From Chloracidobacterium sp. (GTDB lineage: Bacteria; Acidobacteriota; Blastocatellia; Chloracidobacteriales; Chloracidobacteriaceae), in the NCBI GenBank assembly GCA_025057975.1, contig JANWUV010000005.1:124001-188000 (forward strand): a stretch of DNA of 64,000 nucleotides, in the 5' to 3' direction. The first letter of the stretch is position 1, and each line of letters begins with the position of its first letter. Made by a program: the position numbers and the translations under genes. The notes beneath the pieces were generated by a model that was given only the letters and a program-made list of their open reading frames with translations, did no database searches and was not told the DNA's origin. This document shows, piece by piece, positions 1 to 64,000 of the stretch.

Positions 1-170
1 CGGCGGGAAGTGGTCACAGCGCGTCAGAGCAGGACAACCGCGCGGCGGAAAAGTTGGGGCGTTCTTCGTCGTCATGTCCGCCATAGATGCTGGTGTGCGC
101 TCCCTACGTGAACCTATCGAGGCGTCGCTACCGCCGCCCTCCAAGCCAGCGCACGCGCTATCTCTACTCG

Positions 171-196
171 AAAAAAAAACAGCTCTGGCACGGCTG
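171..196 (-). terminator. Possible rho-independent terminator of uvrA
   Basis: On the minus strand, about 57 bases after the uvrA stop, a short inverted repeat (CAGC/GCTG around a 9-base loop) is followed at once by nine T residues. The stem is only four pairs, so the call rests mainly on the T-run and its position. Bases 1-252 otherwise hold no gene I can support. Confidence 0.4.
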
Positions 197-252
197 CGCT
201 TCTGTTTGGGCGCTTTGTTCACGTTCCAAATAGGACGGCGCTTCCAAGCTCT

Positions 253-3135
253 TTATGGAGCAAGTCGTCCGGTCGCAAAAAGCGATTGTAAAAACCGCCC
301 CGTGTGCGACGCCGCAACAGCCGCCACGGCTTCCGGCGGGCCGACGGCGACTACCTCGCCCCCGCCAACACCGGCTTCCGGCCCCAAATCAATCACCCAA
401 TCCGCCGTCTTGATCACGTCCAGATTGTGCTCAATGACCAACAACGACGCCCCGGCCGCCAGCAGCCGTTCAAATACCCCCAGCAACACGGCAACATCGG
501 CGAAGTGTAAACCCGTCGTCGGCTCATCGAAAATCAACAGCGCCCCGGCAGCCGCGCCCTCGGCGATATGCGCCGCCAGCTTGAGCCGCTGTGCCTCGCC
601 GCCGGAGAGCGTCGTCGCCGGCTGCCCTAGTCGCAGGTAACCCAACCCTACCTCATCCAAAACGCGCAACCGCTCGGTCAGCTTCCGTACGCCGTCGAAG
701 TGCACCAGCGCCTCGCGGACGGTCAACTGCAACACTTCGTGAATGTTTTTTCCACGAAAGCGTACGGCCAGCACCTCCGGCGTAAAGCGCGTTCCGTTGC
801 AGGTCTCACACGGCAACTCGACATCGGCGAGAAACTGCATCTCAATCGTCACCGTTCCCGCGCCCTGACACGTCTCACACCGTCCACCCGGTACGTTGAA
901 CGAAAAATGGCCAGGACCAAAACCGGCGCGCTGCGCTTCCGGCGTCTGCGCAAAAACTTCCCGGATGACATCGTAGGCCTTGATGTACGTCGCCGGATTC
1001 GACCGCGACGACCGCCCAATCGGCGACTGGTCAACCACGATGGTCTGTGTGACGCGCTCATGACCCTCAATCGAAGCGCAGACGGCGGCCGCCGCTTCCG
1101 GCGAAGCCAGCGCCCGACACAACACCTCGTGAACCAACGTGGACTTCCCTGATCCCGAAACACCCGTGATGCACGTCAGTACGCCCAGCGGGATGTCCAC
1201 GTCAATCCCCTTCAAGTTGTGGACGGCCGCCCCGCGCAAACGAATCGCATGCGTCCACGAACGGCGTCTCGCCGGCAGCGGAATCCGTCGGTCGCCGCGT
1301 AGGTAAGCCGCCGTCAGCGAGCGTTGATCGCGCAGCAGCGCGTCATACGTCCCCTGAAACACGACTTCTCCGCCTTGCTCACCCGCGCCGGGGCCAATGT
1401 CCACAATGTAATCCGCTGCGCGAATCGTCGTCTCATCATGCTCGACGACAACGACCGTATTCCCGCCGTCGCGCAAACGCGCCAGCGTCGCCACCAGCCG
1501 CGCCGTGTCGCGTGGATGCAGGCCGACGCTCGGCTCATCCAAAACGTACAGTGCACCAGTCAGCGCCGCCCCCAGATGCGTGGCGAGCTGAATGCGCTGC
1601 GCCTCACCGCCGGACAGCGTCCCGGCCGTCCGGTCGAGCGTCAGATAGTCGAGGCCGACGTCACTCAGAAAGCGCAGCCGACTGGTGATTTCCTCAAGCA
1701 GGCGGGCGGCGATTGTGCGGCCTTCCGGCGTCAACCGGTCGGGCAACGCCGTAAACCAGTCCAGCGCCTCCCGGATGGAAAGTCGCGTGACGGACGGCAA
1801 ATCGCGTCCGCCGACCCGTACGGCGCGCGCTTCCGGGCGCAGGCGGCCGCCGTTGCAGTCCGGGCAGGTCGTGTAGCCGCGATACTTCGCCAGCAACACG
1901 CGGACGTGCATCTTGTACTTCTTCGTCTCAAGCCAATCAAAAATGCCCCGCACGCCGCCCCAGTCGCCCTGCAGCTCGCCGTCAATCACCAGCCGCTTTT
2001 GTTCGTCCGTCAGGCTCCGAAAAGGCGCACGCCATGGAATCCGATGTCGCTTGCAAACCGCGTATAGCTCGCGCTTCGCCCAATCAAGCTGCGGCTTTTC
2101 GAAGGCGTCCACCGCGCCGTCGGCCAGCGAGCGGCCGGCGTCGGGAATGACTTTGGCCATGTCCACGCCGATGGTGCTGCCGAAGCCCTGACAGGTCGGA
2201 CATGCCCCGTACGGGCTGTTGAAGCTGAACAACGTCGGTTCGGGCGGCGGGTAGGTCAGCCGGCAAGCCTTACAGGCGAACTGTTCCCCAAACCGCATCA
2301 CGGCCGGCGTCGGACTCACCACGTGAACCGCCATCTCGCCGTGACCTTCACGAAAAGCCATTTCAACGGAATCCGTCAGGCGCGACGCCGCATCGGGACG
2401 CGCCGTCAACCGGTCGGCGATGACCTCGATGCCTTCCAACGTCTCGTGGGGAAAGTCGTCCGGCGTATTCAGCTCAATCACCCGCCCATCCGCAAGCAAG
2501 CGCCGAAACCCGCGTTGCAGCAGGCTCATCAACTGCGCGACGACCTGTACCCGCGTCGCCGCCGCGTCTTTCTTGCGCGGGCGCTTGGGCTTGGCGTCGG
2601 GCGGCGGCGCGGCGGTCGCCGCCAAGGGGAAAGTCACGTAAAAGCGCGCGCCTTCCGGCAAAGCCAAAACCTCTTCGACCACCGACTGCGGCGTATCGCG
2701 CCGCACGCGCGTGCCGCACCGGTGGCAGTACACCTCGCCGACGCGGGCGTAGAGCAGCCGCAGGTAGTCGTAGATTTCCGTCTGCGTGGCGACGGTCGAG
2801 CGCGGCTGGCGCGTCTGATGTCTCTGCTGGACGGCGATCGCTGGGCATATCCCCGAAATTTCATCCACGTCCGGCTTTGGCAGGCGCTCTAGAAACTGCC
2901 GGGCGTAGGCCGACAGCGACTCGACATAACGGCGATAGCCTTCCGCGTAGAGCGTGTCAAAAGCCAGCGACGATTTGCCCGACCCGCTCACGCCGGTGAC
3001 AACCGTCAGCTTTTCGTAGGGGATGGCGACCGTAATGTTTTTGAGGTTGTGGACGCGCGCGCCGCGCACCACGAGTGGTTCAACGTTTGATGCGGCGACG
3101 ACGGACGCAGTGGGCGGCGTGGCGGCGTCAGGCAT
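253..3135 (-). CDS. uvrA: Excinuclease ABC subunit A
   Basis: DNA damage recognition ATPase of nucleotide excision repair, acting with UvrB and UvrC. The 960 residues carry the two-ABC layout of the family: a Walker A (GVSGSGKSS) near the N-terminus and a second one (GVSGSGKST) around residue 660, two signature motifs (TLSGGEAQR), two Walker B/D-loop blocks (VLDEPSVGLHPRD and IFDEPTTGLHFAD), and paired Cys motifs (CxxC) of the zinc modules, including one in the second ABC half (CETCQG...CETCNG). The length is normal for UvrA. It starts 11 bases downstream of the msrA stop, so it may be the last gene of a CDF-msrA-uvrA run. A T-run lies beyond its stop. Identity is secure. Confidence 0.97.
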   Translation of the reverse strand: MPDAATPPTASVVAASNVEPLVVRGARVHNLKNITVAIPYEKLTVVTGVSGSGKSSLAFDTLYAEGYRRYVESLSAYARQFLERLPKPDVDEISGICPAIAVQQRHQTRQPRSTVATQTEIYDYLRLLYARVGEVYCHRCGTRVRRDTPQSVVEEVLALPEGARFYVTFPLAATAAPPPDAKPKRPRKKDAAATRVQVVAQLMSLLQRGFRRLLADGRVIELNTPDDFPHETLEGIEVIADRLTARPDAASRLTDSVEMAFREGHGEMAVHVVSPTPAVMRFGEQFACKACRLTYPPPEPTLFSFNSPYGACPTCQGFGSTIGVDMAKVIPDAGRSLADGAVDAFEKPQLDWAKRELYAVCKRHRIPWRAPFRSLTDEQKRLVIDGELQGDWGGVRGIFDWLETKKYKMHVRVLLAKYRGYTTCPDCNGGRLRPEARAVRVGGRDLPSVTRLSIREALDWFTALPDRLTPEGRTIAARLLEEITSRLRFLSDVGLDYLTLDRTAGTLSGGEAQRIQLATHLGAALTGALYVLDEPSVGLHPRDTARLVATLARLRDGGNTVVVVEHDETTIRAADYIVDIGPGAGEQGGEVVFQGTYDALLRDQRSLTAAYLRGDRRIPLPARRRSWTHAIRLRGAAVHNLKGIDVDIPLGVLTCITGVSGSGKSTLVHEVLCRALASPEAAAAVCASIEGHERVTQTIVVDQSPIGRSSRSNPATYIKAYDVIREVFAQTPEAQRAGFGPGHFSFNVPGGRCETCQGAGTVTIEMQFLADVELPCETCNGTRFTPEVLAVRFRGKNIHEVLQLTVREALVHFDGVRKLTERLRVLDEVGLGYLRLGQPATTLSGGEAQRLKLAAHIAEGAAAGALLIFDEPTTGLHFADVAVLLGVFERLLAAGASLLVIEHNLDVIKTADWVIDLGPEAGVGGGEVVAVGPPEAVAAVAASHTGRFLQSLFATGRLAP

Positions 3136-3146
3136 AGGCCGACGGT

Positions 3147-3689
3147 TTATGACTTGACCTTGTCGAAGAAATGCTGGCGAAACTTGGCGACTTTGGGGGC
3201 GACAACCGCCATACAGTAGGGTTGATACGGATGGCGCGCAAAGTAATTCTGATGATAGTCCTCGGCCGGATAAAAGTTCCGCAGCGGCTCAATCTCCGTC
3301 ACGATGGGCGCGTCAAACACCTTCCGAGCCGTGAGTTCCGCAACGACGGCTTCGGCCGTCGCCTGCTGTTCGGGCGTTAGGTAGTAAATGCCGGAGCGAT
3401 ACTGCGTACCGACATCCGCCCCCTGCCGATTGAGCGTCGTCGGGTCATGGATGACGAAGAAGACATCAAGCAGGTCACGGTAGCTTGTCGTCTGCGGATC
3501 GAAAGTGATTTCCACGGCTTCCGCGTAACCGGTTTGACCAGAACACACTTGTTGATAGGTTGGGTTGGGCGTCCGCCCGTTGGCGTAGCCGGAAACCACT
3601 TTTTCAACGCCGCGCATGGCGAGGTACACGGCTTCCAAACACCAGAAACAGCCGCCGGCCAGAACGGCGACTTCGCGCGCTTGAGTCAT
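3147..3689 (-). CDS. msrA: Peptide-methionine (S)-S-oxide reductase MsrA
   Basis: Reduces methionine-S-sulfoxide in proteins and free methionine with thioredoxin. The 180-residue protein has the catalytic GGCFWC motif (nucleophile Cys14), the VSGYANG and [10 protein letters not shown] blocks, and the C-terminal YHQNYF block, all typical of MsrA. The usual CSGxTGHAE motif has Tyr in place of His (TGYAEAVE). Its ATG overlaps the stop of the upstream metal exporter by 4 bases, so the two are translationally coupled; uvrA follows after 11 bases. The coupling suggests shared expression under metal or oxidative stress, which is an inference. Confidence 0.96.
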
Positions 3690-4609
3690 ACGGACGCTTC
3701 CTCTGCGTTCAGAGCGTTTGAGGCGGCGGTTTCGGCCGGTTCAAGGTGGATGGTGATGTGGGCGATCCCGTACGCCTGTCGAATCTCTTCCTCCAAAAGG
3801 TCGCTGGTCGCATGGGCGCGGCGCAAGTCGTTGTGCCGAAAAACCAGCGTGAGTTCGGCGAAACCGTACGCGCCGCGTCCCCGCGACCGGACGTGGCGGA
3901 CATCTGCGACATCGGGATGTCGCCGCGCCAGCGCAATGAGGTCGTCGCCGTCCACGGCGGCGGCGTCCATCAGGTCGTCAATCGCCGTCACCAGGACGTG
4001 GTATGCGCCCCAGCCCACCGCCGCAACAACAACCAGCGCAATGACGGGATCGAGCCACACCCAGCCGAGCCGCATCCCGACAAGACCGGCCAGAACGCCC
4101 AGCGTGACGTACACGTCGCTGAGCGTATGCTGGGCGTCCGCCAGCAGAAACGGGCTGCCGAGCCGTTGTCCGGCGCGGCGCTCATACCAGACGACCAGCA
4201 GGTTAACGACGAGCGTACCGAGCATGACGGCGAAGGTGAGGGTGGTCAGGTCGGCCGGCGCGGCCGTCCCCGACCACAGACGCCGGACGGCTTCCCGCCC
4301 AATTTCGTAAGCGATAATGCCCATCAGCGCCGACACCACGAATGCGCCAATCGGCTCCAGCTTGGCGTGGCCGTAGGGGTGTTCGCGGTCGGGAGGTTTG
4401 GCGGCGGCACGCATGAGCCAGACGCCGACGAGGTTGTTAGCGGCGTCGGTCAGCGAGTGGGCGGCGTCACTCAGGACAGCCAGCGACCCGGCCTGCCAAC
4501 CGGCGACGGCTTTGGCGATAACCACTAGCAGGTTGGCGCTCAGGAGCGTCCAGAGGACGCGCCGGACGGCGACCGAAGCTGAGGTGGGGTGAGTGTTTGC
4601 GTCGGCCAT
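3686..4609 (-). CDS. Cation diffusion facilitator family metal exporter
   Basis: A 307-residue inner-membrane divalent metal/proton antiporter of the CDF family (YiiP/FieF/CzcD type). Two metal-site signatures are visible: [13 protein letters not shown] in the second helix and [14 protein letters not shown] in the fifth, both with the H/D spacing of the CDF transport site. About six transmembrane segments are followed by a soluble C-terminal domain rich in His/Asp ([19 protein letters not shown]) that would be the dimeric metal-sensing domain. The substrate (Zn, Fe, Mn or Co) cannot be told from sequence. The gene leads an overlapping pair with msrA. Confidence 0.93.
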
Positions 4610-4767
4610 GGCGCAGCCATGAGACCACGTTTGTACGGAAGCCGTCTATGCCGGGCGCTTTTTGCCCTAGGGGCGGAAGCCGGTGCGCTTTCCGAGGCGA
4701 TGCAGCGATTTGGCCCGCATTTGGCGTGTTTCACACTGGGTTTCGCTATGCTGACGCAGAAACGGCT

Positions 4768-5505
4768 CTAAAATGGACGTCCACCGCCCGACCACTCCGC
4801 CCGCATCGTCCGCGCTTTCTCGGCGCTGAGGAGAAGCCCTTTGAAGGGCGGCAGCAGAGGCAACGTCATGGCATACGCACCTTTGAGGGTCAACCGCTCC
4901 GGGTTGCGCGCCGACAAAAAGCCCCGTCGGATGAGATGCTGCACCTCGTCGTTGCAAAAAGCTTCAATGTCGGTAAGTTCAAATCCCGGTGTAATCGCCT
5001 TCGGCGTTCGTTTTTCCCGACTTCGGATGGCTTTGAAGACTTGATACAAGCGGCCCAAGTCGGACTCACCAGGCAATCGGTACACCGTTTTCCGTTCCCA
5101 AGTGGGAAAAACCGACGGAAACGGCGCATTCGTCAAGGACAAGTTGAAACCGTCCGCATAAGGCTGGGTGAAATCCACCGTGACCGTCCCACTGATGACT
5201 GCAAGGGTGACGAAGCAGGTGTCTATGGAACTTCGATAAACCCCCAGCCGGTTTTCCACGCCCAACGATGAGGCGGCGACAAGCCTGAAGCCGAGCAGCT
5301 TGAGTTGGTCGTCTAAGGCGCGAAACACCGGGCCGCCCTCTACCAGTAGCCTATCCATCGGCTCCGGCGGCAGACGATACCGAGCCGGCTGGCGGTAGGT
5401 GAATTTGATAAGAAGCGGCAACCCGCCGTACACCAAAAGCGGAACGCCTACGAAAACAGTCCCAAGGACAACCAAGAGCGCGGTTGGATTCACCGGAATA
5501 TCCAT
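4768..5505 (-). CDS. Membrane-anchored protein of unknown function
   Basis: I do not recognise this 245-residue protein. It has one N-terminal membrane segment (residues about 8-32, ALLVVLGTVFVGVPLLVY) followed by a soluble domain of about 200 residues with no motif I can name. The ATG at 5505 is preceded by GGAGG at good spacing, which is better than a start 42 bases upstream. The soluble part alternates beta-like stretches (FVTLAVISGTVTVDFTQ) and ends with a segment that may be a short winged-helix-like region (CNDEVQHLIRRGF). It is divergent from the kinase at 5705 and separated from the CDF gene by about 160 bases. Confidence 0.7.
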   Translation of the reverse strand: MDIPVNPTALLVVLGTVFVGVPLLVYGGLPLLIKFTYRQPARYRLPPEPMDRLLVEGGPVFRALDDQLKLLGFRLVAASSLGVENRLGVYRSSIDTCFVTLAVISGTVTVDFTQPYADGFNLSLTNAPFPSVFPTWERKTVYRLPGESDLGRLYQVFKAIRSREKRTPKAITPGFELTDIEAFCNDEVQHLIRRGFLSARNPERLTLKGAYAMTLPLLPPFKGLLLSAEKARTMRAEWSGGGRPF

Positions 5506-5704
5506 ACGTCCTCCACCATTCGCCGACCGCCGGATCAGGCAAGACAAAGCGCGGTGATGTTACATCGGCAACTATGGGGCTGAAATTTTGCTATACTTAG
5601 CCGTCAAAAGCCGAGCTTCAACGCTGAGTTGTCAGGCGGCGTGGTTTGGCGCAAAATAGCGGCTTATCCCGCACAGCTTCGGTTCTTCGTGGAGACACCA
5701 GACC

Positions 5705-7846
<2,142 letters not shown>

Positions 7847-7860
7847 GCGCCGCATTACGG

Positions 7861-9231
7861 CTACACGCCAAGCAGCCAGCGCGCTGTGAAGAAGTAAATC
7901 AGCAAACCGGTGATGTCCACAATCGTCGTCAGCGCCGGGCTGGCGATCACAGCCGGATCAAACTTCAAGCGCGCAGCCGCCAGCGGCAACAGCGCGCCGA
8001 TGAGCGTCGCCGTTACCACCTGCACAGCAAGCGCCACGGCAATGACGCGCGCAACGCCCGCCAAGGTAACGCCGTGGGGCAATTCCGCTCCCTGCGACAG
8101 CCACATCACCTTCGCCCACGCCAAAAAGCCCAGTACGGCGGCTAGAAAGACGCTGACTTGCAGTTCTTTGAAAAACACGCGCCAGGCGTCGCGCGGTGTG
8201 ATTTCACGCAGAGCCAGCGCCCGGACGACAACCGTCGCCGATTGACTGCCGGTGTTGCCGCCGGTGTCCGCCACCATCGGCATGTAGAGCGCCAGAATGA
8301 TGACCTGCGTCAACGTCTCCTCAAATTTGTGGATAATGACGCCCGATACCAACCCTAGCGCCGCCAGACCAACCAACCACCCTACCCGATGTTGAACATG
8401 CTTCCAGAAGGGCGTCCGCAAATAGCCGTCCGTCCCCGTGCTTCCGGTGATCGCCATGAAGCGCCGCATGTCCTCGGTGTGTTCCTGCGTGATGATGTCA
8501 ATGGCGTCGTCGTGCGTGATGATGCCGACCAGTGCGCCGTCTTCGTTGACAATCGGCAGCGCAATGAGATCGTACTTTTGAATGATGCGCGCGGCGTCTT
8601 CCTGGTCATCGCTCGTCCGGGCAAAGATGACATCTTCGTGCATAATGTCGCGCACAGTAGCGTCGCGTCGCGCCAAAATCAGGTCCTTGAGCGACACGAA
8701 GCCAAGCAGGCGGCGGTCGTCGTCCACAACATACGAGTAGTAAATCGTTTCCTTGTCGGGAGCGACTTCGCGCAGGCGCTCAATCGCGGCGGCGACCGTT
8801 AAATCCGGCGGCAGCGTGGCGTAGTCGGAGGTCATCACCGCCCCCGCCGTCCCGTCTGCATAGTTCGTCAAGCGCCGAATGTCCTCACGCTCGGCTTCAG
8901 CCAGCGCCGGCAGCACAGCGTCGCGGTATTCTTCCGGTAACCGCCGAAACAGGTCGGCGCGGTCATCAGGCGGCATGTCAGACAGCAGCCGCGCCATCTC
9001 GGCGCGCGGCAGCGTCCCGACCATCTCCACCTGAAGGCTGGGCGCAAGGTGGCTGAAAATCTCCGTACGCACGCTTGGCGTCACATCGCGGAGAACCGTC
9101 CAGACCGCCTTTGCTTCGAGCTCAGAAAGCGCCTCGGCTGCAACCGCCGGATGGCTTTTTTCGCACAGCGCCCGCAGGGCGTCCGTCGGATTAACAGTCG
9201 TCGCCTGGGCGTCGGTCTGCTGGGGTTTCAC
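7861..9231 (-). CDS. mgtE: Magnesium transporter MgtE
   Basis: Mg2+ channel of the inner membrane. Domain order is complete: N-terminal superhelical MgtE_N domain (about 10-130), a CBS pair (about 135-260; MTSDYATLPPDLTV and EDGALVGIITHDDAIDI), and a five-helix pore domain (about 285-456) with the conserved MVADTGGNTGSQS stretch. The GTG at 9231 has GAGG nine bases upstream and gives 456 residues, the usual length. The open frame runs back to an ATG at 9333, but the added 34 residues are Arg/Pro-rich and unlike the family, and that DNA contains two strong hairpins (9271-9328), so I read it as leader. Confidence 0.93.
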   Translation of the reverse strand: MKPQQTDAQATTVNPTDALRALCEKSHPAVAAEALSELEAKAVWTVLRDVTPSVRTEIFSHLAPSLQVEMVGTLPRAEMARLLSDMPPDDRADLFRRLPEEYRDAVLPALAEAEREDIRRLTNYADGTAGAVMTSDYATLPPDLTVAAAIERLREVAPDKETIYYSYVVDDDRRLLGFVSLKDLILARRDATVRDIMHEDVIFARTSDDQEDAARIIQKYDLIALPIVNEDGALVGIITHDDAIDIITQEHTEDMRRFMAITGSTGTDGYLRTPFWKHVQHRVGWLVGLAALGLVSGVIIHKFEETLTQVIILALYMPMVADTGGNTGSQSATVVVRALALREITPRDAWRVFFKELQVSVFLAAVLGFLAWAKVMWLSQGAELPHGVTLAGVARVIAVALAVQVVTATLIGALLPLAAARLKFDPAVIASPALTTIVDITGLLIYFFTARWLLGV

Positions 9232-9270
9232 CGGAGCGCACCTCACAACAGGCGGAGTCGTGCGGGGCCG

Positions 9271-9328
9271 GCGACGCGGCACAGTGCGTCGCACAAAAGG
9301 CGCGATTGTGCGCCGCGTTGCGCGGCGC
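9271..9328 (-). promoter_or_regulatory. Structured leader of mgtE (two perfect hairpins)
   Basis: Read along the mgtE transcript there is a perfect 8-bp stem with a 3-base loop (GCGCCGCG-CAA-CGCGGCGC, 9328-9310) and then a perfect 7-bp stem with an 8-base loop (GCGACGC/GCGTCGC, 9292-9271), ending about 27 bases before the likely ribosome-binding site. I do not see the conserved core of the M-box riboswitch. A regulatory role is inferred from position only. Confidence 0.4.
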
Positions 9329-9436
9329 GTCAAGTGACAAAGTCAAGGCGCTCGGTGGAGAAAACGTTTGTACCGTCGCCGTTTGGTGTACAGCGGTTCC
9401 CTCTGGACGCTGAGGACAGCCCTACCCCCCGAACTG

Positions 9437-10135
9437 CTACTCGATGCGCAGGCGTCCCCGTGCAATGACTTGCCCCTGCGCGTCAAGTCGCGCCGGCGAC
9501 TCAACAACGACATAGCCGCTCCCTGGCTGGGCGCAGTCGAAAACAAAGCGGTAGTTCTGCTCAAAATCGCCGGCGTAAATCACTTCCTGCGCCGGGAAGA
9601 CCAGTCGTTCACCGTGTTCGTCCAACTCCAGAAACAAGCCGTTGGGATTGACGGAAAAATGCTGGGTGAGGGCGTCAATGTGGCCTCTCCGTAGGCGCTC
9701 CCGATAACGCGCCGTGATGTCCGAAATCCGCTGATTTTCAAAGGCGGCGGGCGGCGGCGCGGGCAGTGCCGTGTGCGGTGACGCCTCCCTCAGCCCCGCC
9801 GCATACCCTATGCTTGGCAACGGATGCGGCGGCGTCTCCGGCGGCGTTAGTAGCGTCGAGAGTTTGTTTTTCAAGTAATCCACTTCCCGCCGAAGTTCCT
9901 GCAGGTCAGCTTCCAACTTGGTGTTGCTCCGGTCAGTTGGTCGGTCGCCGGGTGACGGCGACCGCTCTTCAAGCCGTTCAAGCCGCGCCGCTTGTTTGCG
10001 CCACTGTGCGGTGTCTTCAGCCTGCTCGCGTACCTGCACCTGAAGCGGGCGAATCACGAGGAGATAGAGCGCCGCCAACCCTAGCAAACTCAACGCCGCT
10101 AGCGCCGCCGCCGCCACTGCGAGTACATCGTCCAT
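9437..10135 (-). CDS. Membrane-anchored coiled-coil protein, third gene of tubulin/actin-like operon
   Basis: A 232-residue protein not matching a family I know. One N-terminal transmembrane helix (about 5-30, VAAAALAALSLLGLAALYLLVI) is followed by a charged coiled-coil (about 33-95, VREQAEDTAQWRKQAARLERL and LEADLQELRREVDYLKNKL), a Pro-rich linker, and a compact beta-rich C-terminal domain (about 140-232). The topology would put the coiled coil and C-terminal domain in the cytoplasm. A strong GGAGGAGG site precedes the ATG. The gene lies 27 bases after the actin-like ATPase stop, and its shape (single-helix anchor plus coiled coil) suits a membrane adaptor for the two cytoskeletal-fold proteins. 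That role is inferred. Confidence 0.8.
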   Translation of the reverse strand: MDDVLAVAAAALAALSLLGLAALYLLVIRPLQVQVREQAEDTAQWRKQAARLERLEERSPSPGDRPTDRSNTKLEADLQELRREVDYLKNKLSTLLTPPETPPHPLPSIGYAAGLREASPHTALPAPPPAAFENQRISDITARYRERLRRGHIDALTQHFSVNPNGLFLELDEHGERLVFPAQEVIYAGDFEQNYRFVFDCAQPGSGYVVVESPARLDAQGQVIARGRLRIE

Positions 10136-10162
10136 GCTGGTTTCCTCCTCCCGGACGCTGCC

Positions 10163-13100
10163 CTACTCGTAGCTCACCGGCGACCGACGCGGTTCGGGTT
10201 CGTCAGGGAGCGGCGGCTGGTCGTCATACAAACCAGCCTTGCGTGCCATGTCCTCAATCAGCGGATACGGATGATCCGGCAAACTCGTCACCAGCTTAAG
10301 GTCGGCGTCGGCATAGAGAACGCCTGTGAGAAATAGCGCCAGCGGTGTCAGCGCCGGATAGTGCCGGCCGCCCGTCAAATACCCATTGATGGTCGCCCAC
10401 TTGCGCTGCGGGATGAGGTCGGTTGAACCGCGCGACGTAAACAGCGTTAGCAATGGGTCAAGCGGCTGCGCCGTCCCCGGCGGCTGGACTGTAACCTGCC
10501 GAATATCAGTATCCGGCTCCATCTCGAACAAGCGCTTGAGGTCGGGCTCGCTCCAGCGGTCAAACCACCGTACTGGACGCGGGCCATGCATCATCGCGCC
10601 GTCGCTGACCATCACTTCCGGCAGATTCAAGCCGGCAAACGGCGCGGTGCGCCGCTGGACGGTTTGCGCTCCCGCCACCGCCAGCGCCCCAATCGGCACG
10701 TTAGTTTTAGCGCGGCTGATGTCGCCTTCATTGAGCAACGTCACGTCGTGAATACGCAGGTCGTCCAGACAGGCTTTCGCTTCAGGCGACAGTCCAGCCC
10801 CCGCCCGCCGTTTGAGTCGGTCTAGCAGCGCCTCGGCTTCGGTCAGCAGCGCCGCGCCGGAACGCTCGAAGTCCGCAAAAAGCAACAACCCCCAGGCGTT
10901 GCCGCCCAACACGAGATGGACGCCGTGGGGCAGCCGCGCTTGATTCAGGTTGCGCTCAATCGCCGCCGCCGCCGCTTGCACCAGCCCGTAGGCGAGCAAG
11001 TGCCGGAAGAAGAACTGCGCGCAAAATCGCTGGTAGGCGTCGCGGTAGCTCTGATGCTCCGGCAGCGTCGCGTCGCGCTGACGCTTCAGGATGATGTGCT
11101 CACGGTGGACGAACACTTCACTTTTGAGTTCATTGACGCGCAGCAGGTAGAAGGTCGGCAGCGGCAGGTTGTGTTCGCGGAGTCCCGGCATGTCGGCGAC
11201 ATCCATTTCGGCGGCCGCTAGGTCGTCCGGGGCTAGCAACAGCCCCAGGTGGCGGCGGAACACCTCGGCTCGGCGCAGTTTCAGACGCGGCGACAGGTTT
11301 TGTTCGGCGGTACGGAAAAATTGCCGTCCCGCCAATCGTAGGCTGTCCAGCACAAGAATCTCCGTCCCACGCCGCACGGCGATGTCAGCCGTCCCGCCGC
11401 CTACGTCAATGAATAAATCGAGCCGATCTGGGCTCGGCGGTAAGTTCGCGCCGGCCGCCGCTGCTGCGCTTTCGTCTACGTCCGCTCGGTAGTGCGCGGC
11501 GGCATCAAAATTACGCGCGCCATAACAGAGCTGCTGCACGACGCTGATGCTGCGCCGGTTCTGCTGATGGAACACATCCCGGTCGGTTTTATTCATCGCC
11601 AACGGGAAAGTAAACGTGTAGTCCATCACACGCGCACGCCGATTGAAAAACAGTTCGGCGTGGGCGAACAACAGCAGCAGGCGCAGGAACAGCGCGCGGT
11701 ACGCCGAAGTGCGCGCCTGGTCCCACTTGAGGCTGTCGTGCAGGTCCCAAGCGTTCACGCCGCCGCCGGCCGCTAGCATCCGGTTGAGGCCGTCGGCGTA
11801 GAGGTTTGGGATGGCGGCGGCGAAGAAGTGCTCAACGGCGAGCGTGTCCGGCGTGACATTTTGCAGACCGGCGGTGCGGCGCGTCAGCAGGGTGGTAGAG
11901 AAATAGCCCTTTGCACCGCCCCAGTTGAACGGGGCAAACCCAAGGCGATTCGCGCCGTCGCCGTTCCACAGGCGCAGCGGCGCCAGTGAAAACCGAAGCG
12001 TATCAGTGACGCCGGCGGCGGCGAAGGCGACCGACGTGTTGCTTGTCCCGAAATCTACGGCAAGGTGAGCATCGGCAAGTGGCCGCGCGCCGGCGTCAGG
12101 CAGGCGAGCCAGTAAAACCACCCCGCGTTCAACGTCGCGTCCTTGGACAGGCCACCACCAACTCAAAGCGCGCGGCCGGTTCGGCGTACGCTCATCGGCG
12201 GCGGGCGGCGTCAGCAACGTGACGTATTCATCCTGCGCCGCGCCCAGTTCGTAGAGATCGCCCAGCCGTCCGGCTTCGTCCACGAGTCGCCAGCGCCCGG
12301 CGCGTTCACGTTGTCCCAAGCCATGCGCGGCGTAAAAGTGCCACTGCGGGTCCACTTTCGGCGGCCACAACGACAACGAGGCCACCGTCAGGTCGCGCGC
12401 CTCGAAGTAGCGCGCCGTCCAAGGAACTTCCCGTCCGCAGAGTTGGAACGTCCATTCCACGCTTTGCCCATCGAAGGCCAACTTGGCGCGTAAGTTCGCC
12501 CCGTCCTCCGCCAGGAGTTCGGGAAAATAGCTCAACAGCCGCGTCGTGACCGGCGCCATGCAGATGGAAACCTTTGAGGCGTCGGCCAGACCTTGCAGCC
12601 GATGCACCGGATGAATGAGCGCCAACCGCTGGTCGTCGCGGGGATAATCCACCCGTCCGGTGAAGTCGCTGAGAAACAGGCTCGCCAGATCAACAATTTC
12701 GTCCTGCGGCCCCAGCGGGAGCGTCTCCAGCCGCCCGCGCGTCTCAACACCGAGGGCGTTCGGCCCCAGCATCCGGTAGCTCACCGGCGACGGTCGTCCC
12801 GGCCCCAGCGCCGTCGTCATCCAGCTCGGCGGCGCTGGAAACCGATCCACGAGAAAGAAGGTTCGCCCGCCGTTGGCGTTTGGTTTTTGCAGCGGGTACA
12901 ACTCCAGCAGTTCCGTCGGCTGCGCCTGCGCGCGAACGAGCGGCCAGCTGGCTGGACTCGGCGACAGACGGGGCGTTTGGTCAAGGCCGTAGGGCGCAGG
13001 ACCAAACGCTGCGTCGCACAGCGCGTCAAGGATTTTTCCGAAGGTCAGCGGCAGCGCATCGCGCGCTACGCACCGCAGATGACGGTGGCACCGGTCGCGC

Positions 13101-13618
13101 TCAAAGCCGTCCGTCAGCAGTGCGTCCCGCGTCCGCGCCCAAGAAAGCAGGTCGCCGTCAAGGTAAGGGCGCAGATAGCCGTCGGTTCGCCAGCGGGAAC
13201 GCGCTCGGGCCGGGAAAAAGATCACGTCGGGATAGACGCCGCCCACCGTCGTTGCACCGACGCTCAGGATTTGCACGTCGTGAAATTGTCCGGCCTGCGG
13301 ATGGGTGGTTTCCAGCGCCGGCTGCAAGGCGGGCGGATACTCGCGCCCCAGCACGGCAGGCGTCAGCGGCTCGGTCAGGTAGGCGACGCCCATGGCGTGC
13401 AGGACAAACAATGTCAACCACTCCCAGCGAGCGGTTTCGTCGCCCTGCTCGACGGCCTGCCGAAACCGGTACGCCGTCGCCCAGACGGTCGGCAGGGTCT
13501 CGAAGAAGCGTGGGTCGGGCGTCGGCGGCGTAACCCGATGCGGATCAATCGGGAAGAACGTGCGGGGACGAAACCCCCCGACTTCACCAAGCATCCCCTG
13601 GTTGATGAGCAACCCCAT
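10163..13618 (-). CDS. Large actin/Hsp70-fold ATPase with unknown N-terminal half
   Basis: 1151 residues. The C-terminal half carries the nucleotide-binding signatures of the actin/Hsp70/MreB superfamily: phosphate-1 LAVDFGTSNTSVAFA (519-533), phosphate-2 DLFIDVGGGTADIAV (734-748) and an adenosine-type motif HLVLGGNAWGLLL (901-913). Residues 1-515 resemble nothing I can name and contain no membrane segment. The general plan (about 1000 residues, actin fold) recalls the SrfB family of enterobacteria, but I could not test this. The ATG has AGGA seven bases upstream. It sits 38 bases after the tubulin-like gene and 27 before the coiled-coil gene, so the three are surely cotranscribed. Confidence 0.88.
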   Translation of the reverse strand: MGLLINQGMLGEVGGFRPRTFFPIDPHRVTPPTPDPRFFETLPTVWATAYRFRQAVEQGDETARWEWLTLFVLHAMGVAYLTEPLTPAVLGREYPPALQPALETTHPQAGQFHDVQILSVGATTVGGVYPDVIFFPARARSRWRTDGYLRPYLDGDLLSWARTRDALLTDGFERDRCHRHLRCVARDALPLTFGKILDALCDAAFGPAPYGLDQTPRLSPSPASWPLVRAQAQPTELLELYPLQKPNANGGRTFFLVDRFPAPPSWMTTALGPGRPSPVSYRMLGPNALGVETRGRLETLPLGPQDEIVDLASLFLSDFTGRVDYPRDDQRLALIHPVHRLQGLADASKVSICMAPVTTRLLSYFPELLAEDGANLRAKLAFDGQSVEWTFQLCGREVPWTARYFEARDLTVASLSLWPPKVDPQWHFYAAHGLGQRERAGRWRLVDEAGRLGDLYELGAAQDEYVTLLTPPAADERTPNRPRALSWWWPVQGRDVERGVVLLARLPDAGARPLADAHLAVDFGTSNTSVAFAAAGVTDTLRFSLAPLRLWNGDGANRLGFAPFNWGGAKGYFSTTLLTRRTAGLQNVTPDTLAVEHFFAAAIPNLYADGLNRMLAAGGGVNAWDLHDSLKWDQARTSAYRALFLRLLLLFAHAELFFNRRARVMDYTFTFPLAMNKTDRDVFHQQNRRSISVVQQLCYGARNFDAAAHYRADVDESAAAAAGANLPPSPDRLDLFIDVGGGTADIAVRRGTEILVLDSLRLAGRQFFRTAEQNLSPRLKLRRAEVFRRHLGLLLAPDDLAAAEMDVADMPGLREHNLPLPTFYLLRVNELKSEVFVHREHIILKRQRDATLPEHQSYRDAYQRFCAQFFFRHLLAYGLVQAAAAAIERNLNQARLPHGVHLVLGGNAWGLLLFADFERSGAALLTEAEALLDRLKRRAGAGLSPEAKACLDDLRIHDVTLLNEGDISRAKTNVPIGALAVAGAQTVQRRTAPFAGLNLPEVMVSDGAMMHGPRPVRWFDRWSEPDLKRLFEMEPDTDIRQVTVQPPGTAQPLDPLLTLFTSRGSTDLIPQRKWATINGYLTGGRHYPALTPLALFLTGVLYADADLKLVTSLPDHPYPLIEDMARKAGLYDDQPPLPDEPEPRRSPVSYE

Positions 13619-13656
13619 AGGCTATTCCTAGGTACTTCCTAAGCCGGTCGGTGATG

Positions 13657-15360
13657 CTATGCGGCGGCTCCTCCGGCTCTGGCGAAAACTTCCGCCCAGA
13701 CGAGTCGGGCGTAGTCGCCGCGCTTGAACCCCGGCGGCGGCGTCCAGCCGTAGAAGTCAAATGAAGTCAACGCTACCGCCGACTGCCCGAAGCGCAGCGC
13801 CTCCTGCGGCGTATTGTCGGCGGCCAGACCAAACAGCCGTGTCCGTCGTTTCATTCGCTCAATCACGGCGCGCTCCGCGCCGGGCGCAATGAGCTTGTCG
13901 AGGTCAGCGCGGATGTCAGGACTCCACCCTAACGTACGGTCGGGCGACACCATATCCACCATGGTGTCGCGGATGAGGTCAAGCGCCGTTTGGTAGGCGA
14001 GCCGGTCACGTTCCTGCCGGGTTGGGTCAAGCTGGTAAAGCCGGCGCAGGCCGCCAGGGTCGTCGCTCCAGCCACGCGCGTCCGCGTCCCAATCAATTTG
14101 GTATTTCAGCAAGTGAACGAGCACCGCCGTCGCCAGAAAGACTTTTTCAGCGTCCACCGGCCGACCGTTGACGGTGTAAATGGGCAAATCGCAGAGGCGC
14201 AGCGTCCCCAGCGCAAGCGTCGCGTCGCCCGACGCAAGGCTATACTCCCGTCCGCCGCCGACGCTGTTGCCGGCGAAGTAGTTGAGGGCTGCGACGGCGG
14301 CGACGACTTCCGTCGCGTTGAGCGGGTTGCGTTGGGTTTGTCCGCCGTTGCTCCAGCGTTCGAGGGCGTCCGGCTGTGGTTTGCCGATGAGGTAGAGTTC
14401 GTCAAAGGTCGGCGCGAGGATGTCGCGGTAATAGACGAGGCTGTGACGGGCGCGCAGCGGCAGGTCGGTCGGGTCGGCGTAGAAGCGGGTGAGGATTTGC
14501 CGCGCCAAGGCGATGCGTTCTTCGTCGTTGAGGACGGCGAAGGCTTCATGCGCGGCGTACTGCTGCGCCATTCGCCGGGCCTCTTCTTCCACATAGCGCG
14601 CGTCCGCCTGCCGGTCTTCAGGCAGCGGGCTGAAGGGCGGCGGTGGCGGCAGGAAGTAGGGCATCAGCAGACAGCCGCCGATGGTCCAGTTGAGGTTGCC
14701 GCGCTGCCGTTCGCGGGCGAGGAACTGTCCGATGACGGGCAGGGCGCAGGCCCCCGTGCCGCCATAGACGCTGCCGCAGATGAAGAAACGAACCTGACTT
14801 TGTTTGAGCGTATTGAAGTCAATTTGGCTGCCGGCCGGCGAGTTCCGGTCGGTCAGCGACGCGGCGAAGGCGGCGATGACGGGCGAACCGATGAAGGGCT
14901 TCTGGTAAAAGCCCCGGTTGATTTTCACATCGAGGTCTTTATCTTCGTAGAAGGCGTAGAGCAGGGGCGTCCCGTCGCGTTTGCCGGGCGCGTGGGCGAG
15001 TAGTTCGCGCAGGGTTGAAATCGGTTTGTCAAACCCCGGCAGCGCGAGCGGGTCAAAGTCTCGAATCTGGGTGTTGACCGTCATCGCCCATGGACTGGTC
15101 GCCAACGACGCCACGCCCGGCTCGCCGTCGCCGTCCTGCATCAGGTGTTGGATGTGACGGTAGCGACGCAGGGTGTCGTTGAGGACGTTGAGCGCGCCGG
15201 AGCTACGGTCGGGGTCAATGCGCCAGATTTCGAGTTCGTCGCCGGCGCTGGTCGGCCGTCCTTGGTGCAGGCGTGTCGGGAAGCCGACGGCGAGGAGTCT
15301 CACGAGCGCGTCGGCGACGCGCGTGCCATTCCCGCCGGTGACGATGATGATGTTTTTCAT
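13657..15360 (-). CDS. Tubulin/FtsZ-like GTPase-fold protein
   Basis: 567 residues. Three loops match the nucleotide site of the tubulin/FtsZ superfamily in order: a T1-like loop VTGGNGTRVADAL right after the first beta strand (9-13), a T2-like loop IWRIDPDRSSGAL (Asp49/Asp51), and a T4-like glycine signature GSVYGGTGACALPVI (200-206, compare GGTGxG). An obvious catalytic T7 motif (NxDxxD) is not visible. It may belong with the bacterial 'tubulin-like' family Tubulin_2 (PF13809) or with the FtsZ-like families described around membrane remodelling; this needs a profile search. It is the promoter-proximal gene of the operon with the actin-fold ATPase and the coiled-coil anchor. No clear Shine-Dalgarno precedes the ATG. 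Confidence 0.85.
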   Translation of the reverse strand: MKNIIIVTGGNGTRVADALVRLLAVGFPTRLHQGRPTSAGDELEIWRIDPDRSSGALNVLNDTLRRYRHIQHLMQDGDGEPGVASLATSPWAMTVNTQIRDFDPLALPGFDKPISTLRELLAHAPGKRDGTPLLYAFYEDKDLDVKINRGFYQKPFIGSPVIAAFAASLTDRNSPAGSQIDFNTLKQSQVRFFICGSVYGGTGACALPVIGQFLARERQRGNLNWTIGGCLLMPYFLPPPPPFSPLPEDRQADARYVEEEARRMAQQYAAHEAFAVLNDEERIALARQILTRFYADPTDLPLRARHSLVYYRDILAPTFDELYLIGKPQPDALERWSNGGQTQRNPLNATEVVAAVAALNYFAGNSVGGGREYSLASGDATLALGTLRLCDLPIYTVNGRPVDAEKVFLATAVLVHLLKYQIDWDADARGWSDDPGGLRRLYQLDPTRQERDRLAYQTALDLIRDTMVDMVSPDRTLGWSPDIRADLDKLIAPGAERAVIERMKRRTRLFGLAADNTPQEALRFGQSAVALTSFDFYGWTPPPGFKRGDYARLVWAEVFARAGGAAA

Positions 15361-15573
15361 AACAGGTAGTTTACAAACCGCCGCGTTTCAATCCGGCTTA
15401 TGAACTGAGGCTTCCCGGAACAACCCCAAGTCCGGCTTCGGCGCGCGGCCGCCGTGTCTGTTTCCGCCGATTGTGTCTAACCATTGTATACACCCAACCC
15501 GCCTCTCTAAAAGAACGCCTCTTTCCCCGCCGCGCAAAGACCCCCGTACTTGTCGAAGCAAGACCCGCAAGGG

Positions 15574-17472
15574 TCATGGCGCGGTGTCCGGGGACGACCG
15601 GCGAACAACTTCCAGCGCGGCGTGCGCCGGAGCAAAGTTTGGGTCTAGACGCAACGCCGACTCAAAGCATGCCTGCGCTCCGACCCGATCGCCCCGTTTG
15701 AGCCGGACGGCGCCAAGATTGAACCGAACCACGGCGGTGTCCACGCCAAGCGCCAACGCTTCCTGCAGTAGTGTCTCCGCCTCACTCAGGCGTCCAAGCG
15801 TCACGTAGGCGATGGCGCAACTCGTCAGCGTCGGCCCGTCCTGCGGCCCGTAGCGACGCGCTTCCGCAATTTGCGCCGTCGCGCCGGCGGCGTCCTGACG
15901 CAACGCCAGCGTCCGCGCGTAGAGCGCATGCGCCAGCGCCCAGTCGGCGTCCGTCGGCGTGACTTCCGGCGGTTTGGCGGCGATGATCCGCGCCAAAGTC
16001 GCATGCGCTTCCGCCTCACGTCCCTGACGCAAGTCAAGCTGCGCCGAACCCAGCAACGCTAGGAAAAAATTCGGCTCCCGCGCCAACGCCTGTTCGTAGT
16101 AGCGCCGCGCCCGCTCCGGGTCGGTCGTTTGACAGGCGTTGGCCAGCAGGACGTAGGGCAGCGGGTGCTGCGGGTCAGTCTCCAAAAAGCGCGAAAACAG
16201 CGTGATGTCGTTCCGCCAGTCGAGATTGCGCCGCGCCGCGCCGTAGGCGTAACTCGCCGTCAGTACGATGCCCAATCCGACGCTCACCGCCGTCCGCCGG
16301 TGAACGGCGGCGGTCGGCTTCGCCGCCGCGCCCAGCTTGACCAGCGCCCACCCAAGCGCAATCGCGTACGCCGCCGACGGCACATAAAGCCACCGCTCGC
16401 CAATAGCTGTCCAGATGGGAACGAAGACGTTGCTGACCAGCGCCAGCGTTGTGAACCAAAAGCCCACGACGAAGGTCAGCAGCGGACGCCGTCGGACGGC
16501 CGCCGCCGCGCCCGCCGCCAGCCCGATTGTCAAAAGCGCGCCGACGACGGTTCGCCAACTCCAAGTCGGGGTCAGGACAAGGTTGTGCGCGTCGTACCAT
16601 GGCTTAAGCGGAAAGCCGAAAAAGACCAGCCGATACCATTCGAGCGAAACGCTCGACATTGTCACCAGTCGTTCCCAAAACGTCTGCGCGTACAGCGGGT
16701 TGCCGGACAACGCCCCCACCGGACGAAACCCCTGCCCACTCGCCAGCCGCAACCAAGCATACGGCAGCCACGGGAGAACCAACCAAAAGTACGGTTGCGT
16801 CACACGCCGCCAAAGCGACCATCCACTACGCCAGAGACGCCGCCGCATCCGTAGAGCTTCCGCCAACCACAGTCCCGCCGGCAACACGACCATATTTTCC
16901 TTTGCCAGCGTTGCCGCAAGGTACGCCGCCGCCGCGCCCGCGCGCCACCATTCGGCTCTCCGCGGTGAACGTCGCGCGCGAATCCAACTCCACCACATCA
17001 GCCCGCCGAAAAACATACCAAGCAACTCGGCGCGTCCAACGACGTTGGCGACGGCTTCCGTGTGGACGGGGTGGACAGCGAAAATCAGCGCCGCTAGGGC
17101 GCTGATCGTCGGTGCGACCCGGTACGCCCGCAACAGGTAAAACAACCAGCCGACGTTACAGGCATGGAGCAGGATGTTGGTCAGGTGGTAGCCTGCCGGC
17201 CGCAGCCCCCACACGGCGTAGTCCACCGCCAGCGTTACGGCGAACAGCGGACGGTAGTTGCTCAAGCCGGCCTGCCGGTGGTCCCAGTACCCGCTGAGGA
17301 ACAGGCGCGGCGCGTCAGTCAGCGACCGGATGGCGGGGTTGTTGACGATGATCGGTGTATCGTCGTAGGTGAAGCCGTTCGCCAGCGTATTGGCGTACAC
17401 TAGTACCGCCAGCCCCATAGCCGACCAAGCCATAGCGGACGGGCGGTTGGCGAACTTTGTCACGGTGAACAT
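15574..17472 (-). CDS. TMTC-like multi-pass membrane protein with C-terminal TPR repeats
   Basis: 632 residues. The N-terminal two thirds hold about ten transmembrane helices of the GT-C glycosyltransferase type, with the acidic pair typical of the first outer loop (FTYDDTPI, Asp37-Asp38), SNYRPL, and HPVHTEAVANVVGRAE, a stretch diagnostic of the TMTC/DUF1736 family. The last third (about 400-632) is a row of TPR units (for example ERARRYYEQALAREPNFFLALL). Family members transfer mannose to proteins from a lipid donor in eukaryotes; bacterial relatives are mostly untested, so a glycosyltransferase role is inference. A GACCC/GGGTC hairpin spans its stop codon. Between 15361 and 15573 I see nothing else. 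Confidence 0.88.
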   Translation of the reverse strand: MFTVTKFANRPSAMAWSAMGLAVLVYANTLANGFTYDDTPIIVNNPAIRSLTDAPRLFLSGYWDHRQAGLSNYRPLFAVTLAVDYAVWGLRPAGYHLTNILLHACNVGWLFYLLRAYRVAPTISALAALIFAVHPVHTEAVANVVGRAELLGMFFGGLMWWSWIRARRSPRRAEWWRAGAAAAYLAATLAKENMVVLPAGLWLAEALRMRRRLWRSGWSLWRRVTQPYFWLVLPWLPYAWLRLASGQGFRPVGALSGNPLYAQTFWERLVTMSSVSLEWYRLVFFGFPLKPWYDAHNLVLTPTWSWRTVVGALLTIGLAAGAAAAVRRRPLLTFVVGFWFTTLALVSNVFVPIWTAIGERWLYVPSAAYAIALGWALVKLGAAAKPTAAVHRRTAVSVGLGIVLTASYAYGAARRNLDWRNDITLFSRFLETDPQHPLPYVLLANACQTTDPERARRYYEQALAREPNFFLALLGSAQLDLRQGREAEAHATLARIIAAKPPEVTPTDADWALAHALYARTLALRQDAAGATAQIAEARRYGPQDGPTLTSCAIAYVTLGRLSEAETLLQEALALGVDTAVVRFNLGAVRLKRGDRVGAQACFESALRLDPNFAPAHAALEVVRRSSPDTAP

Positions 17473-17544
17473 CTGTGCATTTTTGGTAGCGTAACCAGTC
17501 TGTCGGCGGGAAATCTTTTGCGCGCAGGAACACGCTCGACGCTC

Positions 17545-17790
17545 ATGAAGCCTGTGATTTGTACCTTCTGTAACTCTGAAATTTACACCTACGTCGGCCC
17601 GGAACCGGTTGAACTAAAAGCGGTTCACTTCAAGCCGACCCGCCCTGCGTGGCCCGCGCCGAAGTCGGGCGACCCGTTGTTTTGTCCGGTCTGCGGCAGC
17701 CGTTTCGTTGGCGTTTCTGTTCAAAATCGGCAACTGCGTATGGTGGTTAGCTCTGCGTACACCGGCTCAGGCAACGTCGGTAAGCTCTAG
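17545..17790 (+). CDS. Small zinc-ribbon protein
   Basis: An 81-residue protein with two CxxC knuckles (CTFC, Cys6/Cys9; CPVC, Cys47/Cys50) spaced as in a zinc ribbon. The first ATG that makes this compact protein is at 17545; the frame opens 27 bases earlier but without benefit. It is divergent from the TMTC-like gene and its 3' end overlaps the convergent NUDIX-MBL gene by 24 bases. Function unknown; the fold could bind nucleic acid or protein. Confidence 0.6.
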   Translation: MKPVICTFCNSEIYTYVGPEPVELKAVHFKPTRPAWPAPKSGDPLFCPVCGSRFVGVSVQNRQLRMVVSSAYTGSGNVGKL

Positions 17791-19329
17791 TTCGCCAGTT
17801 GTCCGCCAGGCGACCTTGCCTTCGCGCGCCAGTTTGATGAGGTGCGCCTGTACCGACCGTGCCGCCAATGGGTGCAGCGCGGATGGCGTGTCGGCATACA
17901 CCGTCGCCGTCAATGCCGCGACGGTCGTTTTTCCTTCCCGAAGCGCCGCCAGAATCTTCGCCTCACGTTGTAGGCGATGCGCGATATAGCTTTCAATGAC
18001 GGCGTAGGGTTCAGTCAGCGCCGGCCCGTGACCGCCGGCGATCAATCGGATGGGCAAGCCCAACAGACGACGCAGCGACGCCAGATAGTCCGCCATATCG
18101 CCCTCGTCTGGATCAATCAGGACGCTCCCCAGCCCCACCACCATGTCGCCGCTAAGGAGCGTGCCGGTAGTCTCCTCAAGAAAGCACAGGTGTCCGCGCG
18201 CGTGGCCCGGCGTGAAGACGGCGCGCAGCCGCCAGCCGGAGCACATTGTCGCCGTCAAACTGTCGTTGCTGGGCGCTGCTGGCAGTTCACAGACATCGCC
18301 GTCGTCCAGCGTTCGGGAAATTGTCACTTTACCGTTTAGTAGCGCGGCTGTAATAGGGTGCGCCGCAACCGGGACGTTCCAGCGCCGGCCTAGATGCGCT
18401 GCACCGCCGACATGATCTGGGTGGTGGTGCGTCAACCAGATTTCCCGCAAGCGCGCGCCGGTTTTTTCAGCCAGTTGCGTCAAGTGAGCGTCCAGTCGGG
18501 CTTGTTCGTCGGGATAAGGTGAAGCCGGGTCAATGACGATAATTTCGCGCTCGCCAACTAGATAACAGTTTGTGTGGGTCGCTGGGGGGAGCGTTGGCGT
18601 CCGCACAGGAAATGTCACAACGCCGGGCGCTAGTTCGATAAACTCCGGCGGCTGACCGTGAGCGGCAGGGTGGTCGTGGGATAAAACGCGCAGGCGGTCA
18701 AAATCGCCCTGCTGCGCTGCGCCTTCCCGAATCCAGCGATAGAGGCTGCGGATACTGTGAAGCGTCGGCGGCACAAGCCGTACATCGCCGCGCGCCCAAG
18801 CGCTCAGTGCATCGGCGGGCGTCGTCCAGTTGCCTTCCACCATTTCGGCAGACCAAAGGTGCGGCTCTTGGTGGTCATCCAAGGGGCTGACAAAGAACGT
18901 CGTGTCGTAGCGACGCGGTACGCCGACCGGCGTCACCCACCGACCGGCGGGGATGAAGCGACGCGCATCAATCTGTACGGCAAACTGCGCACAAACTTCC
19001 GCAAACGTCAGGCGTCCGGCCATTAGGTCAGCGCGGACGGCGAGGCGCATTTCCGTGCTGGTCAGGCGGCTTTCGGCCAGCATCACGCCGGCTTCTTCAA
19101 AGACCTCGCGCACAGCGCAGGCGCATTGGGCGGCGTGTTCGGCGTCGGCGGCGTAGTGCACCGGAATCCGGCTGTCCTCTGGGTCACGGCGACCGCCAAG
19201 GAACGCATGGTAGCCGCCCAGAAACGGCATAGCTTCGGCGCGTTTGGCCCAGAAAAAGCGCCAGACGCCGGAAGAGTCTTGGCGGAGTAGAATGACAGCT
19301 GAAGCAGGCTTCGGAACAACAGGCGTCAT
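17767..19329 (-). CDS. NUDIX hydrolase fused to LACTB2-type metallo-beta-lactamase
   Basis: 520 residues. The N-terminal part (about 8-190) is a NUDIX domain of the NUDT19-like type, with an interrupted Nudix box: GGRRDP, then after an insert the helix REVFEEAG (74-81). The C-terminal part (about 225-520) is a metallo-beta-lactamase fold hydrolase with HHHPDH at 301-306, the TPGHARGH and SGDMVVG metal motifs, and a C-terminal winged-helix-like segment (ALREGKTTVAALTATVY) as in LACTB2. In human cells LACTB2 is an RNase and NUDT19 a CoA pyrophosphatase; the substrate of this fusion is open. The frame stays open to 20016 but that upstream part is antisense to the next gene; ATG 19329 fits the domain start. 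Confidence 0.88.
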   Translation of the reverse strand: MTPVVPKPASAVILLRQDSSGVWRFFWAKRAEAMPFLGGYHAFLGGRRDPEDSRIPVHYAADAEHAAQCACAVREVFEEAGVMLAESRLTSTEMRLAVRADLMAGRLTFAEVCAQFAVQIDARRFIPAGRWVTPVGVPRRYDTTFFVSPLDDHQEPHLWSAEMVEGNWTTPADALSAWARGDVRLVPPTLHSIRSLYRWIREGAAQQGDFDRLRVLSHDHPAAHGQPPEFIELAPGVVTFPVRTPTLPPATHTNCYLVGEREIIVIDPASPYPDEQARLDAHLTQLAEKTGARLREIWLTHHHPDHVGGAAHLGRRWNVPVAAHPITAALLNGKVTISRTLDDGDVCELPAAPSNDSLTATMCSGWRLRAVFTPGHARGHLCFLEETTGTLLSGDMVVGLGSVLIDPDEGDMADYLASLRRLLGLPIRLIAGGHGPALTEPYAVIESYIAHRLQREAKILAALREGKTTVAALTATVYADTPSALHPLAARSVQAHLIKLAREGKVAWRTTGELELTDVA

Positions 19330-19390
19330 AGGGCAATGATTAGCGTACACTGCGCTGGGTGGACGATACACGCTTTGGAGGCGAGCCGTC

Positions 19391-20383
19391 ATGTCGCGTC
19401 GGCTAGTGTGGGTTGTCGTTTGGCTGACGGTTTGGTTCGCCGGGGCGCAGGCGCAATCGGGAGATGCGTTTACCGTCGCCGTCCTGCCACCGCGTCTAAC
19501 GGATAACGTTGGCGGCGCATTGGGGGATACGATGGTAACGGCGCTTGAGCGGGCGCTGGCGCACGTCGGGTTGGTGGTATTGCCGCGCGCGCAGGTGTGG
19601 TCGGCCGTCGGCGACGCCGCTCCCAACTTCAATCCAACCTGCATTGAGGCGCAGGCGATGGGCGCGCGGGTAGGGAGCGCCGGGTACGTGCTGGCGGCGC
19701 TGCAACGCGGCGAACGCAGTACGACCGACCGGCGAACCGTCATTGGCGGGACGCTGCATCTCTTCGCCGTGGAGACGCGCACCGGGCGGTTGTTGGCGAG
19801 CGAACACTTGGATTTTATCGAAGACAGGGGTGGGTTTCTTGCAGCGATAGCGCCGTTGGTGGAAGCGGCGGCGGCGCGTTTCGCTGAACGGTGGCGTACG
19901 GCGCAGGCGCAGCTCGCTGCGGCAGCCGGACGGGACGAGATCAACTCAACGGCGATTGACTTACGGACAGGAGACATTCCGCCCGGCGTGACGCCGCCGG
20001 TTCCACAAACGCGCATCCGGCCAAAGCCGACGGACGCGGCGCGGAGTGCAGGGGTGGTAGCAACGGTGAGCGTCGAAGTTGTGGTGACGGAAGGCGGTGA
20101 TGTCGGCGAAGTAACGATTGTGCGTTGGGCCGGCTACGGGTTGGAGGCGGCGGTAGAGGCGGCGCTCCGGGCGACTCATTTCAAACCAGCGACATGTTAT
20201 GGAAAGCCGGTTGCGGCGCGTTTTCTGGTGGACTTCAACTTTCGGGCGGCCTCCCAAGCAGATAGGGTTCAAAGCCGACCCCACTGCGTCGCAGTAGATC
20301 AGCGCCAGCGCGAAACGCCAGCGCCGACCGGGCGTACGCGGTTTCTAAAATGTGCCGTTTGTCCTGTATCGGCTGGTCGCTAA
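19391..20383 (+). CDS. Secreted protein with C-terminal TonB domain
   Basis: 330 residues. Signal peptide (1-21, ending FAGAQA), then a domain of about 150 residues resembling periplasmic proteins that bind or sense (FTVAVLPPRLTDN..., like the FlgO/curli-assembly type N-terminal fold), then a TonB C-terminal domain (about 215-285) with VEVVVTEGGDVGEVTIV and the closing VDFNFR. A GGAGG-type site lies ahead of the ATG. The normal TonB domain ends at residue 285; the last 45 residues are of odd composition and lie opposite the convergent gene at 20235-20594, suggesting that an original stop codon was lost. Divergent from the NUDIX-MBL gene with a 61-base gap that must hold both promoters. Confidence 0.85.
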   Translation: MSRRLVWVVVWLTVWFAGAQAQSGDAFTVAVLPPRLTDNVGGALGDTMVTALERALAHVGLVVLPRAQVWSAVGDAAPNFNPTCIEAQAMGARVGSAGYVLAALQRGERSTTDRRTVIGGTLHLFAVETRTGRLLASEHLDFIEDRGGFLAAIAPLVEAAAARFAERWRTAQAQLAAAAGRDEINSTAIDLRTGDIPPGVTPPVPQTRIRPKPTDAARSAGVVATVSVEVVVTEGGDVGEVTIVRWAGYGLEAAVEAALRATHFKPATCYGKPVAARFLVDFNFRAASQADRVQSRPHCVAVDQRQRETPAPTGRTRFLKCAVCPVSAGR

Positions 20384-20594
20384 AGAAGCGAGCGACTTCA
20401 TCGGCGGTTGGCGGTTGCGGGTCGGCGTGCTGTGGGCGGAGAACTACGATTTCAAGCGGCTTATCCGCTTTTTGCGGCGTCTCGGCTTGGAGCGGGCGCG
20501 GCCAACGGAGCGCCGTCGCCGGAGCGGCAAGCAACAAGACCAGTAGGTTCACAGTCAGGAGTCGCCAAGTCGGCAAACAGGCGGGACGGCTCAT
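20235..20594 (-). CDS. Small secreted protein of unknown function
   Basis: 119 residues. The ATG at 20594 follows an excellent GGAGG nine bases upstream and starts a signal peptide (about 1-29, WRLLTVNLLVLLLAAPATA). The mature part contains EIVVLRPQHADPQPPTADEVARFF and a helical C-terminus with no recognised domain. Its last 149 bases overlap the 3' end of the TonB-domain gene in antisense. The strong ribosome site and signal peptide argue that this frame is real. Confidence 0.6.
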   Translation of the reverse strand: MSRPACLPTWRLLTVNLLVLLLAAPATALRWPRPLQAETPQKADKPLEIVVLRPQHADPQPPTADEVARFFSDQPIQDKRHILETAYARSALAFRAGADLLRRSGVGFEPYLLGRPPES

Positions 20595-21007
20595 CAGAAA
20601 GCGCCTCCGGTTTTGGAGGTCGGGAGGGTTTTCGCGGGGTGGCAATACTGCATGCTTGCAGAGGTCCCTACGTAGGCTTTTTGGGTATGTCAAGCAGTGT
20701 CATAAGCGGCATGCCGACAAGAATGAAGCTGTTCGGTGAGACGACCCTGCGCTGCGCCGGATGGGCTTGCCTCTCCCGTCGGCGACAAGGGACACACAGC
20801 CTCAGCGTAAACCGTTCAACGGCGCAGGCGGTGGGTGATTTCGAAATATCTCCTGAGGCAATCACACAGCCGTCGGCGCGGCGCACGGCGGCTCACCTGC
20901 TACGCCGGAAAGCGGTGGAACGCCGCCGCGCTCAAAACGGCAGGCCCCGTTCCGCTACATTGCTTCGGAAAGTGTCCTAAATGTGGTTGAAGCCGGTCAC
21001 TTTGGGC
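20595..21007. other. 413-base intergenic stretch
   Basis: Contains the ribosome site of the small secreted protein (20604-20608) and no convincing gene. A minus-strand frame at 20668-20886 (72 residues, one CxxC, ending DIPKKPT) cannot be excluded but has no family or ribosome site I trust. An 8-bp inverted repeat AAGCCGGT/ACCGGCTT (20990-20997 and 21011-21018) overlaps the rsmA stop and could be a weak terminator, but no T-run follows. Confidence 0.4.
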
Positions 21008-21883
21008 TTAACCGGCTTTAGTTGGCGCAACGGCAGTCGAAGGAACGGCGACCTCGCAGCCCTGAGCCGCCAAAGCTTGCGTCAGCCGGACAAACGCTTC
21101 TACGGAAAGCGTTTCAGGCCGGGCGTCGGGCGCAACGCCCGCCGCCGCCAGCGCCTCGCGGACGCTCTCCCGCGTCAGCCCAAATCGTGTCAGAACGCCG
21201 CCGAGCATCTTGCGTCGCTGTTCAAAGGCGACGCCGACGACCCGCTGAAAGCTGTGTTCCAAATCGGGCGGGACAAGGCTTTGTGTGCGCGGCGTGAGGC
21301 GTACGACGGAGGAAACGACCTTCGGCGGCGGCTGGAACGCGCCGGGCGGTACATCAAACAAACGCCGAACGTCACAGTACGCTTGGACGATGACCGAAAA
21401 GTAACCATAGTCCTTCGTGCCGGGGACGGCCGCCAACCGTTGCACGACTTCGCGCTGAAGCATCACCACGATGTCGTCCAGCAAACCCCGGACGGTCAGC
21501 AGCTTTTCAATGATCGGTGTTGAGACGTTGTAGGGCAGGTTGGCCACGACCTTGACGGGCGCTTCCGGCAAACCGAAGTCGGCGCGTCCCTGCGTGATGC
21601 AGGCGGGAAGATCGGCGGCAAGGACATCGCCGGTGTGTAAACGCCAGCGTGTGTTGGCGAAACGCGCCGTCAGCCAAGCGGCGAGATCGCGGTCAAGCTC
21701 AAACGCGACGACACCGCCCGCCTGCTCGATGAGGAACGCCGTCAGGGCACCCCGTCCCGGGCCGATTTCCAAGACCAAATCGCGGTCGGTGACGGCGGCG
21801 GCGGCCAGCATTCGGCGTAAAACGCCGGCGTCGCGTAGGAAATGCTGACCGAATCGTTTGCGCGGCGGCGGGAGAGCGGTCAT
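21008..21883 (-). CDS. rsmA: 16S rRNA dimethyladenosine transferase
   Basis: RsmA/KsgA, which dimethylates two adjacent adenosines in helix 45 of 16S rRNA using S-adenosylmethionine during 30S maturation. The 291 residues begin with the family's RKRFGQHFL, followed by the AdoMet motif LEIGPGRGALT, the acidic FELDRDL, and the catalytic NLPYNVSTP. The C-terminal domain (QPPPKVVSSVVRL) is complete. Its ATG overlaps the stop of the secreted S1/P1 nuclease gene by 4 bases. Confidence 0.97.
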   Translation of the reverse strand: MTALPPPRKRFGQHFLRDAGVLRRMLAAAAVTDRDLVLEIGPGRGALTAFLIEQAGGVVAFELDRDLAAWLTARFANTRWRLHTGDVLAADLPACITQGRADFGLPEAPVKVVANLPYNVSTPIIEKLLTVRGLLDDIVVMLQREVVQRLAAVPGTKDYGYFSVIVQAYCDVRRLFDVPPGAFQPPPKVVSSVVRLTPRTQSLVPPDLEHSFQRVVGVAFEQRRKMLGGVLTRFGLTRESVREALAAAGVAPDARPETLSVEAFVRLTQALAAQGCEVAVPSTAVAPTKAG

Positions 21884-22863
21884 CGCCGGTCGTAGAGCCG
21901 GTTGAGCAGGGCGGCCAACCGGAAACCCGCCAGCCGCACTCGTGCGCGGGCGACGGCTTGCGCCTGCGCCTTGTAGGCGGGGGAAAGCACCGGCGGCTCC
22001 GGTGTGTCGTCCCGCCCGGCTTGGTAAACCACGTCACGCGCCAATTGCGCGCTTTCGTCAATCCAGCGCGCTGGCGGGGCCGCCGTCCGCCGCCGGGATG
22101 GGCGAACGCGGGACAACGCACGCGCCAGGGACTGCACGGCCGGCAGCGAAAACGTCTCCAATGCGGCGTTGTCCCAGAAAGCGTGCAAATTCGGCTTGTA
22201 CGGCCCATCCAGCGGCGTGTCGGCCGTCGGCCGTACGATGAACAGATTTCCGCCCTGATCGCCTCCGGGGTTGTTTTTCGAGCAGCGCGCCACCGTATGG
22301 AGCGGCTGATGTACGTCCCCCACCAGATGAATCAACCACGCCAAGTAGTAAGCCTGCCGGGGGCTGTCCGGTGGGCTGTGGCGAAGGATGTCTTCGATTT
22401 CGACAATCTTGCCCAACGCGCCGCCGTCCGGCGCGACGATCTGAAAGTCGGGTGGGATGGCGACGCCCGGCGCCGCCAGCGGGCGATTGAGGTAGTGCCA
22501 CGTACTATGCACCCGCATGTCCGGGTAGGCCAGATGCGTGCTGGGTGGCGGTTCGCGGTCGGAGAAGCCCTGTCGTCGGTCGAATTTGATGTCGTCCACC
22601 CAGTAGGCGGCGCGCAGGAAAGCGACCAGCGCCGCCTGCTCCGGCGCGGCGTCGCGCGTCCACTCCGGGTATTCCGGGTGCTGTTTGAGAATGGCGTCCA
22701 CCCGCATGCGGGCGCGCGGCGTCAAGTGAGCGTAAGCGATAGCGGCGACGGTGGCGTGGCCGGCTTGGTTCCACGCCCCGGCCGGTATCGCTCCCAAACT
22801 CAGCAGGCATAGAATCAGCCAAAGCCGAAACCAAAGTTTGTTACGATAGGCGGCCACGGACAT
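21880..22863 (-). CDS. Secreted S1/P1-type nuclease
   Basis: 327 residues. A signal peptide (about 1-30) ends AIPAGA so that the mature chain starts WNQAGH, which matches the family: the N-terminal Trp and following His are zinc ligands. Other zinc-ligand blocks are present: HSTWHYLN and HLVGDVHQPLHTV, plus GGNLF and NLHAFWD. These enzymes cut single-stranded DNA/RNA and use three zinc ions; here it would act outside the cytoplasm, perhaps for nucleotide scavenging. The ATG at 22863 gives a compact signal peptide; a GTG at 22926 is the alternative. It overlaps rsmA by 4 bases, an odd functional pairing. Confidence 0.9.
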   Translation of the reverse strand: MSVAAYRNKLWFRLWLILCLLSLGAIPAGAWNQAGHATVAAIAYAHLTPRARMRVDAILKQHPEYPEWTRDAAPEQAALVAFLRAAYWVDDIKFDRRQGFSDREPPPSTHLAYPDMRVHSTWHYLNRPLAAPGVAIPPDFQIVAPDGGALGKIVEIEDILRHSPPDSPRQAYYLAWLIHLVGDVHQPLHTVARCSKNNPGGDQGGNLFIVRPTADTPLDGPYKPNLHAFWDNAALETFSLPAVQSLARALSRVRPSRRRTAAPPARWIDESAQLARDVVYQAGRDDTPEPPVLSPAYKAQAQAVARARVRLAGFRLAALLNRLYDRR

Positions 22864-23048
22864 TTTGCGCGGAGTGGAAAAATCATAGCCGGTGGTCGGC
22901 GCAGCACCTACGGCGGCCGTGAACACTATACGGTATCGGCGTATGGAGCTGAAACCGGCTTTACGTCGGGCGACGCTAGGTGGCGGCTTCAGAGTCGGAA
23001 CGGCGTTTTAGCGAGAGATTTAACGAGAAGTATAGAGGTAATAAATGT

Positions 23049-23084
23049 TTCCGGGGCAGCAGCGTACAGCGGCTTACCCCGGAA
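23049..23084 (-). terminator. Hairpin downstream of the 111-residue protein gene
   Basis: TTCCGGGG and CCCCGGAA (8-bp perfect stem, extended by AGC/GCT after a small bulge) lie about 55 bases after the stop of the minus-strand gene at 23138, followed on that strand by AACATTTATT. The T content is modest. It could equally serve as a bidirectional terminator between the two minus-strand units. Confidence 0.4.
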
Positions 23085-23137
23085 TGATGAAGGTGTCAAT
23101 AGTCGGGTGTGATGCTTGTATCAAAATAAGGTGCAGC

Positions 23138-23473
23138 CTAGGCTGCGCGGCGTAGGCTGCGGGTTGGCGCGGCTTGAGTTTGAACAACAGTCAAGCGCGG
23201 GCGATGGTTAGTTTCGATAGGCGGGCGGCTTACGTAGTAAGGGCCAACCATTTTCCACTGCTGTAGGTCAAAGGCACGGTGTGCGCCGCAGCTAAGGCAC
23301 ATCCGATAGGTTTCTTGGTTGATGGTGAATGGCCGGCTCATGTTGGTATGCCAGCACCCAAAGATACGGTGGTAAGTATTTTCCACAGCTCTGAGCACGC
23401 GCTGGAGAACCAACTTTGGCCAGGTGATTTCCGGCACATGCGGGAAGGTAAGCGTCAGTGACTTGACTTGCAT
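23138..23473 (-). CDS. Small Cys/His-rich protein of unknown function
   Basis: 111 residues, preceded by a perfect AAGGAGG eight bases from the ATG. The centre holds a likely metal site: Cys40 and His42 (GCWHTN) and Cys59, Cys62, His65 (CLSCGAH), around the segment SRPFTINQETYRMC. The N-terminal 35 residues form an amphipathic helix. I have no family name. The strong ribosome site and the metal-ligand spacing support a real gene. Confidence 0.7.
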   Translation of the reverse strand: MQVKSLTLTFPHVPEITWPKLVLQRVLRAVENTYHRIFGCWHTNMSRPFTINQETYRMCLSCGAHRAFDLQQWKMVGPYYVSRPPIETNHRPRLTVVQTQAAPTRSLRRAA

Positions 23474-23653
23474 GGCTGGGTCCTCCTTTCCTTACAAAAA
23501 CCTGTAACCACTACGGACGCGCCGAGCCGGAACTCAACCGGGTTGGGCGCTGACAATTTAGAGACGCTTAGTGCAGCCATGAGGTTCACCTGAATCGCCT
23601 GATTCTTGCCGCTCTGCACTAGGTTTGGCGCGGAGAAAGCTTTCAAGAAGGGT

Positions 23654-24412
23654 ATGGCGCAGACATTTCAGAACACTTCGGCGCTAATCACAGGTGGGGC
23701 GTCAGGCATCGGCCGCGCTGTTGCGCTGGCGTTCGCCGCCGCCGGCGCTAAGGTCGCCGTCGCCGACCGGAACGTAGAAGGCGGACGTGAAACCGTTGCG
23801 CGAATCGAGGCGGCAGGAGGGCAAGCTGTCTTCATTCCAACGGACATAACAGATGCTCTTGCCGTTGCGGAAATGGTCAAGACCGCGACGCATGCCTTCG
23901 GAAGGCTAGATGTCGCCGTCAACAACGCCGGTGTCCTCGGCATACCGGCTCCGCTCCACGACACGAATGACGAGATGTTTGACCAAGTGCTCAGCGTTAA
24001 CCTGCGCGGCTTGTTTCTGTGTATGAAGTATGAGATTCGCCAAATGCTCAAGCAGGGCGGTGGACGAATTGTGAACGTGGCGTCGCTTGCTGGGCTAGTG
24101 GGTTTTTCAGGCTTTGCGCCCTACGCAGCAAGCAAGCATGGTGTTTTGGGGCTGACGAAGACGGCGGCGCTGGAGTACGCCAAGTCCAACATCCGTGTGA
24201 ACGCGGTGTGTCCCTCCATCATCGAGACGCCGATGACGACAAGCGAGCAGATTCCGCCAGAGTTGGTCGCCAAGTACCTCAATGCCCATCCAATGCGGCG
24301 AGCCGGTCGGCCCGAAGAAGTCGCCGACGCTGTGCTATGGCTGGCCTCGGATGGAGCGTCGTTTATCAACGGCACGGCGTTGACCGTGGATGGCGGCGCC
24401 TTTGCGCAGTGA
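23654..24412 (+). CDS. Short-chain dehydrogenase/reductase (SDR)
   Basis: A 252-residue classical SDR. It has the nucleotide motif TGGASGIGRA, Asp in VADRN that suggests NAD rather than NADP, NNAG, the catalytic Ser in VASLAG, YAASK for Tyr/Lys, and the C-terminal INGTALTVDGG. The set is complete, so the enzyme should be active on an alcohol or ketone that cannot be named. The start at 23654 gives the standard length; a TTG at 23606 would add 16 residues. It stands alone. Confidence 0.93.
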   Translation: MAQTFQNTSALITGGASGIGRAVALAFAAAGAKVAVADRNVEGGRETVARIEAAGGQAVFIPTDITDALAVAEMVKTATHAFGRLDVAVNNAGVLGIPAPLHDTNDEMFDQVLSVNLRGLFLCMKYEIRQMLKQGGGRIVNVASLAGLVGFSGFAPYAASKHGVLGLTKTAALEYAKSNIRVNAVCPSIIETPMTTSEQIPPELVAKYLNAHPMRRAGRPEEVADAVLWLASDGASFINGTALTVDGGAFAQ

Positions 24413-24854
24413 GAAAATAGTAGGCCGCCGCTCTCCCCGGTAAGCAGCCGCCACGCCGCCCACTGCTCGGTCGGTTTCTGACGCTTTAGCGTGACGAATG
24501 GCGTCGTCCCTAGGCGACGGCAACGACTAGTGCGGCTTCCATAAAGGCCACCGGCTAGCTATGAGCAGAGCTACAACGACCTGTGCGGCGTGTGTGAACG
24601 TAGCAACGACGCGACCCTGCTGGCGCAGCAGCGATTGTGGCTCGGATTGGTAGCAAGGAAACAGCGGCGCGGCCGGTTTGAGGAGACGTTGCACGGCATC
24701 TGATGGGCAATCCGACCGGCGGAGCGGCGGCGGGCTGGATGGCTCGCCGCTGCGTGCCTTTGGTCGCTGCTCGACAGCCGCACGGTTTTGGGCCACAATC
24801 GCTGTCCGCCGGTCCAACAGCACCGTAGAACAAGGTTTTTTTTGAGGAAGCGCT
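24413..24854. other. 442-base intergenic stretch without a supported gene
   Basis: Open frames here have no recognisable domain and no ribosome site. Small dyads occur (ACGCT-TT-AGCGT near 24480), without T-runs. The last 30 bases contain an 8-T run and the GAGGA ribosome site of the aminotransferase at 24855. I see nothing else. Confidence 0.4.
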
Positions 24855-26039
24855 ATGGTTTCGTTTCGGCGCGCTTTGCGGCTCGATCAGATGCAAGCCT
24901 CTTCAACGATGGCCGCGACGGCGGCGGCGGCGCGGCTCCGCGCCGAAGGGCATACAGTGATTGACTTGGGGGCCGGCGAACCGGATTTCGACACGCCGCT
25001 CAACATCCGCCAGGCAGCCGTTCGTGCGCTTGAAGAGGGAAAAACGCGCTACACGCCGGCGTCGGGTACAGCCGAACTCAAACAGGCGATTGTGGATTAC
25101 ATTGCGCAGGAAACCGGAACGCGCTACCCAATCAGCGCGGTCATCGTTTCAGCCGGCGGCAAGCAAACGCTTTTCAACGCACTGGTCAGCCTTATCAATC
25201 CGGGCGATGAGGTCGTCATTCCTGCGCCCTACTGGGTGACGTTTCCTGAGATCGTCGCGTTCTGCGGCGGCGTCAGCGTCTTCATCCCGACTCACGAGCA
25301 TGACTTTCGTTTGACAGCAGAGATGGTGGAGCGCGTCCTCACGCCGCGTACCAAAGCGGTCATCCTTAACTCGCCGTCAAACCCATCGGGTGTTGTCCTG
25401 CCGCCGGACGCCATCTATGACATCGCCGAACTGTGTGCGGCGCGCGATCTATGGCTCATTTCAGACGAGTGCTACTACAAGTTCGTCTATCCGCCTGCCC
25501 GGCCGTTTTCGGCGGCAAGCCTGCCGGCGAGTTTGCGCGAGCGGGTATTGGTTTCTGGGTCGCTATCGAAGACCTACGCGATGACGGGATGGCGCATCGG
25601 CTACGCGCTGGCGCACCCAGACTGGATCGCCGAAATGACCAAGGTACAGAGCCACTCAACCTCAAATCCAACGACTTTCGCCCAATGGGCTGCGATTGAG
25701 GCGCTGCGCGGCGACCAAAGTTCCGTAACGGCGATGCTGGCTGAGTATCAAGCCCGCCGCGACTGGATTGTGCCGGCGCTGGCCGATGTGCCCGGCGTCC
25801 GGTGTCGGCGGCCGGAAGGCGCATTCTACGCCTTCCCCGACTTTTCGGCTGTCCTTGAGAAAACCGGCTTGCGTGATGTGGACTTCGTCCAACGGCTGCT
25901 TGAAGAGGCGCACGTCGTCGTTACCGCCGGTTCATCTTTCGGCGCAGCCGGCTATTTGCGGATTTCTTACGCTAATTCACTCAATAATCTCCGGCGCGGT
26001 GTGGAAAACATTCGCACCCTAATCCAACGACTGACTTAG
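24855..26039 (+). CDS. Aspartate-type (class I) aminotransferase
   Basis: A 394-residue PLP enzyme of the aspartate aminotransferase Ib group. Visible motifs are GAGEPDFDTP near the N-terminus, NSPSNPSG in the centre, SDECYY with the PLP-binding Asp, the PLP lysine in SGSLSKTYAMTGWRIGYA, and a C-terminal LRISYANS with the substrate-binding Arg. This group converts aspartate and 2-oxoglutarate; some members also handle prephenate to arogenate, which cannot be decided here. GAGGA precedes the ATG. Monocistronic, 90 bases before gyrA. Confidence 0.93.
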   Translation: MVSFRRALRLDQMQASSTMAATAAAARLRAEGHTVIDLGAGEPDFDTPLNIRQAAVRALEEGKTRYTPASGTAELKQAIVDYIAQETGTRYPISAVIVSAGGKQTLFNALVSLINPGDEVVIPAPYWVTFPEIVAFCGGVSVFIPTHEHDFRLTAEMVERVLTPRTKAVILNSPSNPSGVVLPPDAIYDIAELCAARDLWLISDECYYKFVYPPARPFSAASLPASLRERVLVSGSLSKTYAMTGWRIGYALAHPDWIAEMTKVQSHSTSNPTTFAQWAAIEALRGDQSSVTAMLAEYQARRDWIVPALADVPGVRCRRPEGAFYAFPDFSAVLEKTGLRDVDFVQRLLEEAHVVVTAGSSFGAAGYLRISYANSLNNLRRGVENIRTLIQRLT

Positions 26040-26128
26040 TTCGGCAGTAGAGACTGCTTGAAAAACAATAAAGGAAGTCTTACACGTCAGTTGTAGGCGA
26101 ATACGTTGCATATTTTCAGGAAATCACC

Positions 26129-28576
26129 ATGGATGAGCAGAAACTCATAACGGCGAACATCGAAGATGAAATGCGCCGGAGTTACCTTGACTATGCCATG
26201 TCGGTCATCATCGGTCGGGCGCTGCCGGATGTCCGTGATGGCTTCAAACCGGTGCATCGGCGTGTTCTGTGGACGATGCATGAATTGGGCAACACTTACA
26301 ACAAGCCTTATAAGAAAAGCGCCCGCGTTGTCGGTGACACAATTGGCAAATACCACCCACACGGCGACCAAGCAGTTTATGACACCATTGTTCGGCTGGC
26401 GCAGGATTTTTCCATGCGCGTCCCGCTCATTGATGGGCAGGGTAACTTTGGCAGTGTGGATGGCGACGCTCCGGCGGCGATGCGGTACACCGAGGTACGT
26501 CTAGCTCGCATCGCGGAAGCAATGCTAGCCGATATTGAGAAGGAAACCGTTGATTTTCAGGAAAACTATGACGGTTCACTCCGCGAGCCGGTCGTGCTGC
26601 CGACACGCTTCCCCAACCTGCTGGTCAATGGGTCGTCGGGCATTGCAGTGGGCATGGCGACCAACATTCCGCCGCACAACTTGGCGGAAGTGCTAGATGC
26701 GACCATTTATTTGGTCAACAACCCAACGGCGACCGTTGATGACCTGATGAAGTTCATCCAAGGGCCGGACTTTCCAACGGCGGGCTTCATTTGCGGGCGG
26801 AAGGGTATTCGTGACGCTTACATGACGGGGCGTGGCTCGATTACGATGCGCGCGCGGGCGGCGATTGATTACGTCGGCGGCAAAGGTGAGCGTGAACGAC
26901 AGGCGATTGTTGTCACGGAACTGCCCTATCAAGTCAACAAAGCAAAGCTGTTGGAAAAAATCGCCGAGCTTGTCAACGAGAAGCGCCTCGAAGACATCGC
27001 CGATCTGCGCGACGAAAGCGACCGCGAAGGAATGCGCATTGTCATCGAACTCAAACGTGGCGCGGTGGCTCAAGTCGTACTCAACAACCTGTACAAGCTG
27101 ACGCCGATGCAAACCAACTTCGGCATCATCAACCTGGCGATTGTCAACGGCCGGCCGCAACTGCTCGACTTGGCTGAAATGTTGCGGCATTTCGTGGAAC
27201 ACCGACGTGAGGTGGTTCGGCGGCGGACGGCGTTCGAGCTGCGCAAGGCGGAAGCGCGCGCGCATATTCTTGAGGGACTAAAGAAGGCGCTGGATGTTCT
27301 CGACGCCGTGATTGCGTTGATTCGCACAGCGAAGTCAAGCGCTGAAGCACGCGAAGGCCTGACGACGCGCTTTGCTTTCAGCCAACTTCAGGCGCAAGCA
27401 ATTCTGGAAATGCAACTCCAGAAACTGACTGGGCTGGAGCGCCAAAAGATTGTGGATGAGTATGAAAGCATCATCAAGCGCATCGCCGAGTTGCGCGAAA
27501 TTCTTGAAAAAGAGAGCGTCTTACGTGCCGTCATTGTGAGCGAGTTGCAGGAGATTCGGAGAGAATATAGCGACCCGCGCCGGACGCAGATTGTGGATGA
27601 AGACACTGAATTGACAATTGAGGACCTGATTCCGAACGAAGAGGTTGTTATTACGATTACGCGCGGGGGCTATATCAAGCGAACCCCCCTTTCGGCTTAC
27701 CGGACACAAAAACGCGGCGGTACAGGGCGGCGCGGGATGGCGACCAAGGCTGAAGATGTCGTGGAGTCGCTCTACATTGCCTCGACTCACAGCTTTTTAA
27801 TGATTTTCACAACGAAGGGGCAGGTTTATAAAATCAAAGTGCATGAGATTCCTGACGCCGCAACGGCTGGGCGCGGCAAGGCGATTGTCAACTTGATTGA
27901 ATTGCCGGAAGGCGAAAAGGTGGCCGGTACGATTCCGGTTCGGGACTTTGCGGCCGGTCAGTTCGTCGTGTTGGTGACGCGCCGTGGGATGATCAAAAAA
28001 ACGGAATTGGTTGAGTACGCCAACATCCGCTCAAATGGAATTATCGCCATGGGTGTTGAGGAAAATGATGAGCTGATGGCGGTACAGATGAGCGACGGCG
28101 CTAAAAACATTCTTATTTCGACCTTCAAAGGACAAGCAATTTGCTTCAATGAAAGCGACGTACGTCCGATGGGCAGGCCTGCCTATGGCGTCATCGGCAT
28201 CCGTTTACGTGAGGATGATTATGTGACCGGTATGTCCGTCGTCGCGGGAACTGAGGATATTCTGGCGATATCGGAGCTGGGGCTTGGGAAACGTACGCCG
28301 ATGTCGGAGTACCCGGTTCATCACCGTGGCGGGCAGGGCGTGATTACTATGCGTGTCACAGAACGTACGGGCGGCGTCATTAAGACGTTACCGGTAAGGG
28401 ATGAAGATCAGGTGGTCGTCATTACTGAGAAGGGGCAGCTACTCCGAGTGGATGTCAAGCAAATTCGGCAGACCGGACGCGCAGCACAGGGTGTCAAAAT
28501 CATCAACTTATCTGAGGATGACAAAGTAGTGGACGCTTCGCTTGTTGAGGCTTCGGGAGAGGACATGGCAGCGTAG
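26129..28576 (+). CDS. gyrA: DNA gyrase subunit A
   Basis: 815-residue type IIA topoisomerase subunit that, with GyrB, negatively supercoils DNA. The catalytic Tyr is Tyr120 in [10 protein letters not shown]. The C-terminal beta-pinwheel contains a GyrA-box (QKRGGTG), which separates it from ParC. In the quinolone-resistance region the segment reads [10 protein letters not shown]: the residue equal to E. coli Ser83 is Gln81, while Asp87 is kept (Asp85). AGGA lies ahead of the ATG. gyrB is not in the window. The gene converges on the Uma2 gene with 23 bases between. Confidence 0.97.
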
Positions 28577-28599
28577 TTGGAGTCATATTTTTTGCATCT

Positions 28600-29424
28600 T
28601 CATTCAGTGTCTCTGCTTTCCAAGGCGGCTTTGAGGCGGCGCACTTCCGTTTCCAGCGCCGCCGACCGTGCTTCAGCGGCTTCTGCACGGGCACGCTCTT
28701 CTTCCGCACGCCGCCGCGCGGCCTCCGCCTCGGCTTGCGCACGCGCGGCCTCCGCCTCAGCCGCTTCCGCCGCCGTCGGCACAAGCCGCCCTGTCGGGTC
28801 ATACAACCGCAACCACCGACTCGCCACCCCGTGGTACTCTCCCTCCCACTCTCCCAACCACACCTCAAGCTGCTCACTCCACAGCCACCCTCGCCCGTCC
28901 CGCTCCAAAGCCTCATACCGCCCACGCACCAATCCCCGCCCTACCAACTCCGCCGCCATGCCCCAACTCGGATCAGGGCCGTAACAGTAATACTCCGCCG
29001 CCCGAAACACCCGCTCGTACAACACTTTCTTCGCCCCCAAATCCTCCCCCTGCGTTGAAGGGGACAGCAGCTCCACAATCACATCCGGCAGTCGCCCGCC
29101 TTCCCGCCACACCACCCACGACCGCCGCGCCAGCGTTCCGTCCACTCCCTTTACCACGAAGAAGTCCAGCCCTTTGGAGTTCCGCCGCCGCGCTTGCTCC
29201 AAGCTGTAGTACACAAACATGTTTCCGCCGGCGAGAAAGTCTCTCCGCCCACGCCAGTGCTGGCGCAGGCAGTCATCGAGCAGGTTGATTTGCAGGCGAT
29301 GCCAGACGCTTTCCAAAGGAACGCCATCCTCGTCAGGGAGGTCAAGCGCCAAGTCTTCGGTCACCTCAGCCTCGTCGGTGATGGCAGCCGATGCAACGGC
29401 GGTGGACTCAAGTTGAGGCGTCAT
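28600..29424 (-). CDS. Uma2 family restriction-endonuclease-like protein with coiled-coil tail
   Basis: 274 residues. The first 200 match the Uma2 (DUF820) PD-(D/E)xK nuclease-like family: FVVKGVDG, then GGRLPDVIVELLSPST with the Asp/Glu pair, and KKVLYERVFRAAEYYCYGPD. The tail (about 205-270) is an Ala/Glu/Arg coiled coil, often seen in this family in cyanobacteria and Chloroflexi. Uma2 proteins are widespread, expanded in some genomes, and their targets are unknown. ATG 29424 has GAGAGGG at good spacing, better than the TTG six bases earlier. Confidence 0.87.
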   Translation of the reverse strand: MTPQLESTAVASAAITDEAEVTEDLALDLPDEDGVPLESVWHRLQINLLDDCLRQHWRGRRDFLAGGNMFVYYSLEQARRRNSKGLDFFVVKGVDGTLARRSWVVWREGGRLPDVIVELLSPSTQGEDLGAKKVLYERVFRAAEYYCYGPDPSWGMAAELVGRGLVRGRYEALERDGRGWLWSEQLEVWLGEWEGEYHGVASRWLRLYDPTGRLVPTAAEAAEAEAARAQAEAEAARRRAEEERARAEAAEARSAALETEVRRLKAALESRDTE

Positions 29425-29561
29425 CGTCAACCCTCTCAGACACGTAGAGCAACCGTATCAGCTGTTGGCGGCATTCCAAGGCGATTCAAAACAAGGCGTT
29501 TCCGACCGCGCAGGATAGGCTCATCTGCGTGACAGCTAGGGCAGGCGAAGAATTCCAAACC

Positions 29562-30611
29562 CTACTCGGCCGCACCTTTTGCCTTTGCCGCGCTTTCCGC
29601 CGCCGATACCCGATGCGGCATCAGGATGGCACGCAACTCTTGCTCCAAGCGCTCACGCAGGGCCGGATTCGCCGCCAACGCCTGCTTGGCGTTTTCACGT
29701 CCTTGCCCTAAACGCTCGCCGCCTTTGATGGAAAACCAGGCGCCGCTTTTTTCGATGAGCTTGTGTTCGACGCCAAGATCCAACAAATCGCCTTCGCGTG
29801 AAATGCCTTTGCCGTAAATAATGTCAAACTCGACCTCCTTGAACGGCGGCGCTAGCTTGTTTTTGGCGATTTTAGCTCTGGTACGACTTCCAATGACCTC
29901 TTCGCCGTCTTTGATGGGTCCCACGCGGCGGATGTCTATCCGTACAGAGGCGTAAAACTTGAGCGCGCGGCCGCCGGTGGTGGTTTCCGGCGATCCCCAG
30001 GTCACGCCAATTTTTTCGCGGATTTGATTGATGAAGATCAGGCACGTATTTGTGCGATTGGCGACGGCGGTCAACTTCCGGAGCGCCTGTGACATCAACC
30101 GTGCTTGGAGTCCGGGAAGCGCTTCCCCCATGTCGCCTTCCAGTTCGGCCTTCGGTACGAGCGCCGCCACGGAGTCCACCACGATGAGATCAAAAGCTGT
30201 GGAACGCACCAGCGCCTCAGCAATCTCAAGCGCTTGCTCACCATTGTCCGGTTGCGACACGAAGAGGTTGTCAATATCCACACCGAGGTTCGCCGCGTAG
30301 TTCGGATCAAGCGCATGCTCGGCATCAATAAACGCCACCTGTCCGCCGGTGCGTTGCGCTTCAGCGACGACGTGTAACGCCAAGGTCGTTTTGCCGCCGG
30401 ATTCCGGTCCGTAGATTTCAACGATGCGCCCACGCGGCATGCCGCCAATGCCAATTGCCGCGTCAAGGCTCAGACAGGTTGTAGAAATCGCTGGGACTTC
30501 AAGAGCCCGGCGTTCACCAAGTCGCATCACAACGCCCTTGCCAAACTGTCTTTCGAGACCGGCGATGGCGGCGTCAATGGCTTTGTTGCGTTCCTGTCGT
30601 TCGTCAGTCAT
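29562..30611 (-). CDS. recA: Recombinase RecA
   Basis: 349-residue strand-exchange ATPase and SOS co-protease. It shows the RecA core: Walker [10 protein letters not shown], Walker [13 protein letters not shown], loop L2 [16 protein letters not shown], and the C-terminal domain. The Walker A has Gly where E. coli has Ser, as also in Thermus and Deinococcus as far as I recall. The 180-base region to the divergent HEAT-repeat gene would hold the promoter; a GAAC-N12-GTTC dyad lies there. Confidence 0.97.
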
Positions 30612-30643
30612 AGGCGGTGCTTATTAGGTTGGGCGTGGTGGTT

Positions 30644-30663
30644 GAACTGGACGTGTACGGTTC
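30644..30663. promoter_or_regulatory. Candidate operator dyad upstream of recA
   Basis: GAAC and GTTC half-sites separated by 12 bases, about 33 bases upstream of the recA ATG and in the divergent intergenic region. Its position is right for SOS control, but the LexA site of this lineage is not known to me, the centre is not symmetric, and a match this short can arise by chance. Confidence 0.2.
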
Positions 30664-30793
30664 TGAGAGTGGATTTTGAACCTTACCCAGTCGGCGTTAG
30701 ATTGAAAAGAGCGGCGCAGCCGCGGCAGCCGCCCATCCATACTCAGTAGCGCAGAGGTTGTCGGCGGCAGGGATGTTCGAGGAGGGGTTTACA

Positions 30794-31930
30794 ATGGCGA
30801 CGCCCATGCATCCACTGTTATCCATCGCAACCCGTTCCGACGGGCAGGCGCGCGGTTTATGCCCTGCGCTAGCCATGTATCTGTCTTGTGTAAACTGCCC
30901 CTTTGTCGCGGCCTGTCCATACAAGACGCGCCTTGGTGATTTCGGCCTAGAAGCCGCCGCTCAAGAGCGACAGGAACGCGAACGTGCCCGCCAGCTCATA
31001 GCAGTCCTTGGCGATGAGCAGGCTTCAGATGCTCAACGCCGGCAGGCCGCCGATGAAGCGGCGGACTGGTTGGCATCTGACCCGGCTCTGTCGCCTCACG
31101 TGCGCGGCGGACTGGCGGTAGCGCTTGGCGACTACGGCGACATTCGGGCGTTCGAGCCGCTTGTGGCGACCTTAGGCGACCTGCGACTGAGCGAAAATTA
31201 CGCCGTCCTGCGAGAAGACGCCGCGCTGACCCTTGGCGAACTCAACGATGCGCGCGCCCAAGAACCACTGACACAATGGCTGACTGACTGGCGTCCGGGC
31301 GTCCGCTTCGCATGCGTCGTCGCCCTAGGTAAACTCGGTGCGTCGGAAGCCATTCCAGCCCTGCATCGCCTCCGCGAGGTCCGTATTGGAGATGACTTCG
31401 GGCAACTCAATGAGCAAGTTCACGAAATGTGTCTTCACGCCCTAGCTCTGCTGGGTGACGCCAGCGTGCGTCCCGCGCTGGAGAACCTGCTCACAGCGGA
31501 ACGGCGGGTGGCGCTATCGCGCGCTGAAATCGTCTTTGCCCTTGGTGAGTTGGGTGATGTCGCCAGCCTTCCGGCGCTAAGAGCACTCCACAACAGTGAC
31601 ATTGGCGAAGGGCTGCGCGCTTACACAACCGTGGCGTTGGGGCGGCTTGGACAAGATGTCGGTGCTGACCTGCACCCGCTTCTGTCCGCCGCCGATGAAG
31701 ACTTAGCTTTTCACGCGGCGCGGGCGTTGGCGACGCTTGGTGATCCAGAAGCCGTTGAACCGCTCATTTTGCGCGGCCTCACTTCGCGACGCGGCTACAT
31801 ACGGCGGTTGGCTGTGTCGGCGCTGCGGCCATTTGAAGCACACCCAGTTGTGCAGGCGGCGCTCAAAGCGTACGCCGAGCAAGAACCGGTGGCGACGCTG
31901 CGGGCGGCAGTGAACAGTCGCTTTGCTTGA
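30794..31930 (+). CDS. HEAT-repeat protein with N-terminal four-cysteine motif
   Basis: 378 residues. The N-terminus has a cluster CX8CX2CX5C (Cys23, 32, 35, 41; CPALAMYLSC, CPFVAAC) that could hold zinc or an iron-sulfur cluster. From about residue 85 to the end the protein is a solenoid of PBS-lyase/HEAT-type repeats of about 30 residues (ALGDYGDIRAFEPLVATLGD, ALGKLGASEAIPALHRLRE, ALGRLG...). Phycobilin lyases use such repeats, but the same repeats are common scaffold elements. Start 30794 is fixed by GAGGAGGGG nine bases upstream. Divergent from recA. Confidence 0.85.
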   Translation: MATPMHPLLSIATRSDGQARGLCPALAMYLSCVNCPFVAACPYKTRLGDFGLEAAAQERQERERARQLIAVLGDEQASDAQRRQAADEAADWLASDPALSPHVRGGLAVALGDYGDIRAFEPLVATLGDLRLSENYAVLREDAALTLGELNDARAQEPLTQWLTDWRPGVRFACVVALGKLGASEAIPALHRLREVRIGDDFGQLNEQVHEMCLHALALLGDASVRPALENLLTAERRVALSRAEIVFALGELGDVASLPALRALHNSDIGEGLRAYTTVALGRLGQDVGADLHPLLSAADEDLAFHAARALATLGDPEAVEPLILRGLTSRRGYIRRLAVSALRPFEAHPVVQAALKAYAEQEPVATLRAAVNSRFA

Positions 31931-32112
31931 TGCAAGCCGCTTGGGACAAAAACGGCTTCGCGGCCTAGCCAACACTGGGATGATCCGGCAGGTTGGGCGC
32001 GAGCAGATCCAGTGCAGGCTGCGCGACTGCTCCAGCGTCCTTTGTATCGAGTTTTTGAGACACGCAACTGCTTTGCGTTGTGCTGCGCCGGTCATCTGAT
32101 TATGGGTTCGGC

Positions 32113-32679
32113 TTAGCGTGCCTGAAACAACACAAAGCAGGTCGCATTGTCGGCGCAGTCGGCGATGTTTTCCGCCAGAACGCTCAACCGATAGTGTACC
32201 GCCGCGCGCCGCGAGGCAATGGCCAGTAGGTTGCGCCTCCCATGAGCTTGAACGAGCTTGGCTGCGCCAGCAGTGTCATAGACGGTCGTTGGACGTAGCC
32301 GCAGGTAGCGCGCAAAAAACTTTGCGCACTGGCGTAGCGCTTGCCAGTGCGACAACACGTGCGTCGCCTCGGCGACGGTTGCGCCGGGAAGCCCAAGCAG
32401 GCAATGTTCAATCGGCAGCCAGAATTCATCCAGCACCTGCAGCCTAGGTGACCGCAGTAGCGCTTGCGCCTCTGGCACGTCGCCGGCGATGACGTTCCTG
32501 ACCGGCAAGACCCCAAACTCGACTTCGCGCGCCAGCGTTGCTGCGCACACGGCGGCGAAGGTTGGATAAGGTGTAGGCGCGCCGAAGCGCGCGGCGGCAA
32601 TTTCACCATAAGCGCCGAATTCGCCCTGAAAGGCAATGCGCGGCGCAGCGTTTGGCGGTAAGCTGGGGGAACAAAGCAC
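32113..32679 (-). CDS. Prephenate dehydratase-like protein, degenerate catalytic motif, no ACT domain
   Basis: 188 residues covering only the catalytic bilobal domain of prephenate dehydratase (phenylalanine synthesis): RIAFQGEFGAYGEIAA, the hinge SHWQALRQC (usually SHPQAL), DTAGAAKLV, AIASRRAA and LAENIADCADNATCF. Two active-site motifs differ from the family: TRF is TCF, and the PIENS block reads PVRNV. The regulatory ACT domain is absent. So it may be a pseudo-enzyme or have another substrate. The GTG at 32679 has GGAG eight bases upstream; a TTG at 32712 would lengthen it but overlaps the divergent gene. A decayed copy of its 3' part lies at 33385-33510 in opposite orientation. Confidence 0.8.
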   Translation of the reverse strand: MLCSPSLPPNAAPRIAFQGEFGAYGEIAAARFGAPTPYPTFAAVCAATLAREVEFGVLPVRNVIAGDVPEAQALLRSPRLQVLDEFWLPIEHCLLGLPGATVAEATHVLSHWQALRQCAKFFARYLRLRPTTVYDTAGAAKLVQAHGRRNLLAIASRRAAVHYRLSVLAENIADCADNATCFVLFQAR

Positions 32680-32730
32680 GGCGCTGTCTCCAAGTCGTTG
32701 CAACGTTTTCAAACGAGGTGGTCGTCAGCA

Positions 32731-33240
32731 GTGGAACTGTACTTGATGCGACATGGCATTGCGCATGAACTCGGAGCCGACGGCTCGCGTTCAGATGCAG
32801 AGCGTACCTTGACCAACGAAGGCCGCGCCAATACTCGCGCCGCCGCCCGCGCCATGGCGCGGCTGGAGTTGGACATTGACGCGATTTGGACTAGCCCGCT
32901 GGCGCGTGCGCGTCAGACGGCGGAGATTGTTGCGGAAACACTGCAAAAGACCCAACTGATGGAGGAAATGGCAGAACTAGCGTTGGGAGGCGGGCCGGAA
33001 CGGGTAGTTGGCGCATTGACACGCCTTAGTCGCGGGACAGGCGTGCTGCTAGTCGGTCATGAGCCTGATCTCAGTCGGTTGGTCGCTTATTTGGTCTGGG
33101 GTGGTCTGGATGCCGACCACGTCGCCTTCAAGAAGGGAGGACTCTGCCGGGTGGATTGTCCGTTCGGGTTGCGTCCGGGGAAAGCCGTCCTGCGTTGGTT
33201 GCTGACGCCAAAACAGCTTCGGTTATTGGCGTCGGCGTAA
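32731..33240 (+). CDS. sixA: Phosphohistidine phosphatase SixA
   Basis: 169 residues of the histidine phosphatase superfamily. The RHG motif (LYLMRHGIAHE, His8) is at the extreme N-terminus as in SixA, with TSPLARARQTAEI and the second His in LLVGHEPDLSRLV. E. coli SixA removes phosphate from HPt or PTS phosphohistidines; the target here is unknown. GTG 32731 puts RHG in the usual place. It is divergent from the dehydratase-like gene with about 50 bases between, and is flanked by that gene and its relic. Confidence 0.88.
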   Translation: MELYLMRHGIAHELGADGSRSDAERTLTNEGRANTRAAARAMARLELDIDAIWTSPLARARQTAEIVAETLQKTQLMEEMAELALGGGPERVVGALTRLSRGTGVLLVGHEPDLSRLVAYLVWGGLDADHVAFKKGGLCRVDCPFGLRPGKAVLRWLLTPKQLRLLASA

Positions 33241-33384
33241 GCGCCCCGTCATGCGAGTTTCACTCTTTGGGATGTTGGAAGTTTCGCCATTTCTGACGTA
33301 GTCCGCAGCGGACGCCTCCACGAGGGAGAGCAGCGTCACGCCGCCGCATACCAGACTGTTGACGCGGTTCTCGCTGGAGCTCGC

Positions 33385-33510
33385 CTGCTAGGCGCAAACC
33401 ACGCCAAGCTGGTTCTAGCGCAGGGAAGGCGCAACCTAACTAGCTATCGCCTCGCGGCGCGCCGCCGGTTGAGTGTTCTGGCGGAAAACATCGCCGAACC
33501 CTTGGCTTAG
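33385..33510 (+). pseudogene. Relic of a prephenate dehydratase 3' region
   Basis: Plus-strand bases from about 33385 to 33510 read LLGANHAKLVLAQGRRNL, then LAARRRLSVLAENIAE, and a stop at 33508-33510. The nucleotide sequence closely follows the minus-strand gene at 32113-32679 over its codons for AAKLVQAHGRRNLLAIASRR...RLSVLAENIA, with a short deletion near 33460 and scattered changes. No start or upstream half is recognisable (33241-33385). The relic therefore lies in inverted orientation to its intact copy, on the far side of sixA. It ends before the last catalytic block. Confidence 0.7.
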
Positions 33511-33534
33511 CATCCGTCTTGTTTTTTGCTTTGT

Positions 33535-35016
33535 TTACCGCTCGACAGGCGGTAGTGCAGTTTTGCCGGCGCTCGGCTCACGGTTGAGCCCAGCGAGAAT
33601 CGGTTCCGGAACAATGCCGATATAGAGCACCGCCGCCAGCGCTAGCGCCAGCGCTGTCGTCAGCGGCCAGGGCGGTTCCGGCAGTTCGTCTTCCGACGAC
33701 CGGCCTTCCCCGAAAAACATCGTCACGACAGGTCGCAAGTAGTAGTACAACGACGCTGCGCTGTTGAGCACGGCCATGATCACCAACCATGCGTAGCCGC
33801 CCTGCCAAACTTCCCGAAACAGCACGAACTTCCCCATAAAACCCGCCGTTAGCGGCAGACCGCCCAACGCCAGCAGGCAGACGGCCAACGCAACGGCCGC
33901 CCCCGTCGCTTGCCCGCCAAGTCCAGCGTAGTCGGCAATATTCGTCCGGTCGTCGTCCGCGCGCGCCACGTACGTCACCACTGCAAACGCGCCCAATGTC
34001 GTTGCCGCGTAACCGATCAGATAAAACCATGTCGCCTTCCAGTTCCCAACCAGAACACCCAACAGCGCATATCCCGCATGCGCAATTGAGGAATAAGCCA
34101 GCATGCGCTTGATGTCGTCTTGCACAATGGCGACAGCGTTGCCAATCACCATTGAGAGGACGGACACGACGGCAAGCATGAGCGCCCACGTTCGATGGAG
34201 CGAAAAAACCTCAGACGGAAACAGTCCGCCGAACACCCGCAGTAAGGCGACAAACGCCACCGCCTTTGAGCCGGCCGCCATGAAGGCCGTCACCGGCGTC
34301 GGCGCTCCGTGGTAAACATCCGGCGCCCAAAAATGAAACGGCGCAGCGGCGGCTTTGAAACACAGCCCGACCAGCATCAGAGCTGCACCTGTCAACAGCA
34401 AACTTTCCGAAGTCAACCCGCCGTTCTGGATAACCAACCGGATGGTCGTCAGGTTGGTCGTACGGGTCGCGCCGTAGATCAACGCCATGCCATACAGCAG
34501 GAAACCCGTCGCAAACGAGCCTAAGATGAAATACTTGACGGACGCTTCGTTTGACCGCAGGTCGCTGCGTCGAAAGCCGGCTAAGGCATACGAGGCGATT
34601 GAAAGAATTTCAATCCCCAGAAACAGCATGGCGAGATCGCCCGCCCCGCCGACCAACAGCATGCCGACCGTCCCAAACGTCAGGAGCGCGAAGTACTCGC
34701 CGCCGTTGCGCGCTCGGCCGTCAAACATTGGCATCGCCAGCAGCACCGCCAGCGCCGTTACGAACAAAAACAGCAAAGCAAACGCCGTGCGCATCGGGTC
34801 GGTGATGAGCATGCCGTTGAAACTCGCACCGGGCGGTAGGTTAGTCCAGCGCCATACGCCGTACGCCGCCGCCAAGACGCCAGCCAACACCAGCGGTCCG
34901 GCCCACCGCCGGCTTCCCTGAGCAAAAGCGTCGTACAGCATGACGCCGAGACCCGTCGCCGCCAGACAAATCTCCGGAAGAACTGCGCTATAGTTGATGT
35001 CTGGATGGACAGGCAT
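33535..35016 (-). CDS. nuoN: NADH-quinone oxidoreductase subunit N
   Basis: 493-residue antiporter-like membrane subunit of complex I, with about 13-14 helices. Diagnostic segments are LFLGIEILSIASYALAGF with the Glu of helix 5, EASVKYFILGSFATGFLLYG with the key Lys, APFHFWAPDVYHGAPTPVTAF, and IAHAGYALLG. It stands alone: the neighbours are a phosphatase/relic and a SPOR-Ycf48 gene, and no other nuo gene is in the window, though the upstream genes of a nuo operon would read into it from higher coordinates and are not there. Confidence 0.95.
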   Translation of the reverse strand: MPVHPDINYSAVLPEICLAATGLGVMLYDAFAQGSRRWAGPLVLAGVLAAAYGVWRWTNLPPGASFNGMLITDPMRTAFALLFLFVTALAVLLAMPMFDGRARNGGEYFALLTFGTVGMLLVGGAGDLAMLFLGIEILSIASYALAGFRRSDLRSNEASVKYFILGSFATGFLLYGMALIYGATRTTNLTTIRLVIQNGGLTSESLLLTGAALMLVGLCFKAAAAPFHFWAPDVYHGAPTPVTAFMAAGSKAVAFVALLRVFGGLFPSEVFSLHRTWALMLAVVSVLSMVIGNAVAIVQDDIKRMLAYSSIAHAGYALLGVLVGNWKATWFYLIGYAATTLGAFAVVTYVARADDDRTNIADYAGLGGQATGAAVALAVCLLALGGLPLTAGFMGKFVLFREVWQGGYAWLVIMAVLNSAASLYYYLRPVVTMFFGEGRSSEDELPEPPWPLTTALALALAAVLYIGIVPEPILAGLNREPSAGKTALPPVER

Positions 35017-35228
35017 CGTGGGGTGCGTTACGCAAGAGATAAAAACGGCGTTGCTCGCCGCACCATATTCATCCGCGTCGGAGACGGCAAGCCGCCCGCC
35101 GCGCCGTCCGTACGTTTACACACAGGCCTGCGTATCATCCTTGGCTCTTCTCTGAATGACTTCTAACGCTCATCGGCGTCGCGGCCGTCTCCGGCCGAGG
35201 CCGCTCACACTTCAGCCAACCGCAAGCC

Positions 35229-36932
35229 ATGACCACAAAACCAGACATTATGACGATGGGAAGCACCTTGGTCAGTGTGCTGTTGCTCTGGCTGACGGCC
35301 GCCGTCGGCTACGGGCAGGGACGTACGCACACGGTTCAGGTTGCATCGGTCAATGATGAAACGGTCGCCCGCGAGACGGTCGCCGACTATCGGGCGCGCG
35401 GCGCGACAGCGTACTACGTGAAGGTTGAATTGCCGCAGGGAACGTTCTACCGGGTGCGGGTCGGGCGCTTCGCCACGCCGGCTGAGGCTCAACGCTACGC
35501 GCGAGCGATTGGTGTCCGCGACGCCTTCATCACGATTTACGACGGCCCGGCGGATGCGCCATTGATGCGCGCGCCAATCACACCGATCAAAGCGCCGGAA
35601 CCGTCATCCAACAACGCCGCTTCGTCCACACAGCCAGGAACCAAATCCTCGCCGCTCCCACCGCCTGTGCTGGTCATTAAGCCGAAGGGTAAACCGACGC
35701 CGCCGACCATGCCTGCCTCATCGCCATCTGTGGCGCCGCCGGAAACCGCGCCGGCGGCCGCCGACCGCGACTCGGACAGTGACGCCGGTCCAGGAGCGGT
35801 TGCCGCTGCGCCTACTCCGCTCCCACGCCAGGAGATGCCACGGCGAAAGGCGCTGTCGGCGCAGTTACTGCTAGATGTTGTAGCGTCGCCTGTCGCACCG
35901 GAAGAGGCGGTGTCGCTCCCCGATCCTTCGCCGTGGGTGCGCTTGACAACCCCAACGCGCGCCGATCTCCACTGCGCCTACTTCATCAGTCGGGACATCG
36001 GCTGGGTGGGCGGCCGGCGGGGTGTTCTGCTGCACACGGAAGACGGCGGCCGCCGGTGGGTTGAGCAAGTGACGGGGACGCGAGCGAATGTGACGGGCTT
36101 ATTCTTCCTGAACGCCAAAACCGGTTGGGCGGCGGTCGGCGGCAGCTATGGACTTGACCCGCGTGTGGATGGTGCGGAGCCGGCCGTGCTCTTCACCAAC
36201 GACGGTGGAACGGTGTGGCGGCCGCTGGCCGAGCTTGACGTGCGGGCGTTGTGGTTCGTCAGCGAACAAGTCGGCTACGCTGTGGGGAACTACAGTGCGG
36301 TGTTCCGTACAACGGACGGCGGCGCTACTTGGATCGCCTGCGACGGCATCCAGCGCGCCGTCGTTCGACCGGAGGGGTTGCCGGACGCCGTGCTGACGTT
36401 TACGCATGTCCAGTTTCTCGACGAGCGGCGTGGGTGGGTGGCGGGTAACTTCTTTGGGCGCGGCGTCGTGCGGCCGGCCGGCGTGTTTTTCACAGAAGAT
36501 GGCGGTGCCACATGGACGCGCTGCCCGATTCCCTTCGCGGCGACGACGGCGGACATCACCTCGATGCGGTTTATTGATGCCCGACGCGGCTTTGTCGTTT
36601 CGGAGTTGTACCGTGGCGATGCGCGGTTCGTCACGCTACATCTGACGAATGATGGCGGCGCGACGTGGAGCGAGCGCCGGATGGCGGTGCCCGGCTTTCA
36701 CGTCACGCACTTTCTCGACGAGCGGACGGGCTGGACAATGGGCGCGCTGCTGGCGCGGGATGGGTCGGCTCCGCCCTATGAAGTCGGCATCTGGGTGACG
36801 CACGACGGCGGCCGGACGTGGCGCGAAGAGAAAACCTTGGCCGGGACGCAAATCTACGCCGCGTTTTTCCTTGACGCGCAAACCGGTTGGGCGGTCGGTC
36901 AAGGTGGAACGGTGTTGCGCTACCGCCCCTAA
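35229..36932 (+). CDS. Secreted SPOR domain-Ycf48-like repeat protein
   Basis: 567 residues. After a signal peptide (about 1-30) comes a SPOR domain (about 33-105, HTVQVASVNDETVARETV and YRVRVGRFATPAEAQRYA), which binds denuded septal peptidoglycan. A Pro/Ala-rich linker (about 110-235) leads to a beta-propeller of Ycf48/BNR-type repeats (about 240-567; TEDGGRRW, TNDGGTVW, TTDGGATW, THDGGRTW with GW(A/V)xG strands). In cyanobacteria Ycf48 helps assemble photosystem II; in other bacteria such repeats occur in many extracytoplasmic proteins. The pairing with SPOR implies a periplasmic protein recruited to the cell wall. The permease gene follows after 25 bases. Confidence 0.87.
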   Translation: MTTKPDIMTMGSTLVSVLLLWLTAAVGYGQGRTHTVQVASVNDETVARETVADYRARGATAYYVKVELPQGTFYRVRVGRFATPAEAQRYARAIGVRDAFITIYDGPADAPLMRAPITPIKAPEPSSNNAASSTQPGTKSSPLPPPVLVIKPKGKPTPPTMPASSPSVAPPETAPAAADRDSDSDAGPGAVAAAPTPLPRQEMPRRKALSAQLLLDVVASPVAPEEAVSLPDPSPWVRLTTPTRADLHCAYFISRDIGWVGGRRGVLLHTEDGGRRWVEQVTGTRANVTGLFFLNAKTGWAAVGGSYGLDPRVDGAEPAVLFTNDGGTVWRPLAELDVRALWFVSEQVGYAVGNYSAVFRTTDGGATWIACDGIQRAVVRPEGLPDAVLTFTHVQFLDERRGWVAGNFFGRGVVRPAGVFFTEDGGATWTRCPIPFAATTADITSMRFIDARRGFVVSELYRGDARFVTLHLTNDGGATWSERRMAVPGFHVTHFLDERTGWTMGALLARDGSAPPYEVGIWVTHDGGRTWREEKTLAGTQIYAAFFLDAQTGWAVGQGGTVLRYRP

Positions 36933-36957
36933 ACAATCGGATGGAAAGGCTTTTGCC

Positions 36958-38220
36958 GTGCAACTGCTGCTAGAAAACTTGCGGCTGGCAATTGCGAACG
37001 TCTGGGCCAACAAACTGCGGTCACTGTTGACGGTGTTAGGGGTGCTGGTTGGAACGGCGACGGTGATTGCTGTGTCATCCGTGATGACTGGCGTCAAGGA
37101 CCGGACAGCAAAGCTGGCGGCGCAGGTCGGCCCGGAAGTCCTCTACGTGAGTCGGTTTGACTCCATCGGCCCGCGCTTTTCACGCCTGACGCCGGAGGAG
37201 CGCCAGCGCAAGCCTCTAACAGAGGAAGACGCGGCGGCCGTCGCCGCGCTACCGTCAGTGCGGGCGGCGACGCCGCAGTTGGTGGTGGGGAGCTTCGGCC
37301 CGAGCGCGACGCAATATCGCTTGAGGTACAAAGGGCAGGAGGCGACGCGCCCGATTGCGTTTGGCGTCTGGGCAAATTACCCGGAAGTGCGGTGGCTGAA
37401 CCTGCGCATAGGGCGCTTTTTCACCCCCGAAGAGCATGACCGGAAGCTGGACGTAGCGGTGCTTGGTCCTGTCGCCGCTCAGCAGTTGTTCGGCGACCAG
37501 AATCCGTTGGGCGAAATGGTGGAGTTTGAGGGGCGTCTGTACCGCGTCATTGGCGTCGTCGAGAAAGGCCCGACGGGTATTTTCGGCGACACGCCGGAGG
37601 ATCGGCAAATCATCATTCCTTATGCGAACTTGGCGCAGCGATACCCGGAACTGCTGCGCGAGCGCGGGATTACAATCATCGCGCACGCCCGTGAAGGTCG
37701 GCTGGAGGCGATGCGGGACGAAATTACGGAACTGCTGCGCCGGCGGCGGCGGGTGCGACCGGATCAGCCGGACAATTTCGGCGTCAGTACGCCGGACGCC
37801 ATCTTCGCCACCTTTGACAGCATCACATCGGTCTTGGGTGTCATCGCGGTGTCGTTGGCGTCAGTCAGCCTGCTGGTCGGCGGCATTGGCGTTATGAACA
37901 TCATGCTGGTGTCGGTGACCGAGCGGACGAAGGAAATTGGGACACGCCGCGCTATCGGTGCACGGCGACGCGATGTGTTAGTGCAGTTTTTAGTTGAGGC
38001 CGTGGTGCTTTCGGTCATCGGCGGGGCGTTAGGGATTGGCATTGGCATGGGATTGAGTACGGCGTTGACGACATTTGCGCCGAGTATCCCCTCGCTAGTG
38101 CCACTCTGGTCGGTCGGCGCAGGGTTCGGTATTTCGGTGGCGGTCGGGCTGCTATCGGGTTTTTTACCGGCGCTGCGCGCCGCACAGCTCGATCCGGCCG
38201 AAGCGCTGCGGTATGAGTAG
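36958..38220 (+). CDS. MacB/FtsX-type ABC transporter permease
   Basis: 420 residues. N-terminal helix (about 16-42), a periplasmic MacB_PCD-type domain (about 50-285) and three C-terminal FtsX helices with NIMLVSVTERTKEIGTRRAIGARR, a signature of MacB-type permeases. It has no ATPase domain and no ATPase gene lies next to it. GTG 36958 with GGAAAGG upstream puts the first residues right at the membrane helix; the longer frame back to 36871 overlaps the preceding gene. Cotranscription with the SPOR-Ycf48 gene is likely from the 25-base gap. Confidence 0.9.
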   Translation: MQLLLENLRLAIANVWANKLRSLLTVLGVLVGTATVIAVSSVMTGVKDRTAKLAAQVGPEVLYVSRFDSIGPRFSRLTPEERQRKPLTEEDAAAVAALPSVRAATPQLVVGSFGPSATQYRLRYKGQEATRPIAFGVWANYPEVRWLNLRIGRFFTPEEHDRKLDVAVLGPVAAQQLFGDQNPLGEMVEFEGRLYRVIGVVEKGPTGIFGDTPEDRQIIIPYANLAQRYPELLRERGITIIAHAREGRLEAMRDEITELLRRRRRVRPDQPDNFGVSTPDAIFATFDSITSVLGVIAVSLASVSLLVGGIGVMNIMLVSVTERTKEIGTRRAIGARRRDVLVQFLVEAVVLSVIGGALGIGIGMGLSTALTTFAPSIPSLVPLWSVGAGFGISVAVGLLSGFLPALRAAQLDPAEALRYE

Positions 38221-38351
38221 CCAAACGGCAGGCCAATCCGTTACGCCCGCGCAAGACACCCTCCTCCTAAGCTTTGGCGCGCGGCGGTGGCTTCCACTGT
38301 GGCCGGCCCGGCGGCTCATAGAAAAACAACGGCTCGCTATCCAAGACGGTG

Positions 38352-38408
38352 GCCTCTTTGAGAGGCGCAGAGGTGTGTCGGCAGACAGACGGCCTGGGTA
38401 GGCTTTTT
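38352..38408 (+). terminator. Possible terminator after the permease gene
   Basis: A perfect 6-bp stem with 3-base loop (GCCTCT-TTG-AGAGGC, 38352-38366) and, 26 bases on, a 4-bp stem (GCCT/AGGC) followed directly by TTTTT (38404-38408). Either element alone is weak. Confidence 0.3.
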
Positions 38409-38472
38409 AGGCATGCCATGCGGCGCTTCGCTTAGGGTACGCCGCACCCGTGAATCCTGCTTGAAGCTGCGA

Positions 38473-39372
38473 TTATGAACCGGGTGATTGCGCCAGCCCG
38501 GTCCACCATTCGCCGTCAGTGCGTTCGGCGACAACAATAAGGCCGACAGAGTTCAGGGCAGTGATGACGCCTTCTCGACGGTCGGCCAAGACGCCGGCCG
38601 TGATCAGTTTTCCACCGGGACGTAGCGTTCGCGCCAAGTCCGGCGTCAGCGATATGATGACCTCCGCCGTCAGATTGGCTAACACAAGGTCGAAGTCGCT
38701 TTTCGGATAGTCCGCCGCGCTCCCCACCAGCCAGCGAATCCGTTCGCCGACGTCATTGAGGCGTGCGTTTTCAGCGGCAATGGCGACGGCTTCAGGGTCG
38801 GTGTCACACGCTTCACAGCGCGCCTGTGGAAACAACTTAGCGGCAGCGATAACAAGGATGCCTGTTCCCGTACCAACATCCAAGACGGTTTGCGGCGGCG
38901 TTGGCAGGTCTTCCAACAACAGCAAGCAGGCGCGCGTTGTTTCGTGCGTACCCGTCCCAAAGGCCATGCCGGGTTCAATGGTGAGACGAATCCGCGCCGC
39001 CCAGTCGGGTCGCGCCTGCGCTTCGGCGCGGCGCCACGGTGGAACAACTAGCCAACGCCGCCCAACAGGCTGTACCTGCCAGTCCGCTTTCCACTTCGCC
39101 AACCAATCCTCGTACGGCTGTTGGTCAATCAAAAAGCTGTGCAGCGACTCAGCTGGATAACCGAAAGCCGCCAGTGTTCGCGTCAGCGCCGCCCAAAGCT
39201 CTGCAGCGTGGGGAGCAACTGGGAACGCAGCCCGCAAGGTCGTAGCGGTCGCCGTCTCAGCCGGTGTTTCGAGTCCCTGTGCGCCGGCTTGCCAGAGAAT
39301 TTCACCAACAGCGTCGGCGGCGTCAGGAGGGACGGCGACGGACACTACGTAATAGAAGCGCATCGTTCTCAT
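38473..39372 (-). CDS. prmA: Ribosomal protein L11 methyltransferase
   Basis: 299 residues. PrmA trimethylates L11 at Lys and the N-terminus with S-adenosylmethionine. Seen: the N-terminal L11-binding domain, MAFGTGTHETTRACLLLLE (diagnostic for PrmA), the AdoMet motif LDVGTGTGILVIAA and LANLTAEVI for the NLTA catalytic loop. The ATG at 39372 or 39363 is possible; neither has a strong ribosome site. era ends 38 bases upstream, so era-prmA is a pair. Confidence 0.96.
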   Translation of the reverse strand: MRTMRFYYVVSVAVPPDAADAVGEILWQAGAQGLETPAETATATTLRAAFPVAPHAAELWAALTRTLAAFGYPAESLHSFLIDQQPYEDWLAKWKADWQVQPVGRRWLVVPPWRRAEAQARPDWAARIRLTIEPGMAFGTGTHETTRACLLLLEDLPTPPQTVLDVGTGTGILVIAAAKLFPQARCEACDTDPEAVAIAAENARLNDVGERIRWLVGSAADYPKSDFDLVLANLTAEVIISLTPDLARTLRPGGKLITAGVLADRREGVITALNSVGLIVVAERTDGEWWTGLAQSPGS

Positions 39373-39410
39373 CCGTAATGAAGGGGTGACGGTGATGAGC
39401 TAGAGGACGA

Positions 39411-40340
39411 TTAGTGGATGCCCAGTTCATCTAAGCACCGTTCATTGTTGCGCCAGTGGGGTTCGACCTTGACAAAAATCTCAAGAAACACCTTGCGTCC
39501 CAGCATGGCCTCGATCTCGGCGCGGGCGGCCGCCGCCATATCCCGCAGACGCAACCCACCGCGCCCTAGAACAATGGCCCGTTGCGATTGGCGCTCAACA
39601 AGGATAACGCACGCCAAGTTGAGACCCCCATCGGCGCGTTCCTCCCATTTCTCGACAGTGACGGCGGTAACAAACGGTAGTTCGTCCGATAGACGCCGTA
39701 AGAGCTGCTCACGCAGGAATTCCGCCGCCAATGTGCGTTCGGTTTGATCGGTCAAATCGTCTTCAGCAAAGGGTGGCGGCGCTACCGGCAAGTGTTTGAG
39801 CAAGCAGTTGATTAGGGTGTCCGTTCCGTCGCCTGTCAGCGCCGAAATCGGTATGTAATCTACGAAGTCATGTTCGTGACGATAGAAGTCAATCAGAGTA
39901 AGCAACCTGCGCTTGTCCTTGAAGCGGTCAATTTTATTGAGCGCTAGAAGAGCCGGCCGGCCTGACTGTTTGACCAGATTGAGTACGAAGCGGTCGCCAT
40001 TGCCGGTTGATACCGACGCATCGCGCAGTAACAGGACAACATCTACCGTCGCCAGTGCGTCAAACACCGCCTGCATCATCCGTTTGTTGAGGCGGTATCC
40101 GGGCTTGTGAATACCAGGGGTGTCCACAAGAACAACTTGTCCTTCCGGGCGCGTGACAATCCCCAAAATGCGGGTGCGCGTCGTCTGCGGCTTGTTTGAA
40201 ACAGCAGCAATCTTTTCACCAACCAAGTAGTTAACAAGCGTAGATTTACCTGCATTGGGACGGCCGATAACCGCGACAAAACCGCTCCGCACAGTTGTGG
40301 CTTCAGCCGAGGATTGTTCAACGGGCGTCTGCAGCATCAT
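39411..40340 (-). CDS. era: GTPase Era
   Basis: 309 residues. Essential GTPase of 30S maturation that binds the 3' end of 16S rRNA. G1 GRPNAGKST, G3 DTPGIH, G4 NKID, and a C-terminal KH domain with VLGRGGLRLRDMAAAAR (the GxxG-like loop) and VEPHWRNNERCLDELG. Complete. It precedes prmA; rsmA, which methylates the neighbouring helix 45, is elsewhere in the window. Confidence 0.97.
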   Translation of the reverse strand: MMLQTPVEQSSAEATTVRSGFVAVIGRPNAGKSTLVNYLVGEKIAAVSNKPQTTRTRILGIVTRPEGQVVLVDTPGIHKPGYRLNKRMMQAVFDALATVDVVLLLRDASVSTGNGDRFVLNLVKQSGRPALLALNKIDRFKDKRRLLTLIDFYRHEHDFVDYIPISALTGDGTDTLINCLLKHLPVAPPPFAEDDLTDQTERTLAAEFLREQLLRRLSDELPFVTAVTVEKWEERADGGLNLACVILVERQSQRAIVLGRGGLRLRDMAAAARAEIEAMLGRKVFLEIFVKVEPHWRNNERCLDELGIH

Positions 40341-40504
40341 TGCTTCAAAAAGCTTGGCGTTTATGAGAGAAGTTTGCTCTCCTTGTTTTGATTTGGTCCA
40401 AAAGGGCGGGGCGATGAAGTCTGGCGGCGGACCTAAGGTTAGGTCGCCGGAAGCATGGGGGGCGTCGCCAGTTGCAACGCCGTGATATCACAAAGGAGGC
40501 GCCT

Positions 40505-41260
40505 TCAGAGGTCTTCCGCTTCCCAGCTTTTGAGTTGGGCGAGCGCGTTGCGGTCGGTCAGATCGTTGCGCAACGGCGTGATGGCCACCAGACCGTCAGC
40601 GATGGCGGCGTAATCCACATCCGGCGCTTCGTCGCGTCCGTCGGTTTCTGTCCCAATCCAGTAGTAGGGCCGGCCACGCGGGTCAATCCGTTCTTCAATG
40701 TTGGTGCAGAGGAGCTTGGTTCCCGTGCGCGTGAAGCGATAACCCCGAATTGGGCCAGGCGGAATGTTGACGTTAAGCAGGGTGTTTTTGGGAAGCCCTG
40801 AACGCAGCACCCTGCGCGTCAACCGCTGGGCAAAGTCGGCGGCGTATGTGTAGTCAAACTCGGTGTGTGACACCAGCGAGAACGCCAAACTGGGAATGCC
40901 GTTGACTGCCCCTTCAAGGGCGCCAGCGACCGTCCCAGAATACGTGACGCTGTCGCCTAGGTTGGCGCCGCGATTGATGCCGGAAACCACAAGGTCCGGG
41001 CGCGGTCGCCCTTTCAGAAGCCAGTGTAAGGCAAGGATCACGCAATCGGTCGGCGTGCCTTCAACGGCGTACCAGCCGTCCCGCTCACGCTGCTTGCGGA
41101 CACGTAACGGCCGTCCCAGTGTCACAGCGCGGGAGCAGCCACTGTGTTCACCAGCCGGAGCAACGACCATGACCTCCCCTAGTGGTTGAAGGCATTCCAC
41201 AAGCGCCCGCAAACCCGAAGCGTAAATGCTGTCATCATTCGTTACGAGAATCAGCGGCAT
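40505..41260 (-). CDS. surE: 5'/3'-nucleotidase SurE
   Basis: 251 residues. SurE removes phosphate from nucleoside monophosphates and short polyphosphates; survival-linked in stationary phase. The N-terminal ILVTNDDSIYASGL carries the metal-binding Asp pair, and SGINRGANLGDSVTYSGTVAGA is the family's central motif. The ATG at 41260 gives the classical start; a TTG at 41287 adds nine residues. Separated by 164 bases from era. Confidence 0.95.
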   Translation of the reverse strand: MPLILVTNDDSIYASGLRALVECLQPLGEVMVVAPAGEHSGCSRAVTLGRPLRVRKQRERDGWYAVEGTPTDCVILALHWLLKGRPRPDLVVSGINRGANLGDSVTYSGTVAGALEGAVNGIPSLAFSLVSHTEFDYTYAADFAQRLTRRVLRSGLPKNTLLNVNIPPGPIRGYRFTRTGTKLLCTNIEERIDPRGRPYYWIGTETDGRDEAPDVDYAAIADGLVAITPLRNDLTDRNALAQLKSWEAEDL

Positions 41261-41382
41261 AGTGTGCTCGAAAAGCCCAATTCCCAAAAATCAAGGCCAG
41301 TCGAAGTGATTTCGCTCAAGCGGTTGAAAACAAAACGGCGAGGCAGTCACAGCACCGTCTCGCCGCGCAGGTCGTTCAAACG

Positions 41383-41459
41383 TGGTCGGGATGACTGGAT
41401 TTGAACCAGCGACCTCACGCACCCCAAGCGTGCGCGCTACCAGGCTGCGCCACATCCCG
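41383..41459 (-). tRNA. tRNA-Pro (anticodon GGG)
   Basis: A complete 77-base cloverleaf on the minus strand: acceptor CGGGATG pairs with CATCCCG, D arm GCGCAGCCTGGTAGCGC, anticodon stem CACGC/GCGTG with loop TTGGGGT (anticodon GGG), T arm with GGTTCAAATCC, discriminator A and encoded CCA at 41385-41383. The anticodon reads CCC and CCU proline codons. Confidence 0.95.
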
Positions 41460-41657
41460 TTGAGTTCGCCGCCACAAGCGACGGAAGGCAATTCAACCAT
41501 AACCTACGGCGGTTGTCACGTCTGAGCGTAACGTCCTTAGGGAAGCGACAGACTTGCCAAACCTAGGCCTTCGGTGAATACTACCCGGACAAATGACCAT
41601 TGCTGCCGAGTTGTGGTGCAATACCCCGCACACGTTCGCGTTTTGGGAGTCGTTTGA

Positions 41658-43568
41658 ATGGCGAAGCGACTCGAAGACACTTGTGTTCCACGTCTGTTGG
41701 GCGCGTGCTACCAACAGCGATTGAGCGGAATCTTGACCTTCCGGCAACCGGCGGTGGTGCGCCATGTGTACTTTGAGAGCGGGGCAGTAGTTTACGCCGC
41801 CAGCGAAGTTGTCACCGAGCGGTTTGGCGAGCGTTTATGCGCGCTGGGTTGTATTTCCCCAGAGCAGTTGGCTCAGGCGGTGGCGGCGACTAAGCCTGGA
41901 AAACGGCTTGGCGTCTGCTTGGTGGAGTTGGGGTATCTGACGGCCTCCGACCTACAAGCGATGCTGGTGGGACACATCACCTACCTAGTCCAATCCCTGT
42001 TTGATTGGACGACTGGCGAGTACCAGTTTCAGGCGCAGCACGTCAAAGTGGATGGATTTGGGCAGGCGTTGTCGCCGGTCAGCCTGATTTTCGACGGCGT
42101 CCGTAACTTGCCGGACCTCAATCTTATCCGTCGTTGGCTAGGCGACCCACAACGAGTGCTTCAGCCAGTGCTGCCTTCTCAAGTCAATCTGTCCGACGTG
42201 ACGCTGACGCCGGAAGAAGCCTTTGTCTTATCACGGTTGGACACGCCGTTGCGCGTTGCAGAAGCTTGTATGGCTATCCCCTTGCCTGAAGACCGTGTTT
42301 TGCGTGCGTTGTGCGCCTTGACCCTGTCTGGGATAGTCAAGTTCGCCGACGACCGACCAGAAGCGCTGATTGAGCCAGTCGCCAAGCCCTCTACGGCGAC
42401 GACCGGCGAGATTGACGCCGCACGCGCCGCCGAGTTGTGTTTTGAACTGGAGGAAAAAATTCGGGTGCTTGAGTCGGGCGGCACGCACTATCAGGTGCTG
42501 GGTATCAACCGTCGCTTCACGCCGGAAGAACTCAAGAAAGCCTATCGAGAACTGGCGAAAAAATTTCACCCCGACCGCCACTCGCAACTGGCGGCGTTTG
42601 ACTTTCAAGTCAAGGCCGAACTGGAGCGCGTCTTTATCGCCATTCAGCAAGCCTACGAAGTGTTGAGTGATGAGGAGAAGCGGCGCAAGTATGACGCTGC
42701 TCTAGGCGGACAAATGGCACGTTCAACACCGGGCGGCGACCGTTTTCCAACCGGCGCGTATCCAGTGGCGCGACCAACGCCGCCAAGTCCACCTTCCGTT
42801 CGCGCGCCGTCCGATGGTAAGCCCAAGCCACCGCCCTCAGCGTATCCAAGACCCCCAGGCTCGGTTTCAACGCCGAGTCCGCCCGCTGTGCCGCCGCCCA
42901 CAAAGGCTGGTTTCCGAACACCGCCGACCCTGAAGCGGCCGCCGCAACCACCAGTAGAGTCGCCGCCCGTTTCTCCGGCAGCCTCGCCGCCGCCTAAACC
43001 GCCGACCCCGCCCAGTATGCCGCCGCGTATGCCGACCGGCGCATACCCAAAGGCGACGCAGAGTAACCCGCCGGAGCCGCCGCCAATTCCAGCCTCAGAG
43101 CTTTACCTGCGAACCGTTGAGTACATGGGCAACGGCGATGTAGAGCGGGCGTATCAGTCCATCCGCCGCGCAGTGGAACAGAAACCAAACAACGCTGATT
43201 ACCAGGCGTTGCTGGCGCGCGTCCTGCTGCGGATGCCGGGCCGAAACAAGGAAGCGGAAAAGGCTTTCCTCGCGGCGATTGATCTGTGCCGCGACCCGGA
43301 TGAAGTGCCAGAGTTGCTGATGGAACTTGCCGACCTGTACCTCAAGTTTGGGCTAGAGTCGCGGGCTATTGAATGTCTTGATCGTGGTCTGGCTCTGGCT
43401 CCAGAGCATGAGGAACTCAAAAAACGTCGCCAAGCGATTAGCGCAAAACGGCCGTCCACACCGCGCCGAACCAGTAGCTTTCGTGTTGCCACCGGCAAGC
43501 GGTTGCAGGCTCTAGTGGGCAAGGTTTTTGGTCTAGACGAGGCGGGGGATGACGGCGAAGCTACATAG
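41658..43568 (+). CDS. DUF4388-J domain-TPR fusion protein
   Basis: 636 residues. Region 1-145 is a DUF4388/PATAN-type module ([37 protein letters not shown]), a second helical module follows (150-250), then a J domain (about 276-350) with an intact HPD at 304-306 (KKFHPDRH) able to stimulate Hsp70 ATPase. A Pro-rich linker (352-485) ends in TPR repeats (about 490-600). GGGAG lies eight bases before the ATG. No dnaK or grpE is adjacent. The order suggests a regulatory adaptor that brings Hsp70 to a signalling complex, which is inference. Confidence 0.88.
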
Positions 43569-43646
43569 CCTGATTGGTTGCGTCGCTCTGCTGCGCCACA
43601 GTTGCATGCCCAAACGGGGCGCACTATGATTGACGACTGCTTCGTG

Positions 43647-43723
43647 GCGGGTGTAGCTCAGCTGGTTAGAGCGCTTGATTGTGGCTCAAGAGGTCGTGGG
43701 TTCGAATCCCATCACTCGCCCCA
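43647..43723 (+). tRNA. tRNA-His (anticodon GTG)
   Basis: Cloverleaf with acceptor GCGGGTG/CACTCGC (one G-T pair), D arm GCTCAGCTGGTTAGAGC, anticodon arm CTTGA-TTGTGGC-TCAAG (anticodon GTG), T arm GTGGGTTCGAATCCCAT, position 73 C, and encoded CCA. The extra G at 43647 would face C73, the identity element of tRNA-His. Confidence 0.95.
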
Positions 43724-43824
43724 CTTTTCCTCCATCTCAATCTGTTGTGAAGCGAACGCGCGACGCCAAGCCTGGCCAGGTTATCGCGTTCAGGGGTTAG
43801 TCCGCTGTTTCTCCGAAGTTTCCG

Positions 43825-43853
43825 TTGACAGTCACAACCTCCACGAGTAACTT
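43825..43853 (+). promoter_or_regulatory. Possible sigma-70 promoter of the ATP synthase cluster
   Basis: TTGACA (43825-43830) with a 17-base spacer and TAACTT (43848-43853), 67 bases before the b' start. The -35 is perfect; the -10 keeps only the key T, A and final T. Confidence 0.4.
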
Positions 43854-43919
43854 CGCAGCTTGCTTTTCAGATCATTCGGTAGGCGCGTAAGGCTGCCGCG
43901 GCCTGCGCCGTCGTTGTTT

Positions 43920-44411
43920 ATGATGGAATCGTTATTGGGCTTCAGTAGTGGACAGCTAGGTCGCTTCCTCGCCGCCGAAAGCAGCTTACTGACGCCTGAT
44001 TGGTCGCTGTTTGTCACAGTTGGCGTATTCCTCATCGTGGCGTACCTGCTGAACGTTCTGGTCTTCAAGCCAGTTCTGGCAGTGCTGGAGGAGCGTACAC
44101 GTTTGACGAGCGGTGCCCGCCGAATGCTCGGTGACTACGACCAACGTCTAGCGGCGTACGAGGCAGCGTTGCGTGACGCCCGAGTCGCAGCGGCGCAGCT
44201 TATTGCGGAACGTCGGGCCGCCGCCCTGCAGCGGCGTACCGAAATCATCGAACAAGCCAAGCAGGCCGCCGCCGCTGAGACAGCAGCCGCGACGCAAGCG
44301 CTCAGCGCTCAGGTCGCCGCTGCCAAAGAAGCCCTCTTGCGCGACGCCGAACAGTTGGCGGCTTCTATTGCCGAAACCATCTTGGGTCGCCGGATTGGAG
44401 CGTCCCGATGA
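43920..44411 (+). CDS. ATP synthase subunit b'
   Basis: 163 residues. One membrane helix (about 28-50, WSLFVTVGVFLIVAYLLNVLVFKP) followed by a long Ala/Glu/Arg helix that ends SIAETILGRRIG, the usual end of F-type b-type subunits. The second of two b-type genes in a row; I call it b' because it lies first and has the shorter, cyanobacterial-like layout. There is no clear ribosome site; ATGATG at 43920/43923 gives two starts. It overlaps the next gene by 4 bases. Confidence 0.85.
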   Translation: MMESLLGFSSGQLGRFLAAESSLLTPDWSLFVTVGVFLIVAYLLNVLVFKPVLAVLEERTRLTSGARRMLGDYDQRLAAYEAALRDARVAAAQLIAERRAAALQRRTEIIEQAKQAAAAETAAATQALSAQVAAAKEALLRDAEQLAASIAETILGRRIGASR

Positions 44412-44923
44412 GTTTGATGCCGTTTCCGCCGCTGTTTGTCGCCGCCGGCGTTCCGCTGTGGGCGAAATTTCTGAATTTCGCCGTTTATGCCGGCCTGCTG
44501 ACGCTCCTGCTCGCCAAACCGGTGACGGAAGGGTTGCGCAAACGCGCCCAAAACATTCGGGATGCTCTTGCCCGCGCCGGCCAGGAGCGAGCTTTGGCTG
44601 AGGCCAAGCTGCGCGAGCTGGAAGAGCGTCTGGCGCGTCTTGAGTCGGAGCTGGTCGCCATCCGCACTCAGGCCGAGCAGGACGCTCAAGCCGAGTACGA
44701 CCGCATTCTCGCCGCCGCTGAAGCCGACGCTGAACGCCTACGTCGTCTCGCCAGGCTGGAGATTGAGGGCGCAAGCCAAGCGGCGCGGCTTGAGCTCCAA
44801 GCCTTTGCCGCCTCCAAAGCGGTCGAGCTGGCGGAGGCGCTCCTTCGGCGCGAACTCTCCGCCGATGACCACTCGCGTCTGGTGGCGACCTACACCGCCC
44901 AGCTTGAGAAGCAGCGCGCTTGA
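44408..44923 (+). CDS. atpF: ATP synthase subunit b
   Basis: 171 residues of the peripheral stalk: an N-terminal helix (about 18-38, KFLNFAVYAGLLTLLLAKPV) with the family's PVTEGLRKRAQNI turn, then a continuous coiled coil (LAEAKLRELEERLARLESEL) ending in the region that binds delta. The 4-base overlap with b' shows coupling. Together b and b' would form a heterodimeric stalk, as known in phototrophs and some other bacteria. Confidence 0.9.
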   Translation: MSLMPFPPLFVAAGVPLWAKFLNFAVYAGLLTLLLAKPVTEGLRKRAQNIRDALARAGQERALAEAKLRELEERLARLESELVAIRTQAEQDAQAEYDRILAAAEADAERLRRLARLEIEGASQAARLELQAFAASKAVELAEALLRRELSADDHSRLVATYTAQLEKQRA

Positions 44924-44957
44924 TGGAAACCGTAATAGGCTGACAAAACGCCGTTCT

Positions 44958-45491
44958 ATGACTTCACTCGCCAATCGTTACGCCCGCGCAGTGGCCGACG
45001 CCGCCGGCGCGGATTTTCCAACCGTTGTTGAAGAGGTCAAAACGTTCCACCAGCTCATGACGAGTCACGCCGAGTTGACCGAGGCGCTGACTAACCCCAC
45101 GATTCCGCTCGACCAAAAGGAGCGATTTCTACGCGCCCTCTGCGCACGCCTGAAGCCCCATCCGACCACGACAAACTTTCTGATGGTTGTCCTACGCCAC
45201 CAACGGATGGCCGTGTTGGGCGATATCCAGAAAGCGTTGGAGGCGTTGCTGGACGCGCGTTCCGGCGTGGTTGCCGTTGAGGTGGCCAGCGCCAAACCGC
45301 TGAGCGTGCGAGAGCGACGTGCGCTTGAGGAGCGTTTGCGGAAGTTGGTTGGCGGCGATATTCGACTGACCTACAAGGAAGCGCCGGAGTTGCTCGGCGG
45401 CGTTGTCGCGTGCGTTGGCAGCACGTACTACGACGGTTCCATTCGCACCCAACTTGCCGAAATTCGAGAGCGACTGACCCGGCGCTACTGA
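44958..45491 (+). CDS. atpH: ATP synthase subunit delta
   Basis: 177 residues. MTSLANRYARAVADAA is the typical OSCP/delta N-terminus, with LTNPTIPLDQKERFL and FLMVVLRHQRM in the six-helix domain, and a C-terminal LLGGVVACVGSTYYDGSIRTQL that matches the family end. The frame runs much further upstream inside atpF, but the domain starts at 44958. Confidence 0.94.
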   Translation: MTSLANRYARAVADAAGADFPTVVEEVKTFHQLMTSHAELTEALTNPTIPLDQKERFLRALCARLKPHPTTTNFLMVVLRHQRMAVLGDIQKALEALLDARSGVVAVEVASAKPLSVRERRALEERLRKLVGGDIRLTYKEAPELLGGVVACVGSTYYDGSIRTQLAEIRERLTRRY

Positions 45492-45518
45492 GCCGACCGG
45501 ATGAGGTTGAGGAATGAC

Positions 45519-47036
45519 ATGGAAGCCATTCGAGCTGATGAAATTAGCCAGCTAATCCGTGAGCAAATTGAGACTTTCCAAACCGGCGTGACCGTCGCCG
45601 AGGTCGGGACGGTTATTAAAGTCGGCGACGGCATTGCCGAAATCCATGGTCTGGACAAGGTCATGGCCGGCGAGTTGCTTGACCTGCCGCACAACGTCAA
45701 AGGCATCGCCCTCAACCTTGAAGAAGACAAAGTTGGAGCGGTGCTCTTTGGCGAGTATCAGGCCATCAAGCAGGGCGATTTGGTCAAGCGCACCAAGCGC
45801 ATTATGTCCGTCCCCGTCGGCGAGGGCTTTCTGGGGCGCGTCGTCAACGCGCTGGGTGAACCGATTGACGGACGCGGCCCAATCGCCAACGACGGCTACA
45901 ACCCGGTTGAGCGACTTGCGCCGGGCATCGTCGAGCGGCGCTCGGTCAAAGAACCAATGATGACTGGCATCAAGGCGATTGACGCCATGATTCCAATTGG
46001 GCGCGGTCAGCGCGAACTCATCATCGGCGACCGGCAGACCGGTAAGACGACCATCGCCATTGACACCATCATCAACTCCAAGGGGAAAGACCTCATCTGT
46101 ATCTACGTGGCGATTGGTCAGCGCAAAGGCTCTATCGCCCAACTCGTCAAGCGGCTCGAAGAGTACGACGCCATGAGTTACACCATTGTGGTGTCGGCCT
46201 CGTCATCCGACCCGGCCGCCATGCAGTACCTTGCGCCGTACGCTGGGACGGCGATGGGTGAGTACTTCATGGATCGTGGTAAGCATGTCCTGTGCATTTA
46301 CGATGACCTGTCGAAGCATGCCGTCGCGTATCGGGAAATCTCGCTTCTGCTGCGGCGGCCGCCAGGGCGCGAAGCCTATCCGGGCGACGTGTTTTACCTG
46401 CATTCGCGTTTGCTGGAGCGGGCGGCGAAGTATAACGAAAAGCGCGGCGGCGGTTCGCTGACCGCCTTACCGATTATTGAGACGCAAGCGGGGGACATTT
46501 CTGCTTACATCCCTACGAACGTCATTTCGATTACCGACGGGCAGATTTTCCTCGAAACCGATCTGTTCAATGCCGGCGTGCGTCCGGCCATCAACGTCGG
46601 CAACTCGGTGTCCCGCGTTGGCAGCTCGGCGCAGACCAAGGCGATGAAGCAGGTCGCCGGGATGCTCCGGCTCGAACTGGCACAGTACCGCGAACTGGCG
46701 GCCTTTGCCCAGTTTAGCTCTGACCTCGATAAAGCGACGCAGCGCCTGCTAGCGCGCGGCCAGCGCCTAACGGAAATTCTCAAGCAGGGGCAGTATTCGC
46801 CTATGCCCTTGGAGGAACAGGTGTTCGTCATCTGGGCGGCGACCAACGGCTATGTGGATGACATTCCGGTGTCGGAAGTGCGGCGGTTTGAGGCGGAGTT
46901 ACTGGCCTACCTCAAAAACAACCATGCGGCGCTGCTTCAAGAAATCGCCACAAAAAAAGAGCTCACCGACGACATCAAGGCCAAAATGAAGGCAGCGGCG
47001 GATGCTTTCAAACAAACCTTTGTCGTTCGCGCGTGA
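45519..47036 (+). CDS. atpA: ATP synthase subunit alpha
   Basis: 505 residues. Regulatory nucleotide-binding subunit of F1: Walker A GDRQTGKT, the alpha-type [46 protein letters not shown] and the [11 protein letters not shown] region with the arginine finger ([10 protein letters not shown]). The ATG at 45519 has GAGG six bases upstream and gives the family's start; the ATG at 45501 would add six residues. Beta, its catalytic partner, is not in this cluster. Confidence 0.97.
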
Positions 47037-47060
47037 GCCGCCGTCGTTAGAGAGGTTGCC

Positions 47061-47951
47061 ATGCCGAATTTGCAGGGTCTTCGACGGCGCATCAAAGCCG
47101 TCAAAAACATGCGCCAGATTACCAAGTCATACAAACTTGTTTCGGCCTCAAAGCTCCGCCGTGCGCAGGAACGGGTGACGGCGACGCGACCCTACGCGCG
47201 AAAAATGCAGGAAGTGCTGCGCAACTTGTCGGCGGCGACCGACTTCACCAGTCCGCTAATGGAAGAGCGGGCAGGCAACCGAACGCTGCTCGTCTTGATC
47301 ACAGCCGACAAGGGTCTGTGCGGGGCCTTCAACGCGAATCTCATTCGAGCGGTACAACAGTACATCACAGAGCATCCTACCGAGCGCGTCGAGTTAGTGG
47401 TCATTGGACGCAAGGGCAGGGATTTTTTCCGCCGGCGCGCCATCCCAATTCGCAAGGAGTACATCAACGTCACGTCGAAGACCTTCGGCTATGAGTTGGC
47501 GGTTGAAATCGCCCAAGACATTTTGAATATCTACGAAGGCGCTGCTGAAGACGAAGAAACCCTTGCGGTACGACCCGATCGCGTCTGCCTTGTCTATGCT
47601 GAGTTTCGGTCGGCACTCTCACAGGTTGTGCGGATTGAGCAACTGCTGCCCGTTGTACGTCCGGCGAGAGACGAAGCGGTCGCAAGCCAGAGCGGGCCAG
47701 ACTACATTTACGAGCAACCGCCGGCGGAGATTCTTGGACGCTTGCTGCCGCGCTTTGTCGAAACCTGCATCTTTCAGGCCTTGCTAGAGTCAGTAGCCTC
47801 GGAGCATGGCGCACGCATGGCGGCGATGGATTCCGCCAGCCGCAACGCCGGTGAAGTCATCGCTCATTTGACCTTGACGATGAACCGCATTCGGCAGGCG
47901 GCGATTACAAACGAGATTATCGAAGTCATCAGCGGCGCGGCGGCCCTGTAG
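47061..47951 (+). CDS. atpG: ATP synthase subunit gamma
   Basis: 296-residue central rotor. N-terminal LQGLRRRIKAVKNMRQITKSYKLVSASKLRRA and the C-terminal ASEHGARMAAMDSASRNAGEVI...RIRQAAITNEIIEVISGA are the two helices of the coiled-coil shaft and are strongly conserved; the middle Rossmann-like domain starts LLVLITADKGLCGAFN. The cluster ends here; no atpD or atpC follows. Confidence 0.97.
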   Translation: MPNLQGLRRRIKAVKNMRQITKSYKLVSASKLRRAQERVTATRPYARKMQEVLRNLSAATDFTSPLMEERAGNRTLLVLITADKGLCGAFNANLIRAVQQYITEHPTERVELVVIGRKGRDFFRRRAIPIRKEYINVTSKTFGYELAVEIAQDILNIYEGAAEDEETLAVRPDRVCLVYAEFRSALSQVVRIEQLLPVVRPARDEAVASQSGPDYIYEQPPAEILGRLLPRFVETCIFQALLESVASEHGARMAAMDSASRNAGEVIAHLTLTMNRIRQAAITNEIIEVISGAAAL

Positions 47952-48047
47952 GGGGCGTGGTGGCCCTGACGCGCTCCGGGAGATGTTGCGTCCAAACGAC
48001 CGTAGGTGGCTCATTACCGCCTGCGACGACTTGAAAAAAGCTTTGCG

Positions 48048-48158
48048 ATGTCCGAAGAGGCTGACTGTCGCCGGTGGCGAGTGGTGTATGCAGTGACCCT
48101 GCTGTACACGGCGCTGCTCATTGGGCTGCTTGACTGGCTAACGCGCTGTTTCCGTTAG
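48048..48158 (+). CDS. Possible 36-residue single-helix membrane protein
   Basis: A short frame just ahead of the FecCD permease (13 bases between) encoding a charged N-terminus (EEADCRRWR), one hydrophobic helix of about 20 residues (VVYAVTLLYTALLIGLL) and a short tail DWLTRCFR. The positive-inside pattern fits a membrane protein. No ribosome site is visible and such frames can arise by chance, so it is only a candidate. Confidence 0.35.
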   Translation: MSEEADCRRWRVVYAVTLLYTALLIGLLDWLTRCFR

Positions 48159-48171
48159 AGGTGGGCGCTGT

Positions 48172-49206
48172 ATGGGCGTACGCCGTACGGTCTCCCCGCT
48201 GTTGTTTTTTCCGTTAGCGATCGGTCTATTGGGGGCGTCCGTAGTGTTGGGCGTAGCTATCGGCAGTGTGACCGTGCCGCCGGCGACTGTCGTTGCCGTC
48301 CTTGTCTCGAAATTATTGCCTTGGTTGAGAGCTGACGGTTTGTCGCCGACCGACGAAGCAATTGTCTGGGCAATGCGTTTGCCGCGGGTGCTGGTCGCTG
48401 CGTTGGTTGGGGCGGCGTTAGCGACGGCGGGTGTCCAGATGCAGGGCTTGTTTCGCAACCCACTGGCGTCGCCGGATATTGTTGGAACGAGCGCAGGCGG
48501 AGCGCTAGGGGCGGTTGTCGCCATCGCCGCTGGTCTGTCGGCGGTTTCACCTGTTTATATTCCGGCGTTTTCGTTTGGAGGGAGCGCCGTAGCGTTAGTG
48601 ACCGTTTACGCGCTGACAGCCCGTGCTGGACGAGCGCCTATGACGACGCTGTTGCTGGCCGGCGTTGCGATTGGGTCACTATGCGGCGCACTGACGGCGC
48701 TAGTCGTTTCGCTGGCGTGGAAGCGGTGGGAGGTCGCGCAGGAGATTTCATTCTGGCTAATGGGCGGCTTCGACAGCCGGACGTGGCTGCATGTTCGGCT
48801 GTTGCTGCCGTGTGTTTTGGTCGGTTTTGGTGTGGCGCTTGCTTATGCGCCGGAACTGGATGTGATGTCATTAGGTGTTGAAGACGCCCGCGCCTTGGGC
48901 GTCGAAGTCCGTCGGACGACTTGGATAGTGCTTACCGCGGCGGCTTTACTGACCGGCGCAGCGGTCGCGGTTGGCGGGATCATCGGCTTTGTCGGCCTCA
49001 TGGTCCCACACGCTGTCCGCTTCGTAGTCGGGCCGCGTCATCGAATTCTGACACCGGCCTGCGCGCTTGTTGGAGCGGCGTTTCTAGTGGGTGCAGACTT
49101 GCTGGCCAGAACTGTTAATCGTCCCGAAGAAATTCGGCTAGGCATTGTCACAGCGATCATCGGCGCGCCTTATTTCCTACGCTTGCTCTTGCGACCTATG
49201 GAATAA
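48172..49206 (+). CDS. FecCD-family ABC transporter permease
   Basis: 344 residues, about nine to ten helices, of the BtuC/FecCD/FhuB family that moves iron-siderophores, haem or cobalamin across the inner membrane. Diagnostic stretches are RLPRVLVAALVGAALATAGVQMQGLFRNPLASPDIVGTSAGGALGA, FWLMGGF, and GFVGLMVPHAVRFVVGPRHR (ATPase-coupling region). No substrate-binding protein, ATPase or TonB-dependent receptor lies beside it, so the substrate cannot be told. Confidence 0.92.
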   Translation: MGVRRTVSPLLFFPLAIGLLGASVVLGVAIGSVTVPPATVVAVLVSKLLPWLRADGLSPTDEAIVWAMRLPRVLVAALVGAALATAGVQMQGLFRNPLASPDIVGTSAGGALGAVVAIAAGLSAVSPVYIPAFSFGGSAVALVTVYALTARAGRAPMTTLLLAGVAIGSLCGALTALVVSLAWKRWEVAQEISFWLMGGFDSRTWLHVRLLLPCVLVGFGVALAYAPELDVMSLGVEDARALGVEVRRTTWIVLTAAALLTGAAVAVGGIIGFVGLMVPHAVRFVVGPRHRILTPACALVGAAFLVGADLLARTVNRPEEIRLGIVTAIIGAPYFLRLLLRPME

Positions 49207-49293
49207 CGGTTGAGGGCAAGCTGCCCTATGCCATCGCCAACAGGGTTTAGTCCACTCGGCAAGTACGCGACCCAACTTGGCGTCCAGCTGACC

Positions 49294-50466
49294 CTATGGC
49301 GCGGTGAGAACCTCTGTCAAAACAGCGACGGCATAGGCAATATCTTCCTCATCCAGAATGAGGGGCGGGAGCAGCCGAATAACACTTGGGCCGGCGTTGA
49401 GAACCAGTAACCCTCGTGCCTGAGCGGCTGCGATGTAGGTCGCCGCCGGTTCAGTCAGCTCAATCCCAATCATGAAGCCGCGTCCGCGTACATCTCGAAT
49501 CCGGCGGCTTGGTATGGCGCGCAGTCGCTCAAAAAGCACAGCACTGCGGCGCGCAACCTGCGCCGGAAGGTTTGTTTCCCTGAGAACGTGCAATGTTGCA
49601 CGGGCGGCGGCGCAAGCCAGCGGCCCACCGCCGAAGGTTGTGCCATGCTGGCCGGTCGCCGGCTGCGCCACCCGCTCGCCCACCGCCACGGCCCCCATTG
49701 GAAAGCCGCTCGCAATTCCTTTGGCCATTGTTAGGATGTCCGGCTGTACGCCAACGGCTTCACAGGCGAAGAATGCACCCGTTCGTCCAAAGCCTGATTG
49801 CACCTCGTCTACAATCAGTAACGCGCCACGCTCCCGGCAGAGATGCTGAGCCGTCTGAAGGAATTCAACTGTTCCGGGCCGGACACCGCCCTCGCCTTGG
49901 ATGACTTCAAGAATGACCGCCCCAATCTCATCCGTCACGGCGCGCTCCAGCGCCGCGACATCGTTGTAGGGAACGTACTTAAATCCCGGCAACAGCGGCT
50001 CAAACGGCTCGCGGTATTTTGGCTCCCACGTCGCCGTCAGCGCTCCAGCCGTCCGGCCGTGAAAGCCCCGGATTGCCGCCACAACGCCATGGCGGCCTGT
50101 CGTCAAACGCGCAAACTTGAGCGCCGCTTCATTGGCCTCGGCCCCGGAGTTGCAGAAAAACAGTCGCGTCAAGCCCACCGGCATCACCGCTGTCAGCTCA
50201 GCGTAGAGCTGCGCGCGCTGGTCATTCCCAAACGAGCCGGAACAGGCGATGAGTGTCGCCGCCTGCTGACTGATTGCCTCCACGACAGCCGGATGGCAGT
50301 GACCGAGACTTGCCACGCCATACGCAGCGGTGCAGTCGAGGTAGCGCCGGCCTTCGGCGTCCCAGACATATGCACCGGCACCACGAACAAGGGTAATACC
50401 GCGTGGGAGGTACAACCCCAGGCTGTGTTGGGCTTCAAGCGCAGCAAGGGCGGCGGTTGGCGTCAC
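49294..50466 (-). CDS. Acetylornithine/4-aminobutyrate-type aminotransferase (ArgD-like)
   Basis: 390-residue class III PLP enzyme: FFCNSGAEANEAALKFAR, FHGRTAGALTATW, EVIQGEGGVRP, LIVDEVQSGFGRTG with the PLP Asp, and the PLP Lys in TMAKGIASGFPMGAV, then TTFGGGPLACAAA. The short length and VRGRGFMIGIEL fit the acetylornithine/LysJ subgroup best; without other arg or lys genes the substrate is uncertain. GTG 50466 has AGGAGA five bases upstream. It lies 36 bases after the response-regulator gene, so they may be one transcript. Confidence 0.9.
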   Translation of the reverse strand: MTPTAALAALEAQHSLGLYLPRGITLVRGAGAYVWDAEGRRYLDCTAAYGVASLGHCHPAVVEAISQQAATLIACSGSFGNDQRAQLYAELTAVMPVGLTRLFFCNSGAEANEAALKFARLTTGRHGVVAAIRGFHGRTAGALTATWEPKYREPFEPLLPGFKYVPYNDVAALERAVTDEIGAVILEVIQGEGGVRPGTVEFLQTAQHLCRERGALLIVDEVQSGFGRTGAFFACEAVGVQPDILTMAKGIASGFPMGAVAVGERVAQPATGQHGTTFGGGPLACAAARATLHVLRETNLPAQVARRSAVLFERLRAIPSRRIRDVRGRGFMIGIELTEPAATYIAAAQARGLLVLNAGPSVIRLLPPLILDEEDIAYAVAVLTEVLTAP

Positions 50467-50502
50467 CTCGTCTCCTGAAAGGGGGCGCAAGCCCGGGTAG
50501 CG

Positions 50503-52908
50503 TTAGGCGTCCGTCCTCTGACCGTTGCCCTGCGCCAGATGTTTCTTGATGAGCAGTTCAGCCAGATCAGGAACCACTTCCCAAGCAATTTCGCGGACAA
50601 CCCGATCTGAAATTTCAGCGACTACCCTCCGTACGATGTCGTCCACAACGGCTGGCGGCAGTGTAAAGGATGACCAATCAACGGCGGCTGGCGGCATAGC
50701 TTCAACGGGCGCAACCGGCAAAGCCTCCGTTGTAGCAAGTTGCGCCGTCTCGGCCGCCAGCGGCTCCTCAACATGAGCCGGTAGGACGGAGGGAGTAGGC
50801 GCGACGGCAGCCGAAACCTCAGTAACTGATATTGATTCGTCAACGAGGGTCGCCGGCCCATCTGCAAAACGAACTGACTCATCCACCAGCGTCATTGGCC
50901 CGATCGGCGAAACCGCCGCCGGCGTAGCTTCCACAGCTTCAACCGACGGGGAATCCACCGGTGACGCCGGTGCAAAGGGCGCGATTTCCAGCGCAGCCGG
51001 CGTAAACGTCGGCGCGAATGCCGGCGTCGAAGCGCTTTCTTGCAGCGTCGTTGGCGTGGTAACGGCCATCACCGGCTTCGGCGCAACGGCCGAAACATCG
51101 GCCTCCCCCGCTTCCATAGCGGCTGCCACAGCCGTCTCAGCCTGGGGAGTGTCAACTGCAGAGGTGAAAGATGGGGCTTCTACAACCGGCGTTGGCGGCG
51201 GCAGCGCTGGCTCAACCGACGTTTCAAGTGAAGGAGCGCTGGTTTCAGCGACTTCCATCGCCGCCACGCTGGCTGTTTCGGTGGGTGTTTCAGCAACCTC
51301 AAAGACCAAGGACGGCGCTTCCGCCGCCGGCGTCGGCGCAGACTCAACGGCAGGTTCAACACGAGCCTCTGCCTGCTGTTGTTTGCGGATGGCAAGCAGT
51401 TCGTCCGGGAGTAGATCAGTGTCCGCTATTGAGGACTCTTCCTGCACTGCAATCTCAAAGGCTGGCGGCGACGGTGGTGCAGCTAGCTCCGTCACCGGCT
51501 CCATCACCGGCGCACCGGCTGGCGCAGCGTCATGGGGGCTGGGCGCCGGGGCGACTTCCGCCGCTGGCGGCTCAGCCGCTGTTGGAGGCGAGACCATCCC
51601 AACCAGAAAGTCAGGCGGCGGGATTGGCTCACTCAAAAGATCGCTTGTTTGAACGGTCGTTAGCGATGTTGTGGCTGGAGGCAAGGAGGTGGTTTCGTCC
51701 TTGGTCTCCAACGCCGTTGCCAAAGGAGGTTGGTCAAGCGGACTTGTCCACGGAGGCGTAACCTGTGCTGGCGGGGTGACAACAAAAGTGGGCGCTGAAA
51801 CTTCCGCAGCAACTGGCGACGACTCGCTTGTCCCTGCGTCAACAATAAAGACCGGGGCTTCTTCCAGCGGCGCTGCTGCGGCGGAAACAGGCGTCTCAGC
51901 CGGTTCAGAGGAAACAACCGCGCTAACCTCTTGCGTAAGGATTTCCGTCTGAACCTCTGTCGCCGGCGTAACCAGGACATCTGGTGTAGACGATGGCGCA
52001 AACGTTGGGGCCTCATCCAGTTCCAGCGGCGACTCTGTCTCAAGCGCGCTTGAAGTGGTTACTGGAGTCGGGGCGGCTGCCAACAGTTCGGGGAGTTCCG
52101 CCGGATCGAGCTTCGTGGTGGTCACACCAAAGTCCGGCGGCGGCATCGGTGGAAATGTCGGACGAGCGATCGGCGTAGAAAGCGTCTTGGGCGGCTCCGG
52201 ATAGGTCAACACGGGTGGCGCTTGTTCCGGCGGCGGCAGGTCAAGAATAAAGTCCCCTGTGTCCTGAGAGGGTGGCGGCGACGGCGCTGGATCAAGCGGC
52301 AGGAGCGGTTCCAAGTCAGGAAGCCGCCCGTCGTCTATCATTGAAGGTGTAACCTTAATCGTTGGCGGTGGAACATCGGCTTTCGGATCCAAGCCGACAA
52401 AGTGAAAGCTCGGCGGTTGGTTGCCAAGCGCGGACGGCTCCTTCGCGACAGGAGTAACAGGCGGTGGAGCAAACGAGCCAAGCACTTGTGTCTGAGCAAC
52501 TGACGGCGCGGTGGTTGGCGGCGAGGCCGGCTTTGGCGCAGCCCGTTCCAGCATTTTCCGAATGAGCGCGACAAACTCCTGCTCCGCAATTGGTTTGACA
52601 ATATGTCCGTCAGCCTTGACGCGCTTAGCTTCCTTTTCGTCGTACGGCTCAAATTTGCCTGTTAGGAGGAGAACCGGAATATGCTTGAAGTCTGGATGTT
52701 GCTTGACGTATTCGCACACCTCGTAGCCGGTGCGGCCAGGCATGAAGACATCGGCCAGAATCAAGTCCGGTTGGATGGCGGGCAGTTTCGAGACCGCCGT
52801 TTCCCCGTTGCTTAGAGCGACGACGTCAATCTCGCACTTTTCAAGGTACAGCCCGAACATCTTCTGGATGCTCAAACTGTCGTCTGCCAGCAGGACTTTA
52901 CGACGCAT
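50503..52908 (-). CDS. Response regulator with giant Pro/Ala/Glu linker and conserved C-terminal helix
   Basis: 801 residues. An intact receiver domain (1-120): Asp9-Asp10, phospho-acceptor Asp53 (LILADVFMPGRTG), Thr83 and Lys105. Then about 600 residues of low-complexity Pro/Ala/Glu/Val/Thr sequence without any predicted fold. The last 60 residues are ordered and charged (VDDIVRRVVAEISDRVVREIAWEVVPDLAELLIKK), an amphipathic helix block also seen in other acidobacterial regulators as far as I recall. No DNA-binding domain. It may be a polar or surface-anchored signalling scaffold, as in FrzS-type proteins, but that is a guess. Confidence 0.82.
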   Translation of the reverse strand: MRRKVLLADDSLSIQKMFGLYLEKCEIDVVALSNGETAVSKLPAIQPDLILADVFMPGRTGYEVCEYVKQHPDFKHIPVLLLTGKFEPYDEKEAKRVKADGHIVKPIAEQEFVALIRKMLERAAPKPASPPTTAPSVAQTQVLGSFAPPPVTPVAKEPSALGNQPPSFHFVGLDPKADVPPPTIKVTPSMIDDGRLPDLEPLLPLDPAPSPPPSQDTGDFILDLPPPEQAPPVLTYPEPPKTLSTPIARPTFPPMPPPDFGVTTTKLDPAELPELLAAAPTPVTTSSALETESPLELDEAPTFAPSSTPDVLVTPATEVQTEILTQEVSAVVSSEPAETPVSAAAAPLEEAPVFIVDAGTSESSPVAAEVSAPTFVVTPPAQVTPPWTSPLDQPPLATALETKDETTSLPPATTSLTTVQTSDLLSEPIPPPDFLVGMVSPPTAAEPPAAEVAPAPSPHDAAPAGAPVMEPVTELAAPPSPPAFEIAVQEESSIADTDLLPDELLAIRKQQQAEARVEPAVESAPTPAAEAPSLVFEVAETPTETASVAAMEVAETSAPSLETSVEPALPPPTPVVEAPSFTSAVDTPQAETAVAAAMEAGEADVSAVAPKPVMAVTTPTTLQESASTPAFAPTFTPAALEIAPFAPASPVDSPSVEAVEATPAAVSPIGPMTLVDESVRFADGPATLVDESISVTEVSAAVAPTPSVLPAHVEEPLAAETAQLATTEALPVAPVEAMPPAAVDWSSFTLPPAVVDDIVRRVVAEISDRVVREIAWEVVPDLAELLIKKHLAQGNGQRTDA

Positions 52909-52941
52909 TGGCCGTTCTCCTTCTTACGCGGCGGAGCCTGT

Positions 52942-54414
52942 ATGGGCTTTGAATTCGAAACAGAAAGTGAGCGAAAGTTAACACCCTTGTCGAGGCCTGT
53001 CAAAAACTTCACCTCCCACCGGCCAAAACATCATCCGGCGTTAGTTTCCGGACGCGCCACCCGGTGGGGGAAAACTATCCGCGACGCCGTCCATGGTGAC
53101 ATGGCGTTTTCAGCCGATGAAGTGCGTTTGCTGGACACACGCGCCATGCAACGCTTGCGCGGCATCAAGCAGCTTGGCCTTAGTTCCTTGGTGTATCCGT
53201 CGGCGGTGCACACCCGCTTCGAGCACTCCTTAGGCGCATGCCACTTGGCTGGAAGAATCATTGACAGCCTTGAGCAGAAGGGCGTCTACCGCTTCACGGA
53301 AGATGAGCGCCGCCGCATCCGTGCGATGGCGCTGCTACACGACATCACCCACGTTCCTTTTGGACACACCTTTGAAGACGAACGCCGCATTGCGCCACGC
53401 CATGACGCAGATGCGGCGCGGCTCGACGCCATACTGGACGATGATCTGGGCTGGGAGCTTGAACGACAGGGGTTGCTGGCGACAGTGCGCGCTCATCTAA
53501 CCGACGGCGTCGCCCGGACGCCGGACGACGATTTTCTTCACGACATCTTCGCCGGTACGATTTGCGCTGACTTACTAGACTATCTGCGGCGTGATGCGCG
53601 TTTTTGTGGGCTAACAGTGGACTACGACGACCGCCTGTTCACGCTCTTTACACGTCTGGGTGGGCGGCTGGCGCTTGACCTCCAGCGCCATGGACGATTT
53701 CGCCACGACGCCCTATCGGAAGTGGTTCAGGTGTTGCGGATGCGCTACCTCCTGACCGAGCGAGTGTATTTCCATCACGCCAAGATCGCGGCCGGGGCGA
53801 TGCTGTCAAAGGCGCTCGAAATGGCTATCGCCGCCGGCAGGTTTCGCTACGCCGACCTTTTCCACTTGCGGGATGACGTTTTTCTCTACGTTCTGCGTCA
53901 GCAAACCGCCGATCTACCGGAGGTGCGACGACTGCTGGCGGACATTGAGTGTCGCCGACTGTACAAACCGATTTTCTGGACAACCCGTGACGGAATCCGG
54001 GAGGAGGAGCTGGCTGACCTCAAGCGCCGATTTTATGAAAATGCCGACGGCGCACGCGCCCAGCTGGAGACGGAGTTGTGTGAGGCGGTAGGAATGCCCC
54101 AAGGCAGCGTAATTGTCTATTGCCCATCGCCAGACATGTCACTCAAAGAAGCCGATGTGACGGTACAGTTGTCGGAAACGCAGTCGGCGCGGTTGTCGTC
54201 ATTGCGGCATCCTGAGATTGAGACTTTGCTGTTACGGCATCGCCAACTGTGGCGCTTAGTAGTGCTGGCTTGCCCAAACTTTGGACGCCGCGACGCCGCC
54301 ATCCGACGGACGCTAACACGGCTGTGTGAAACGCGACTCAATCTACCCCATGGCGGCGACGGCGGCAGGACGCAACCCCCTTTTGCTTTTCCGCCGTTTC
54401 AGACGCAGGTTTAG
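52942..54414 (+). CDS. HD-domain phosphohydrolase (SAMHD1/dGTPase-like)
   Basis: 490 residues. The N-terminal half reads IRDAVHGDM, then the metal site of HD phosphohydrolases: RFEHSLGACHLA, LLHDITHVPFGHTFED (HD pair), and CADLLDYLRRD (last Asp). This order and the R..H..HD..D set match SAMHD1-like dNTP triphosphohydrolases and their bacterial relatives. The C-terminal 200 residues are less conserved. Divergent from the response regulator. Likely role: dNTP pool or phage-linked nucleotide control, unproven. Confidence 0.88.
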   Translation: MGFEFETESERKLTPLSRPVKNFTSHRPKHHPALVSGRATRWGKTIRDAVHGDMAFSADEVRLLDTRAMQRLRGIKQLGLSSLVYPSAVHTRFEHSLGACHLAGRIIDSLEQKGVYRFTEDERRRIRAMALLHDITHVPFGHTFEDERRIAPRHDADAARLDAILDDDLGWELERQGLLATVRAHLTDGVARTPDDDFLHDIFAGTICADLLDYLRRDARFCGLTVDYDDRLFTLFTRLGGRLALDLQRHGRFRHDALSEVVQVLRMRYLLTERVYFHHAKIAAGAMLSKALEMAIAAGRFRYADLFHLRDDVFLYVLRQQTADLPEVRRLLADIECRRLYKPIFWTTRDGIREEELADLKRRFYENADGARAQLETELCEAVGMPQGSVIVYCPSPDMSLKEADVTVQLSETQSARLSSLRHPEIETLLLRHRQLWRLVVLACPNFGRRDAAIRRTLTRLCETRLNLPHGGDGGRTQPPFAFPPFQTQV

Positions 54415-54443
54415 CCGCTTCAAGCGCCGATAAGTGCTGAAAG

Positions 54444-54459
54444 AGCCTCACACGAGGCT
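54444..54459 (+). terminator. Hairpin between HD gene and rpmF promoter
   Basis: Perfect 6-bp stem with a 4-base loop (AGCCTC-ACAC-GAGGCT), 30 bases after the HD gene stop and 10 bases before the next promoter. No strong T-run follows. Confidence 0.35.
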
Positions 54460-54468
54460 ATCATTGCA

Positions 54469-54496
54469 TTGACAAACATTTAACGAACTCTATAAT
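54469..54496 (+). promoter_or_regulatory. Consensus sigma-70 promoter of rpmF-plsX-bcp
   Basis: TTGACA (54469-54474) and TATAAT (54491-54496), both perfect, separated by 16 bases, 63 bases before the rpmF start. It is the best promoter match in the window and sits right after a terminator-like hairpin, so it should drive strong expression. Confidence 0.85.
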
Positions 54497-54559
54497 CTCG
54501 CGCTTTTGCATTTTCCGTTGAGTTTTGAGGCAGGTGTTTTTGAAAGGCGGTGAGTACGC

Positions 54560-54751
54560 ATGCCGAACCCAAAACGACGCCACTCTTCATCACGGCGTGG
54601 GAAGCGTCGCGCTCATGACGCGCTTCCTTACCCCACCTTGGTGCGTTGCCCAAACTGTGGGGCGCCGCGCTTGCCGCACCGTGTCTGCGGCGAGTGTGGC
54701 TTCTATCGCGGCCGTCAGGTCATCCAAGTTCGTCGGAAAGAGGAAGAATGA
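54560..54751 (+). CDS. rpmF: 50S ribosomal protein L32
   Basis: 63 residues: the L32 start MPNPKRRHSSSRRGKRRAHD, and a Cys4 zinc knuckle (CPNCG, CGECG) which marks a zinc-binding form. A GGCGGTGAG element lies ahead of the ATG. Its neighbour plsX is a classical partner in many bacteria. Confidence 0.95.
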   Translation: MPNPKRRHSSSRRGKRRAHDALPYPTLVRCPNCGAPRLPHRVCGECGFYRGRQVIQVRRKEEE

Positions 54752-54831
54752 CAAGCGAAACCGCACCGCTCGGCCGGACCGGCCGACGGTGCCGCTGATG
54801 CGTTCTCGTCCGCTGTTTTGGCAAGACGACT

Positions 54832-55881
54832 ATGCTGCACATTGCGCTTGACGCCATGGGTAGCGACCGCGCTCCCAGGCCGGAAATTGAAGGAGCGCTG
54901 TCGGCTGCCCGTGAACTTGGGGTCGAGATTTTGCTGGTTGGGCCGCCCCACCGACTGCAACCGGCGCTGCGGGACGCCGGATGGACAAACGAACCAATTG
55001 CCATCCTTCCTGCCAGCGACGTTGTGACGATGGATGACGCCGCTGTTGACGCCGTTCGCGCCAAGCGTGATTCGTCCGTGCGTATTGGGATTGAAGCTCT
55101 CAAGCAGGGGACAGCCGTCGGTTTTGTGAGCGCTGGCAATACTGGCGCCGTCGTCGCAGCGGCGACCCTGCGGCTGGGGACGCTGCCAAGCGTGATCCGG
55201 CCGGCTCTGGCGACGGTGCTTCCAACGCTGAGCGGACGAGGAACGCTGCTGCTGGACATCGGCGCTAACGCGGACTGCCGCCCTGTGATGCTGGATCAGT
55301 TTGCCGTAATGGGAGCGGCGTACGCCGCGCGGGTGATGGGAGTGGCGCGACCGCAGGTTGGATTGCTCTCCATTGGCGAGGAAAGCGGCAAGGGGAATGC
55401 CCTAACACGCGAGGCGCATGGGTTGCTGCGCCGGCACGCGCCGCACCGAATGTTTGACTTTATCGGTAATGTAGAGGGGAAAGACCTCTACGCCGGCGTT
55501 GCGGATGTAGTGGTCTGCGACGGCTTTACCGGCAATGTCGTCCTCAAAACGAGCGAAGGACTGGCCGCCGCCTTGCTGGCGCTATTGGGACGGGTTTGGG
55601 ACGAGGTGACGCCGCCGCCGAACGCCGCCACGCTCGCCGAGCTGCGGCGGGTGCGTGCCAAGTTTGATTACGCCGAATACGGCGGCGCTCTTCTATTGGG
55701 CGTACCGCACCCCATCGTTATTGCCCATGGGCGTTCAACCGGCCGCGCCATTTACAATGCGATTCGCGCAGCGCGGGACGCCTTCTTGAACAACGTCAGT
55801 CACCAGATCGCCGCCAATGCGACGGCGGCGGTGGTGCAAACGGCGCACTACAACGGCGCAACTCACAACGGACGGACTTAG
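54832..55881 (+). CDS. plsX: Phosphate acyltransferase PlsX
   Basis: 349 residues. Makes acyl-phosphate from acyl-ACP as the first step of phospholipid synthesis with PlsY. IALDAMGSDRAPRPE at the N-terminus, FVSAGNTGAVVAAA, LLDIGANADCRP, GNVEGKDLY and VVCDGFTGNVVLKTSEG are the family blocks. Normal length. Located 80 bases after rpmF, one transcript with it. Confidence 0.97.
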   Translation: MLHIALDAMGSDRAPRPEIEGALSAARELGVEILLVGPPHRLQPALRDAGWTNEPIAILPASDVVTMDDAAVDAVRAKRDSSVRIGIEALKQGTAVGFVSAGNTGAVVAAATLRLGTLPSVIRPALATVLPTLSGRGTLLLDIGANADCRPVMLDQFAVMGAAYAARVMGVARPQVGLLSIGEESGKGNALTREAHGLLRRHAPHRMFDFIGNVEGKDLYAGVADVVVCDGFTGNVVLKTSEGLAAALLALLGRVWDEVTPPPNAATLAELRRVRAKFDYAEYGGALLLGVPHPIVIAHGRSTGRAIYNAIRAARDAFLNNVSHQIAANATAAVVQTAHYNGATHNGRT

Positions 55882-55894
55882 CGGCGAGTTTGAT

Positions 55895-56389
55895 ATGGCT
55901 GTGCAAAATGCTCCGTTGTCCGTTGGCGACCCGGCTCCGGATTTCGCCCTTCAGGACGCCGCCGGCAATCTCGTCAGGCTGTCTGACTTCGCCGGGCGGC
56001 GCGTCGTCCTGTACTTTTACCCGCGCGACAACACGCCGGGCTGCACCAAGGAAGCGTGTGCCTTCAACAGTGTCTTGGACAAGTTAACGGCGCTTGGCGC
56101 ACAGGTCATCGGGATTAGCCCCGACGACGTGCCTTCCCATGCGAAGTTCGCCGCTAAGTTTGGTTTAGCGTTCCCGTTGCTGTCCGATCCCGATCATGTC
56201 GTTGCCGAGCAGTACGGTGTGTGGCAGGCGAAGAAGAACTACGGGAAAACCTACTTCGGCGTTGTCCGCACGACCTTTATCATTGACGAGCAGGGGCGCA
56301 TTGCGCGCATTTTTCCCAAGGTCAAAGTTGAGGGTCACGAAGCGCAGGTGCTTCAGGCGCTTGCCGAACTAGACCGCAAGAAAGGTTAG
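55895..56389 (+). CDS. bcp: Peroxiredoxin (BCP/PrxQ type)
   Basis: 164 residues. Thiol peroxidase reducing H2O2 and alkyl peroxides with thioredoxin. DFALQDAAGN, then YFYPRDNTPGCTKEACAF with the peroxidatic Cys and the +5 resolving Cys typical of PrxQ, and VVRTTFIIDEQG. ATG 55895 gives the usual size; the frame extends back into plsX. It lies 13 bases after plsX. Confidence 0.95.
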   Translation: MAVQNAPLSVGDPAPDFALQDAAGNLVRLSDFAGRRVVLYFYPRDNTPGCTKEACAFNSVLDKLTALGAQVIGISPDDVPSHAKFAAKFGLAFPLLSDPDHVVAEQYGVWQAKKNYGKTYFGVVRTTFIIDEQGRIARIFPKVKVEGHEAQVLQALAELDRKKG

Positions 56390-56425
56390 TTGTCTGGGGT
56401 CTTGGCAGTGGATAGAGGCGTGACG

Positions 56426-57004
56426 ATGGGACAACGGACACAATGGCTTGGGCTGTGGTGGTTGACGTTGGGGGGCTTGGTTGCGGCGGCGGCGCAGGAT
56501 ATTCCCCTCCCGTCGTCAACGCCTACCACTGAGCGAAGCGGTGAGGTGCGCAAGTTCGCCGATCCCGAAGCCGGTTTTGAACTGGAACTGCCGCCTGGTT
56601 GGCGCACGGAAAACGCCATTGAGAACGACGGTCGGCGCATTCTGGAAATCATTTACCGTGATCGCAGCCAGTCATTGCTCAAGGTGCGCCGGGAAGCGAT
56701 CCCGGCCGAGTGCGATGATGATCCGCCGCGTTGTATGGCCGACCGCGAGGCTGAGACTTCACTTCAGTTCCGTCCCGACTTCCAGTTGAAAAAGCGCGAA
56801 CGTTTTTCGACGGCCGTGGCGCGCGGTACGCTGCTGACGTTTACGTTTCGCCGCGTCGGCAAGCCGATGACTGGCCGCTATTACTTTCTACAAACCGACG
56901 AGCGAACGGTCTGGGTGCTACGCTTCGAGGGCGAGACACGCTTCCACGACACCCTGCGCTACCAGACGGATCGGTTGGCGTACTCGTTTCGTCCGCTGCC
57001 GTAA
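56426..57004 (+). CDS. Secreted protein of unknown function
   Basis: 192 residues. A signal peptide (about 1-23, LGLWWLTLGGLVAAAAQ) and a soluble beta-rich domain (FADPEAGFELELPPGW...YRDRSQSLLKVRRE...GRYYFLQTDERTVWVLRFEG) whose plan resembles the PsbP/MOG1-like 'DUF1795' fold, in which GFELELPxGW is a common start. I cannot confirm this. ATG 56426 has GAGG seven bases upstream. It follows bcp by 36 bases and may be in the same transcript. Confidence 0.7.
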   Translation: MGQRTQWLGLWWLTLGGLVAAAAQDIPLPSSTPTTERSGEVRKFADPEAGFELELPPGWRTENAIENDGRRILEIIYRDRSQSLLKVRREAIPAECDDDPPRCMADREAETSLQFRPDFQLKKRERFSTAVARGTLLTFTFRRVGKPMTGRYYFLQTDERTVWVLRFEGETRFHDTLRYQTDRLAYSFRPLP

Positions 57005-57087
57005 GGCATTTTGGAGTGCCCAAGCTTCACTGGCCCGCGAAGACAACTGGAGATCAAGCCGCCTGCACGCTGGACAGGCGGTACAAC

Positions 57088-57507
57088 TTACGCTGGGGCG
57101 ACGGCAATAGCTTTGATTTCAATGAGTAAGTCAGGATGTGGTAGTTCACGAACCGCCACCGTTGTGCGTGTCGGGCCGCTCGCGGCGGTGAAATAGCGGT
57201 CATAGACGGCATTGAAGGCTGCGTAGTCGGCCATATCCGTCAGGAACACCGTCACATCCACAAGGTGGTCAAGCTCGGCGCCGGCGGCGCGTAGGACGGT
57301 TCGCAGGTTCTCGAGAACGGCTTCTGCTTGCGCCGCAATGTCACGCACGACCTGTCCGTCCGGCGTATGAGTCACGCCGGCAATGGTGTCGTCGGCCTGG
57401 CGCGCTGACAGCCCAGAGACAAACAGAAACCCGCCGGCCCGTCGCGCATGCGGATAGTTAGCCCGTGGACGGGCAAAATCGGCCACAATGATGGTATCTT
57501 CGCCCAT
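57088..57507 (-). CDS. RidA/YjgF family enamine-imine deaminase
   Basis: 139 residues. Family block VRDIAAQAEAVLENLRTVLRAAGAELDHLVDVTVFLTDM and the active-site Arg in GPTRTTVAVRELP, with Glu in LLIEIKAIA. These enzymes hydrolyse reactive enamines and imines made by PLP enzymes; this one's longer N-terminus (YPHARRAGGFLFVSGLSAR) resembles the 2-aminomuconate-deaminase-like subgroup. Confidence 0.92.
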   Translation of the reverse strand: MGEDTIIVADFARPRANYPHARRAGGFLFVSGLSARQADDTIAGVTHTPDGQVVRDIAAQAEAVLENLRTVLRAAGAELDHLVDVTVFLTDMADYAAFNAVYDRYFTAASGPTRTTVAVRELPHPDLLIEIKAIAVAPA

Positions 57508-57552
57508 GGCTCGCTAATTCAGTGAGCAAAATGGTTCACAAGGAGACGACCT

Positions 57553-58281
57553 GTGATCCCAGTTCGTGACGACATTCCCTCAAGCCGCATTCCGTTTGTC
57601 AACATCACCCTGATTGTCGTCAACGTCGTCGTCTTTTTGTTTGAACTGGCGCTTACGGAACGTCAATTGCGTCTGTTTTTCTATGAGTTCGCCGTCCAGC
57701 CTTACGAATACCTTCTCTACTTCAGCCCATACAATCACGGTCGTATTGAGCTGACCGATCTTGTCGTGCCGCTGTTTACCTCTATGTTTATGCACGGCGG
57801 TTGGATGCACATCATCGGCAACATGCTCTACCTATGGATTTTCGGCGACAACGTCGAGGATCGCATGGGACACGTCAAATACCTTGTGTTTTACCTGCTG
57901 TGCGGCGTCTTGGCTTCCGGGGCGCATATCCTGTCCGACCCGACCAGCCGCATTCCGAGTCTTGGTGCCAGCGGTGCCATTGCCGGTGTCCTGGGTGCCT
58001 ACATTTGCCTCTATCCGCATGCACGGGTGTTGGTGCTGATACCGGTGCTGTTGTTTTTCTTCACTGCTGAAGTACCGGCATGGATTTTCCTCGGCGTCTG
58101 GATTCTCCAGAACTTCGCGTCCGGTGTGGCCACGCTTGGCGTCGAGACGGCGCAGGGCGGTGGGACGGCCTGGTGGGCGCACATCGGCGGTTTTGTGGTC
58201 GGCGCGATACTTGTCTGGGCCTTCGCCCGTCGCATTCCACCGCGCCGCGTAGTGTACTATTACCCCGACTGGGATGACTGA
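57553..58281 (+). CDS. Rhomboid family intramembrane serine protease
   Basis: 242 residues with about six helices. Catalytic Ser in LGASGAIAG and catalytic His in WWAHIGGFVVG; the HGGWMHIIGNMLYLWIFGDNVED loop is typical of the bacterial group. GTG start with AAGGAG seven bases upstream. The 3' end overlaps the convergent purN by 22 bases. Confidence 0.94.
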   Translation: MIPVRDDIPSSRIPFVNITLIVVNVVVFLFELALTERQLRLFFYEFAVQPYEYLLYFSPYNHGRIELTDLVVPLFTSMFMHGGWMHIIGNMLYLWIFGDNVEDRMGHVKYLVFYLLCGVLASGAHILSDPTSRIPSLGASGAIAGVLGAYICLYPHARVLVLIPVLLFFFTAEVPAWIFLGVWILQNFASGVATLGVETAQGGGTAWWAHIGGFVVGAILVWAFARRIPPRRVVYYYPDWDD

Positions 58282-58883
58282 AACACCACGCGCCGTCCTT
58301 CGATGCGCCATGGCTCGTAGAGTAAGCGCTCGACAGCCGCCGGGTAGGTTTTGTGTTCGGCGGCGAGAATCCGCGCCGCTAAGGTTTCCGGCGTATCGTC
58401 GTCCAGCACCGGCACAGCTGACTGCATAACGATAGGGCCATGATCAAGCTCCTCATCCACGAGATGGACAGTGCAGCCGGACACCTTCACGCCATAGTCA
58501 AACGCCCGCCGCTGGGCGTCTAGTCCCGGAAAGGCAGGGAGCAGCGACGGGTGAATGTTTACAATGCGGTTGGGAAACGCCCGGATAAACGTCGGCGCAA
58601 GCAAACGCATAAAGCCAGCTAAACAGATTAGGTGCGGCGCAAACGGCACCACCGCCTCGCGCAGCGCGTCGGAATGAGCGGCGCGCGACAGTCCAGTGTG
58701 CGGTACAATCCGGGTTGGAATGCCCTGTTCGTCCGCAAAGGTTAGACCAGCGGCGTCGGCCCGGTTGCTGACGACGGCGGCCACCGTTGCGTGCAGGCGT
58801 CCTTTCCCAATAGCTTCAACAAGCGCCCGCAGGTTCGAGCCGCGACCGGAAATCAAAACGACCAGACGCGGTGGGTCGGTCAT
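58260..58883 (-). CDS. purN: Phosphoribosylglycinamide formyltransferase
   Basis: 207 residues. Third step of purine synthesis, with 10-formyl-THF. VVLISGRGSNLRALVEAI, FAPHLICLAGFMRLL, NIHPSLLPAFPG (catalytic His/Asn), VSGCTVHLVDEELDHGPIV (catalytic Asp). Complete. Its start overlaps the yraN stop by 4 bases. No other pur gene is near. Confidence 0.97.
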   Translation of the reverse strand: MTDPPRLVVLISGRGSNLRALVEAIGKGRLHATVAAVVSNRADAAGLTFADEQGIPTRIVPHTGLSRAAHSDALREAVVPFAPHLICLAGFMRLLAPTFIRAFPNRIVNIHPSLLPAFPGLDAQRRAFDYGVKVSGCTVHLVDEELDHGPIVMQSAVPVLDDDTPETLAARILAAEHKTYPAAVERLLYEPWRIEGRRVVFQSSQSG

Positions 58884-59305
58884 GAGAAGAACCCCTTGAA
58901 GAGGGTAATGGTGGGGGTTGTGGCTGGCGCGTCCCAGAGAATGGCGACGACATCGAAGCGATACGGCGCATCCGCCGGCCCGATCAGCCGCCGGTAGCGT
59001 TGGGCGGCGCGGCGTAAGCGGTACCGTTTGAAGGCCGTCACGGCGCTTTCCGGCGTGGCGACGCTGGCGGACGTACGGGCTTTGACCTCAATGAACACCA
59101 GGGTCGGGCCGTCAAACGCTACCATATCAATCTCACCGTAGATGCGTCGGCCGGTGTGCGTGCGTCCGATGGGCAGGCGCACGTTGTAAGCGGCGATACG
59201 TAAACCGCGCCGCATCAGAAATTGCGCGGCGAGCCGTTCCCCCATTCGTCCAAGTTCGGCGCGGTTCAGGCCAGCGATTGAGGACTTCCCGGTGAGTTCC
59301 GTCAT
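58880..59305 (-). CDS. yraN: YraN/UPF0102 family endonuclease-like protein
   Basis: 141 residues. The family core GEIDMVAFDGPTLVFIEVKART is a PD-(D/E)xK nuclease motif and GRMGERLAAQFLMRRGLRIAAYNVR leads it. Linked with DNA processing or Holliday-junction metabolism; biochemical role not settled. It sits between purN (4-base overlap) and the large unknown protein (9 bases). Confidence 0.9.
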   Translation of the reverse strand: MTELTGKSSIAGLNRAELGRMGERLAAQFLMRRGLRIAAYNVRLPIGRTHTGRRIYGEIDMVAFDGPTLVFIEVKARTSASVATPESAVTAFKRYRLRRAAQRYRRLIGPADAPYRFDVVAILWDAPATTPTITLFKGFFS

Positions 59306-59314
59306 GGTGATGGC

Positions 59315-62209
59315 TCACGATGATTGCTGCGGATGGCTTGCATCAGCCCGTGGCGTCGCCCGCCGAAAAGGCGTAAGACACAGACGAATCAGGGTGTAAG
59401 TCCAGCGGGTCGCCGCCGCCTTCCACAGTGGGCGGCGGGCCAGCCGCTCGATGCGTTGTAACCGCTCTTCAAGCAAAGTGCGTTCTTCCTTGGTGTAGTA
59501 GTCGCTGCCGCTGGACGGCGCAAGGCGTTCCGTCAAAGTTTCCCGGAGTTGCCGCGCCAAACGCGCGACTTCCGTCGGCGGATAGGACGCCAGCACCATT
59601 TCCAAATCGCGTAAGCGCACCGGCGGCGTATCCAGCCCCAAACAATCCTCCAGCAGGTAGGTTTCAGGCGGTCGCCAATCCGGTACTGAGGCGACGCATT
59701 GCACCGTCCAGATGAGTCGCAGGAACCAACGGCGTAGCCACCACGTCAGCCAAGACATCTTCGCTAGTTCCTGAAGGTCCTGCCGGCGCTGCGCGTAAGT
59801 GCGGCGTTCCGCCGGATCAATGTCTTCCGGCAGCGTTGCATACCATTCGTCAAAGGCCCGCGCCAGCGCACGCAACGCCGTCCGTGAACGGGCCATAATT
59901 AGCACTGACGAAATCTGTGTGAGACGCTGGATGGTGGTTTCAAGGGTTTGCCATTCGACCAGCACTCGTTCATCCGTCAGGTCGAGCGTTTCCAGTTCAC
60001 CCAGCGCGACAATATACGACGCTAGCTGGATGGGCTCACGCCGGTCTAGATCGCGGAGCATTGCCGGGATGCGCGCCCGATATTCAAGGCGCTCCGTTTC
60101 GTTCAATACCAATAAGTCATCCAATCGGCGCTGAATGCGCCGCAAACAGGCGCGCGCCGCAACAATTTCTTCGTAAACATAAGCTTGCCCAGCTAGTTCG
60201 AGGGCGACCTCGATGGATTGCGTCACGACCGTCGCGTCGTGCGTCTGCGGCGTAACGTGTTGCGCCAGTCGCTCAAACGTATACGTCGCCATCGGCAGAT
60301 CACTGCGCGCCAAAAAAGCGCGTTTGCCCAGATCGTCCACCGACACCCGCGCCGCATGCCGTTCATGCTTCTCCGGCGAAAAAACACGCTCCTCGTATTC
60401 AGCCTGCTCCTGTGCGCGGGTGAGAATGCTGATGTGAAAAGCGCGCCAGAAGCGTAAAAACGCCTCCTGCAGAATTTCGTGCGGTTGGCGCATGGTCGCC
60501 GCGCCAACCAGCTCGGCGTTTCGGTCAGACTGCACAAAGGACGGAAAGTGAATTTTAGTAAACGCTAGCTCCTGTTCGATATGCCAAGCGGCGATGCCGT
60601 CCAAATGATACTGCTCAACATCGTTCGGCGTTCGTCCGGTCAGCAGGCGGACGTAGGTGCGACTCCACTCTAGAACCAAGCTTCGCCAGTACAGATAATG
60701 CTCGTAGCTGTTTTCTCGTGCGCGGGCGTAGTCATGGTCAAAGACCCGGCGTAAATGGTTGAGGCAGTTAAGGAGGTCGCTGGTCGCCACGCTTTCGGCT
60801 TGACGGCGGAGTTCTTCCGTGTCGCCAACTGACAGAGGAATGGAGCGCCGGTGCTTGATCGCGTTGACCAGCAGTTCAGCCAACGTGTTCCGCTGGTTGA
60901 AGACATCCATGCCTTCGGCGAGCGGCAGCCCATTGCGCCGCGCAAAGTGCGCTGTGCCTTCGGTCAGTCGTTCGACGGCGTAGATGTCGCCGGTCGGTGT
61001 GGTGAATTTTCGCATCGCGTCGTGGCAGTAGAACGCCAGTTCGCAGAAATCGCCCACCCGCTTGAGCAGGAACAGTTTGCTGCGCAGTGTCCTAGATGAA
61101 CTCAAGAACTCCCGCTCAAAGCCATGCAGGAAGCGATGGAGTACGTCGGGAAAGAGATCGAAAAACACCTGCCGCAGCAGCGGTACGTACACGTATCGGA
61201 CGGCGTCCACGAACCGTGCGCCTTCTTCCTTCAGCATCTGCACCGTTGCAGCCAGAGCGGTTTCGATAAACTTGATCTGAGCTTCCAGCGACTCAGACAA
61301 ATGATGCTGGACGTATTCGCTGAGGATATAGGCTACGGGGTGGTCAGGGCCTTGATTCCGCAGCGTAATGCTTGGAATTCCACGACGCTTGGCTAGGGCT
61401 TCTAGCGTGTACTCCACCGCCGCCGCAAAGAGCGCGTCGTCAGTGATTTTTTGCCACTTGCGCGCGCTAATGAGCATTGCCAGCAAACCGACCTCTCCTT
61501 CTCGGTCAAGCAGTTTTTGTTCTTCAATAAGGCGCTTAAGGTAGGCGGCGTCAGAGGGGGAATACACCGCCGTCCCATTTTTGTCCTTGAGCACCGTCGT
61601 TTGCAGGCTGACTTCCGCATGGTCGGCTGCGGTTTGTGGGATGAGCGGGTGTTTCAACAACGCCTGAATCACTTGTACGGTGCACCGGTCAATTTCATCC
61701 GGCGTCAGGGGGCGGTCGAGGCCGCGCGGCAGTGTTGTGCGGAGAATGGTTTCTAAGTTGAGATCTACCGCCAACTCTACTGGACGCATTGCAGCGGGAA
61801 AGTTGGGAATGAACTCCCGGCAGTACGGCAGCAAGATGTCGGCGGCGCGCACCTCAAAGTCGGCGATTTTAATTTCGCCAGTTCGGAACTTCTCCCGATG
61901 CCATTCCAGAATGATGGCGGCGATTTGGTCTTTGATTTCGGCGATGCGAACTTGCTGGCGCAGAGCCGTCCGCAGTTCACTAAGGTTAAGGATCTGGGTC
62001 ATCCCGCCGCCGCCAGTGCGGAGCGGCGTTGTCGCGCGGGCCGCTGGGGGCGTCGTCGGTATCAGCGCCGGCAGACCGAGTTTGCTGAGCCGTTCGTTGA
62101 GTTCCCGCTCGATCTCCTCCAGCGAAGGCGTCACTGGCGACGGTTCTTCCGACGCTGTTTGTTGAGAAGTAGCCTTCGGCGGAACTGCGGTAGGAGAATT
62201 CCGCTCCAT
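59315..62209 (-). CDS. Large alpha-helical protein of unknown function
   Basis: 964 residues not matching a family I know. Apart from a disordered N-terminus (1-55) and one hydrophobic stretch late in the chain (LTWWLRRWFLRLIWTV), it is mostly helical with many Glu/Arg/Leu-rich segments. Two conserved-looking stretches are PYCREFIPNFPAAMRPVELA and HFARRNGLPLAEGMDVFNQRN. No nucleotide-binding motif or signal peptide is visible. ATG 62209 has GGGAAG upstream; a GTG at 62278 is the alternative. It ends 9 bases before yraN and starts about 110 bases after a receiver-DUF4388 regulator on the same strand. A scaffold role is possible but unproven. Confidence 0.75.
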   Translation of the reverse strand: MERNSPTAVPPKATSQQTASEEPSPVTPSLEEIERELNERLSKLGLPALIPTTPPAARATTPLRTGGGGMTQILNLSELRTALRQQVRIAEIKDQIAAIILEWHREKFRTGEIKIADFEVRAADILLPYCREFIPNFPAAMRPVELAVDLNLETILRTTLPRGLDRPLTPDEIDRCTVQVIQALLKHPLIPQTAADHAEVSLQTTVLKDKNGTAVYSPSDAAYLKRLIEEQKLLDREGEVGLLAMLISARKWQKITDDALFAAAVEYTLEALAKRRGIPSITLRNQGPDHPVAYILSEYVQHHLSESLEAQIKFIETALAATVQMLKEEGARFVDAVRYVYVPLLRQVFFDLFPDVLHRFLHGFEREFLSSSRTLRSKLFLLKRVGDFCELAFYCHDAMRKFTTPTGDIYAVERLTEGTAHFARRNGLPLAEGMDVFNQRNTLAELLVNAIKHRRSIPLSVGDTEELRRQAESVATSDLLNCLNHLRRVFDHDYARARENSYEHYLYWRSLVLEWSRTYVRLLTGRTPNDVEQYHLDGIAAWHIEQELAFTKIHFPSFVQSDRNAELVGAATMRQPHEILQEAFLRFWRAFHISILTRAQEQAEYEERVFSPEKHERHAARVSVDDLGKRAFLARSDLPMATYTFERLAQHVTPQTHDATVVTQSIEVALELAGQAYVYEEIVAARACLRRIQRRLDDLLVLNETERLEYRARIPAMLRDLDRREPIQLASYIVALGELETLDLTDERVLVEWQTLETTIQRLTQISSVLIMARSRTALRALARAFDEWYATLPEDIDPAERRTYAQRRQDLQELAKMSWLTWWLRRWFLRLIWTVQCVASVPDWRPPETYLLEDCLGLDTPPVRLRDLEMVLASYPPTEVARLARQLRETLTERLAPSSGSDYYTKEERTLLEERLQRIERLARRPLWKAAATRWTYTLIRLCLTPFRRATPRADASHPQQSS

Positions 62210-62320
62210 AGAACAGCTTCCCCGAGCCGTGAAAAAATGGGCGGAAGGCGGCGCGGGGCGCCGCTTTGACGCCGTCACCGCCGCCTTACCGGGGCAATCC
62301 TTGCTAATTGGCGGCGCGAG

Positions 62321-63019
62321 CTAGCCTTGCCGTTTGATGAGCCGCGTGATGTCCATCGCCAGCGTAATCTGATCGGCCACTTCATAGGCCTCAAAGGAAT
62401 ACATCAGCAGCGGCGACGCCAAAATTTCCCGTACGGCGGTTTCGCCAAGGCGATCTTCAAGCTTGGCGTGAACCGCGTGGCCGCCCTCGAAGAAAATCGC
62501 GCCGGAAAGCGGCGCACTGCTTTCCTCGGCGGCTTTGATCAAGACCGTCAATTTGCCGCTCAGTTTGTGCCGTATGACAAGGTCAATACACTGCGCCAAG
62601 GTGATTTGTTGCAACGGATCTGGTGTGGCCTTGCCGGTCGCCATCGCCTGATGTTTCGCCAAGGCGCTGTTGACGCGAATCAGAAGCTCCTCCAGGGCAA
62701 ACGGTTTTCCAAGATAGTCGTCGGCCCCCAAACCCATACCTTCGACCCGTTCTTCAACCTCCCGCTTGGCGCTCAAAAAGATAAACGGAATATGCTTAGT
62801 CGCCTGATTGAGGCGCACTAGTTGACAAACTTCATGCCCGGTCATGCCGGGCATCATCACGTCGCACACAATCAGGTCGAAAGGTCCGGCTTGCTGCAGG
62901 AGGCGCATCGCCGTCAATCCACTGTCGGCCTCCACCGGCGTGTGTCCGCCATGCTTGAGCGCCATGACGGTCGCCAACCGCACATCCGCTTCATCGTCAA
63001 TCACCAGAATGCGTGCCAT
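62321..63019 (-). CDS. Response regulator with C-terminal DUF4388 domain
   Basis: 232 residues. Receiver (1-120) with the acidic pair (VIDDE), Asp53 (LIVCDVMMPGMTG), and Lys in LGKPF. The C-terminal part (about 140-232) is a DUF4388/PATAN-type module (KLSGKLTVLI, GAIFFEGGHAVHAKLEDRLGETAVREIL). Domain order is the usual one for DUF4388 regulators. Another DUF4388 protein, with a J domain, lies at 41658. Confidence 0.87.
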   Translation of the reverse strand: MARILVIDDEADVRLATVMALKHGGHTPVEADSGLTAMRLLQQAGPFDLIVCDVMMPGMTGHEVCQLVRLNQATKHIPFIFLSAKREVEERVEGMGLGADDYLGKPFALEELLIRVNSALAKHQAMATGKATPDPLQQITLAQCIDLVIRHKLSGKLTVLIKAAEESSAPLSGAIFFEGGHAVHAKLEDRLGETAVREILASPLLMYSFEAYEVADQITLAMDITRLIKRQG

Positions 63020-63044
63020 AAGCTATGTCTTTTCAGGCTGGAGG

Positions 63045-64000
<956 letters not shown>

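Follow-up and report, generated by a model that had tools for sequence, protein, structure and literature searches.

A tubulin-fold and an actin-fold protein form the probable core of a conserved, putatively envelope-linked system in Chloracidobacterium

The window, a stretch of 64,000 nucleotides of Chloracidobacterium DNA, encodes a tubulin-fold protein (Z), a large protein with an actin-type ATPase core (A), and a putative membrane anchor (M). We suggest, with a probability of about 0.6, that Z and A form a membrane-tethered scaffold of two NTPases that is coupled to the cell envelope, and that they are the core of a larger system, B-S-Z-A-M. It was originally predicted that tubulin- and actin-fold NTPases share an operon with a membrane protein here, and the predicted folds and the helix of M support this. 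The compact layout was also borne out, with three ORFs on the minus strand separated by gaps of 38 and 27 bases. The genes and their parts are as follows.

13657..15360, minus strand: Z, tubulin/FtsZ-fold protein of 567 aa (ORF; AlphaFold mean pLDDT 81, pTM 0.88)
15325..15336, minus strand: T1-like GGNG of Z, residues 9-12 (sequence)
14749..14775, minus strand: T4 loop GSVYGGTGA of Z, residues 196-204 (sequence; GGTGA invariant in 16/16 aligned)
10163..13618, minus strand: A, a large 1151-aa protein whose ATPase core is of actin/MreB type (ORF, Pfam, model, structure matches)
10652..12079, minus strand: predicted actin-fold core of A, residues ~514-989 (VIA match to T. maritima MreB 1jce)
12035..12055, minus strand: phosphate-1 DFGTSNT of A, residues 522-528 (sequence)
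11459..11476, minus strand: connect-1-like DESAAA of A (glutamate E716 invariant in 15/15 aligned)
11384..11407, minus strand: phosphate-2 DVGGGTAD of A, residues 738-745 (sequence)
10895..10906, minus strand: adenosine motif GGNA of A, residues 905-908 (sequence)
9437..10135, minus strand: M, putative membrane anchor of 232 aa (ORF)
10052..10108, minus strand: predicted membrane-spanning helix of M, residues 10-28 (hydropathy 2.49 across 19 residues)
9440..9709, minus strand: Md, conserved C-terminal domain of M (alignment; 17-25% identity to rows outside the genus)
10142..10151, minus strand: purine-rich ribosome-binding sequence upstream of M (read directly in the sequence)

The T1- and T4-type loops proposed for Z and all three nucleotide-binding motifs proposed for A are present in the sequence, and M is predicted to have the single helix attributed to it. 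The names "T1" for the GGNG loop and "connect-1" for the DESAAA motif are those we take to apply. Z is 85 to 93% identical in the other genomes of the genus (n = 6); in one same-genus genome, G002, it lies in two pieces on two contigs. This identity and the predicted folds rule out an artefact or chance ORFs.

Structure prediction confirmed the two folds that had been proposed. For Z, the predicted fold is of the FtsZ/tubulin type, and loops of T1 and T4 type are present. Its model matched M. tuberculosis FtsZ best in VIA (Z score 15.8, rmsd 4.3 over 215 residues), and the 50 VIA matches listed were all FtsZ, CetZ, BtubA, PhuZ or tubulin by title. Residues G9, G10, and G12 are nearly invariant among 16 aligned sequences. 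Foldseek alone gave weak matches in which dehydrogenases were mixed with tubulins (lowest E, 9.5e-4; among the matches listed, TM to the query did not exceed 0.21), and no PDB sequence matched the Z profile at an E of ≤0.01. The original prediction had pointed to Pfam Tubulin_2 (PF13809), for which the scores were mixed. Two of the five Z homologues scanned passed the cut-off of 27 bits (L011, 44.0; L033, 42.0), but the window's Z (17.3) and the other three (L010, 14.3; L009, 14.0; L025, 21.2) fell below it. Beyond residue ~404, the AlphaFold model of Z is mostly helical, without any very long helix.

A is predicted to contain an MreB/actin-type ATPase core inside its 1151 residues. The modeled core matched T. 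maritima MreB 1jce with a VIA Z score of 20.1 (rmsd 3.9 over 290 residues). Residues D522, G524, T528, D738, G740, T743, D745, and G906 are invariant in all 15 aligned sequences, and Pfam MreB_Mbl scored 28.7 bits, above its cut-off of 27. NCBIfam mreB scored 30.9 bits, far below its cut-off of 365.75, so A is not MreB proper. Outside the core the model is weak (mean pLDDT for A, 69). A comparison with SrfB had also been suggested; Pfam SrfB gave no match to A at an E of ≤1, in a search whose HMMER filters drop weak matches.

The genome has its own division and shape genes. FtsA (379.3 bits; cut-off, 175.85) lies directly before FtsZ (437.4 bits; cut-off, 295.2) at locus L059, and MreB proper (351 aa; 506.9 bits with NCBIfam mreB) is at L062. 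Z and A are thus different from the genome's FtsZ and FtsA, and because FtsA, FtsZ, and MreB proper each have a gene of their own, Z-A-M is an extra system. When the Z profile was aligned to the genome's own FtsZ by hhalign, the T4 region alone aligned (E, 0.13; probability, 0.5%), and between A and the genome's FtsA it was phosphate-2 alone (E, 0.0046; probability, 7.6%). Since these alignments are nearly empty, kinship rests on fold and motifs.

The ftsA-ftsZ pair is the textbook pair of actin-fold and tubulin-fold genes. Its presence here too counters the earlier statement that such NTPases seldom share an operon. The window's locus resembles it in having adjacent actin-fold and tubulin-fold genes and a putative tether, M, built of a single N-terminal helix followed by a C-terminal domain, the architecture of the membrane tether ZipA. 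However, Z precedes A here, whereas ftsA precedes ftsZ. A is also closer to MreB than to FtsA (VIA Z score for FtsA, 17.4) and almost three times the size of FtsA, and Z has no T7 motif near H7.

Linkage of Z and A was studied at 33 loci gathered through Z searches. A adjoins Z, sits one gene off, or is fused to it in 30 of them (28/31 plus 2/2); of the other three, two run into a contig end and one has a truncated Z. In Acidobacteriota, Z was found in 8 of 199 genomes (E ≤ 1e-5), and the same eight had an A that extends beyond a short MreB-type match, among the matches listed (to an E of ~1e-9). In the Dyadobacter phylum, Z was found in 7 of 247 genomes (E ≤ 1e-5); A is present at the locus in all seven, and one of these loci is truncated by a contig end. 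A reverse search of these 247 genomes with A at an E of ≤1e-15 found three, all within the seven with Z; at this threshold, four of the seven A-containing loci were overlooked. A third phylum sample had Z in 2 of 299 genomes (E ≤ 1e-10). The pair is present across at least six bacterial groups, and the co-occurrence of homologues on which the original prediction had been staked was therefore found.

At three loci (L020, L037, and L050), Z and A are encoded as a single protein. L037 and L050 come from two phylum samples and are 34% identical over 1,660 columns. The L020 fusion falls in a different clade. We give it little weight, because it could arise from a single stop missed in a draft assembly; L037 and L050 taken together are immune to that doubt. 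There were at least two fusion events if L020 is no sequencing slip. The Z tree and the A tree (the latter from a quick search) have their main groups in common, cross-phylum groups included. Z and A distances correlate with an r of 0.986 over 105 pairs, a value inflated by shared species history, and we therefore put the weight on the tree groupings. Apparently, Z and A have been not only inherited but also transferred as a unit.

The original prediction described a three-gene unit. Z, A, and M do stand together, but the unit is usually larger: the usual order is B (vWA), S (a small membrane protein), Z, and A, plus M where it is recognized. Near Z, B was recognized at 24 of 31 loci, S at 18, and Md at 15; the B and S labels are circular for rows that built the profiles, and independent recognition came to nine loci for B and three for S. 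In the window's genome, B and S are on a separate contig from Z-A-M; this B matches the B of L010 at an E of 2.3e-58, with S beside it. The vWA-type motif DxSxSM is present in 14 of 16 B rows. Pfam vWA scored below its cut-off where it matched (17.5 versus 26.4 bits) and did not match the genome's own B at an E of ≤0.01. A loose lipobox was found in 11 of 16 B copies, and S has three or four predicted helices in the three copies checked. A genome search showed that Md recurs outside M: all seven genomes of the genus have it both in M and in another protein, which is cysteine-rich. In G012, a genome 83% complete, Md is present without Z. No Md protein was labeled in the Dyadobacter and Foetidibacter loci, in L045 to L048, or in the fused L037 and L050 loci.

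In the scaffold that we propose, Z, A, and M would be the cytoplasmic and membrane core of the conserved B-S-Z-A-M system. Z would bind A at a fixed stoichiometry, and Z-A may build or control an assembly on the cytoplasmic side of the membrane. M would tether this assembly to the membrane, analogous to FtsA and ZipA with FtsZ. B may face outward by means of its lipid anchor, with S as a candidate link across the membrane. B would then sense or bind an envelope component and so set the nucleotide state of Z-A. Md-bearing and variable neighbor proteins (FGE-type, TPR, HSP70, and ZorA/ZorB-like motors) may be lineage-specific outputs. We consider a division or DNA-segregation apparatus less likely than a scaffold or surveillance machine coupled to the envelope.

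The nearest published counterpart is FtsZl1, a diverged tubulin-fold family in vWA-domain operons whose function was predicted (Makarova and Koonin 2010; PMC2875224, main text). The Z-A system is related to these operons as the main text describes them: both combine a diverged tubulin-fold protein with membrane proteins and, at many Z-A loci, a vWA-type protein, beside canonical FtsZ, and some Z relatives pass Tubulin_2. A further likeness is an OmpA-domain gene that lies two genes past M in L024. There are also differences from that account. A long coiled coil together with a C-terminal domain made of helices is typical of most FtsZl1 proteins; intact unfused Z, by contrast, measures 482 to 593 aa in most loci (757 in L036). 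The Pfam hits among scanned neighbors of Z loci included no GTPase. A large actin-like partner or a Z-A fusion was not found in the part of the PMC2875224 main text consulted, and no published account of this actin-like partner was found in the literature consulted.

For the FtsZl1/vWA operons, a membrane-remodeling or vesicle/shape machine has been proposed, and Z and A could likewise be truly polymerising proteins of such a machine (Makarova and Koonin; PMC2875224, main text). The two folds with their conserved nucleotide loops are consistent with this, as is the membership of M, S, and the vWA-type B in the system. However, the genome already has canonical FtsZ, FtsA, and MreB. T7 (NxDxxD/E) is the catalytic motif of FtsZ and follows helix H7. 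A sequence pattern test showed it to be missing from 15 of the 16 Z sequences aligned; the lone match (Z of L023) lies ~145 residues past the presumed start of H7; the genome's own FtsZ, as a control, carries NLDFAD. With no T7 motif near H7 in the 16 sequences, FtsZ-style polymer-driven GTP hydrolysis is doubtful, and we consider a remodeling machine possible but rather unlikely.

A conflict (defense) system of the type described by Kaur et al. is an unlikely reading. Here, B or S would sense an invader at the envelope, Z-A would assemble, and Md- or motor-linked effectors would act. The GAP1-N2 DO-GTPase systems, in the part of that account considered here, share with the Z-A loci a tubulin-domain protein, vWA proteins (one of them extracellular), FGE (FGS) modules, zinc ribbons, and membrane proximity (Kaur et al. 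2020; PMC7159879). By the same account they are centered on a DO-GTPase and GAP1, with non-overlapping tubulin and HSP70 themes, whereas the constant pair here is a tubulin-like and an actin-like protein (PMC7159879). The patchy spread over three phyla, the grouping of Z-A across phyla as a unit, and the FGE-type and TPR modules beside some Z-A loci would fit defense. So would a likeness to Zorya: ZorA/ZorB-like genes lie directly after M in two Poribacteria and one Acidobacteria MAG (L024, L031, and L028). However, such genes occur at these three loci only and not beside the window's Z-A-M. None of the three proteins Z, A, and M of the window matched a PADLOC model at an E of ≤1, the scanned window neighbors (kinase-WD40, MgtE, TPR membrane protein, metallo-beta-lactamase, and TonB_C) are no known defense genes, and the system is retained in all seven genus genomes examined. 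The window's Z did not match phage records at an E of ≤1e-3, which also speaks against a phage origin.

Mobility was considered as well, and a Z-A copy on a 47.5-kb plasmid of Gloeothece, typed as mobilizable, would favor defense. The locus had been judged chromosomal and not plasmid-borne; this is supported within the genus, where it is on chromosome-sized contigs of 2.6 to 2.7 Mb in three genomes (the other four have uninformative contigs of 17 to 240 kb) and a plasmid origin in the window's genome is unsupported, but it does not hold for the Gloeothece copy. Searches of plasmid records by tblastn with the window's A and the L050 fusion gave no matches. This merely reflects BLAST sensitivity, because L060, which was found via Z, holds A by profile.

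It is quite improbable that A acts on Z as an Hsp70-like folding or remodeling chaperone, instead of being an actin-type partner. Hsp70 does score high for A (VIA Z score for DnaK, 18.5), DnaK/mortalin rows ranked first in Foldseek, and a true HSP70 gene lies after A in Foetidibacter L025. But MreB rows came first in the VIA, Pfam, and PDB profile searches, and in our judgment the constant pairing and fusion with Z fit a structural partner better. Tubulin- and actin-fold filaments move DNA in other systems, and one copy is plasmid-borne, but a TubZ- or ParM-like plasmid- or chromosome-segregation system is highly improbable, because the membrane proteins M and S, together with the lipobox that many B proteins carry, indicate the envelope and no segregation-type DNA-binding family was over its Pfam cut-off among the scanned neighbors.

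The two cytoskeletal NTPase folds are normally apart, or paired as distinct proteins, as in FtsA-FtsZ. Constant proximity in at least six groups and repeated fusion would give a handle on whether tubulin- and actin-type proteins can act as one stoichiometric machine. We put forward only tentatively, and as rather unlikely, a composite cytoskeletal machine whose obligate 1:1 partners would be a tubulin-fold GTPase and an actin-fold ATPase, in some cases as a single polypeptide. A membrane anchor would couple them to an extracytoplasmic vWA sensor and, in some lineages, also to ion-driven motors of ZorAB type. If true, it would be a hybrid actin-tubulin scaffold, for which the literature consulted offered no described counterpart. 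The Z-A pair would give a testable core for FtsZl1/vWA-type operons, the function of which was merely predicted in 2010 (PMC2875224, main text).

The window (G000:C5:124001-188000, in the 3.5-Mb genome G000) contains all three ORFs named in the original prediction. Their products are referred to here as Z, A, and M.

13657-15360, minus strand: Z, tubulin/FtsZ-like protein, 567 aa
10163-13618, minus strand: A, large actin/MreB-like protein, 1151 aa
9437-10135, minus strand: M, one-helix membrane anchor protein, 232 aa

A serine/threonine kinase fused to WD40 repeats is encoded at 5705-7846 (plus strand), beside the gene for an MgtE magnesium transporter at 7861-9333 (minus strand). A second locus, L013 (genome G004), has Z-A-M as in the window, and its downstream genes match MgtE and the kinase in size and strand. 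The single ORF at 17767-20016 (minus strand) combines a metallo-beta-lactamase with a weak NUDIX match; a TonB_C ORF (19391-20383, plus strand) overlaps its long N-terminal part, which may be spurious.

Z was originally proposed to be tubulin-like. In a Pfam search of the window proteins, Z reached 17.3 bits against Tubulin_2, below the cut-off of 27. The AlphaFold model, built from a 16-row alignment, has a mean pLDDT of 81 and a pTM of 0.88. All 50 of the 50 VIA entries listed are, by title, FtsZ, CetZ, PhuZ, BtubA, or tubulin structures, and the best match among them (Z score 15.8, rmsd 4.3, 215 residues) spans residues 1-408. Foldseek alone was weak, with a best E value of 9.5e-4, dehydrogenases mixed among the tubulins, and a TM to query of at most 0.21 among the matches listed. 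The predicted structure and the VIA matches demonstrate an FtsZ/tubulin-type fold for the modeled Z. The T4 motif GGTGA is invariant in all 16 aligned sequences, and Q343 is conserved and N345 nearly so, both just before the presumed H7 helix. The FtsZ T7 pattern NxDxx[DE] was absent from 15 of the 16 sequences in a pattern search; the lone match, in locus L023, lies about 145 residues past the presumed start of H7. As a control, G000's own FtsZ has NLDFAD. We take the loop names T4, T7, and H7 to apply to these positions.

The actin-like fold proposed for A held for residues ~514-989. A scored 28.7 bits against Pfam MreB_Mbl (window proteins; cut-off 27). Its AlphaFold model, built from 15 rows, has a mean pLDDT of 69 and a pTM of 0.68, and both ends are poor. 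In VIA, the core matched T. maritima MreB with a Z score of 20.1 (rmsd 3.9, 290 residues), followed by MamK (19.2), Hsp70 (18.5), FtsA (17.4), and actin (17.1); these matches span residues ~514-989 only. The modeled core of A thus has an MreB/actin-type fold. All 15 rows keep, without change or almost so, the positions that we take to be phosphate-1, the connect-1 glutamate, phosphate-2, and adenosine.

Two peptide patterns, derived from an alignment of four Z rows, were used to scan the contigs of 84,980 species. This yielded 19 Z loci, by record title in Acidobacteriota, Bacteroidota, Bacillota, Poribacteria, and one Nitrospirae MAG; two more came from plasmid records, in Gloeothece (Cyanobacteriota) and in a Prevotella record. 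Of 32 loci entered in the locus table, L017, in which a contig-cut Z overlaps the A ORF, was left out. The original prediction turned in part on whether homologues co-occur. Among the 31 loci, all ascertained via Z, A lies downstream of Z on the same strand in 28, either adjacent, one gene on (L012), or fused, and Z occurs with A in 2/2 plasmid-collection loci. Md, the conserved C-terminal domain of M, follows A in 15/31. The contig stops within Z in L029 and 260 bases beyond Z in L033; L032 has a Z of 326 aa and 9.6 kb beyond it without A.

The reverse search, with A, gave some match at E≤1e-5 in 195 of 199 Acidobacteriota genomes. Among the matches listed (to about E 1e-9), eight genomes match beyond a short stretch at phosphate-2, precisely the eight that the Z search found among the 199. 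The other matches look like MreB; that of G000 was tested and is indeed MreB. Seven of 247 genomes of the Dyadobacter phylum have Z, with A at the locus in 7/7 (one contig-cut); an A search of these 247 at E≤1e-15 found three, all within the seven, and missed four A-bearing genomes. In the phylum of L023 (299 genomes), Z (E≤1e-10) is present in two, with A downstream of it in both (L023 and L055).

Several loci have features of their own. A methyltransferase gene separates Z from A in a relative of the same genus (L012:7494-8657), and an RHS-repeat protein of 1710 aa is inserted between S, a small membrane protein, and Z at L028:4827-9959. G484 (Blastocatellia) has two diverged Z copies, L021 (full length) and L029 (contig-cut). 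A Gloeothece plasmid typed as mobilizable (L060, NC_014503.1:30753-47550) carries Z, A, a protein with Md, and, in divergent orientation, B, the system's protein with a vWA-type motif; Z is annotated as 'tubulin-like doman-containing' and A as hypothetical.

Z and A form a single ORF in L020 (Acidobacteria bacterium AH-259-G07, 1689 aa), L037 (G145, Acidobacteriota, 1599 aa), and L050 (G448, Dyadobacter-phylum sample, 1615 aa). The L037 and L050 fusions are 34% identical over 1660 columns, and therefore their fused form is old. L020 falls within the Blastocatellia clade, apart from the L037/L050 clade, in both the Z and A trees. Therefore, at least two fusion events appear to have occurred, provided that L020 is not a sequencing slip. 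The two trees (29 loci) have their main groups in common, including the cross-phylum groups of the Nitrospirae MAG with Bacteroidota and of Acidobacteria L028 with Poribacteria. Such sharing would follow from Z and A moving as a unit; MAG binning error could mimic the cross-phylum grouping. Long branches leave deep joins unreliable, and the Z and A trees disagree on where L060 and the L037/L050 pair belong.

In most loci, B and S lie upstream of Z. Aligned B proteins are 414-620 aa long, one of them cut, and S proteins 127-186 aa. The motif D-x-[ST]-x-S-M occurs in 14 of the 16 aligned B rows; in L019 the last S is replaced by P, and L022 is cut. A loose lipobox pattern, run without a control, occurs in 11/16 rows, and matches to Pfam VWA were below cut-off (L018, 17.5 versus 26.4 bits) or absent. 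The three S proteins checked have three to four predicted helices. Near Z, B is labelled in 24/31 loci and S in 18/31, most of these rows having themselves built the profiles; L012, L028, and L055 (B and S) and L036, L037, and L046-L049 (B) are profile independent. The B and S genes of G000 lie on contig C3.

L035:7306-8820: B of G000, E 2.3e-58 to B of L010
L035:6823-7272: S of G000, beside B, itself a row of the S profile

The relative G001 has B-S-Z-methyltransferase-A-M together at one place, which makes a split of the operon within the window's genus probable.

M, which has a single predicted membrane helix, matched nothing in Pfam above cut-off. Md, its last ~90 residues, is 17-25% identical to other M proteins outside the genus. 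A second protein, rich in cysteine, also carries Md; its gene is adjacent in L010, L018, L019, and L022. In G000 this second protein lies away from the window locus (L053:2501-4153, G000:C1, 550 aa); it has a cysteine-rich N terminus, Md at residues 185-287, and a C-terminal part without an assigned fold. Genomes of the genus have exactly two Md matches each (7/7). Md was found in 13 of 58 relatives, 12 of which have Z, G484 and G488 included; the exception is G012 (83% complete), where a 156-aa ORF contains Md (L057, G012:C422). Variable neighbors include FGE-type (L009, L018), TPR (L010, L019), and HSP70 (L025) genes and, immediately downstream of M, ZorA/ZorB-like motor genes identified by PADLOC (two Poribacteria, one Acidobacteria MAG).

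L024:15066-18024: ZorA/ZorB-like genes
L031:15817-18841: ZorA/ZorB-like genes
L028:16894-19844: ZorA/ZorB-like genes

The best ZorB1 E values in these loci are 2e-17 to 1e-15; the ZorA of L028 is weak (5e-5). The presence of Md both on a core component and on variable modules recalls the effector-associated domains described by Kaur et al. (PMC7159879).

We suggest that Z and A may work together as one complex that M tethers to the inner membrane. In this scenario, B would be an outside sensor or ligand binder, and the variable neighbors may be outputs of the system. The layout would resemble FtsZ held by FtsA and ZipA; FtsA tethers FtsZ, according to the accessible text of PMC5832921. However, G000's own FtsA, FtsZ, and MreB are separate genes, and therefore Z-A-M is distinct from the FtsA/FtsZ system. 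In the available portions of the sources, FtsZl1 operons have vWA, GTPase, and OmpA genes, with membrane remodeling proposed (Makarova and Koonin 2010, PMC2875224); tubulin and HSP70 are non-overlapping themes in GTPase systems (Kaur et al. 2020, PMC7159879); and Tubulin_2 proteins are treated as a divergent FtsZ-like group (PMC9871819). In that portion of PMC2875224, 'actin' never denotes an operon partner, but its supplement contains families A1-A2 and B1-B9 without names. No tubulin-like/actin-like operon of this kind was found in literature represented chiefly by titles and the starts of abstracts, plus PMC2875224, PMC7159879, PMC9871819, PMC10067837, and PMC5898192, with subscription and bioRxiv literature thinly covered. 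The B-S-Z-A-M system is real, widespread, and under-described, and it is probably of the FtsZl1/vWA kind, within which the actin-like partner and the natural Z-A fusions appear to be new.
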